A stretch of 64,000 nt of DNA from Xiphias gladius. Its lineage: Eukaryota; Chordata; Actinopteri; Istiophoriformes; Xiphiidae. Where the stretch lies: assembly GCF_016859285.1 (NCBI RefSeq), contig NC_053422.1:13380501-13444500 (forward strand), given 5' to 3'. Below are positions 1 to 64,000 of the stretch, piece after piece; position 1 is the first letter of the stretch; the number at the start of each line of letters is the position of its first letter. The notes below the pieces were generated by a model. That model was not told where the DNA came from. It searched no databases and worked only from the letters and a program-made list of their open reading frames with translations. The position numbers and the translations under genes were made by a program.

Positions 1-1143
1 GAGTTTCAATTAGCTGCTGATATGCTGAAAATGCTACTATGGCAAAATGATGACACGTTTAATTAATTGCTCTGGTCACAAGAAAAGTCAGTCATGGACT
101 GAGCTTTTTACTGGCTGAGTTTTCAAAAGCCTTCCAGGCCTAAAGCACCTTTGCATCATTGTTGTTTTAAAATGACCATTAAAAAATCTCAACCCAGGAC
201 TGCTGCAACCTTCTAATATCCTCACCAACGTGTAGCCATATGTGGTTTAAATCGGCTGTTGGACAAATAATCTCTGTTTCTGGGTGCTCTTCAGTTCCAT
301 GAAGAATGATTAGCTTTGTCAACAATCTGTACAAATAGTAAAGTGCCAAGCAAACTTTCTAGATGAGACAATATATCTGAGATGATATATTTGAATACCA
401 AGTATAAAAGAGGATTAAGCTCTTGTGAATCAATCTGTAAGATCCTTTAGCGTCTTCACACCATTTTGTTGGTCACACTGCAAGTATTTCTTGTATTTCA
501 GTCACTTAAGTCATCTCTATGCAACCCCTGTAACACTTTGCCAAATAACTAAGAGACTACAAAATCAGATTCTCTCCTTGGAGATCAATAAATATCTGAA
601 TGAATATCTGAAGGCATGCATTCATGCACTGCCCCTTCCTGTGCAGCCCACTGGATATCAATACTTCCAACCTATTCAGATCATTCAGTGATCTATTAAG
701 CCCAATGACTAATTGGCTTAAACAATGGACCAAACTTGTAGAGGTCAAGACCTTCACCTGCTGGTCATGTTACCAATATTCAATACACACTGAACCCTAA
801 TGATTTCGTAAAAATATATCGATTTTTCTAAAAACTTTTCTGACACAATGCAACCTCCATCCTCATGATTAAACATGCATTGATGCACCTGCGTGTCACT
901 GTGTGTATGATTACACCAGTGTTTTGAGCGCTGCGTGTTTGTGTTTGTGGATTAAACTGCAGAGCTAACTTTAAATTAAAGTCACTGATGTGCGACAGCA
1001 CAGCAGACTCAGTAAACAACAATGATTAAAGGCAAAACCCTGAGCATATAAAACAATGTTTGTGTAACTTTGACTGAAATCATGCCAGTGTTTTCAGACT
1101 TCAGCCCCGCTTAGCCTCCCAGTCTTTAAGTTGGCATTGCATT

Positions 1144-1146
<3 letters not shown>
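1..1146. other. No recognisable gene
   Basis: I see no exon, RNA gene or clear mobile element here. The short open frames lack splice sites and any recognisable motif. If the tetraspanin-like exon to the right belongs to a live gene on the minus strand, this stretch would be its first intron. Confidence 0.5.
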
Positions 1147-1208
<62 letters not shown>

Positions 1209-1215
1209 GTGTGTT
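1147..1215. repeat. (GT)n microsatellite
   Basis: A nearly uninterrupted GT run of about 68 bases. It directly abuts the coding part of the tetraspanin-like fragment on the minus strand, where it reads as Thr-His repeats, so it marks the point where homology stops. Confidence 0.97.
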
Positions 1216-1416
1216 AATGTGAGTGCTTTTCCTCCTCTGTACCTCGGCCCTACGGAGCAGCTCTATCTTAAGGTAAACCCCCAGACAAAAGATGAAGACC
1301 CCGCACATCACTGCCAGCCAGGACAGCAGCCACAGGCCCTGGGCCAGATGCACCCGCCGCTGCTGGGTGAATTTCATCTTCAGCAGCATCTTCAGCGGCT
1401 CACTACCATACACCAA
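1216..1416 (-). pseudogene. Peripherin-2/ROM1-like tetraspanin, 5' fragment only
   Basis: The minus strand encodes a short cytoplasmic N-terminus (MLLKMKF), then an RVHLAQGLWLLSW start of the first transmembrane segment, and the membrane-exit motif LKIELLRR. This order matches the N-terminus of PRPH2 and ROM1, the photoreceptor disc-rim tetraspanins. The likely start is the ATG at 1387-1389; an in-frame ATG lies 27 bases upstream. Homology ends after about 50 residues, where a GAG/gtacag donor-like site (1238-1245) and then the GT repeat follow. In the family the first exon normally runs on to nearly 200 residues, including most of the large disc loop, and none of that is visible downstream. 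It may therefore be a decayed duplicate, a fragment cut by repeat expansion, or an assembly gap. Family assignment is fairly sure; the choice between prph2 and rom1 is open. ROM1 lies near GANAB in human, which fits this neighbourhood. Confidence 0.6.
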
Positions 1417-1429
1417 TCAACACAATGAC

Positions 1430-4400
1430 AGGAGGAAAGAGTAAGAGAAGGGGAGCAGGAGAGAAGAAGAAGTTCCGTGAATTCTGGTCAAAAATTGAGT
1501 GGATCCAGAGGTGGCCAGCTACATGTAGAAAAACAAACCGGACAGATGTCACCAGAGGGAGGGTTCAATGCTGCAGAATTGCAGTGGTCAATGCAGGCCT
1601 TGAACTTGTTGTTTGGTGAGTTATTAGCAGGTTGAGCTCATCTAAGTTGTTTCAGGTGGAGAGGATAAGCAGGTAGATCCCTTAGATGGTAAAGGGCACA
1701 GTCGACCTCAGAGTATAATCCAAAGCTTTCACTTGGATGCTGAAATTGTCCCAAAAGGATTCTTTATAATCCAATTCAGTATTGTAGAACCCGGGGAAAA
1801 TGTGAGAAAGCTGTTGATTAAAGAAGTAAGGAGGTAAAAATATTCCTTTTCCCAGAGATGACAGATTTTTCCCTCAAGTTGACTGGTCACTCCGCCGTAG
1901 CCCCCCCTTCAAGCTGAAGCCAACGGTTTCTTCCTCGTGACGTGATGTTGTCTTTTGACGGCGCCCCTCTGGGTCTGTGCATTTGCGGCGCCCCCCTAAA
2001 CCGTTGTACCCATGGTCGGAGGACACCGAGACTGGCCAAAGTCGAGAGTTTGGAGCCGTAATCCCCCGTACAGAGTACCTGGGATCCTATTAAAGTCCAG
2101 GGGCCAATTGGAAAGCAGGCCAGTGTCTGATCAGCAAACTTGTTCTGATAGACATGTAGTAACCTATGGGAAGGCCTGAAGGACTACTATGACAGGTGGA
2201 CTTACCTGAAAACCCCTCAGCACAGACTGGAGCACTATGGATGCCTCAGAGAGACAGAGAAAATACAGTATCATGACCGCTAACTGAGGCAAAGAATATC
2301 ATGAGATCTGAGAGTTTGGAACTAAATCTAGTTTACCTTCAGCCTCACTCAATGTTTGTATAATTAGGCAAAGATATAGTATGAGGTCAGAGGAAAGAGG
2401 TCTAAACCTGATGAAACAGGACCAACAGGACCAATACCTTGTTTTAACCTAAACCCAACTAACTAATCACTTCACTTTAACCCAACTCCATTCAAACTAA
2501 AGTTTGTTTGTGTCAAAGTTTAATTTTTTTTTTTTTAATGTCATTTTTTTTCTAGTATCTCTGCTTTGGTTTATGTCTTGACTATAAAACATTTAAGGAC
2601 TACTCCTTTAATGTAGCCCACATATCTACTGATTCATTTCTTGACTGAAATGAAGTTAATATTATCCCCAAAATGACCTTGGGGATTTTGCAGAGGTTGG
2701 TCAGACAGAGGCCAGTTCATGTAAAGTGAAAGTAAGACAATGGAGGGGAGAGTTCTGCTTGTATGGGATTGTGGATAGAGTGCAATAGGGAGAGAGGTTG
2801 GTGGGGTTGGATCAATAGGATTAAACTGTTATTATAATTATTTATGACAGCTTGAGTCAGAGCTATAGTTAGGTTGAGGCCAGTCTCATTCTACCAACAC
2901 ACCAAGCAGAAAAACAAAGACTCAACCCATAACCCCAGAAATGATCCATTAATGTTCTTTTACCACACTGCCATTAATCACATTAACAGTGGTGTGTTGA
3001 AATATCGAAATTGTTCATACTGACATAATTTGCAAATTTGTTTAGCCCTCTAGTGGCAGAGATGGAAATGTTGGTCTGTCCATCCACTATATTGATTGGG
3101 GAGAAATATCTTTTAACAATTATCAGCCATATTGCAAAGAAATTGGGTATAGTAATACAACCCCCCCAGAAGATAGTTCTTACTGATTTTGGAGATCCCA
3201 AACATTTAATTCTTGCACACTGAGAACAAATATCACATTTTTTGCCCAGTTAATGGTATATTAGGGCTTTGAGAAGGGTAACACTGTCTTTATGGAGTTT
3301 GTTATATAAAAAGAGAGAATATTCCTCGGGATGATGGAAGTTGACAAGATGACAGAGAGCAAGAAATAATGAATAATGAAAAGATGTCTGTAATCTGAGG
3401 TTTTTCATTGCATTAATTTAATATGACTTTATTTATTGGTGGAACAGCTGCAGTGGCACAGTTAAATATTCAATTGATGTAGACCAGCAGAATTCATAGC
3501 TGCTTAGTGCAGAGGGTACAGTGTACGCTGACGAGAGATGACGGCTTTACAGATTAAAATAACATTCATGTGTTTCTGTTGTACATTATCTAATCTACTT
3601 TGTCACAACTCCTACCTACAATGAATACTTTGAGTCTTAACTGTACATTTTGTACATTTTGGTTCTTCCTTCTAAAGCAGCTTAAAACATCTAACGTGAG
3701 CATCATGTTATTTCAGAAAGGTAGGGCTAGCATATTTTATGTATTATATATACACATACACAGAGAAAATAAATATTTACACACATGTCCGCATGTAGAG
3801 TAATATTAAACTTTACATTTTTATAACTCAAAATTATATTTCACATAAATCAGTTGATGATTTTGAAATTGTAATTTTGTATCAGTTTAAGAGCATTTTT
3901 CTTTGGTCTGTTCTAAAAAACTGCTGCCGATCTGCTTCCCAAAGTTCAAGAGTTAGTCTTCACAAACATCCAGCAAAAACATTAAAAATGAACAATGGTA
4001 AGGAAACACAAATGAGATTATTTCTGTGTAAAAATTTCACGAGGTAAATCAGCCTGACTGAATTATTACTAATAAAGGATTTTTTTTTTCTTTCTTCATT
4101 GATGCTGCCTCTTATGGTACATCAGGCTGCTGTTGAAAAATGACTATTGTGAACTCACTGAAGTGTGAGAAAAGAGAGTAAGAATGCTGTTCTGGATTTA
4201 AAACTTCAAAACCTTGTCTCTCATTGTACTAATCGGTCTAAAAGATCAACCGTGGCTAGTGAGCTCACTGCTGAAATGAAGAGGTGTTTCTACTCTCTTC
4301 GACACAGTGTCATCATTGACATTGTTTTGGTTTCATATCAATGTCAATGATGTCTATGATTGAAGATAATACTGGATGTGCTTTTCTTTTCATCTCGGGG

Positions 4401-4655
4401 GTTTTAAACACAGAGGGCATATTATGAATACTCACTATTGTCGATAGGGGCTCTGTAGTGCATGTCACAGGCAACACTGACATTATGCGATTAACATTGT
4501 GGAGCACGTACTAAAAGATGCATTATTACAAATACCACTAAAACGGAAAGACATTTTAAAGCATACGTTGAAATAGGTTGCTATAATGAAATGTATTCTA
4601 CCACTGCATGTTCAGTTTTTAAAGTATTTTGTCATTTAAATGCTGTATTGCAGGT
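1430..4655. other. Intergenic, no gene seen
   Basis: No convincing exon. The stretch around 1900-2080 is GC-richer than its flanks. TAATCC-like motifs (photoreceptor homeobox CRX/OTX core) occur near 1715, 1770 and 2060, upstream of the tetraspanin fragment; six-base matches are weak evidence. The rest is AT-rich sequence, with one CTCF-like motif described separately. Confidence 0.5.
3045..3056 (-). promoter_or_regulatory. CTCF-like core motif
   Basis: The minus strand reads CCACTAGAGGGC, which fits the vertebrate CTCF core (CCA-S-Y-AG-R-K-GGC) at every position. A motif match alone does not show occupancy. Confidence 0.35.
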
Positions 4656-4661
4656 TTTATT
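4656..4661 (-). terminator. Candidate poly(A) signal, coiled-coil gene
   Basis: TTTATT on the plus strand gives AATAAA on the minus strand, about 350 bases past the stop codon of the coiled-coil gene. It is the nearest canonical hexamer I noted; downstream elements were not evaluated. Confidence 0.4.
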
Positions 4662-5011
4662 GATGTAGTTGCTGCAAGTTTTTCCTTCCAGTGGAAATAT
4701 TGGTCTTTTTTGTGTCCTGTACCGTACCTCCAATTTTGGCAATTCTAATGTTACAGCATTACGAACAGAACTTTGTTCTCCTCTGTGGCTTCAGAATTCG
4801 TTTCAACGGCGTGTGGACAGCCTAAAAGTGGATTAAATACAGTAAAAGCCAAAACAAAAACCAAAAAGAAAAAAAAAAAATTCTCTCAGCCACAGCATGT
4901 TGGAGAAACAATGTCTGAATCAAACATCAGTGACATATATGAATAAATGTATATTTCAATGCAATGAGATGAGAATATACATTCATCCTGCCATGTTGTT
5001 GGACGAAATTT

Positions 5012-7484
5012 TCAGTCTGCCACTTTGCCTGTTTGTTCCGCTCCTCCCACCCATGCCTGCCTGTCCTGTGGCTCCGTTCCTTCACCCGCCTCCTTATGGG
5101 CCTGCAGCTGCTGCATGAAATCATCCAGGACCTGCTGGGCTGACATGGAGGTCACATCCACAACGTCCTGCTCCAAAAGCGTCACCTTTACCCCTCCCTT
5201 CTCAACGCAGCTGTCACCACCCACATGGGCCTGCTGGAGGTTTGGAGGGATGTCAGTGTGGTTAGTGCCCAGGGGACGCTGCTGTTGGCTTTGGGGATAG
5301 AGAGGTTGTGGTCTGGCAGCATAACTGGCAGCCATTTTCTTATAGATAGCAGTGCTGATGTCAGCTACAGAGAAAGGTGGGCTGTGGCTCAACTCATGTT
5401 GATTTGAGGGACAGGCTTCAGTTCCTGTTGTTGGCACCCCCTGTTTAAACGGCATGAAGGCAGTGACCCTCTGCGGACCTGCCTCAGATTTTGTCAACCA
5501 ATCATGTGCCGCTTTAACCATTTTAGGAGTGTAAGAGTGTGAGCTGTCTCCTTGTGGAGAAGTGGCAGAGTGGCAGATTGGAACAGAGGTTGTCAGAAAC
5601 TTCTGTATGGCCTCAGCCGAGTCAAAGTGCTTCTCTAGTAGATCCTTTATCAAGCATGGTACCTGAGGAAGAGACACAAAACACAAAGATTAACTCTGAA
5701 TTCAACCCATGCAAAACAAACAGAAGAAAGGTCTTTTTACTTTGCTGAAGGTATTCTGTAATGGATCTCCTCAAAAACTCACTCTCTTGTGACTGATTCA
5801 ACTGTTTTGAAATACTTGTTTGACCTATGGTGTAATTTCAGGGACGGAGCGCAACCTCTATTATAACTCTGGGCACAGGTCACATGGATGGAAATTTTGT
5901 CTTGCACATATGGTTGCTCTAGGTTGGTTCGCACCGTTTTATAGATTAACCATACATAAAGTGCTGCTGTTGGTTGAAAACTGCACTTCAGCTTCAGTAT
6001 AAGCTTGCATTACAAGAGAGACTGTCTGACTCCTTTAAAAAAGTTCCTGCCACCGAAGATCCACAATGACAGTGATTTCCCAAGATATTGTACAAAATAC
6101 TATGGGGTACTGCAGAAAATATCATAGGAAACATGTGAGGTAGATAATATTTCCTTAAAGTAGGTCTATTCTGCTGGCAAACATATTTAAATTGCTTTAC
6201 CCATCTTAATCTAGGTCTACAGTGCCTTATGTATAGGATCTGTGCAGCTACATTATGTAAAGAAAAAACCAACCCAAGTACAGGCTAATTAAAAAAATCT
6301 GATTTAGGATCAGATACTCAATATCAAATGACCACAAGTAAAAGAGAATGGAACCAGGACATGTATAGTTTTACTGAGCTCTTTGGCTTTCCAGTGTGAA
6401 ATGTTAATAACAAGTCACTTCAAAGAGAGTCTCTTGCCATGTCCCAAATTCCACAGTGCATACTGATTCTAAGCAAGTTCGAGTGTGGAGTGTGTTCACA
6501 CTAGAAAACTGAAAAAATAAAGTATATTCAAAGTAGAAAGCATGCTAAATCCAGTTGATTTTTGAGCGCGCTGTTGAAGCACGCTACTCTCCCACAGTGC
6601 AATGTAAAAAGGAAACGGAGCCGCTGCTCATAGCTGCGAAAAATAAATAAATTAATAAATAAATTAATAAATAAATTGTGGGTTGTGGTGAAATACCTCC
6701 CAAAAGAAAAAAAAAATTCTTGGTAAAAAAAAAAGCAAGTCTTAAATCTTCGTTAAGTGGCAGTAGCTTTCCAAAGTTGCAGTTTGACTGACATCCATTG
6801 TCACTCATTGTATAATTTTCTGTATAAAAAAATGGAAAACTATGTTGATATTTTTGTCTGCTAACTGTTAAATAGTATATTTTAACAATTAGTATGCAGT
6901 ACATTCTGTATAGAATTAGTATGCAGTAGGGGACACAGTGTCTGACTTTGGGTCCCCCTGACCACTTGGGCCACCCGGGCTCGTGTCCAGTAGGCACATT
7001 CAATCATTCATCGATGCTTTCACACACATTAGTAGAGAACGTTGATTTGATGGTGAATAGTACCTTATTATCTTGACTCGGGTGTGATAAGGCTCAAACT
7101 GAAATAAGGGGAGGAGCGGTGCAACAGCAGGCTTTGAACACGCATGCAATTGCAAATATACCTGACGTTATGAAGACAGGGACACCGGGTGATGTGGTTT
7201 CATAATATCAAATTTCAAATTTTGAAATGGCCCAGCTAAAAAAGGATTAAAGACTGATCCATCCCTATAATATATTTAGTGAAATTGTTTTCTTTCTGTC
7301 GACATGTACTGAATGTGGAAGTGTGCATGGATGTCCAGTAGATGGCACTGTACTCACATTAATGTTCTGCAGGGCAGCAATGGTCCTGTGGGTGTCCTCC
7401 AACTCAGAGCTCAGTTGGGACACACGATTTAGCAGGTACTTCCTTTCACTGCTCAGGCTTCCTGACTGCACGCGCGCACACACG

Positions 7485-7547
<63 letters not shown>

Positions 7548-10500
7548 CAAGACAGAGACACAGAGAACGAGGAAATTAGCATGAAAATAGCTCATGGGTT
7601 GTGAAGGCAGAGAGGCAGGTACAAGTGATATCCCCCTTTCATTCTGCCCCTGGCCTCCCCATCCCTATCCCCATGCGAGTTTTCTCACCGCTATATGAAG
7701 GTGTTCACCCAGCAGGTTATTTACCTGCTTGGTCCCAGTGTGGGTCTCCAGAAGGCTGTTACAACACAAAAAGGCAGAAAAGATGCCCATGAAACTTTGG
7801 ATTATTTGAATGAAATACCTTAGGGCATATTATTTCTATACCTTTCACTCTATACCCTCTACGTTATCTTTAAGTAGGGTTAAAGACAGACGTTTATTAG
7901 GGCGAGTGGCACAAACTCTCCTGATGAATTTGTAACAGCTGAAACCAAACTGGAGCCCAGTTTGAGGTGACCGTTCACTCCAGTTGCTCCAGTCTGTTGC
8001 AGAATGTGTGGTATGTGCCTGGTGGGCAGTGGCAGTTGTTTGGTGTTAAATACAGGACTGACAGGACAGAAGAGTCTGACTGGTGAGTGTGAAGGGAAAG
8101 AACAGATATTTGAATCTCCCTGTCTCTGTTGGTTGGGGTAAGTGGGTTACTGCAGAACCAAAACACCCACGGAAGAGCACAGGGGGAATGCGTGGCCAGT
8201 GCTGTTCATCCAATATGTTCCATGGATCAATTAATCTGTAGAAACTGTTATGTAAAGCCATTGGTTGACTTTTATTATCAGTGGCTCTGGAGTCAATATG
8301 TGGGCACGCATCACAGCAATACCCTCTGATATAGAGGCTTGTAATCTTCAATATCTATTTGTGCGTACAAGCCACAGGGTATAAACTATGTCAATCCATT
8401 ATGCATGTTGGAATTTGTTCAGTGTACAATTCCAAACCTTTTATATTTCTCCTTGACGTGACTGAGCTCATCCCTGGTCCTCTGCAACTCTGCCTCCAGG
8501 CTCTCAATGCAAACCACCGTCTGCAGCAGGTTTTGGTGAAGGTCTGCATTCTCCTCCTGCAGTGCCCTGAACATAGAGGGAGGGTGGGAAGTTTTGTCAC
8601 ACAAGTGTAGCCTTTTTGGATCCTTACCAACAGTTTGATTTGCTGTTTTAATATGTTACATAAATATATAGAGGGGGTGAAATCAATGCAGCCTTCTCTC
8701 ATGTGCCTCCATTTTATCAATGTATCCATTGTGCATGGTCAGACAGTTTTTCTTTGATTTTGGACTTTAAAAATCCATTGTAGATACACGCTTTCTGGGT
8801 GCCACATTTTATGTCATGGTGATAACAAACCGTATAGGCAAAATGACACCAATACCTCATGAAAAAAGGGCTTGGACTCTCAAACAAACACTACAAAGAT
8901 GGGTGCTACATATCCCAGCACTATCGTAGCTATAGAGCTATAGATGTCTCACAATCAGCACTAAAACATGTCATTTTTTAGCACAAAAAAAAAAAATCTA
9001 AGTCTGGAATAACTGCATTGATGGACATCGGCATTATGTATTACATATGGGGGGGTGATAAATAATATTTTTTGGTGTGAAAACTAAAATTTAGTTGTTT
9101 AAATGTTAAAAATCCTTTTTCTATTGGTGCTTATGTGATTTTGACCTACCGTATCACTAACAACATAGAGATGGTTATGTATATAAGTTCCATAACTCTT
9201 CGCCTCTTCCTGTTAAAACAGGAGTGGAGGGAGAGAAAATGCTCATCAATGAGATCAATAACCACTGACCCATCAAGAGATAGACAGAGAACAGAATGAG
9301 ACAAAGAGAAATGTAAGAAAAGCTGTGCTCGAAAGTGAATGTGACAGAAAAGTATGAAAGACGCTTACTGGAGATGGTCGGCATTACACAGCGTGTCCTA
9401 GAAAAAGAGCAAAAGAAAGATAAGAGAAAAGTGAATAATACTCATAAGATACAGGAGACATTAAGTCACTTAGGATATGATAGACGTGTAGCTGACTTTT
9501 CATACAGTGTAGTTTTAATTTTTTTTTTTTTTTTTAACATATTCCTTGAAGAGTAAAATGGATGACAGCTTCTTCTCCACTAATCCAGTATGATGTTGAA
9601 CACTCCCTAAGCATCCAGCCTTGTAGTCATTCTTCCATTTGAATTCCAGCGGACAACTTGCAAAACAATGAAGAACAAATCACTGTCTAAATATAACACG
9701 CACTGAAGATATTTAAGCATGCCCACTTGAGTTTTCCAACCCATTTAAAGGGATATGGGAAACATAAAACTAATTGTCTGAAAAAGTTGCTGATTTGAGT
9801 CTGTAAAATCTGCATAGAAATATAGTATAAGCACCATTAGCCATTCGGGATTGGTTCCAGGCTTGGTGCTATAGGTGAAAAATCACAGATATATAAAGAA
9901 CAGTAAACAGTAAGAATAAGGTCATCACATCCATCCATCTATCCATTTATTTTCTTCTATACACACTTATTAGTTTTTAGTGTTATGGGAGCAGGAGCCT
10001 GCCCCAGCATGCATTGTGTAAAAAGCAGACTACACCCAGAATGGGTTGCCACGCCATTACTGTGGACATGATGGGTGGAATAAGCTATTGAGTTATGGCA
10101 GTCCTGAGCCCGGAAATGGAGTCTACCAGAATCGATTAGTTCTGTCCAGCTACACTGTAGCCAGGATTTTCCCCTTTGTATGTGTGTGGTTATGCACTGC
10201 ATATTTATTTGTGCGTATGTGTGATTTCGCCGAACCATTACTTGACCAGACAAACTAAGTGAGACCACATACCTACACACCAGCAACACGGAAAAAGGCA
10301 ATGTTATGTAATGTTGTATGTGTTTATTAGTACACAAGTGTGTAAGTCTGAGCCGATTGTTACATAAGAGCAACGTGAAACTAGCTCTTATTCAACCCCC
10401 TCTCACATTTGGCATAGTGCTTGCTGCTAGTGCGACAGAGTTGCCTCGTATGATGTGTGCTGTTAACTCTCTCAGGCTACATAGTCGATTCATACAACAT

Positions 10501-13500
10501 GCAGTAGCTCAGGGCAGCGCTTTGAAAACAAACAATTTCACCACTTAAACTGATAAATCGGGTAGTTTCAAATAGAGTTTCCCCTAAAAGCACAGGACTC
10601 TCATCTGCTGCATTGCTGAAGAATGACTCAGCTTGCAATGCGTAGTTTGACACAACCCACACAGCCTGTGACTCAGCTGCAGTGCCTCCGCAACAGAGGA
10701 GCAATACTCCATTTGTTATGCTCTTCCAGTTCTTTCTATGCAGTGATAACTGTCCCTTCATTGCAGTGCTATAACAAGAGCATGACTCATGATAAGAGCA
10801 AAATAAATTATATAAAGAATATAGACATTATAGCGGTAAGAAATGTTAAATAGAGAGGTAGTGTTGCAGCACAGTTTTTAATGGTTTGTTCTTGGTTTTG
10901 GTTTATTTGCACTATTTGCATGTCTTGAAGCAATCATTTCTCTATTTCAAAGGATCTTAACAGGATTCGATTCATGTCTTTCTCACAAATGCCCCATTTG
11001 AAGGCAATTTGTGTCTTAATACTAATGCTTCTCTGTCATTTCGTTCACACTGATTGATTTTATTTGATAAATATCTTAAAATTAAAACATATAAAAACCT
11101 TCCTGTGACATTTTCCTGTGGCCATTAAGGATGGTGAATGGCAGTAGTTTTCAACCACGATGTTTCAACATAGACATGCTTTGATTTGTGTCTCCTGACT
11201 TTTCTAAACTGAAGTCGGGTATGTGTGCTGTACCAGTGACATTTCACTTTCATTTTCATGATCTGAGGCCTGAAACTTCCCTTCACTCCTGTCTTTCCTG
11301 TCTCATAGTATTGTGCCCTATTAAAAGGAGCAAAACCCAAAATTAAAGGAAAACTCACCCTGTGTTGTTTAGAGTGCCCCACATGCTGCGAATAGTGTCG
11401 ACCACTCTGCTCTGAACTGTGACTGGTAGCTGTGGAGGCTGTGTCTCTGGCCCTGGATGAATCAGATTTTGTGGACGAGGTCTCCGATCCGAGGCCTGCT
11501 GCTGCGCCCTGGGCTGAGGATGGAGGGGAGCTGGCGGTTCCTCGCTGCCCAGAGCCTGGTTGCACCTGCTGAGGTGGGTGCTGGTGGAAGTGCTGGCTTT
11601 GTGGACCGTGGGAGGCAGTGGGCTGCTGTTTGCGGTGGTGGCGTTGTTTGGGTTGGCTGGGCTCAGGGCTGGTGCTGGTGCCATCAGTAAGGTGTGGGCC
11701 ACTCCTGCCATATCTGTCTCCTGACACAGAGCCTACAGTGGGCAAGGGCCTCCTGTCTTTACAGCTGCTTCCATGGTGAGAATTGTGGCTGGCAGAGCGG
11801 GAGTGGTGACGAGGTGGGGGGCTACCATGGTGATTCTTAGCTACAAATGAGATCGGTTTGTCAGGATTGGAGCAGTCTGAGTGTTTCCGAGACCTGCTGC
11901 GAGCTGCTTTCTCCTGTCTGCTGTGCTGTTTCGGATGCTGCTCCCTCTCATCTCCTGAGAGCCCTCTGTGCTTCTTGGGTGGGAGCTGAGGTTTGACTGA
12001 GCTAGGTGTTTGAGGGGCTGAGACAGGTGTCTTCTCAGTAGTTTTATTGTTCACACCTAAGATGGTAAGGTCTGATGGACTTATAACCTGTTTTGTTATC
12101 TCATCCAGAAAGGCTGAAAATTGCAACTTTCCCTGGACAAAATTTGATCTGGCTCGCTCTATCTCAGCTTGAGTAACCCCTTTCCCTTTCTGTCCACTTG
12201 GATCTTGTCCTTCGGAAACTCTTGGCGACAGCACCTCCATCGACTTAACCTTGCGAATGTCAGTATGAGGCTCCTTGTTCTTGAGGATCCCTTTGCTCGG
12301 TAGCTGGCTGGAGGACACCGCTCTCTTGGGGCCCCTGGAGACCCCTAGCAGAATGTCCTCCTCACTAAAAGCCAAGCTACGGTTCAAACTAGCTGTCTTA
12401 TACAAAGGCCCGTAGTTCATATGTGGATCCCTGCATTGTTCGCCTCCTAGATCACTTTCATTACATTGCAGAAGGCCTTCTTCACTTCTGCTGTGACCTC
12501 GGTCAAGAGAAGAAAAACCACGCTTTCCCCTCTGCTGTGACCTTCCATGTGTCTCACTACAAACGCTGCCTTTATTTCCATGTTTGATTGTGGCAAAGAC
12601 AATGGGCTCACTGCTCTCGTCTTCCCGAAAACCTCTGCGCACATCTGAGATGTTGGAGCAAGACAGGGAATGCTGTGGCCACTCTGCATGACGAAGAGAG
12701 AAGGGACCGTTTGCGCTCGCCTCGGTGTACCAGGAGGAAGAAGAGGACGAAGAAGAGGAGGAGGAAAGGGAAGAGGAGGAGGCTCTAGAGAGAGTCACAG
12801 GGTTGTGCTGGTTATAAAGTATCTCTTCCGGTTGAAATTGCTGTGTTTGATGACGATGGTGGGCATCGTGGTGTGGGCTGTCATGGACATAGTGACCTCG
12901 ATGGTGGTGGCGGGGGTGCCCATGGCTTTCATCTGTATTTCTGTCCTCATCATCAAACATTCTACAACAAAGGATAAGAAAATAAAGGCAAAATGGGCAA
13001 AGGAAAATTGGCAACTTTAATGATGTATCTGCACCAATCAGTATATATGAATATAAATCCGGCAGAGTGCAATGAACCATCCTACCTGTGGGACTGAGGG
13101 TCTTGATGATGGTGAAAGTGATGATGATGATGGTGGTGGTGCTTCTGCGGCTTGATCTCGTCCGGGGCAGAGGGGCTGTGAACAGGCTTAAAAAACTTCT
13201 CCATCACCTGTCTCTTCCCTGGTGGTAGGCTGCGGATGCCGTCCTGGTTGGGTTGACAATACAAGGGGCACTGATGGTGGTCCGTGTTGGTATTTGGCTG
13301 TTTCCTCTGCGCTGGAGCTCTATTTTTTTTCTGACAAAATTTTTCTCTATAAAGCCATAATTTATCTGTTGATGTCAGCTACAAAGATCATCACTTCAGA
13401 CCAGGGAATAATCTACTGCGGTTCATGGCCATTCTGACCACAAAAATAGGTACAGAATGTGTTTTAACCTACTTGATAAAGAGTTCAGTCCTGACAAGTT

Positions 13501-13771
13501 TCGCTAACAACAGCCTCTACTGAAAATAAATCTCCAAGTGTTTAAGCAAAGTATCCAGCTGTTGGATTGTTTGTCTATGTACCTATGAATAAGTTCGTCT
13601 TCCTCAGCGTCTGGCTGCAGAATAATGGAATCACGGCTCGTGAGCAGGAATGTATGAATTCCTGGATGGTGGCTTGATTTTGCATCACGCCTGATGTAAC
13701 AGCTTAGTGCGCACTGGACCAGCTGAAAGAGCGGGACCTTGTCCTCGTACAGGAGCCAATCGAACTGAGAC
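5012..13771 (-). CDS. Large coiled-coil, His/Ser-rich protein, 5' end unresolved
   Basis: I do not recognise this gene by name. Eight minus-strand exons join in phase: 13583-13771, 13086-13346, 11359-12961, 9369-9397, 8438-8566, 7725-7755, 7358-7465 and 5012-5662. They give 999 residues ending at TGA 5012-5014. The first visible exon begins inside a codon and has no Met, so at least one upstream coding exon is missing. In order the protein has a folded-looking segment (SQFDWLLYEDKVPLFQLV, residues 1-18), a His run near 130-146, a Ser tract at about 211-226, a long polar disordered region rich in Ser, Gln, His and Pro, and a coiled coil at about 685-783 spread over four exons. The C-terminal part (VPCLIKDLLEKHFDS start) follows at 784. 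The 29-bp (9369-9397) and 31-bp (7725-7755) micro-exons restore phase exactly, which strongly supports the model. The architecture suggests a cytoskeletal, junctional or centrosomal scaffold, but that is inference only. The donor at 8437 (gtttgg) is weak. Confidence 0.82.
7335..7348 (+). promoter_or_regulatory. CTCF-like core motif (intronic)
   Basis: CCAGTAGATGGCAC fits the CTCF core consensus at every position. It sits just past the 3' side of the 7358-7465 exon of the coiled-coil gene. Motif evidence only. Confidence 0.35.
7470..7544. repeat. (CA)n microsatellite at a splice acceptor
   Basis: A CA/CG-mixed run followed by a pure CA tract. On the minus strand it is (GT)n leading directly into the acceptor gcgtgcag of the exon starting at 7465, so the usual polypyrimidine tract is replaced by GT repeats. 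Confidence 0.95.
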
Positions 13772-14946
13772 CTGTGGGACAGGATCTATAACAGGGTATA
13801 TTTAACCAACTGATATAACATGCTAAAGTGGGCTTTGCTTATATGTTTGTTCTGCCTCACGCTTCGACTTCATGTCTATATCTTATAATCTTGTGACTTT
13901 TTTTTTTTTTTTACTTTTTTTTCACCAGTATTGTTATTGATATACAAAAAGCATGTATGAGCATTAGCCAGAGATATTGAACTGCACGCAGCTTTCCCAT
14001 TGATTTTAGGAGGTTTCCTGCGACCATTCAGCTGAGGCCTATGTGATTACATTTACTAGGGGTGAGCTGTATGACAATATAGCATTGGAATGATATACAT
14101 TTGACAGCCATTCCTAATTATAATTACAGAGATTATAAAATACTGTTTTTATTGTGGCACATATCCCCTTTAATATTTCTGCTTGTATTAAATAATTGTT
14201 GGCAATGTTGTAAATCTGTGTGCTTGCTGAGACTTACTGATTTGGTCACACTGGACTTTTCAAAAATTCTACCATCGAAATATGATTAAGCACTTTGATT
14301 TGCCAGGTTATTAATTGGCCGGATGAGCCAAATCACTCTTCTTTATCAGGCTTTGTCATTAATACACAACTGTTTTTACAGGAAAATGACTTTATTGTGA
14401 TCAATATTGTGACGCACCCTTCACAGAAGACTGATGCAGCCGTCCTCTGAATTTCCATAAACTTCCCAATTATAATTACAATCGATTATTCTTCACAACT
14501 TCTAACACAGTCTATGAGTTACTCAATTCAAATTGAGAACAACCCCTTCATGACGACTTTGATTAGCAAGCAATTCGCACCAAGGTCTTGATCAGCCCAT
14601 AGAAGAAAAGGCCTTCTTTGTGGCGTGGTTATCACATGAAAGAGGATGCCTCTTTTTCAAATGTCTCTCTGGCATCGACTATATCCTGTCTAACGACCGT
14701 GAAAGAGAACAATTCATTGGGCCTGGGAGGGGCTGAAACTCATCCAGAGGACAACTCCCCACACCAAGGTGGCACCGATCGATGGCACAGAGTTATCATA
14801 AGTATAGTTACATAAGGGATGTTGCCCAGACTTGTTCGGTCTACTGTAATCAATGTTGAAAAACTGTTCTGCAAATGAAAACAAAAGGGAGGGATAGCAG
14901 ATTCCCGGCATCGGGAGAGACGTGTCAAATGGCACGTCTTTGCACT

Positions 14947-14960
14947 GCACCCCCTGCTGG
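14947..14960 (-). promoter_or_regulatory. CTCF-like motif, one mismatch
   Basis: The minus strand reads CCAGCAGGGGGTGC, one base away from the classic CCAGCAGGGGGCGC CTCF core. It may instead belong to a dispersed repeat, since the flanks look repeat-like. Confidence 0.35.
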
Positions 14961-15468
14961 TGAACAAAAGTAACTCCCATTCTTTCCTTGTAGTACTGGT
15001 AATTTTCCACTCTGTCCGAGCAATACTCTTTCTGGGCACCAGACGCTTCTGGATATTTCTAGTTTTATCACGTACCGTCTCCAGCCAGCTCTAGCAATGT
15101 AATAATGTATCAGTTAAGTTCATGTTTAAAGGGACATTAAAGCCTGCAGTACCATTATGAAGGCTTGTAAAAATGAGTCTGTAAGTACATGATGCCACAT
15201 GATACATATGTGGAAAAAAAATACTGCAAGCACCAGCAGTTTTTGCAACAACTATCAATCTACCAAAAAAGAAAAACGCGTTATTGAACATAGGGCATCC
15301 AAGTTAAAGGAGATGAGTTGGCTGTTTCCTATTGTTCGTCAATCACAAACAGCATATCATTGCAGTAAAGGGGAAGTAGATCCGGCGAGTTCAACCATAT
15401 TCTAGTTTGATCCGGTCTGTAGAACCGCGTTACACACAAGTAAAAATTAATCCGCGCAGCCGTTCCTG

Positions 15469-15476
15469 TGACGTCA
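15469..15476. promoter_or_regulatory. CRE palindrome TGACGTCA
   Basis: A perfect CREB/ATF palindrome in a locally CpG-containing segment (GCGCAGCCG just upstream). It could serve the minus-strand gene or an upstream malat1 start. Position and match are certain; function is inferred. Confidence 0.4.
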
Positions 15477-16510
15477 GCTGTTTTGACCGTTAGTTATGTC
15501 GGTACAATACATTGAAAATGAGTCTTATTATTGTAAGTTACTCCCCTGTTATGTGTTTCAGATATTTACATATATTGAATTCAATTACCCATCGTAACAG
15601 TATCACACATTCCCGTCTCGTTTGTCTTAGTAAGCTATTTCAAACGAGAGCCACACTTTGTGTATTACTACTCTGTTTAAGAGTACCTCAGTTACAATTT
15701 ATCTTCACATATTGTATTAATTTGTTAACCCCAATGTTTTGAACTGGACTCTAAAAGCACTATTTTCATACATAATCGTTATTTGTCGTGTGAAAACGGG
15801 ACTTCTTTCTCATCGGATGAATATCTCCTCTTGTCGTAGCCGAATCACCCGAACAGTATAAATTGCGCCAGTGACGCCGTACGAATCCACTCTGCATTGA
15901 TAGATTTCGGCGTGGTAGGAAGCGTGGCAGGCCGAACCGATCTCGGGTTTTTTTTTTTCCGCTTTTCTTTTCTTTTCTTTCCTTCGTTTTGATACTTCGA
16001 GATTCAATCGTTAGGAATGACGATATGTAGATTTGCTCAATCTAGCTATATAGCAAAGAAGGGTTTGAATTTATTGTCTTTTGATGAGTCAGTGAGCGTT
16101 AGGCCCTGCCTCGAGGGTAAACCTAGCTTAAATATCAAGATACGCATTGTACTCACGAGTGACGTTCTCAGTAATACTTTTTGTCATCAAGGTTTTTGTT
16201 TAATTAATACGCTTTAGCTGGCAGATGTCAAACAAAATTAACTTTGATCAACACTAAACCTTAAATTTTTCTTTTTTTGTCAACACTAATAAGCTATCGA
16301 GCTAGAGCTAACCAGGCTAAGTGAGTTAAATATAGACTAATTTTAATGGCAACATTTTCGGAACGTTAAGTAGCCTTTCTACCCAGGCAAGAGCTGAAAT
16401 AACGCTCTCAGGTGTCAATACAACCGGTAAACGCAATGTATTTTTGTGTGAAGGCTCGAAACCAGGTCAGTGTTTTTCATGTTTGCGAGGACAGTTGGCT
16501 CAAGATGGGA

Positions 16511-16660
16511 GCCGTGACGTAGCAGCTTATAGATGTCACCTATTGGTTGATTTGAACAACGCGCTTACGTTGCCGACTTTTTTCCCTGTTGTGACGTAAC
16601 GGCACAGCGATGGAAAGGGAGTGGTCAGGATTTTACCTGCAGCCAGGCCGACAATGGCCG
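16511..16660 (+). promoter_or_regulatory. Candidate malat1 promoter
   Basis: Within 150 bases there are two GTGACGTA half-CRE motifs (about 16514-16521 and 16591-16598), an inverted CCAAT box (ATTGG at 16542-16546), and a GC-richer segment with AATGGCCGC (YY1-like) near 16650. This combination is typical of a TATA-less, constitutive promoter. It lies where the long non-coding stretch begins. The exact start site cannot be read from sequence. Confidence 0.45.
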
Positions 16661-17840
16661 CAAGGCGACCGCAAGTATTCGTTTTGTTGTAGTTAAAAAA
16701 AAAAAAAAAAAAAACTGATTGTATGAAGAAACTTAGAATGTGTGTGTATATATAATCGTCGTTTAATTGTACACTGCTGTAAACAATGAGATTTTCACTA
16801 AAATAAAAAAGCAGAGAAGTGAGACACTAAGGTTAAGGCAAGAGTCGAAGGACTTTTTTGCAATCTCGCACAGAATAGAAAGATTGAAATGATACTGAAT
16901 TCGAGTCAATAGCAGAAGGAAGTTAGCCAGGGGGAGAAGGGAGGCGCTGACTGGGGTTATAGCAAGAGAAGACTGACTGCCGTAAAGAAGTCTCGCTCAG
17001 TATAAAAAGTTAGGCTACTGAAGCCAACTAATAGCAGACGTAAAAGCAGATTTATAGACAGCCTCTGAAGATTCATCCATAGAGCAGTTATGCTATGAAT
17101 AGCTAGAGGATTAACGCCAGAAACACGAAAGCTATTGGCGCATTAAAATAGGTACACCATATCTGATATCATTGGATAACTTTTCTGGACTGAAGCACCA
17201 GAGACTAAATAGAGCCAAGACAGACGAGGACAAATAATGAAAACTGAGTCTGTTAAACAAACCAACCAACCGCCCAATTATTTCAACAACAAATTTGCTT
17301 GTTTGGAAACCAAAGAAGTAATCAAGACAATCAGTGTTTTTGTAGATATTGGTAGAAATGGTAGATGAGACTCTGGCCTCAGTCTCGAGTCTATGCAATT
17401 GTTTAGGTAAGCATCTTGAAATGCAATTTTTTAAAATATTTTTATTTTTTGTCTTGATTTGCACTTTTTTTTGTCATTACATCATTACAAGTTTGTCTTG
17501 AAAGTAATGATTTAGTTTCAAGCGACTATACTTGACCAAAGAAATAAAAGGAAAACTTTTTTTTTAAGTATCTCGGAAGGACTCGAAGATTATATTACTA
17601 GAGCTCTAGCTGTAGGTCAAGGAATCACAGGCTGAGATGCTTCAATATGGACTTTTATAAGTTGTCAACTTTTTTCTAAATTGATTAGAGAAGAGAGAAG
17701 ATTTTTCTTTTCTTTTCTTTTTTTTTTCCGGGGGAAAATGGACTGAGTTATGGAATGACCATAGTTATTGTGAGGAAGAATGGACTTAGTTATTAGAGGA
17801 AGATCGCAGGACCAGCGTGGAACAAGGCCGTGGGACACGG

Positions 17841-17928
17841 GGAGGACCAGAGTGGAGCCAGGCAGGACAGGACCAGAGGGCGTGGGAGGACCAGAATGGT
17901 GCCAGGCAGGACAGGACCAGAGGGCATG
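17841..17928 (+). repeat. 44-bp tandem duplication inside malat1
   Basis: Two copies, 17841-17884 and 17885-17928, both starting GGAGGACCAGA and containing GCCAGGCAGGACAGGACCAG. They differ at only a few positions. The GC- and purine-rich unit explains the overlapping open frames in this part, which are not genes. Confidence 0.9.
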
Positions 17929-20900
17929 GAGGAAAGAGCAGAGGGGGCCCAAAAGAGCAGGAAGCAGCAGAAGCAGCTGTCGGCGAGTGTACACCAGAGG
18001 GAGCCAGAGGCGCAGGGCAGGGTAGCGGCAAAGTGGCCATCGCTGAAGCAGCAGCAGCAGCAGGTCCAGAGCAAGCCAGCCAGTGGTGAAAGGGTGGGAC
18101 AGGGTGCACAAATGTCTTCTAGCGTCACAAGTTTAAAGCGAGGCGTTGGTTTGTATATCGGGTAGAGGTATCTACGTAACATTCCCAGGAATCTAGTTTT
18201 TTTTAAAACTACTTTCTAGAAACAATTGTTTTAGAACACAATTTCTCGCACAGCTCTCTCTTCCTCTTTTCAGGCAAGCCGTGTAAATCGTTTTGTACCG
18301 TGGTCAACACTCCTGTTGTGCGCTGACATGTGTGGTGGTGTCTGCTGTGATGAATGCCTTGCTAGTGTGCTGGCGAGAGGAACATCTTATCGGACTTCTC
18401 GACCCCCCTGCGATCGGAAGTAGTTACCCCACCCGGAGAGAGAGGCAGTCCCATATTTTTCAATAGGTCTTCCCCAGAGAAGTTTTCAGCATTGGAGTGT
18501 GAGAGTGGATGGTCTCCTGTGCAGCCGATTTGGTGTGTGTATACAACAACCCTTCAGTGCTTCAGCAGCAGCACCCCCTTGGTACAGATCAGCTACGTCT
18601 ACCTCTTAACCCAGCAGTGAGTTAATGCATGAAATGTACATGTGGGTGTAACTATCCTGTACATTGAATCATCATTACCTATGCTGTATGGTTCAGTAAT
18701 TTTTCATTCAAAAGAAAAATTGTATTTAAATAGTAGTTGATCTTAGCTGGTGAAGATTTTGGGTTAAGGGGAGGGGGTTATTTAAAACGTGTTTCGAGTT
18801 CTTCTTTTCACAGGCCTGGCCCCCTAAAGCTGATCATCGAAAGAATTCCCCTGCGCTAGCCGCTTGGTACGAGTTGAGCTCATCTTATTTACTATAGTGC
18901 TATGGATCGGGATAATGTGCATCCACGTCGCTTTAAAGAGATGTAGGAAGGTATTTGGTATGGTTCAACAAATTCATTAGATTCTTTATTCTACACTATT
19001 TGGAACGTGTTGTAAATGGGATATCATGCACATCTTTTGGGTTAGGGGAGGGTGGGTTGTGGGGCCTTAATCAGTCTCTTCCTAGACTTCACAGCTCCAT
19101 GTTATCCAACGCAAAGTGGCTTGAATAGGAAACGCCCAGGTGCACCCAACAAGATTCAAGTGGACACTTTGCTTCGCAGGATAGCAACATCAAAATTAGT
19201 CTCCTGATGTAGCGTGAAGTTCTGTTTTCCCAGGGAGTGCGGTAACAAGTTTCTTTACTTGAAGTCATTGTAATACTGTACAGGCTTCAATTTGCTTTGT
19301 GGGGTTTGGAGGCTGTGTATTTGTGACTCTTGCAGATTAAGTTATATGGCCCACCCTTCAAAAATCTACATTCAAGTCCACATCTACAGTTCATAAGGAA
19401 GGAATCCCTCGCGTTCAGGCCTGCGGTATTTAAATGCTTCTTCTGGAAAATACTTTCCATCTTTGAATTGTATCAATAGAGTTGTCCCTATTAAGGCAGT
19501 TGTACTCCTGATTACTGTAATTCCAGTGATTGTCTTTTTGTAGCTTTGCAGTTTGGTGCTGCTTCATTGTATTTGGGGAGGGGTATTGTGGGGGAGAGGC
19601 TTTTTCCTTCTGCATTTTTCAGTGTGCTGTGACCTGTGCGCTTTCCAATACCCGAGACCATCAGGAACTCTCCTAACTCATTGTATGTACAGGTTTCCTT
19701 GCGCATCGAGCATCACGTAAGGTCACTAAATGTGTTCACATTTCTCTTAACATTCATTGTCTGGCTAGATGCCTCCATTGCAATTCCTTTGCAATTAGTT
19801 ACTATGCCTTGTATTGACAATACAATGAGTGAACTATCTGTAAAGGATTTTCTTATTGCATAATAAATGCATAGCTTGTTGTGATTGAATACAGTTTTGG
19901 TATGCATTTGTTCTTTTTTGGGGGCTTGTGTGGGGGAGCTTTTCTTGTGCTTTTTCAGGTATGACTAAAGCTTGGAGCTTTGTAGAGCACGGATGTGACC
20001 TGGGTTCGAATGACATCCTTTTCAAAGTGGAAATTGAAGGCAGATAAGTTGAATCCATCAAATATTGATGTTGGAAAACAGAAAACTCTCAACCCTAATG
20101 GGGGTCCCTTATCTTGAATGGGCTCAACTGCCCCTATTTTCGAAATGAAAGCAACTTGCTATACTTGACTGTAGAAATAGCACTGCTGTGCTTTCTTAAC
20201 AAGTCTCTTGTGATAACGGGAAGATTTGATGGACCTTCATTGATTCTGACGTTATCTGCAGTAAAGCATTTGGGTAAGGATAACAATAGTCAGTTCTACG
20301 ATACTGTGGGGGGGGGCGGGCCTAGGGGTGTTTCTTGTCTGCCTCTTGTCTGATCTTACAGAACAGTCCAAAGGAAGAATGCAGTCTACCTAGGACAACA
20401 CAGGAATCATCCTGCCCTTTGAAATCGACCTTCACGCAGTTTGAACAAATGGAGTCAGGTTGTTTTCTGGTGAATATAGATTGGAACAATTAGCCCTCAG
20501 CTACTAGCCCTTGCGCAACTGTGCACGTGGCAGGTTGGTCCCATTAAATTACTTGGAATCGCGCGACTGTGCGAAGTTGTCAAAATTTATGTAGCTGAGG
20601 AAAGCTGTGCATGGTACAGCTTTAATTGGGTCTGAAATGCAGCGCAAATGTGTTGCTGTAATTGAAATTGTGCATTGGGTTTGGTTGGGCGTATCCCTAC
20701 ACTTCTTTTCACAGAAATCAGAGTGCAAGACTGGTTCAAGCACGAGTGAAGTCCTCTAACCTGGAACTTGTAGTAAGATGTTGGCTTAACTTGTCAAATT
20801 AATCTTCTGCAATGTTTTAGTTGAAAACATGACATCTTGGAACTGGCTTTATGTTAACCTCAAATCATCAGTAACAACAATGCTTTACTAGCATATTCCT

Positions 20901-22149
20901 CTTTGGCCATGGGGCCCTATTGCTTTGCATTTTAAACCATAAGATGAGTAGAACTCGAATCTTTGAGTATTGTGTGGTGGGTGTGTTGTGTAGATCACTC
21001 TTTGTTTCAGATCATTCTCGTCTGTCCACTCCGATCTCGCCTGCCTCTGAATGCAAAGCCATCTGTGGAAGCTGTCAGCAAATGAGTGTGGCCCCTGAAT
21101 GAAGTACCAAACCCCTGTGCGCTTGAGCTTAAATCTGAACCCTTGACGTCCTTCGCAGAAGCCCCGCTATCTGTGTGTCTGTGTGCCTTTTCTCTTTTTC
21201 CCTTTGGTTTCTCAGGTCAAATTGCCTAAAAATTGTCTTTTATTTGTCATCTGGGATGGCCTAACCTGTGATGGAGCACTGAGAATCCAGTCACATTAAG
21301 ATCAAGAGCTGCAAGCTTGTCTCGCTAATACTGCATCACTTCAGTCTCATGGGTGCTAAGTTAAGTAATTTCGGTTCCCTTGATTTTTTTTCTTTAACTT
21401 ACCATGGCTTAAATGTGTAACTCAACATGTTGCATGCACATCAGCTCTGCATAACATTTTAATCGTAATACACAACATAATACTCACAAAGTCGTCAAAC
21501 ATTGCAGTAGTATTCGGTAAGGGGTTTTCTTTGGGGGGGCAACACTTCTCTCTCTTCTTTCAGATTTCTCGTTCAGCTTAACTTGGTACTGAGCCAGGCG
21601 ACTTAAACTTCTACAGGGAGTCATGCTTCAGAGTCATGGGATGTCTTGGTACAGCAAGCCTCTAGGGTACAATCTTAATTTCTTTGAAGAATCGAACATC
21701 ACCGAGGAAGAATAGCTGTGGTAAATGCTGCTATGCCATTCGCGTTAAACAAGAACCATATTGACATAATTTGTCATTGGATGAGTATTGGGAATTCAGT
21801 GTGGGGTTTGTTTTTTTTGGGTGGGTGGGGGGGCAGGCTTAAATTGTCTGTCTTCTTTCCATTACAGCTGTAAACATGGCAAGAAAGCCATCACAGATTG
21901 TTTGACCTCCGATTCCTGCCGAATTTCAAAGGGGACATGGCTTTTGAGTATCACCAGGGATGCTGGTATCGTGGCTTTGTTAATTTGGATAAAGGATATC
22001 GTGGAATAAGTCATATACCAATGCAGTGTTGCTGTGGGGAATGCTGGGGATTGGGGAAACCAGTTGTCTTTTTCTTCTAGTTTCAGCCTCGTGACCAAGA
22101 GAAATCCCCATGTGGTGACAGGATAATATAGCAGCCAGGTGTTTAGGGG

Positions 22150-22237
22150 TTTTCTTTTCCTGGAGGAACAAACTATTGGTTTTGTTCCTCCAGGTTTTGC
22201 TTTTGCCCTTTATTGCAGCAACTACAAAAAAGCAAAA
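22150..22237 (+). ncRNA. malat1: malat1 triple-helix stability element (ENE plus A-rich tract)
   Basis: U-rich motif 1 (TTTTCTTTT, 22150-22158) is followed by a perfect 14-bp stem, 22159-22172 with 22181-22194, around an 8-base loop. U-rich motif 2 (TTTTGCTTTT, 22195-22204) and then the A-rich tract AAAAAAGCAAAA (22226-22237) follow. Both U-rich motifs and the A-rich tract match my knowledge of the human MALAT1 element base for base, including the interrupting C-G-C positions that form the C-G doublet. In the known structure the A-rich 3' end pairs into the U-rich loop as a U-A-U triple helix and blocks decay. Order, spacing and the cleavage-adjacent position are all as expected. Confidence 0.95.
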
Positions 22238-22296
22238 GACTCCGGTGGTGGCACTCCCAACGTTGTCGGGACAGGGTTCAATTCCCTGCGGTGTCT
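22238..22296 (+). ncRNA. mascRNA, tRNA-like RNA from malat1
   Basis: Begins GACTCCGGTGGTGGCACTCC directly after the A-rich tract, at the position RNase P cuts in mammals. The acceptor stem GACTCCG/CGGTGTC (22238-22244 with 22289-22295) pairs at six of seven positions, with a U-U mismatch at position 4. The T-arm CAGGG-TTCAATT-CCCTG (22272-22288) is perfect and contains a consensus B box. A short middle arm (TCCC/GGGA) replaces a normal anticodon arm, and the D-arm is reduced, as in mammalian mascRNA. It is trimmed at the 3' end by RNase Z in mammals, then given CCA and exported to the cytoplasm. The reduced arms argue against an ordinary tRNA. Confidence 0.95.
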
Positions 22297-22359
22297 TGCT
22301 TCTTTGGTGTGCTGTCTGGGTGGAAACTTGTACAACAGTTTTGTAATGTGCAAATGGTT

Positions 22360-22365
22360 AATAAA
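22360..22365 (+). terminator. Poly(A) signal just past mascRNA
   Basis: AATAAA 64 bases after mascRNA. Mammalian MALAT1 also has a poly(A) signal just beyond mascRNA that is used by a minority of transcripts. Another AATAAA near 22879 could end a longer precursor. Confidence 0.5.
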
Positions 22366-22369
22366 ACTC

Positions 22370-23527
22370 CTTTTTACTTCGATTCAGTTTCATCTTTCAA
22401 ATGTGAGAATTCCTTTTCCTCTGGAGGCAAAGAGGTATGGCATTTGGTAAATACTGATTTACTTATGATTGTCACATAATGGCAAATGCATTGTCATAAA
22501 GCAAAATATTGAGAGAATGGTAATTCATATGAAGAGCAGGGAATTGAAGACGAGGTGGTATCAAAGATACTGTCTGCAGGCCTCAGCACAAATTTATTTT
22601 ATTTTTTTTTAAAGCTGTAGAAGATGACTTAAAATTTCATTTACAAAGGTCTCGAATGTTTCTTCTTGCCTTTAGACTAAAAGAACCTGGAGATACTGTT
22701 GGGAGACAAATGCCTGTAGACTACATGGCTGACTGGACTGTACAGTGTAATTATTGTGTGAAGTTGCAAGTGTCTATTTTAACACAAATGAATTATTTTG
22801 CACTTAGGTGACCCCTCTGTCAATTTTCTGCCATGAAGTGGGTATGGGTCACATTAGATATTTAATTATATCACCAGAAATAAAAGGTTTTGAAAAACTT
22901 ACTGTACATTTATTTTGTATATTTGTATGTAATATATATTTTCTGATTGTCTTTGACCAGTATGACCATTAAAAATGTATTGAATTGCATTGTGTGGGTT
23001 TTTTCTTTTTTTTTCTGTCAAATTTGCTAACATGAGTTTTAAAGGAACCTGTTTAGAGAGGATAGGAGCCAATAATGTCCAGTACAGTGGTGTATTTTAA
23101 ATAAGCAAATTTTGCAGAACATTATGTACAAGTGGGTGACATATGAAAGGAATAAAAAAAGGTCAAGACACCAGATCAGCTTCAATACAACTGCATTTAG
23201 ACAGGTAAGAATGTCCTTTGTAACCCATCTGTGTTTGTAAAAGTCAAACAGTACATGGTGTGAGATGCAAACAAGATGTTTTAAGCTGAAATACAAAAAC
23301 CCCTAAAGGGGAACTTATTTCCATAGCAGTGTCTTGGTGTGCCAACAGCCTTCACTTACCGAACAAAGTCATATTTGACATGTTATCTTGTATCTTAACA
23401 TCTGAAATTACTACTATATATTAATATACTGTATTAACATATTAAACTGAACAGCAGTTAAAATGCATGGAATTTAAATAAATATATCACAAGAACACAC
23501 AAACCTAAAAAGTGATCATCTTAACAT
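22370..23527. other. AT-rich flank downstream of malat1, no gene seen
   Basis: It resembles a 3' flank or alternative malat1 precursor tail: AATAAA near 22879 and ATTAAAA near 22970. No exon or RNA structure recognised. Confidence 0.5.
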
Positions 23528-25000
23528 TGGACCGTGGAGATAAGTACTGAACACAGGGACTCTTGAACTCCCACAGGTCTGTCATATCTGTTGAATTTAT
23601 TAAGATTGCTCACTGCAAGTTCAACAAAATCCTGAAGTGAAACACTGCCGGCGTTCTCAATGTGTCCGACGTGCGCCTCCGGGTCACGGCCTGAGCAGTT
23701 TAGCCTCTACATGTCCGTCTGGAACCATCTGGCGCAGTCTGATGTGGCTTTTGCTTCACCCGTGAAAATAATCAGTTGTAGTTGGCTGCCTGTTATGAAC
23801 AAAAAGACCTACGGGGCAAGGGGAAAATATGTCCCCAAAATTCACATCACCGGGGCCCAAAAACCCTGCGGCTGAGCATGCATGTATGTCTTATGAAGGA
23901 AACACGAGCCCCAGCTGAAGCTTGGAGTAGTTTGTTGATACATTCCCAAATATACAGCAGACAATACTGATCACTGGTGGGGTCATTTCTGGTCCTGTCA
24001 TGCTATTTAGCGGAATAATGAATCCGTTTGCCCTATATGTAAGGTCAGGTCTTAAGACGTAGGTCAGATGAAGTCCCCTATATATATATATATATCTATT
24101 CATGCATTTAGGTGACTTTTAAGCTCCTTTGTTTGCGTACTGTTCTGTAAAAGAATAGTTTAATGAGGTTAAGTTTAGTTTTATTCATTTCAATCATTTA
24201 GCACCACCCCTTTGCCCTGTTCTCCCATGTTTAGAGAACCCTTCTATGCAAATACCCTTCAATAATGACTTCCACGTTCCTGTTGACCGTCCTCTACTTT
24301 GTCTCTGCCTCTTACTTTCTTCTGGTTGTCGTGTTACGGTCTCCAGCTCTCACAGACCGCCGTGGGGATGCAGCTGGGCCATCATTTGAGTCTGACTTTA
24401 GGTAACATTTCTTGTTGGGAGCGTCAAAGCGCTTTTGTGAAAAGTCCCACTGAAGATAACATACTTAGTTAGAAGGCGATTTAACAAAGGGGATCATAAT
24501 GACCACCCTTATGATTTGGGTACAGTGGGGGAGGCATCTGTTCCCAGCAGGACTGGATAAACCCACTAAAGGGCGCCGGGGCAAAACTAAGATCTCTGGG
24601 CTCCAGTTGACCCCTGTTGGTGGTAATTTGGTCAAACAAAAATTTAGCATTTACATTTAGGTGATAATGTAGGAACTGCCTTTAGGCCCAGATCATTTGA
24701 GTTTATATTATTCTTTAGTGGTGTATAGTCCAAAGGAAAAAACAAGCTGACACCCAATCAATTAGGGTCCTTTTGGGCCTGTTGCCCTCATGACCATATT
24801 GAGAATCCAGGTGGTACCTGGGGGCCAATCATCGCATAATCCATCATTTCTAAATGATCTCGATATTGCTTTAGCTTCCATGTGGTGGACAATTTACTGT
24901 GTTCAGGAATACTCTTGTCCTTTGCTACAAGGAAAAATCGGATTCCTAACGTGAGCTTTCACCAAAAATGGCTGGGGCAGAACTTCAGATTGTGACTTCA
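23528..25000. pseudogene. Broken coding-like segments on both strands, unassigned
   Basis: I do not recognise a gene here, but several stretches read like decayed protein. On the minus strand 23528-23825 is open except for one TAG near 23717 and follows an acceptor-like ccttgccccgtag. Also on the minus strand, 24316-24449 is flanked by atcttcag and gtaaga, as an exon would be, and 24700-24990 is protein-like between two in-frame stops. On the plus strand, overlapping one of these, an ATG at 24265-24267 starts 45 codons with a strongly hydrophobic N-terminus (FLLTVLYFVSASYFLLVVV), ending at a TTTAG/gtaaca donor-like site. The two strands cannot both be coding. The likeliest explanations are an old mobile element or a dead gene; a small live gene is possible. 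Confidence 0.3.
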
Positions 25001-25227
25001 ACTAGACACTGAGAGGATTTCAGCTCTTACTAAGCATACCACTTTATTATTGAAAAATGAATTTGAATAGGTTTACTGACACCAACCTACGGTGGAACTA
25101 AAAGGCAGAAACAAAGTTCCCACGGAGCCATTTCACATCCGTGCCATTTACTAGCTAGCCTCCTCCAGCAGTCTGTTTAGTTCTTTGGTCGCCGTGTGTG
25201 TTTGATGAGGTGTGGAGGAAAGAGGAG

Positions 25228-33939
<8,712 letters not shown>

Positions 33940-34499
33940 TGAGGGAGGAAAGAAAGAGATGAGGGTGAGGATGTAGAGGGAGGGACATGGACCGCAGTCA
34001 CTGATCCCAGAGCAGTGGACGGAGGCTCGACATTCCACAAGTAAAGGACCAGAAAGAAGTGTTAGCAGTGAATACTGTGAAAAGTTGCTAGAATGGAGGT
34101 TTGTTGGTTGAGCAGAGGAAATACTTCTGCTGAACAGATGACTCTCTGCCTTTAAGGAACCGACAGATGGGTGGAAAAGCAACAATTCAGTGCTTTATAA
34201 ATGCAATGTTGTGGATGGAAGAGATAAAACAAAGGAAAACAAAACCCAGAGAGACATGAAGCAGCAGCACAGAGCAGCACTCCTTCCAGCAGAAGCGATT
34301 TAACAAAATGTCCTACTGTTTTGTTTTTTTCATAACTCTTAAAGTTGCAGTTGTAAAGTAAATGTATATAAATGGTGCATCTTGTCTTACAACGACATAA
34401 ACGAATAACACCTTTTTAAAAAAAAAAAAACTTAGAAATATATATATATATAACAGAATTTCAGAATCCAATGTATTATTATACTGAATGTTTTTCAGT

Positions 34500-34540
<41 letters not shown>

Positions 34541-35445
34541 GGATATGAATGTTTTAGTTCAGCTTTCATTTAATTACAGGTTTAAGACTTTAAATCAATC
34601 CATGCATGCACTTGCGTATTTGTGTGGCCTAACAAAAGGCTCCATGTCAACAAACTACAAATGTGCTGAGTTTAGTTTGCACAAACAACACTGTATTTTA
34701 CTGTACTGAGCTGGCCTGAGAGATCAGTCATTTGACTGGTTTCAGATCTGTAAATGAGAAATGCACTGCAGACACATAATGGAGTAACTTGGGGCATGGA
34801 AACACATTGTTAAATAGAACAATGGGTGTTTACATGCCTTTTCCTATGTCTCCCGTGAGGTGTAGTGCTCTGGTGGAGGGTTTATGAAATCAAAGGAGTT
34901 TTATTTTGAAGTCCTCTGAAAGTCTTGTCACATACTTGTACCTGTATAATCCTACAGATCTCACTAAAACCTGAGGATGTTAAGATTTACCCAGCAGTAA
35001 CTTTAGTCAATATTGGGTGTGGTCTGGGTAAAGGAGAAGCCTCTTTTTACTCTTTTATTTGTGCCTTTATTTAATTGCGTATCTACACTGTGGGATCACA
35101 TCCAAGAAACCCCAAATTTCAGCCGAAAATTTCAGAAGGGGACCTGAAATGTCTCAAACCAGCAGATTCTGTGTTTCCATTAAACCTTTCAGTGTGACCC
35201 CATATCTGTTGTTTGTGTTGGATATGATGTTGTTAGGGTTGGTGTCACTTACAATACAGAATGCTGTATAGATAAGCCAGCAAACACAATCAACAGCCAT
35301 CGCCATTGGAGCCAATGTCCAGGGATGGGATGGTATGGTCAGGTCAGGTCAGGTCAGGTAAGGAACTATGCTGCATTGCTTTGACTGGATGCATTGTTTT
35401 ACAGAGAATCCAAATCGTGTAGCATGTGAGCTATTGTTAAATAAA
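33940..35445 (+). other. scyl1 3' untranslated region
   Basis: Sequence after the scyl1 stop up to the AATAAA at 35440-35445. It contains a (CA)n tract at about 34501-34539, an A-run and TA-run at 34418-34452, and four AGGTC units at 35337-35360. The end is inferred from the hexamer only. Confidence 0.5.
35337..35360 (+). repeat. (AGGTC)n short tandem repeat
   Basis: GGTC followed by AGGTC AGGTC AGGTC AGGTA. Each junction creates AGGTCA, the nuclear-receptor half-site, at 5-bp spacing. Probably a simple repeat by chance. Confidence 0.85.
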
Positions 35446-35979
35446 AATAACAAACATAAACTCAAGCTTCTTGTTTAAGAGTGTCCATGTTTTACTGTAG
35501 GTCCTCATCTAACTTCAGCGTAACCATGTTTTAAAATCACACGTAAAGCATGACCCGGGCTTGTCAAATGTACAGAGCCCTTCAATGGGGGAGCAAGTTG
35601 AGGCAAACCCAATCCTGGCAGGTTTTAGAAACCAAAAGAGGAAGATAAATTTACTGATTGGTGTCAGCCCAGAACAGAGAACAATGCTGCATCTGCTACA
35701 CAAAAAAAAAGAGAGAAAAAATACTAGTAGGAAATAGAATCACTCCAGTACAGGTGATGGTTAGCAGAGGGCGTGAAGGACTTACAATGACAATTTACTC
35801 ATTCAGACTCACTGTAAATACATGGTTGATATAGATTTGGCATAAATGAGGTAAAAGCAATCTCTTATTCCCTTTTAAAGCAGTAATGTAAAAACTGGTA
35901 ATGTGAACAGACAACATGAGCACCATGTAGCTTATCTGTAGTCTGTTGTAGAAACAGCCAGGGCTGGCTCATACTTTGT

Positions 35980-36014
<35 letters not shown>

Positions 36015-36350
36015 TGTAGTAAAATACATTTTTGAAGGTGCGGGTTGATGGAAATTGGTTCAGTGTTTCTTTAAGGTCACTGGGACTTTTCGCGGAAGAT
36101 ACTTTGACACGTCACAGTAGGAAAAAGGACGGTGGTTCCGTCTAGCTGCTCCAGTTTCAGGGTCCCGGTGTTGTTCGTGCTGGCTCGCTGTCACACTGTC
36201 GTGACTTATGGGGGGGGCCACTTAAAACCAATACTAAATCAATAAAATGCTGAAACCTGACCACGAACACAGACTATGTGGTGTAGAGAAGTACAAGCTG
36301 GTTTGAGGGGAGATCACACCAATGCAGAAAGACCTGCAGGGGAATGTTCA
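35446..36350. other. Intergenic between scyl1 and PLAAT (convergent), no gene seen
   Basis: Nothing coding recognised. It contains a (CA)n tract at 35988-36015 and a short G run near 36210. Confidence 0.5.
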
Positions 36351-36900
36351 GTAACAAAGTACATTTACTTAAGTACTGCAACTGCAGTTTTGAGGTACTT
36401 GTATTTGAGCTGGGTATTTCCATTTTCTGCTCCTTCATACCTCTACTCCACTACATTTATCTGATGACTGTATCTACTAATTAACTTTGCACATGAAGAC
36501 TTTACTTAAAACAGCATGTGATGAGATTATAAACTAGACTTAATTGTTAAAGATTAAACCAGTGGTTCCCAACTATGTTTTTGGCTTGGTTTCATTTAAA
36601 TACAAAAAAAAAAAACACGTTTGTGTAGCAGAACGTTGGAGGGGCCCGTCTCCTAGGTTGGACTAAACTACCAAACTCCATATTAAGTAGTTAAAACTGG
36701 TTTCACCTTGACCAAGTACAACAGTAAATTGCTGCTAATGCATTGATGAATCAGTATTAACAATCTAATCAGGCACAGGGAACATTTATATTTTGTTAAT
36801 AATCGTGTACTTTTTTAAGTAAGCTTTTGAATGCAGGACCTTTACTTGTAGTGGAGTATTTTTATGATTTTGCATTAGTATTTAAGCGAGTACTTTAGGA
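36351..36900. mobile_element. Teleost dispersed element with AAGTAC ends
   Basis: Begins CAAAGTACATTTACTTAAGT and ends near GCGAGTACTTTA, so the ends carry imperfect inverted AAAGTAC repeats. Inside are phrases such as GAGGTACTTGTATTTGAG and ACTCCACTACATTTATCTGA that I recognise from abundant non-autonomous repeats in teleost genomes. No transposase is present. Class (MITE-like) is inferred from the ends; family name not assigned. Confidence 0.6.
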
Positions 36901-36936
36901 AAGACAGACCACCACCAAGATTCACACAAATTATTC

Positions 36937-36942
36937 TTTATT
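36937..36942 (-). terminator. Candidate PLAAT poly(A) signal
   Basis: TTTATT on the plus strand (AATAAA on minus), about 710 bases past the PLAAT stop and immediately next to the dispersed element. Confidence 0.4.
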
Positions 36943-37655
36943 TAAATAATTTACAAACAATTAAACGTCAGAGAAGGACAAAGTGGTATAACATGACATT
37001 ACATGGCTTTCCTGTGAGCTGTAGTGACTATTTCATCACGTTTGTCTGTTTTGATTGTTAAATATTCCTGTTAGATAGCTTATTAAGTACTGGCGTTACA
37101 ACAGTCACTATTTGGATTTGATTCAAATACCCAATATTATTTCTTCATGAGCAACTATCAGCGACCATTTTTGTTTAAAACTCTTCAGGATGAAAAATAA
37201 TTATAATCAGTAGAAAAGACCCCCTGGCCCTCAGGAATCTCATATCGGTCATAATCCAAAAAATATCTTCAGTAATCTTCAAAAAATGTCTTATTAAAAT
37301 ATTTAAATTTATTTCATCTTGGCACCATGATTAGTGGAAATCCTGGTTGTTGTGCTTTTGTAGTGCATGTGGTATCTGTAGGAATTTAAAAAAGTATGGA
37401 AAATATTCTGCCTTGATCCCAGAGCAACCAGCCTTGCACTGTTTTTCAAACTAAAAAAAAAGGCATAAGGGACAGATGGAGGTAAAGTTGAGGAGACAAA
37501 GTAGAAATCAGCCAGATTTCCGGCTAATTCACAAACGCTTGCGACGTAAATTTAGGCAGGGTTGTCTTCGACTGAGATTGATCATGGTAAGCACGAGTTA
37601 GGCTTTGCTGGTGATCTGTTAATCAAGCCAGTGAACAGGGGAATCAGGACTTTGA

Positions 37656-40393
37656 TCACTGTGTGTCCTTGTTTTCTTTTTTGCTGCCTCCGAACAGAGC
37701 CCCCGCCAGCGCCACAATCCCCAGACCTACTGCTGCTGCCACGCCTACGACCATGACCGTTTCTCCTGCCTTACGCACCTGCAGAGAGTAGCATACGTCT
37801 GTTAGTAGGTGAGCAGGGATATGATGAGCAGAGTTTTCTTGACACTCAAAACTCCATTAAAATTATCCACAACTCTGGGAAATGTATCACTTGCATAGTA
37901 GGGCTTTGTTTTTTTATTTATACCCCTAAGATTCCCTTTTCTTATTGATTTAATGGACAGAAGAAAGACTATGCTGTGGTTTGACAAGTTTTCATGGATG
38001 TACTGATCACATGTATTGAGCAGGTCACTTTTGGAATATGTTGTAACTGACATGATCATTTTCACCTTGTCTGTTTCCAGAAAAAATATATATATAAATT
38101 GCTTGTTCATATGATTCAATTTTATAGTTTTTTAGTTCTTATATTCTGATATTTCTTAGGACACAGAATCCATGTCTCAATCGTGATAAATAGTAGGTGG
38201 GATGTGAAGACAGCAAGGAAAATTAAGGAAATAAATTCAGGACTTTGTCGTCCCTGAAAATGTGACTGACGGACGGTTTCTGTGTCATGCCCAAACATCT
38301 GGCACCACTTTTTTACGCAAACATGCATCTTCCAGTTACACATTTACAAAAACAAGAGTGTAAAAAGAGTTACAACACTATAGGCACTTCTATATACTTT
38401 CAAATAAGTGGAAAAGGTCCAAATTAGTTGTTCACTGAAACGAACTGCTACAAGCCTATAGTTTATCCTGATAGAGGTCTTTTTTCACTCATCTCTCCAA
38501 CTAACTGGCTACTATAAACGTTTCATATGTAAAACAGTCAACTTTGTATCATCCGTATTTACAAAAATCAGTATCTGTTTGTATCTTACCTTAAGAAGTA
38601 CTGCAAAGTTCCCATTAAAAAAAAAGATAATAGAAAACAAAATGGAACTAATTTTCTATCATTCAGACGGCAAATTTTAAAAAATCCACTTCACCCTTAC
38701 CAGACTGACGTGAAGTGGTAAATACCAGAGCTCAGCTGGTCACATAAGGCTCTTTGCTTTTTAGATATACAATATAACTTTACATTATTTGAATCACTCA
38801 AAATGTACACAGTTTTGGTTTAGTCCGTATGTCGTCAGCCCACTGTTCTTCGCTCTGAGAAAACCGATTCTCTGAACAGATGAATGTTCATTTTTTTGTT
38901 GTTAAAAACAATGCCTCATCAAACCCAGGGCCGTAGAACATTGTGCACACGTCTTTTGACCGAGAGCCGAGTATTTTTCCTGTCAGCCTTTCCCCTCGAG
39001 CTATCATGCTACCGCAGATGGCATACTTGATAAAAAAAACGAAACTACAAACTCTTTGCAGACAGCTTTCTCAAAAGATAAAGCCCTGCACAGTTGGTTT
39101 CCTTTACAGACCTTTATTAGTCCCAAATCCCTATATCGCTTTATGTGACTTCTTTCCCACTTCATATCATTTCATAATCCTCACTGTGATGAAATTTTGA
39201 TATTTGCTTCTGCTTAGCTGCTCTTGCCACAGTTCTCTTTTGAAGAGATCTGAAGAGCCATGATAAGCAATGTGGAAGATCTGTGGGTTTTCTGTTTTGT
39301 TTTTTTTTAAATTCATGGTGGGTCTTTTTGGTACAAATCCCAGATCAGCTCTATAGACATCCTCGATCGGAAGTCTCTTCAACACTGACTTACATTAGTC
39401 TGACCACACTTGCAGCACCCTGTCCCCTGGGTCCCCTGGGTGTCCCCAAAAATGTCTTGCATGCAGATGACCAACACGTCTCGACCTACCTGCCGGGACT
39501 CGGCCTTGCCGTAGCGCAGCTCGTTGGCAAAGTGCTCACAGTTCCCTCTGAAGACGCAGTACGGCAGCTCCTTGTCCACCAGAGCACGGGCCTCTCTCAA
39601 AATGACGTGAACCGGGCGGGGCTTGTACTCCTTGTCCAGGCTGTTGTTTATTTTCCAGTGGTTGGTTCCCACCACGTCCCATAGCTCCGCTTTCTTCACC
39701 AAGGCCTTCTCAGTTAGGACAGACATCACACTGTTTGCACCTGCATCTGGATACTCGGCTGTGGGTAAAAAGGAATGACAGAAATAAAATATTCCAGGAT
39801 GATATTCTGGTCAGAAAAACTACATGTAACAGTAAATATGGGATATAAGACAAAGGTGCGTTTTGTTCCAGACTGGGACTGGGTAGGATATGAGAGTCAC
39901 AGTCTCGACAGCTTTTTGGCAGGACTCACAGGGTGGTGCCAAGTGAACAACGAAGCCATCACCAATGTACACAGCCCAGTGCTGGTAGGAGCCACGGAAG
40001 ATTTCTATCAAGTCCCCAATCTCCGGTTTCTCATCATACTTGGATTAGAAAACATAGAAAAACAATGTTTGACTTTGCAACAGACTATTTTTTAGCAACA
40101 ACTGCAGCACATTTGACTTGACCTGGACTTTCTGACATAATCTGGGTTAAAAAAAGATAAGAATAAGACTTAAATTAAATTAAATTGAATAAAATAAATT
40201 CTATAAAACAATAATACCTTAGAAACACACACTATAAAAGTTATCCAGTGCATAATGACCCATATTTGCTATAACAGAACACAAAAACAGCAAAACACAC
40301 AAAAACAAAACAAAACAAAACAAAACAAAACAAAATGGTCTAATTGGCTTAATTCTGATTAAGTGATAATTAACTAACCAGAGTCGGGGCCAT
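37656..40393 (-). CDS. Phospholipase A and acyltransferase (PLAAT/HRASLS family)
   Basis: Four coding exons on the minus strand: 40379-40393 (MAPTL), 39930-40038, 39490-39758 and 37656-37778. They join in phase to 171 residues, close to PLAAT1 (168) and PLAAT3 (162). These membrane-anchored thiol hydrolases of the NlpC/P60-like fold remove or transfer acyl chains of phospholipids, including N-acylation of phosphatidylethanolamine. The catalytic set is intact: His25 ([10 protein letters not shown]), His37 (VVHLAPP) and nucleophile Cys115 in NCEHF, each two residues later than H23, H35 and C113 of human PLAAT3. A C-terminal hydrophobic helix spans about 138-160 ([20 protein letters not shown]), followed by a short KKENKDTQ tail. 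The start ATG follows a spliced 5'UTR exon beginning at 40455. The human PLAAT2-5 cluster at 11q12.3-q13.1 agrees with the neighbours. The exact paralogue name is not resolved. Confidence 0.96.
40303..40335. repeat. (AAAAC)n repeat in PLAAT intron
   Basis: Six or more uninterrupted AAAAC units, just downstream of the donor of the exon carrying the start codon. Confidence 0.9.
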
Positions 40394-41505
40394 TTCAGTG
40401 TCTCTTTTCTCTGTAAACCTTGGACTAGTTTCACTTTCCACACTACTTTCAGCACCTGCAGGAACAAATCATTTTGTAGAGCAATATTAGCACACGACAT
40501 GCAAAACAATGATATACGGTTTCGATTCCACTGGCCTTTTGGTGATAGGGTATCTGTGTGTACTTAGCTTTGTCACGTCAAAAGCATATGAATCTTTGAG
40601 CACAGCAAAGCCTTTTGAAGATACTTCCTTTTTTTCCCTTCTCTGTGTATGCATTTAAAGCTATACTTAATATGGAACCAGGACATGGATTTTAGGTTTT
40701 GCCACTGAACTTAAAATTTGGAATTGAAAAACATAACCTGAACCTGAAAAGAAGAAAGACTGGCATTGAAACACCTTTATTGAAAACAACTGTATTTGCA
40801 TAGTCAGAAAAAAATGTAATATTTCTGTTAATTTTTTGACCATGTACTTACAATCTTATTATCTTATTTTATTTTGGGTTTTTTTTTTTTTTTTTAAAAT
40901 TCTTGTGTGGTTTTTCATTGGCAATTTTCTTCATACCAGCCTTTTATTAAGCAACCTTCAGTGACGTAAATGGGGTGGAAATAATAATAGAAAGTACAAG
41001 CACAGCCTCCGAAATGATTTCAATAAACACCAATACAAAACAGTTTCAACCAAAAACTGAACATTACTACCTTCACGAAGGTAGAATTCACAGCAGGACT
41101 GTTGAATTTGGCTACATTTGTTTTAGCTGGGTGTACCTAATAAACAGCTGAGTTTATATGTGTTATGCCAAAATGTCCATGTGGAATAAAAGAAGGCCTG
41201 GGATTGTGATAGTCACCCTAATGCTTGGGTATTTTTTTCGTCTTTTGTGTTCAGATAAAATGCTGTTATGTAAACGAAGTGGACCATTGCCAAAAAATGC
41301 GTGCGTGTTCGGTTCAATCCGAGATAAAGTCATAGTTTTAAAGGGTTTTTTTGTTTTCTGTTTAATCTAAAGCGACGACGCATCAACGCAGTCGAAGGAG
41401 GCTAATTATTAGCTGTTTTTTTTAGTTTTTTTTTTTTAGCAGCATTAACGATACATCGCATGAAACACCGCCAGGGTGAACGGTTTCGACCGGGCCTTTC
41501 GTCCT

Positions 41506-41660
41506 ACCTTCACCGACGATGTCCACGGCTCCTCACGATGTCAGGGGAGTCAACAAAGACACCGATACCAAGCATCAGCTGGGAGCGATCAGCTGATGAC
41601 TGCTCTCTTTAGGCCGGAGCCCGCGACCTTCACAATAAAAGCGTCTCCATCCACAATTCA
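41506..41660 (-). promoter_or_regulatory. PLAAT non-coding first exon and promoter (inferred)
   Basis: A consensus donor (GGTGAAG/gtaggac) lies on the minus strand at 41505-41506 in a locally GC-rich stretch. It fits as the end of a 5'UTR exon spliced to the acceptor at 40456. The upstream boundary is a guess. Confidence 0.4.
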
Positions 41661-41789
41661 ATATCGACGTTTCAACGTCTAATACATAATATTATTATTA
41701 ATATTGACATGTTCAATAGGTATAGCTAGCTATTTTCTGAGCTAAATTTTGGAGGAGGCAGTTTGTGGTGCTGTTGAACTTTTATTGCA

Positions 41790-42110
41790 CTATACAGAGA
41801 GGTGTTTCAGGTATTCAAGCCCAGCCTCGCCGGTATAAATAGGGTGTGCAAAATAATAGAAACACCCGTCCCTTTAGTGCCATAAAGTTCAGCAGCACCG
41901 TAACCTGCAGCATTTTAAACGATCGTAAAGTTGAATCGTCAGCTCGATAAAACGCTTTCGGCACAAATCGAACATTATAAGCCTTCATAAAGTAGGAGAT
42001 TCCCTGCAGGACCGTCGCATTAGAATGCGTCAGTCCTATCTGGGCGTTGAAGGGTTTATCTCTGTGCTTACGGAGAAAAGGGACCCGCATCGGCCCAGCG
42101 CAAAACCGAG
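41790..42110. mobile_element. Probable degenerate dispersed repeat
   Basis: Contains GGTGTGCAAAATAATAGAAA and CTTTAGTGCCATAAAGTTCA, phrases I associate with a common non-autonomous teleost repeat. The long minus-strand frame through it (41815-42090) has no protein motif and is probably incidental. Recognition is from memory, without a library search. Confidence 0.4.
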
Positions 42111-42455
42111 TGCCCCTTTATACTGCAGTTTCCTTCAAGAGTGAGGGGCCGACAATCTTGTTCATGTTGTTTATATTGCACTGCATGCAGTTCAACTGTT
42201 CAGTCCCCTTTTACTGGCAAATGCACTAAATCTAATGTCTCTAAACTTTAAGGGATGTTTATTAAAATATGTTTTTATTTATTAAGTTTGTTTTACATCG
42301 AAACAATACATGCATCATTTAAAGGATTAATTATATACACAATCATATTCAGGTGTATAAATAAAGGATCAATTAGAGTTTATCTTTTCTTTTCTTTTTG
42401 TGATGTATTCGTTGACTATATTAAAAACAGTCTATTCTGAGGACCCAGAACTTTA

Positions 42456-42520
42456 CAAACAAACAAACAAACAAACAAACAAACAAACAAACAAACAAAC
42501 AAATAAATAAATAAATAAAT
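42456..42520. repeat. (AAAC)n(AAAT)n tetranucleotide repeat
   Basis: About eleven AAAC units running into four to five AAAT units, immediately upstream of the CTCF-like motif and the ints5 5' region. Confidence 0.95.
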
Positions 42521-42535
42521 ATTTAAAAGTCAGTA

Positions 42536-42550
42536 CCAGTAGATGGCGCC
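42536..42550 (+). promoter_or_regulatory. CTCF-like core motif between PLAAT and ints5
   Basis: CCAGTAGATGGCGCC matches the CTCF core consensus fully. It lies about 200 bases upstream of the ints5 start codon in the head-to-head gap with PLAAT, a good position for a boundary or promoter-proximal site. Best of the CTCF-like motifs in the window. Confidence 0.5.
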
Positions 42551-42754
42551 AGTGACACCGGCTGTCTGCGTCGGTTTTCTTTTTCGTAGCGGCGAGGAAG
42601 TTCAGTCTTCCGGCTTTGTAGCGCCTTTTCGCTGTATTTTTGTCCTGAAACTGGACAGGAAAAATAACAGAAAACTGTCATAACTGTTCACAGCGAAGCC
42701 CCACTACCCGAGAGGAGGATTTGATGAGACGATTTAACGCTAAAGGATCAAGCG

Positions 42755-43022
42755 ATGTCTGTGGTGTTTGACGGGAGTCCGCTGAAAGCGATGCAGAGCT
42801 CACACACTCACACCCCGCAGACTGCCCTGAGGTGAGTGGTGGAGGACAGGACAGGACAGTTTAGAGCTTAAAGTCAGTTTAGTGCACGTTTTATATGTTA
42901 TATGTAAGTTAACTGTACACACGATCATGGGTCAGACTTTTAAGTGTTACTACATCGTTCTGTAGAGTCAGCTCATGGAGAAAGTGACCGAATTAACAAC
43001 ACACGGCAGGGTTACACTGAGC

Positions 43023-43059
<37 letters not shown>

Positions 43060-43148
43060 TACATATATACATATATGTATTTATGTATATATGTGTATAT
43101 ATGTACATATGTGTATATGTGTATATATACACATATATACATAAATAC

Positions 43149-43181
<33 letters not shown>

Positions 43182-46100
43182 TATGTATGTATGTATATGT
43201 ATTATATACAATGGTATTTTTTATTTTATACAAGATATGAATTGAATATATTTTAGGGATGCGATGCAACTAATGATTATTTCCATTATCAGGGATTTAA
43301 ATTAAAAAAAATTGTAGAGCTAAAATGATTAGTCGACCGACACATTTAATCTGTCGATTTAATAGAAATTAATCAATTGATAGTAAAAAAAAAAATCCAT
43401 CCATCCAAAAATGCCTAATATTACCTAGTTCTAGCTTCTCAATTATGACAATCTGCTGGTTTTTTTTTTGTTTGTTTTTTGTTTTTTGACTCATGTGACA
43501 TGGAGTTGCAGAGATCAGTCAGTTAAATCACCATGTATTTTAATGATCAATTATTTATGTATTTTTTTTAATTTATCAAGCAAATTAATGGTTTGTCAAA
43601 ACAAGAGTTTAGAAGACTTGACTTCGGGCTTTAGAGTCTAGGAAATTGTGAAGTTTTGTTTTTTTCTGTTTTACGATTGTTTTTTTTTTCATTTTATAGA
43701 CTAAACAATTAATCAATTAATCGAAAAATAATGGGGAGGTGAATTGATGATAAAAATAATGGTTGTAATCCTAATGTGATGGGAATCTAAACACTAAAAC
43801 ATGTCGAAGATGTACGATTGAACTCTGGAAAATTGTGATTGGCAGTTTTCACTATTTTCTGAAATATTTTGGACATATATATAAATTTAAAATTTGCCAA
43901 TTTAACATATTTTTCTTCATATATTGGAGCTCCAACAATTACTTGATTAGGCAATTGAAAGAAAATTAATCTACAGCTATTTTGATAGTTATTGAATTGT
44001 TTAATGACCGAAAAGATAATGCAAAAAAAACAAAAAAACAAACAATATATTTGCTGGTTCCAGTTTCACTTACACGAAGATTTGCTGCTTGTCGTCATCA
44101 TGTATGAAAGTTAATTAAACATTTTTTGGTGTTAGACCTCCCTTTGGGCTCTGGGAAGTTGCGATTGGTGTCCTTCACTACTTCATCTTCCATTTCATGG
44201 ACTAAACGATTAACTGACAAAATAATCCATGATGAAAATATTTGATAGTTGCAGCCCTAAAATATACGCATCTTTCTCTTTCTTGTTGTTAATGATGTAT
44301 TAATATATCTTGATGGGTAGTGTGGATTGAACCTTCCCTTCTGACACACTTTCAGACACACACCTCTTTTTTCATTCATTTTCTGCTTCTGGATGCTAAA
44401 CCTCCCACTGGGGAAATAATTTCATCCCGTCCACCCCTCTCCTCTAGCGCCCAGGAACTGTCCCAGGAGATCAAGTCGTTCATCAGTGGCGTTGACACTG
44501 TTCAGGGCCGGAAGCTCAGTGTCCGGGAACACGCCCGCTGTGCTGTGCGGCTGCTGCGCTCGGTCCCGGCCTGTCGAGGGGCAGTGCTGGAGCATCTGAG
44601 GGGCGTGTACGATGAGCACGTCTCCGCCTTCCTGCACAACCTGGAGACGGAGGGGGATGCCAGCTCTGGGGTTGGCTCTAACCTGGAGGACATCATACAG
44701 GTGGGACATACATATAACTTCTTATAAAACTAATACCTTATATTGAAAATCATAAAGTATTGAAAATATTAAGGTTGATAAAGATTAGAACATTACAGGC
44801 CATTTTTATTGCTAGTCCTCATTGAAGGGGTACATTAGAGGTTGCATGCCAAATCAGCTGAGGTGTTCTTGTATAACCTAGTATCCTATAAATCACTCAT
44901 AGAAATAGGATAATGGTTAGGAAATTCCTTGGAAAATGGTCGTAATTATTTCTGTTTGTCTGTAGGAGGTTCATGGCGTGCTATCAGAGTTCATCCGGCT
45001 CAACCCCCGGGCCTGGGCCCCCCTGGTGTCTGCCTGGGCTGTGGACTTGTTGGGCCAGCTGAGCAGCAAGCACGCTGGCCGCAGGGTGGCCCCCCACTCT
45101 TCCAGCCTCAACGAGCTGCTTCAACTCTGGATGTCTTGTGCCGCCACCCGGTCCCTCATGGAGGCCTACTCTCAGTGTTTGGCTGCCATGCTGGCCTGGT
45201 GTCCTGATGCCTGTGTGGATGCACTGTTAGACACCTCGGTTCAACACTCCCCGCATTTTGATTGGGTGGTGGCTCACATTGGGTCTGCCTTCCCGGGTAC
45301 TATCATCAGCCGAGTCTTGGCATGTGGACTAAAGGACTTCTGCTCTCATGGCGCCAAGGAACAAGGGCTAATGGTGATGGGAGTGGATAAAGGCAACAGA
45401 GTGCCCAAGATTGGCTCGGTGGTGGGAATTCTTGGACACCTTGCAGCGCACCACTCAGACAGCATCAGGAAGGAGCTGCTGAGGATGTTTCAGGAGAGCC
45501 TAAGTCCATCAAGCCCTCTTTCTCCCACTTCATCCTCTACATCCTGGGAGAGTTCCCCTCAGCTTCGTCGAGCCGCAGTACCATTTCTGCTACAGCTGGC
45601 TGCAATGTCCCCCAACCTCTTTGGTGCCGTGTCTGCAGAGCTGGTAGAGCTGTTACGCCCCCCTGTCCTGCTCCAGCTGCAGGCCTTGCTGCAGGGCCTT
45701 CCCAGAGAGGAACTGGATAACATGCTGGGGCTTGCTGTCCACCTCATAAGCCAGAGTCCATCAGGAGGGGCCCGGGTCCTCCGTTTTCTGGCAGACACTG
45801 CGACCCCGGCCTCAGTCATCATCTCTGGCCCAACACCCTCCCCTCATGAAGGAGTCAGGGAAGGTTGTGACCGCCTCCTCCAGATGCTGCTTCTGCATCT
45901 CCACAAACTGGTCTTCAACCGCTCAGATGGAGTTGAAGGAAATCCCCATCACTCTGCTTCGTCTCAGCCCCAGAGGGTCATCCCCTTCTTGGAGGAGCTG
46001 CAGTCCCATGTGGGTGAGCTCTGTGCTGAGACACTGCGACTGGAGAGAAAACGTCACCTCTGGCTGCACCAGCTTCTTTGTCTGCTGTCAGTGTATGGGG

Positions 46101-48116
46101 GTCCCAGTGTGGCCACCGAGGCCCTCTGCCAGCTGCTCACCCAGGCCCACAACCCAGAGGAGTTGGCTCTGGCCTGGCAGCTTCACACCACGCTCTCCTC
46201 CTGCATGGCGGGACTCATTCCTGCAGCTGTAGCTCGTTGTGTGGCCCAGATCCATACACACACCCTGGGGCCCCGGCAGCTGAGACAGTTGCTGCTTAAC
46301 CTGGCCGCGGCCATCCAGAGTCAGGATGAGGAGAGAAGAGGGTCAGCAGGTGCTCAGTCCTCCATGGCCATCCAGGTGGGCTCAGCGGTCTCAGTACACC
46401 TCCATGATTTTGGCCCGCTCCTTCTCCACGGTGACCCGGCTGTATCTCATGCCACAGTGCGGCTCCTGTCCTGTAGCCCTCTCCCTCGCACCTCCTCACC
46501 AGCGCACCTACTCCTGCTCTCCCGCGCTGCTGTCACTCATTTCTTTCTGGCACTGCGGAGGAGAGGAGAAGGGGGGAAGGTGGGAAGAGATGGGGGACAG
46601 GCAGGCGAGGCAGTGAACTGTTCGGTCCTTCTCCTGTCCCGTTTCGCGGCGTATTCTCCGCTCACTCTCAAGGCGGTGCTTCAGCAGCTGGTTGAGGGAG
46701 CGCTACATAAAGGCAACACTGACCTGTTTGGAGGGCAGATCGCAGACATGTCTGGTGCCCCTGTGGCTACTCCCTCTGTGTCCCCTGACCTTGGAGCCTC
46801 CCTGCTGGACATCAATTGTCGGTTCGGCACCACCGTCAACTTTTCTGGCAGCGTGTGGTCTGTATTTCATGCCGGGGTGATCGGCAAGGGGCTGAAGGTC
46901 CGCACTGCAACACAGCTGCCTGACCCATCTGGGGTCATCCAGGTGAGTTGGACAATTGTAGTACTGTAGTTGAACAGAGTTTCAAGGTAAATGTGGGTTA
47001 CAGAAGAGCAGTGCTGTCAAAGCTATATGCCAATTAGGGCAGTGATTTTCCTTTAGATAGTAGGTCATGAATGCACAGATTGAACATTTCCTTTTCAATC
47101 TGTTTGAACTTGAAACTACATTTTCAGGCAAACATTTCACAGGAAAAAAATAATCTTGTTGGGTGGAGGTAGATCTATGAAGGTAGTCCAAGTTCTGATG
47201 TTGAAAACACTCCCAATATGTAGAAATGTAAAGAGTTTTATGTTTTATTTTATTGATTCCTGTGTTACTGTCATCTCAACCGTGCTTGAAAATGATCAAA
47301 AACACTAGAATTTTCAAAAAAAAGTGTGATTATGTGTTTAATGTGCAACAGCAGAAAATATGTCAATGCGTCACCATCTTTCTCTTCTATCTGTAGAACG
47401 TCCAGACTTTGCTGGATGTCATAGTCCAGTGTTGCAGCTCCTCTGGTCTCAACGGCTCTATCAATGGCTCACGACCACCATCTGACCCTGACGAGCCGCT
47501 GCCCATCAACGCCGAAGCGGCAAAGGTTGTTGCAGTCACACTGGTGGAAAACGTCTGTCCGGATGTGGCCAATGGGGAGCTCTCCTGGCCCCCAGAAGAG
47601 CATGCCCGCACCACGGTGGAGCGAGACATCCACATTCGACGTTGCTTTGAGGCCCACCCGGTGCTCTTCCCTCTACTTCAGGTGGTGGCAGCTGGACGCC
47701 CAGCTCTCTGCTACTGCTCAGCTGTTCTCAGAGGCCTCCTGGCCACTCTGCTGGCCCACTGGGAGGCATCCCGTGAGATGTCATCAACAGACTCCCCGTG
47801 GCACCTCCAGGCCTCCTGCCTCCTAGTGTCCTGCATGGGAGAAGGCCAGCTCCTGCCTCCTGTGCTAGCCAACGTCCACGAAGCCTTCCCCCACCTCACT
47901 CCCTTCGAGGTGAGGCTGCTGCTCCTGGCTGTGTGGGAGTATGTGAGGGGCAATGGACCAATGCCCCAGAAGTTTGTCTTCAGCTCAGAAAAGGGCCTGT
48001 TCTGCAGGGATTTCGCACGGGATGGTGACGTGGCAAGATACGTGGCTCCGATTCACAGCGTCCTGCATAAAAACATTGATAGATTAGGACACCTGTGCTG
48101 GCGGTTCCAGCTCTAA
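42755..48116 (+). CDS. ints5: Integrator complex subunit 5
   Basis: Four in-phase exons: 42755-42831, 44448-44700, 44966-46942 and 47397-48116, giving 1008 residues (human 1019). INTS5 is a scaffold subunit of the nuclear Integrator complex, which attenuates RNA polymerase II transcription and cleaves snRNA and promoter-proximal transcripts. With INTS2 and INTS8 it helps form the core that carries the PP2A module. Visible landmarks are [20 protein letters not shown] at the N-terminus, [20 protein letters not shown], and the C-terminal stretch ending in [10 protein letters not shown]. The protein is mostly helical repeats with no enzymatic motif. Most of it is encoded by one 1977-bp exon. The start ATG is the first in a CpG-containing 5' region and gives an [13 protein letters not shown]-terminus. 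ganab follows on the same strand about 1.7 kb downstream; the two genes are also adjacent in human. Confidence 0.98.
43023..43205. repeat. (TA)/(TATG) microsatellite in ints5 intron 1
   Basis: A pure TA run, then mixed TATATACACA and TATGTATG units for about 180 bases. Every open frame here is repeat-encoded Tyr/Ile/His and not a gene. Confidence 0.95.
43253..44260. mobile_element. Cluster of nested teleost MITE-like copies
   Basis: At least three partial copies share ends of the type GGAGCTCCAAC/GTTGCAGCCCTAA and interiors of AATCGATTAAT-like motifs. Starts lie near 43253, 43311 and 43923; ends near 43774 (GGTTGTAATCCTAA) and 44260 (AGTTGCAGCCCTAA). No transposase. A further short copy of the same family is at 49192-49396. 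Confidence 0.65.
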
Positions 48117-48156
48117 AGGGTAGTGGGAAGCAAACTGTGAAGAGCGGGTGACAGGG

Positions 48157-48571
48157 AATAAATAGGTGCAGTAAAGTAGATGTAATACCGTGTTACATTG
48201 CTCCAAGAGTGGACTGCAAAGATGCTATCGCTGTACTCCAGTTTCATACAAGTAGAGCTGCGTGTGTGTGTGTGTGTGTGAGTTTGTACCTTTTGTACCA
48301 TATTTTTCGACTTTTCTAACAAGTTGTTTCTGTGAGAAAGACAAGGGGACGAGAAATGGGACACATGTATTGTGTTAATACAGTATTTAATCCACAAAAA
48401 AAAACAGCCTTAATGTCATTTTGCTTAGAAAGTACAACATATCTCTGCTGAATCATTTATAAATTGTTTTGTATATTTTTTAGATTGCTCATGCTCTTAA
48501 TTTGTGGCTTCCATGCAACATACCTCCTGTTACATGCGGAAACTGTTATTTCAACCACTATACAAAATAAA
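48157..48571 (+). terminator. ints5 3'UTR with two poly(A) signals
   Basis: AATAAA occurs at 48157-48162, 41 bases after the stop, and again at 48566-48571. Either could be used. A small (GT)n lies near 48260-48280 between them. Confidence 0.5.
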
Positions 48572-48679
48572 TCCTCATTTGGTCATAGAATGTATCTTGA
48601 ACTTGATGCTAAAACGTATCATCAAAGGACTCTCATGATGATTCAGCTGATCACCACACTGTAAATCCTCTGAGCCAGT

Positions 48680-48935
48680 GATTTCCAACCTTTTTTGTTT
48701 AATGCAGAGCACCGCATCGCAGGGAAGTGGTTCTTCCCTCTTAGAGACTGTTTTGTTTGAATAATTTTTCGAGGCCTTTAGAGGTAAAACTGTTTTTCCC
48801 AAGAAAAATGCAAACATTAGAGAAAATTCTGAAAAATTAACATAACTCAGAATTTTGTTTTTTCTTATTTCATACCCCGGTAATCATCTTTCAACTCTTT
48901 AGATGCATCTTGTGGGAACCCTGACCCCCAGAAGC
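48680..48935. mobile_element. Probable degenerate hAT-type MITE
   Basis: Starts CCAGTGATTTCCAACCTTTT and ends TGGGAACCCTGACCCCCAG, resembling the 'cAGtGgttcccAACCttTT ... gaccccc' ends of common hAT-derived non-autonomous elements. Related fragments occur near 36562 and 49068. Confidence 0.45.
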
Positions 48936-49191
48936 ACTGCCCATTTTTGTATTCACGGGGGACAAAATAACACTAATATTTTAAAGTATTGTTTACCACA
49001 ATTCAACACCACAAATTGTAGCCTTGAAAATTACCATAGAGTTGAATGAACATCTGTTTTTTAAATTGGGTCCCAACCTTTTTTGCTTTTGATCCCTTAA
49101 AGAATAGTCAACATAAGGTACAAAAGGTTAACACACGGTGCCACGACAAAAACGTGCGCAAAACAGGGCAAAAATGTAGAATGTAAATATT

Positions 49192-49396
49192 GTAGAGCTA
49201 CAGCAATCAGTTGGTCAATTCAAAAAAATTAATCGAATTAATCAAACCAAACCATTTTGATAATAAATTCGTTCTTTAAGTTACTTGGGGGGGGGGACAT
49301 TTAATGACAACAACTGTGATGAAGACCAAAGGATTAATCTAGAAAGTAATCTTGATTGATGTATTAGAAATGAAAATAATTGTTAGTTGGAGCCCT
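49192..49396. mobile_element. Short MITE-like element
   Basis: Begins TAGAGCTACAGCAATCAG and ends TTGTTAGTTGGAGCCCTA. The ends are imperfect inverted repeats of about 17 bases, and the unit is about 205 bases long. Same family as the cluster in ints5 intron 1. Confidence 0.65.
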
Positions 49397-49858
49397 AAAA
49401 AAATTGTTAATAACTGAGTATTTCTAAACATTGGATCTTGAGGTAGAGTGGTTTGGGTGACATGGGTTATGGGTTCAAAAAGATATGATTTATTGCAGGG
49501 CTGTTGTACTGGATTTAGTTAGAATTTACACGTGTTTCCAGCACCTGAACGTTGCACTGGTTGGAAATCAATCCAGTGTGAGCACTGGGACTGATCCAGG
49601 AGAAGTGTGTGCACCTCCCTGACTGGAGCTCGGTGGTGACGTGTCAGCTAGTCATACGAAGTTCACATATATCGATTATCAACAGTCAGATAAAAAAGAT
49701 AACGCGGGGATTAAAGAAAAATATGCTACATTTATTCACAATATATTTGTTAGTTTAAAAAAAAATAATGACAAATATTATGGTGCGTTGTAACGACTCT
49801 TGTTTTTTAACGATCTTTGTTGCGCACTGAAATGGGCGGAGTCAAGCGTGAGGATGAT

Positions 49859-49867
49859 CAAGATGGC
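49859..49867 (+). promoter_or_regulatory. YY1-like motif at the ganab start codon
   Basis: CAAGATGGC overlaps the first ATG. YY1 sites (AAGATGGCGGC type) at or just after the start site and overlapping the ATG are common in TATA-less housekeeping genes. The match is good over nine bases but lacks the final GGC. Confidence 0.4.
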
Positions 49868-52800
49868 CTCCTTCACCGAGAGGTAAGACAAAGCAGTTCC
49901 GCTCTTTCATAGTGAATTTATCTTTATTTTTTTGGATACGTTATCACTGCGGGGGAAGCCGGAGATTATCACTGCGGGTGTACGCTCGGTAAACCCGTGA
50001 TCCATTTTAATGTTACGGGATTTAACGGCCGTTAGGAAAGAAAATCATGCTGGAAAAGGCGAGATCCCCCTCAATTGAATTAGCGGTTTGACAGGCAGCC
50101 CGTTAGCACGATATCCTGAGGCGTCCAAATAGGTAAATAACGATAACACCGCTGTCAGACAATCGGGTATTAATTCGTCCTTAAATACTAATACACTACC
50201 GTTGCCACATTAATAAGAAGTGCCAATATTTTGTTGTAATTTTCCACAATTCCGATTGCCTGCGAGCTAGCTCACGTTAGCCGATATGTTAGCTAATGCT
50301 GTTCCTTGGCATCATTTCAAGCACATCACATCCCCCGGATTTGACAGGAGTATGAGGGCTAGAAGTAAGTCTGCATGCAGGCGCAGGGTCTAACATGAAA
50401 CACGGGACTCTGGATACTCTTTTTAAATGTTAATATACGCGCACTATAGTTGCAGCAGGATGACGAAACGGGAAGTGTTTTAGTGACCGGCCTGTGACAT
50501 TTTTCTGGCGCTGTCTTTCATTTGAAGACACGTTTTACCTAGGACAGAGGGATCAAAGTCCGGGTGTGTGTTTTTTCTAACTAACTCCTGTATACGTGCT
50601 GTAGTTTGGCCCGGGTGCTGCGCAACCTAATGTCAATCAACGAATTGTAGAGGTGACTTGGTAGCAGCCAAACCATCTTAAAGTTTAGGTTCTCTCCTTG
50701 ATTTTCTTTGTAGGATGGCACCTGTCTTGGTGCTGTGGCTGGCTGTGTGCCTGAGTGGAACGTGGGCTGTGGACAGGGGCAACTTCAAGACCTGTGACCA
50801 GAGTGCCTTCTGCAAGTGAGTGCAAGATAGGAAAAAAAAAAAAAGAGTACATTTACTCACTTAAAGTTAGTGTTGCCAAAGAGGAAAAAAAACCCCACGG
50901 TTACTGATTTATAACCAATGTCCACACTTGGTTTGAAATTTTAAACAGGCGTCAGCGAGCATTGAAGCCTGGTGAGTCTCCCTATCGAGCCTTGCTGGAG
51001 ACCATGGAGCTGACCAACACCAGACTCACCCTGCAGCTCATCAATGACAACAACAAGGTAAATCACACACAAAAAGGCAAACAGAGGAAGGATTTTGGTT
51101 GCCAATGGCGTAAGGCACTTAATATTTAACATCAAGTCTTGCAAGGTGTCTACTTTTGGACGTTACACTCCTTTTGAAACTTCCCACAATACACTAAATC
51201 TGCTATACTAAATCACAATTGCCTCATGTTTTTGAACTGTCAACTGAAATATGTACAAAGTGGATATTAAGCCCATTTCCCAGGATGTCCTCTCTGCCTA
51301 ATAAATTTTCAGTAAAATTTGACATCAGAGCACTAGTTAGTAGTTTTCCCTTCCTTCTGGTATCAAAACCAAATGCCAGATATGACAAACTAAGTGTAAT
51401 GCTGAAAAACATGGCCCCTGGCTGGACCCATTTGCTGACGTCTGCTGTAGTATTTATAAGATAATAATGAAATTCCTCTGTAACCTCCCTTACTTCTCCT
51501 GAATCTCTTTTCCCCTTCCCTCTCTCCGTCTCCCCCTCTATCTGTGTTTGGTTCCTCAGGTGCGTCTGCTGCTCGAGCTCTACCGTCTCCAGGGAAACAT
51601 AACGAGGGTGAAGATTAATGAGCTGAAGCCCCTGAAGCCTCGCTATGAGGTCCCGGACGTGCTCATCAGGGAGCCATCTACTGAGCCGTGAGTCTCCCAT
51701 TGGAGTTACTGACTGTGTGGCGTGAGTGGGTGGTTGGAGGTTTTCCTCTTAGAGTCAAACTAAAAAAGCAAAATGAACAATTTCTATCTGTACTTCTGCC
51801 ATTGTCAGATTTATCAATGTAGCCAATAACCAGACATTTCTCCTACACCCTCCTGTTTGTGTAGGAAAAAACATCTCCAAAAATGCTTTGACAGGTTAAC
51901 GAAAGGAAGGAACCCCAGAGGCAGCAAAAGTAGGGGGATTCCTTCTTCCAGGATTTACTAGCTGGATTTACTATAGGTGACAGAGTAGCATAGAAGGCTT
52001 TCAATATGGAGAAAGAGAATGATAATATAGGTTTGTGCTTCTCCTACTAGACAAGTCAAAATCACTGCTGCGAAAAAGGCAGATGAAGTAAATAAAAGGC
52101 CTGAAGAGAGAGTCACTTACGGGGAGATGTGAATTTAGTAACACTTAACAGATAAACAAAACATCAAGAACGTTTCATTTGACTGTAAATATTGAAAGAA
52201 AACAAAGAAAGTGCTCTACTCTGTAGGTCGAGGCATGTACTCATGCTGCGTAACTTGGCTGTAAATGTGGCAGGAATGTGAGAAGTGAAATTCCGAATAT
52301 AAATTCCTCCACTGAAACAAAAGACATAGCCTTTTCCGATTATTGCTTTCTGGCTTTATCTTTCAGAATCTCATTGCAGACTTCGAACCTTGAAGTTTAG
52401 TTTGGCTTCAGTAGGGTTTAATAACAGCATTTATAAGTCTGGAGTGGATAACAGACTGGTGATAAAAGACAGTTCCAATAGTTCTTTTAGATTTTGTCCT
52501 CACTTTTCTTTGTCACTCTTGACCCTCACTTCCTCTCCTTCTCCTCTCTGCCGCAGCCTGTCTCTTTTGTCTCAGGATGAGAACGGGGTGGTGCTGTCCC
52601 TGGGGGCGGAGTCTCAGAGGGTTATCGTCAGCGCCCAGCCCTTCCGACTTGACATCATGGAGGGACGTGAAGTGGTGATGTCATTGAACTCTCGTGGCCT
52701 GCTGGCCTTCGAGCACCTGAGGATGCGCAAGGACACGTGAGAAACCACGCATGCACACACGTTTACAAAATATCAACCCTCTCTTTTAATCCACATTCTC

Positions 52801-55800
52801 ACTCAGTGGATGATTTCTATTTTTGTTCCCATGAAATGGTTTGTTTTTGAGTATTGTCTGACTCGTTGTTCTGTCCTCTTCTCCCTATCATCCTAGTTTC
52901 TCCTATAAAGTAACTAGCACAGTGGCTAGCGTGTGGGATAATATCAAGAGGGTATTCTCTAGGTAAAGACCCTTAAGATTTGTAAGTGTGTATTCTGTTC
53001 CTTGTGCCAATGCTGCCAGTAGTACCATAAAATGTAGGGACTCCCATCACACCAAGTTCTGTATTTACCCTCAATTAAATGTGACTGAGAGTGAAAGAGC
53101 GGGGTGTTGGTGAGTGTATGCATGGCGGTGTTTGATTTGATCCAGAATTACGGGGTCAGTCCAGCCCTAACTGTTATCGTCCCCTTATTTTTGAAGGATC
53201 ATTTAAACAGTGGCAGAAAATAAGGATGTTGATTTTTCATCTTATTTCATGAAACAAAGAAAAAAATCATCCTAATCATCAGAATACACATTCACTAGAT
53301 GATTATACTGTAGGGTCTGCTGAAGGCCTAGCTATGATTTTACTGTGCACCATTGTCTTGTTGGATCTGATTAACTAAATCGCACACTTGCAGTGTCACT
53401 TCAGCAGCGTGTCTGATAAACTGATCTAACACTACAACTGCATGACTGACAGGGTTTCTTGACCAGTTATGTTGAAATGATTTGTTACACTTGCTCAGTT
53501 TACGGAGAAAATTAACCGCAGAGTCGAAATAAAATATCGCTAGTGCTGAGTGTGTACTGGTTTAGAGCGCAGATGAGATGTAGTCTGTGTCCCACCAGAT
53601 AGCTTTTGCCTTATTTTCAGGTATCGCTGCCCACTTACCAAACCCAACCGCAACATCTCTCTTTGAAGTTGTGCTTCTGGTTGCATTTTTGCATTTTCAA
53701 GATGTAAGAATTTTCTTAATTTGGGGACATGTTACCCAAGAATACAATGATTTTTTGAGCTCTAGCAAACTTTAAAAACAAACCTTATTCACCACTGCCT
53801 CTTGCATGTGTGCTGCTGCAGATCATGTACTTCTACAAGTGTGTGTGACTACCAAAAATATTTGCAGTTCAGGGCTTGTGCCAAGGGGTCTTTGGTGCTA
53901 CACCATGGCCCGGATTACACCTTGGTATACAGTATTCTGGATCCACTGGATATCAGTTGGTCCTTGTAGGCGTTATATGCTACGGCCTCTAGAGCTACTG
54001 TCCCATGATGCTTAGCTTGAAATAGCCACAAGGTAGGGAGTTGCTCAGTCCCCTTTGTCATTAAAGCTGGGACATTTAAGACCTTGTAGAGTACTTCATA
54101 GTTGTCAGTGTGGAGTTAGGGGGCAGTCACCAACCTCCCTGTTTTTATGTCCTTTTCCTTTTTATCATAGTTTAATTATACTCCCGTGTATTGTCGCTCT
54201 TCATAAGATAGAGGGATCTTGTTAAAGTGACACATCTATCTTTTTCCTGTATCCCCCTCCACACCTCTCCCTCTGTTCTCTGTGCCATGGAACAGTCAGG
54301 CAGACCCAGAGGCCGAGAAGAAAGAGGAGGCTGATCCGGCTACCCAGGCCGAGGTACTACACACTAAAATACAGTTTCTTTTCCTCTTCCTCTCTTTTAT
54401 TTTTAAGACACCATTTCTACGCTGTATCTCAGCTTTGATCTGTTCTTGTAAATTACTGTTCTCCCCATTTGCCTGACAGGCAGCAAAAGAAGAGGAAGAG
54501 AAAGTAGAAGACGGGATGTGGGAGGAAATGTTTAAATCGCACTCGGACAGCAAACCTAATGGTAAGTCATAATTATATTTTCAATTATAGGTCATTATAG
54601 TGTAATTACCGGTACCACAGTGTCTGTATGTGTGTATTAGTTAAGTGGTGGCAAGGTGTTTTTCGGATAAATGTAGAAACTTCAGCTCTAAAATCACTGT
54701 GCTCATTATTTGGTGGGGGGGAAAAAAAAAAAAAAAAAATCCCTACTACATAACTTTTACTGTGTCCTCCTAAGTGGTTATTGGTTGTTTTTGCCCCACA
54801 GGTCCATCTGCTGTTAGTTTAGACTTTTCTTTGCCGGGCGTGGAGCACGTATACGGTATCCCAGAACACGCGGACACCCTCAGGCTCAAAACAACAGAGT
54901 GAGTGGCAACAAGAAGTCATATTTCACATACAGAATGGAGATGGAGTTTGTTTTTTCTTCCACATCGGTTGGTAAATGCCTAGTTGTTAGCATAGTCTTC
55001 ACTGCACTGGGTCAAGCCTCAATGTGTGTTTGTGTGTTCCAGTAATGGAGATCCATATCGGCTATATAACTTGGATGTGTTCCAGTATGAGCTATATAAT
55101 CCTATGGCCCTGTACGGGGCTGTCCCAGTTATGTTAGCCCACAACGCCCAGCGGACCACAGGCATCTTCTGGCTCAATGCTGCTGAAACCTGGGTGGACA
55201 TCAGCTCCAACACAGCTGGAAAGGTATTTCTTTTCATCTTCAGAAACTTTTTCAAACACCCAGGGTCCTTTTTCAGAAGCTAAGGAACTTCACTTGCATT
55301 TTTTTTATGTAGGAACTTAATTCCAGTTTTACTTCTTGGTTTCTGGGTCTTAGTTTGGTTAAAAGGGCCATGGCGAATGTCTGCTGTACAATATCACAAT
55401 CCTTTATTCACCTGCTTTGTAACCAGACGGTGTTTGGGAAAATGCTGGATTATGTTCAGGGCTCTAGTGAGACGCCACAGACAGATGTGCGCTGGATCTC
55501 TGAAAGTGGCATCATCGATGTCTTCATTATGCTCGGACCAACACCCAAAGATGTCTTCTCTCAGTATGCTTCCCTTACAGGTAGGAACATAGATGGCTGG
55601 CCATTTACATGAACGCTCAATGCCTTTTCCAATTAGCACTTTCTCCTTTCAATACATGCTCTTATTACTAAAGTTAATGTAATGCACTGCAGAAAAAATA
55701 GTATAGACCATGGATTTGCTTTGGTTGGGTTTCTGGCTTGTTAAAAAATGACTCTTGTCAGTACATAAAATAAAATGAATAAAATAAAAATACTTTTTAC

Positions 55801-58800
55801 TGCTTGTTTTAGTCATAAATGCTAAATGCTAATTCATCTCTGACAGCAAAAGAAAATTTACAAATATGCCTGTGTCTTAAATAGATCGTCTCGATTTCAA
55901 GAGATTCTTCATAAATTGTATTCATCTGCAGAGAAACTGTAATATCAGAAACAATTCGACTCATTTTACAATTGGATCAACTAAACTGTGATTCTTACAT
56001 GAAGAGACACAATTAATCAATAATTTAAACCTTGCTCTTTCAAATCAAATTTTTAAATAATTATGAACACAGTTGAAATCACGAAAGAACTCTGGCAGTT
56101 CAGACATTTAAGACATAGGCATTGGCTCAGCTTTTAACAAATCACCTATTTCATTTAATTAATTTGTGCAAAGTTTGATATGTTTTACTGCCTGAAACCA
56201 GTGTTGTTGTCTGTTTAGCCCAATAAAATATCAGCTTTTGATTGACCTCCTGCGTCTCAATATGTCTCCTCTTGTCGTCTTACCTCCTCCTCATGATGCT
56301 CTTCAGGCACCCAGTCCTTCCCTCCCTTGACTTCCCTGGGCTACCACCAGTGCCGCTGGAACTACAATGATCAGGAAGACGTGCAGTCAGTGGATGCGGG
56401 CTTTGACGAGCACGACATCCCCTATGATTTCATCTGGCTTGATATTGAGCACACAGATGGGAAGCGCTACTTCACCTGGGATCCACACAAGTTTGCGACA
56501 CCAAAGGAAATGCTGCAGGGCCTCATGGACAAGAAACGCAAGGTACAGATGATTTATAATCCAGAGTTACTGTACCTGCAGACAATGTTAGGATCCACTA
56601 CTTCATGGGTTGTTTTTTTTTTTTTGGCCAGAAATTTTTACCCTTTTAAGACTTTCTGCTCATTTTTAAAAAATTCCAATTTTTTAATAGATGGTGGCCA
56701 TTGTGGACCCTCATATCAAAGTAGACAGCAACTACAAGATCCATAATGAAATCCGTTCTCGGGGTTTCTATATCAAGAATAAAGATGGTGGCGACTATGA
56801 GGGCTGGTGCTGGCCAGGTAAGACAGACAGCTCTACATCAATCACCAGAAAGAGTATAGAAAATGCTTTTATTTTGTGAACTGGATTTTCACTGAGAATT
56901 TATAGTGACATGTTTGTCCATATGCTGAATTCTTCATTATTACAATTCATATTTCTAACGCATTCCTTTCCGTTCTTCCTTTCTCTCCTCGGGATGGATG
57001 ATTTTCCTTTAGGTAGTGCCGGCTATCCAGACTTCACCCGTTCAGACATGAGAGAGTGGTGGGCCAGCATGTTCGCCTACGACCAGTATGAGGTGAGTCT
57101 TGAAGACACTTCTGAGATGAGATACCGAAGATTTAGCATGTTGGCTGTTGCTCTATGTGCCAGCTTTCCTTAAGAAAAGACAATGTCTGAAGAACACTCT
57201 CACTGATAATCAGGACACTAGATAATTTTCTAAACCTTTGTTTAACTAGGAAGGGTCACAGGCTCTTTTTCCACAACACCCAGTGGTATTAACATGTTTA
57301 AAGCCCCAGTTTTCTGCTTTTGGCCTCTAGGCCTGAATGTTTAGGAGTCTGAAAGGTTTTCATTGGTAATTTCTGCGCCCAAGTTTACCAAATCAGTTCA
57401 TGGATTTAATGTGGCACTGCATGATATGCTTAGTCTGGCCTCGAGACTTACATCCACAATTTCTGTCCACACTCCAGGGTTCCATGGAGAACCTGTACAC
57501 GTGGAACGACATGAATGAGCCGTCGGTCTTCAACGGGCCAGAGGTCACAATGCACAAGGATGCAGTGCACGGAGCCTGGGAGCACCGTGACGTGCACAAC
57601 ATCTATGGCTTCTACGTCGTGAGTGTGCACAATTCGTGTGTGGCTTTATGTGGAAAACTGAACCTTTCTGTTAAATATTTCCCTAAATCCTGGATCATTT
57701 AGACATTGCATTTCACCCTGTTCATGTTTTTCAGTCTAGTTGAGTATTCCTGCATGAATATAACTACTGTCCCTGTGAGCCACTGCAGTTGATTCATGGG
57801 AGAAAATGACTGTGGAACTTTGATATCAGCAGATGTAAAAATGTAAAAAAAAAAAAATTGTAAAAAATGTTGGTATCACACAGAAATCAGCAAAACGTGG
57901 TGCTGAACACAAATCAATTTATTAGCAAAATGAAATGACCTAGAACCATTAAACAACTCCGGACAGGTGATAATATGTCACTATACTTTTCCTTGACGTT
58001 CTGCTGCTATTTTCCAGCAGTGGGAATGAAATGTGGGACATCAGGATTTTAAAATAGTCTTAGTGATATAATTATACTGTACACTGTTCACAAACTGCTT
58101 TCAAAGAGACTATACTTATGCTCTAAAAATCAGATGATATAGGTCAGAACACCCCTGCAAAATACCCGCTCTGCTCCACTGATTATCATGTGTACAACCT
58201 GCAGCAAATGGCCACAGCAGAGGGTCTGATCCAGAGGTCAGGAGGAGTTGAGCGACCGTTTGTCCTGACCAGAGCCTTCTTTGCTGGGTCACAGCGCTAC
58301 GGTGAGCCTGTCACAGCTCTAACTTTTCATTCTACACACAACCTCGTTTTACTTCACACTGACCCAGGGAACACACTAATACGGACCTGGTAATGCACAT
58401 TGAATGATTCTCTTCGGCTGTTTACAGTTGTGTTTGTTTATATTTGGTATTAGCCAGGTCAAACTACACGCGATTTGTCCAGATTCAGCTGTCAAAAGTA
58501 CTTGTTATAACTGTGAAGGGTCCAGAAGTCTGACTCTTTGCTGGGGTAGGAGAGATGTACATCCTAGATTTGTGCACATTACAAAATAAGGTGTGCTGAG
58601 TGTCCATAATAACCTCCCTTATTTTTGGCAGAGCGTTGTTAATTTACCTTTGCCAACTTGGGGTTATTGTCACGTCCAACAGGTTTGGGAAAGGGGCCAT
58701 TTAATGATGTTTTATAATGATAATACACTGAATTAATATTTACTGGTACTTTTATTACAGTAAATTGAAGCTTACTATAATAAATATAATACATTATTAC

Positions 58801-61800
58801 CAAGAATTGGTTATTGTGTTGATGGAGGCTGTTTTAGTGCAGAGTGTTAAGTGCATGTGTGTTTTTGTGTCTGCAGGTGCTGTGTGGACAGGAGATAATG
58901 CTGCTGAGTGGGACCATCTGAAGATCTCTATCCCTATGTGTCTGAGCCTGGGTCTGGTTGGAATCTCCTTCTGTGGTGGTGAGTATATTCAAGCTCTCTG
59001 TCTGCTGCTACTCTGGTAGTTTGTACCTTTTTGACCAGTTTAAAAAGACCAACTTGTTTAAAGAACAAAATATTAAGAGAACTTCTAAAAAGTTTGTGAA
59101 AATGTATCAGATTCTCATAAAGTTCAATAAAAAGGAATCCTCTCTACACAAAATACACTGGAATAGAAGTTGTACTGTAGCAAGTGTCTTACCGACAAAC
59201 GGTTATAGTTGTGAGAAATTGAATATTTAAGTAGCTGTTAAGATTCAAAAATATCTGGACTCTTTCAACGAGTTCAAAAGTTTAGCAGATTTATATCTTT
59301 GAAAACTATGTTGCTGCCCTTCAGAGCTTGCATTTAACCGCAAGAAAATGGCTGTTAGCCACGTCATCCTTTTATAACATGTCCTACATGCTAAAAAAGT
59401 AGTTACATGTTACTCAGAAACAACAGTAAAGCAGGACTGTGGCAGTAAAACTGGGAAAAATGCATGTGTTAAAATCAGTTTTATGATTTAATTTGACTTG
59501 GGCACAGATCTCCCCAGAGCGTTAGTTTATGTAGCCATGAAAACATCCACTGATAAACTGCAGGAGGTGTTACCATGGTGACAGCACAGGTCCCCTGCTT
59601 AATCTACTTGCAACTATATTTAACATTTATGCTGGCTGAATGTCTCATGTACTGTTCAGAGTATGAAAGTTGTATTCATGATCAGATCAGCTGTTTTATG
59701 ACACTGCACTTGCATTAAATAAAGTTGATTTTGTACAAGAAAAGTCCACAATAAGTCCCTAGTTCCTGCCGTAATCTCAGAAAAGAGAAGATCTCAAGAG
59801 ATTTTTGTTTTTGTGTCCTTTTTAGACGTTTTGAACTCCAAGTAGCCCAGCCTTGACTATAATTTACCCCTTTTGTCTCATAGCTGATGTTGGCGGTTTC
59901 TTCAAGGCACCGAGCACCGAGCTGCTGGTGCGTTGGTACCAGACGGGGGCGTATCAGCCGTTCTTCAGGGCCCACGCCCACTTGGACACACCCCGCCGCG
60001 AGCCCTGGCTGTTTGGTCCAGAAAACACTGCGCTTATCCGTGAGGCGGTGCGCCAGCGCTACACCCTCCTGCCCTACTGGTACCAGCAATTCTACCAGGC
60101 ACACCGCACTGGACAGCCCGTCATGAGGTGAGGGCAGGGCAGGGAAGATGGCGTGTTTGTGTCTTTCATGTTAACTTACCTGTAGTGGAAAATCGTCCAC
60201 AAAACAGCATAGTTTTTGGTTTCAAATCCACATATCAGTACTTGCTTGGTTTATGTGTCGAACTAGAGAACATTTTTACTCTGCCTTTTTGAAGTAGCCT
60301 CACACGACCAAGCTACTTCTGTCAATAATAATGACTCCATTAACCCTTTTCCAGTAAATCTCAAAGAAGATCTTCTCTCATGTTTATTATTTATGAACGA
60401 AAAGTAATTTAGTAAACCCTCTACTAACATAATTTGGAATAAAAATTGTGTGGCAGGCTGACAAACGCAAGCCTATCTTTGATTATATGCCCTAATGATC
60501 TCTCATCTCAGTCAGTGATTAAACAGAGGTTGAATACAAGCGTATTAATTGTTACATGTAGTTACATATTAAAAATGTACACAGAGAAATATAAAATCCA
60601 AACAACATTTCAGTATTGTGCATTATGTAATGTAAATAACTGTGAAGTATTGCACTATGTCATGGTAGCCCACAGAGTGAACATACTGTATATTCCTTGC
60701 TGTTACTCTACCCTGCAAACATGTGCATCTCTGTCGCAGACCGCTGTGGGTGGAGTATCCTCAGGATCCTTCTACTTTCGCTCTGGATGATGAGTTCCTG
60801 ATCGGTGAGACACACAATGCCAAAACATGAATGTTTACCTGCTAGACCAGAAATGTCCTTTAGAAAAAAACCATACACCAAAGTTGCCTCCAACCATTGT
60901 TCAAATTAAATGGAGAATCTCTCACACAAAAACAACTCTGTACTGTTGTCATTGTTGTTGTGACATAATGTTAGGTGTGAATCAGGCCTGCTAGGCTTGA
61001 GAACAGCTGAGTTACAAGAGAATTAAAAATACAAGAGAACCAGAAATAAAACTTGAAATCAATGGTGACAGTGAGGCAGACATGGTTCGAAACAATTACC
61101 ATTTCCACTGAAGTTACTTAACTCTGCTGCAGGGAGAGACTTGTTGGTGCACCCAGTCACTGAGGAGGGAGCCAGAGGCGTCACCGCCTACCTGCCTGGT
61201 AAAGACGAGGTAAGACGAGGAAACGCAGAGGTTTAAACACATCATAAAGTTACTGTTACGATAAAGTTATCATTCTGGTTTGTGAAATTATTATTTTTAT
61301 TTTTTTTAAATAGGACATTGTGTCAATAACATGTCTGCAGATTAAGAGTTTCTTGGTATAAGTCAAACTTTGTCTAAAGCGTGTTTTTGTGTTCCTCAGG
61401 TCTGGTTTGATGTCCACACCTTCCAGAAGCACAACGGGGCCCAGAGCCTTTACATCCCTGTCACCATGAGTTCTGTAAGAGGCACACAAAGATGTACACA
61501 GTGCTGTCATACATTGCTATGTCTGTGTGAAAGGATGTGTGGCGATAATTAACACATCACATTCTACTTTTCAAGGCCCTCCACATCCTTTTAATAGTTG
61601 GTATTTTCCTTCATTTCTCTGGTTTTAATATGAAGCCGTCTGTCTGCTTTTCAGATCCCTGTTTTCCAACGTGGTGGCTCCATTATTCCCAGGAAGCTTC
61701 GAGTACGCAGGTCCTCCACCTGCATGGAGCACGATCCCTACACTTTATACGTGGCTCTTAACCCCCAGGTGACTTGAGTGTACACACTCTACTGGCAGTT

Positions 61801-63235
61801 GCAAGACACAACTGTCATCTACTGCTTTTTTGGACATGCTGGGTGCCAAGTGGCAAATTGTCATCCTTGAAGTTTTTGCCTTTTTGTCTGACAGAGAACT
61901 GCAGAGGGTGAGCTCTACATAGACGACGGCCACACATTCAATTATGAAAAGAAGGAGTTCATCCACAGGAAGCTGTCCTTCACCAACAACATCCTCTCTT
62001 CTGTGTGAGTGATGAGTATTCTCTGTTTCAGTTTCAATAAAAAGTAAAACAATTAAAGTAATACATTTTTAAAGGTGCTGCTTCCTGTGAACAGCAAAGA
62101 AAAACAGCAACAAGAAAATAGGGATGTGAGATAAAGTGCTACTTTGTGCGTAGAACTATTTATAATTTGTATTATGGGTGTGACTTTATAATTTTTGTAT
62201 TCTAATACCTGCCATGTCCACCATGTCTCTGTTTGGTCAACAGTAACCTGGCTCCAGATGCCCAGTTTACTACCCACTCCTGGATTGAACGCATTGTCAT
62301 ACTGGGAGCCAGTAAGCCCAGCAAGGTTACCCTTCAGGCTGCTGGTGAGTACTATGCACAGCATTTCTCTTTCATTGATTCATTGAAAGTTACAGGCTCT
62401 TTTAGCAAATGGAATCTGTTGAGAAGCCTCTAGCTATTTCACAAGAGGCAGTCCAACAGGTTTAATACTATTTTTGTTTTAAATGTCTAATGGTCAAAAA
62501 CACATTCAAGTACGATATTAGTTGGAGCAATGTTCCCACAACGTTAAGTTGAATGCATACACAGTTTTAAACTAACCCTAAAGAGATGGTTGTTAAATAG
62601 GTTTGTAATAGCTAAGCTAGCGTGGAACTGAATCTACCTTCCTGTTTGTTTTTGATGTAGTTCCTTACGTAGAATGTATTGGTGTTTGCAATGTTGCAAA
62701 CAACCATGTTAAGTGGATATAAATCAAACTCCAGTGTTATTGGAGTGTAAAATGAAAATCTGGTAATACATGTCTCGTTAATCTTGTTAATTTGGACCTG
62801 TTCATGTGCCAACAAGCCAACTACTATCAAAACTTGCTTCCCCAAATTATAATACCAAATCTTTTTGCTCAGTCTTTGAGCTCAAACACCCTTTTGTGTT
62901 GACAACTAAACTTTGCGTGCACTTGAACTTCTCCAGAAAAAAGAAAAAACAAAGGGAAAACAAGAATGTTAGAAAATGGCTGTGAAAGAGTTTGCAGTTT
63001 TTACACTTCAAAACTGATGATATTTCACTGATATAATTTAGTATAAAATTGTTTTGGCATGAGATTTTCTCCCCCAGCTGTGCAAACTGTGCTTTTGCTA
63101 ATACTGTCTCCTTTTCCTTTTGCAGATGGTCAGGAGAGCCAGCTAGAGTTCGACTTTGACGCCTCCATGTCTGTGTTGACGCTCCGCAAGCCTGGCATGA
63201 ACGCAGGGGCAGACTGGACCGTGATGCTTCAGTAA
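49863..63235 (+). CDS. ganab: Glucosidase II alpha subunit (neutral alpha-glucosidase AB)
   Basis: Twenty-five in-phase exons, first 49863-49882 and 50714-50815, then 50949-51057, 51560-51687, 52557-52736, 52897-52962, 54296-54353, 54480-54561, 54802-54898, 55043-55223, 55427-55580, 56307-56542, 56691-56817, 57013-57092, 57478-57618, 58205-58301, 58877-58978, 59884-60127, 60740-60804, 61133-61209, 61400-61474, 61655-61768, 61895-62004, 62244-62344, 63126-63235; 951 residues. This GH31 enzyme works in the ER lumen with its beta subunit (PRKCSH) to remove the two inner alpha-1,3-glucoses of N-glycans, controlling calnexin/calreticulin binding. A signal peptide ([17 protein letters not shown]) precedes VDRGNFKTC. 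The GH31 nucleophile is Asp551 in [10 protein letters not shown] and the acid/base is Asp626 in WTGDN; HIKVD and DVGGFF motifs are intact. A variable acidic insert lies in exons 7-8. Two in-frame ATGs are possible (49863 and 50715); the first adds MASFTER before the signal peptide. Confidence 0.98.
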
Positions 63236-63958
63236 CCACAGAGACGGCAGAGGAGGAGCAGGAGGAGAAAATGACTGACATGGACTGAACAAGAGGGGAG
63301 AAGAGGGAGGGCGTTAATACCCGAGACTAACTTGAGCCAAGACAACAGGATACCCACCATGGAAAATAAAGGACAAACATACACACACACACAACACATT
63401 AAATGCACACAGTTTCAGCCCTACACACACACACATGCACACAAACCCATTTAGACCTGTTAGTCATACTGACCCACATAACGTCTCTGCCATGTCCCTC
63501 CTGTGTTCACTCACACTTGTAATACCTAACAAAAAGGGTTACTACAAGATAGGTAATTATGTTTGTCATATTTTTCAGGTAGATAAAAACTGAGCAACTC
63601 AAATCACATCATTGTAATGAATCTTCAAGCTTAAATAAGTAAACATTCAGGCAACGTTTTTTTTTTCCTAATTGCTTAGTTTTCCATCCAGTCTGCCTCA
63701 GAGGAAAGTCACTGTGGGGGGATTGTTTGCCATTTAAAAGGAAGGTTCACACTCAGAGCACATGCTCCACCTGCTGGTGATTGCCTCCGTCTGTTTCTGA
63801 CTTCATACTCTTCAAACATTCATTCCATCCCTCCCCATCCCCATTTTTTTAAGCTGAGTACTTCAATCAAGTCAATTGGCTCGACCCTCTCTACTCATGC
63901 CACATTTAATATATTTGGGGAAGGCTTGCCAGGAAACTTATATGAGCTCCACAATAAA
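63236..63958 (+). other. ganab 3' untranslated region and poly(A) signal
   Basis: From the TAA to AATAAA at 63953-63958, close to the window end. It contains scattered CA repeats (63379-63440) and a weak CTCF-like motif near 63765-63780. No further gene seen before 64000. Confidence 0.75.
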
Positions 63959-64000
63959 CTTTCCTCCTGCAGTTTCTTAATTTTCCTCATTCCACAAAAT

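Follow-up and report, generated by a model that had tools for sequence, protein, structure and literature searches.

A MALAT1 gene in the swordfish Xiphias gladius with a triplex and mascRNA 3′ end and acceptor-like modules in its predicted transcript

Results

In this study, positions 22150-22296 of a 64,000-nucleotide stretch of Xiphias gladius DNA (hereafter the window; NC_053422.1, GCF_016859285.1) were identified, almost certainly, as the 3′ end of a single-copy ray-finned-fish MALAT1 gene, whose RNA would be processed by RNase P and RNase Z and end in a triple helix. The sequence, the strand register, the one copy found and the synteny were observed directly at the MALAT1 locus. All positions refer to the window, and published work is cited by the passages available to us. 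The 3′-end element consists of the following parts.

22150..22158, + strand: U-rich motif 1 (TTTTCTTTT), the Hoogsteen strand
22159..22194, + strand: hairpin between the U-rich motifs, 36 nt, with a perfect 14-bp stem and an 8-nt loop
22195..22204, + strand: U-rich motif 2 (TTTTGCTTTT), the Watson-Crick strand
22205..22227, + strand: linker of 23 nt between U-rich motif 2 and the A-rich strand
22228..22237, + strand: A-rich strand (AAAAGCAAAA), at whose last base the mature lncRNA is predicted to end
22238..22296, + strand: mascRNA with discriminator base, assigned by RF01684 and fold, with a U-U mismatch at acceptor pair 4

The three triplex strands lie in register for nine base triples (eight U-A-U and one C-G-C) and one C-G doublet, in the order of four U-A-U, one C-G-C, the doublet lacking a third base, and four U-A-U, which is the register of the MALAT1 triple helix. 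As in MALAT1, the A-rich strand directly abuts the mascRNA, with 0 bases between them (22237/22238). The first-pass annotation had already placed a triplex element and a mascRNA here, and the pattern and covariance searches described below recovered both at the same positions, the perfect 14-bp stem included. Its description of all parts as following each other with no gaps holds for the junction of the A-rich strand and the mascRNA, but not for the 23 nt of linker before the A-rich strand.

The pattern TTTTCTTTT-N(20-50)-TTTTGCTTTT-N(10-40)-AAAAGCAAAA matched once in the window (22150-22237) versus 0 of 100 dinucleotide shuffles. It matched once in the whole assembly of 690,834,319 bases, in which the backward-read pattern gave 0 matches, and 0 matches were obtained in a viral contig collection. 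When the 161-base element was searched as DNA against the genome (E ≤ 10), only the element and, in reverse, a 36-base match within its own hairpin were returned. The fold of the element had a z score of −3.55 and was equalled by 1 of 200 shuffles.

Using cmscan on the window, the Rfam family RF01684 (mascRNA-menRNA) was matched at 22238-22295 on the + strand with 67.7 bits and an E value of 5.4e-12, covering positions 1-56 of the 56-position model and exceeding the curated cut-off of 42.5 bits; the element thus belongs to this family, the only one at gathering score in the window. The assembly holds at least one match to RF01684, a count that is a lower bound since 68 of the 71136 first-look candidates were scored. 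From the pattern counts, the shuffles, the RF01684 count, the DNA search and the gapless abutment of the triplex to the mascRNA, a chance origin of the two together is excluded for practical purposes.

A covariance search with the mascRNA-menRNA model and a MALAT1 ENE model had been proposed in the first-pass annotation; the former gave the match above, and no MALAT1 triplex or ENE model was among the 40 Rfam matches listed for the window at E ≤ 2. The sole other match over the element at this E value, a plastid 3′UTR model at 22157-22200 over the hairpin, was rejected, as it lay far under its cut-off (27.5 versus 55.8 bits, E 0.5). The rest were mainly microRNA models matching simple repeats, besides individual snoRNA and scaRNA models; those with compared scores were under cut-off, and the mascRNA alone passed its gathering score. 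An AT/GT-rich simple-repeat array at 43023-43208 draws many of the sub-threshold microRNA model matches. No tRNA was detected in the window by ARAGORN.

The mascRNA carries, besides the U-U at acceptor pair 4, one A-C mismatch in its anticodon-like stem. Folded alone, it had a z score of −0.73 and 41 of 200 shuffles were as good; since its fold energy is not below that of the shuffles, the support for the mascRNA is its covariance score and its position. The two mismatches would also suit a decayed locus, where the DNA motif persists without transcription or processing, but every triplex strand is intact, as is the entire 14-bp stem, the mascRNA scores 25 bits over the cut-off, and a TATA box and a CpG-rich promoter-like stretch are present, so that we regard decay as highly improbable. 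The 5′ GA start of the mascRNA would argue against CCACCA tagging, as understood from work on CCA addition.

Compared with the 94-nt human MALAT1 construct in the available part of PMC5871880, where each U tract has an outer stretch of five U, the swordfish has four, giving one U-A-U triple fewer. The three strands had been equated with those of human MALAT1 in the first-pass annotation; this stands for the cores of 9, 10 and 10 nt but not for the U tracts, each of which is one U shorter. The hairpin stem differs in sequence from that of the human construct, as the first-pass annotation had noted for the stem. At 36 nt, the hairpin exceeds the mammalian MALAT1 mean of 31.4 ± 1.9, while the linker (23 nt) is nearer to the mammalian MALAT1 mean of 23.6 than to the NEAT1 mean of 29.8 (PMC12941219, available part). 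The mascRNA mismatches, the shorter triplex, the longer hairpin and the mascRNA fold energy count against the reading as a MALAT1 3′ end.

The genes identified downstream of the element are as follows.

25228..33000 (approximate extent), + strand: SCYL1-like gene, first coding exon 25228-25335
39.4-39.8 kb, − strand: LRAT-domain gene (Pfam)
44.9-48.1 kb, + strand: INTS5 (Pfam)
56.3 kb (position of the Pfam match), + strand: GH31 glucosidase gene (Pfam)

Three joined exons of the first of these genes encode a kinase-like N-terminus with a Pfam kinase match below the cut-off, and a weak HEAT repeat match (Pfam) was also obtained. Searched against PDB, the joined exons matched 78 sequences, of which the best 60 were all MARK or CDK kinases, and one single exon gave no match. 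This gene is probably SCYL1, as judged from the protein and from the synteny. It is next 3′ of MALAT1 and on the same strand, the orientation of ray-finned fish.

According to the available text of Weghorst 2024 (PMC10869381), MALAT1 in ray-finned fish is a single-copy gene followed by SCYL1 on the same strand, at a locus without FRMD8; the swordfish gene fits this description in its one copy and its SCYL1-like 3′ neighbour. With vertebrate MALAT1 as described there and in the partly available sources above, it has in common the order of triplex and mascRNA, the same-strand downstream SCYL1 and the single copy, and no difference in kind was seen. FERM_M had 47 matches genome-wide and 0 in the window, where a divergent FERM could escape the profile; the nearest match lies ~216 kb 5′ of the mascRNA, on this same contig. 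No FERM was matched by Pfam in 30 of the 101 listed ORFs of the window, including 18 of the 24 upstream ORFs.

Upstream of MALAT1, the − strand at 5012-13203 holds long ORFs of 225 and 692 aa of a protein gene, the 692-aa one being serine- and histidine-rich; neither had a Pfam or NCBIfam match, and the NCBIfam search of 4 window ORFs gave no match. A weak tetraspanin match on the − strand at 1126-1416 was under the Pfam cut-off (18 versus 32.1 bits).

The 3′ end of NEAT1 (MEN-beta) has the triplex/tRNA-like architecture and the Rfam family in common with the swordfish element, and PMC10869381 cites dispersed TripHelMasc copies in anole and some fish, so both a NEAT1 orthologue and a dispersed copy were considered in place of MALAT1. 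NEAT1 has, in the parts of PMC10869381 and PMC12941219 available, been reported only in tetrapods, with a longer linker than that of the swordfish and a position between FRMD8 and MALAT1. No second triplex gene was found in the genome, where the triplex pattern, RF01684 and the DNA search each gave a single copy; together with the SCYL1-adjacent locus and the MALAT1-like linker, this leaves either identity with very little probability.

The following features were assigned to the transcription unit of MALAT1.

15857..15863, + strand: TATA box (TATAAAT) of the predicted promoter, a TATAWAW match in a CpG-rich stretch
15889..22237, + strand: predicted MALAT1 lncRNA, ~6.35 kb, its start placed by TATA/CpG, GC skew and the predicted RNase P site
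22360..22365, + strand: AATAAA 3′ of the mascRNA, which might serve as a signal for the primary transcript when uncleaved

We infer a transcript start at about 15885-15895, some 30 bases 3′ of the TATA box; in birds, the MALAT1 TATA box lies 25-35 bp upstream of the start (Weghorst 2024, PMC10869381, available text). Two other TATA matches, at 16747 and 17001, are rival candidates. The CpG observed/expected ratio was 1.15-1.33 over 15401-16900 and 0.31-0.56 from 16901 to 22400, and the GC skew of the + strand was 0.18, 0.09 and 0.06 over 16001-22000. Within the CpG-rich stretch, 16510-16660 contains two copies of GTGACGTA and one of AATGGCCGC, presumably CRE-like and YY1-like motifs, respectively, which could mark an alternative promoter. 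The 5′ part of the body is purine-rich at 17740-18100 with imperfect 44-nt tandem repeats, which we assume, from binding preference, are perhaps SR-protein sites.

Maturation by RNase P and a triplex-protected end are the standard mechanism of MALAT1. Given the sequence features of the MALAT1 3′-end module and the expected synteny, processing by RNase P and RNase Z with triplex end protection is very likely the best reading here. RNA polymerase II would transcribe an RNA of ~6 kb, RNase P would cleave it at 22237/22238, and RNase Z would cleave after ~22296 to release a 59-nt mascRNA to which CCA would be added. The new 3′ end would then fold back, its A-rich strand pairing with U-rich motif 2 while U-rich motif 1 would sit in the major groove to form the nine triples and the C-G doublet, so that the triplex would terminate flush with the cut site, substituting for a poly(A) tail. 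Transcription, cleavage, the tail-less end and nuclear retention are expected by analogy with MALAT1 biology.

In the 3′ 4 kb of the lncRNA body, eight modules of G-runs, pyrimidine tract and AG, resembling 3′ splice sites, were found on the + strand and 0 on the − strand.

18761..18813, + strand: module 1, G-runs, pyrimidine tract and CAG
19575..19622, + strand: module 2
19920..19958, + strand: module 3
20308..20361, + strand: module 4
20677..20714, + strand: module 5
21521..21563, + strand: module 6
21790..21867, + strand: module 7
22036..22080, + strand: module 8, 69 nt 5′ of the triplex

Modules were scanned as a 14-nt tract with at least 11 pyrimidines before NYAG, its last bases free of AG, preceded within ~85 nt upstream by at least two G-runs totalling at least 7 G. 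The body (15901-22240) contains 8 of the 17 + strand modules of the window, all at 18.7-22.1 kb, and 0 of the 9 on the − strand. Markov sequences of the body yielded a mean of 0.76 modules at first order (maximum 4, n = 300) and 1.33 at third order (maximum 6, n = 300). Controls from 20 regions of 10 kb of the same genome, read on both strands, gave 0.37 modules expected per 4.04 kb, with a maximum of 2 in 240 overlapping windows; the maximum was 4 in 94 windows of 4.04 kb from the rest of the stretch. The excess held at 10, 11 and 12 pyrimidines (10, 8 and 6 modules versus 0.70, 0.37 and 0.10 expected) and was weaker at 13 (1 versus 0.03). Five further candidates, weaker or picked by eye, have their ends at 18273, 19094, 19335, 21010 and 21215.

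The two halves of the module were also coupled. A pyrimidine-AG site lay within 60 nt of 7 of the 11 G clusters at 18.2-22.24 kb versus 23 of 285 in the controls (Fisher P 1.4e-5), and of 6 of 60 on the + strand and 5 of 63 on the − strand elsewhere in the window; a circular shift within the body gave P 0.011. Conversely, at least 7 G were found upstream of 7 of 13 pyrimidine-AG sites in the body, 37 of 655 in the controls and 8 of 104 elsewhere on the + strand. With 11 G clusters, the region at 18.2-22.24 kb surpasses the highest control count (10 per 4.04 kb), and its 15 pyrimidine-AG sites are inside the range of the controls (mean 6.6, maximum 18). The module thresholds were fixed after the sequence had been seen, so these P values are descriptive.

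Even spacing was considered for a by-eye list of 13 sites, which looked regular, and was rejected; the eight strict modules lie 213-849 nt apart, and no period is therefore claimed. Recent tandem duplication was likewise rejected. In an alignment of 11 modules, in which six of the eight strict modules were present in full together with five others or parts, mean column identity was 45% and the alignment was mainly in the G-runs and the pyrimidine-AG part; with little sequence in common beyond the rule, the modules lack the appearance of recent copies.

The lncRNA was not depleted of 5′ splice sites, with 13, 1 and 0 sites at scores of ≥5, ≥6 and 7 compared with means of 13.94, 1.69 and 0.07 in 160 control windows. 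Such a depletion would have fitted a decoy role of the modules; its absence, the uneven spacing and the little shared sequence count against that role. This background level of 5′ splice-site-like motifs, the good one at 16466 upstream of the modules, and the resemblance of the modules to real intron ends would be compatible with a multi-exon transcript in which the modules are true 3′ splice sites rather than decoys. However, only one 5′ splice-site-like sequence in the predicted transcript scores ≥6, and a single donor would not suffice for eight acceptors within the same RNA. MALAT1 is moreover described as intronless in the available part of a 2018 review (PMC6199362); two retained introns are reported for human MALAT1 in a 2026 preprint (PMC12934665, available part). 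True splice sites are on balance an unlikely explanation.

Discussion

The 3′-end machine of the swordfish adds at most a further orthologue to a system already described and is not new as a class. MALAT1 is present across jawed vertebrates (Weghorst 2024, PMC10869381, available text, which cites the vertebrate MALAT1 work of Stadler 2010 and Zhang 2017), and this conservation of a known module makes the first-pass ranking of it as the strongest unusual system in the window an overstatement. The same text reports correct MALAT1 annotation only in manually curated genomes, so the value of the element is in fixing the coordinates of the gene.

The module array is less expected than the 3′ end and is the part deserving a second look. 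Tentatively, the 3′ two thirds of fish MALAT1 may form an array of at least eight mock 3′ splice sites, by which the RNA would be retained in speckles as an unfinished pre-mRNA. G-runs bind hnRNP H/F. The pyrimidine tracts might bind U2AF2 or PTB and the AG might bind U2AF1, and the modules could thus load hnRNP H/F, U2AF and PTB without productive splicing. We hypothesize that, by recruiting U2AF and hnRNP proteins, the modules help to hold the RNA in nuclear speckles.

In the available part of the 2018 review (PMC6199362), U2AF65 on mature RNA promotes nuclear retention and the speckle-targeting regions E and M of MALAT1 are called ill-defined. Human MALAT1 leaves speckles upon loss of U2AF2 or deletion of one retained intron, according to the part of the preprint available (PMC12934665); the pyrimidine-tract sequences that it ties to U2AF2 and speckle localisation in the retained introns resemble the modules. 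The human RNA has two such introns with weak tracts, whereas the swordfish has an array of eight acceptor-like modules coupled to G-runs. Half of the module is already known, since G-runs of the G-quadruplex type are reported as frequent in mammalian MALAT1, at 9.1 per orthologue (PMC12941219, available part). An array of acceptor-like modules in MALAT1 was not named among the papers listed by the literature searches, which covered few subscription papers.

If the array holds in other fish and in mammals, it would be a concrete candidate for the speckle retention of an intron-poor, mRNA-like RNA. It would also link to the U2AF2-dependent speckle localisation of MALAT1 described in the available part of the 2026 preprint (PMC12934665) and, if true, would amount to a reiterated form of the as yet undefined signal that targets MALAT1 to speckles.
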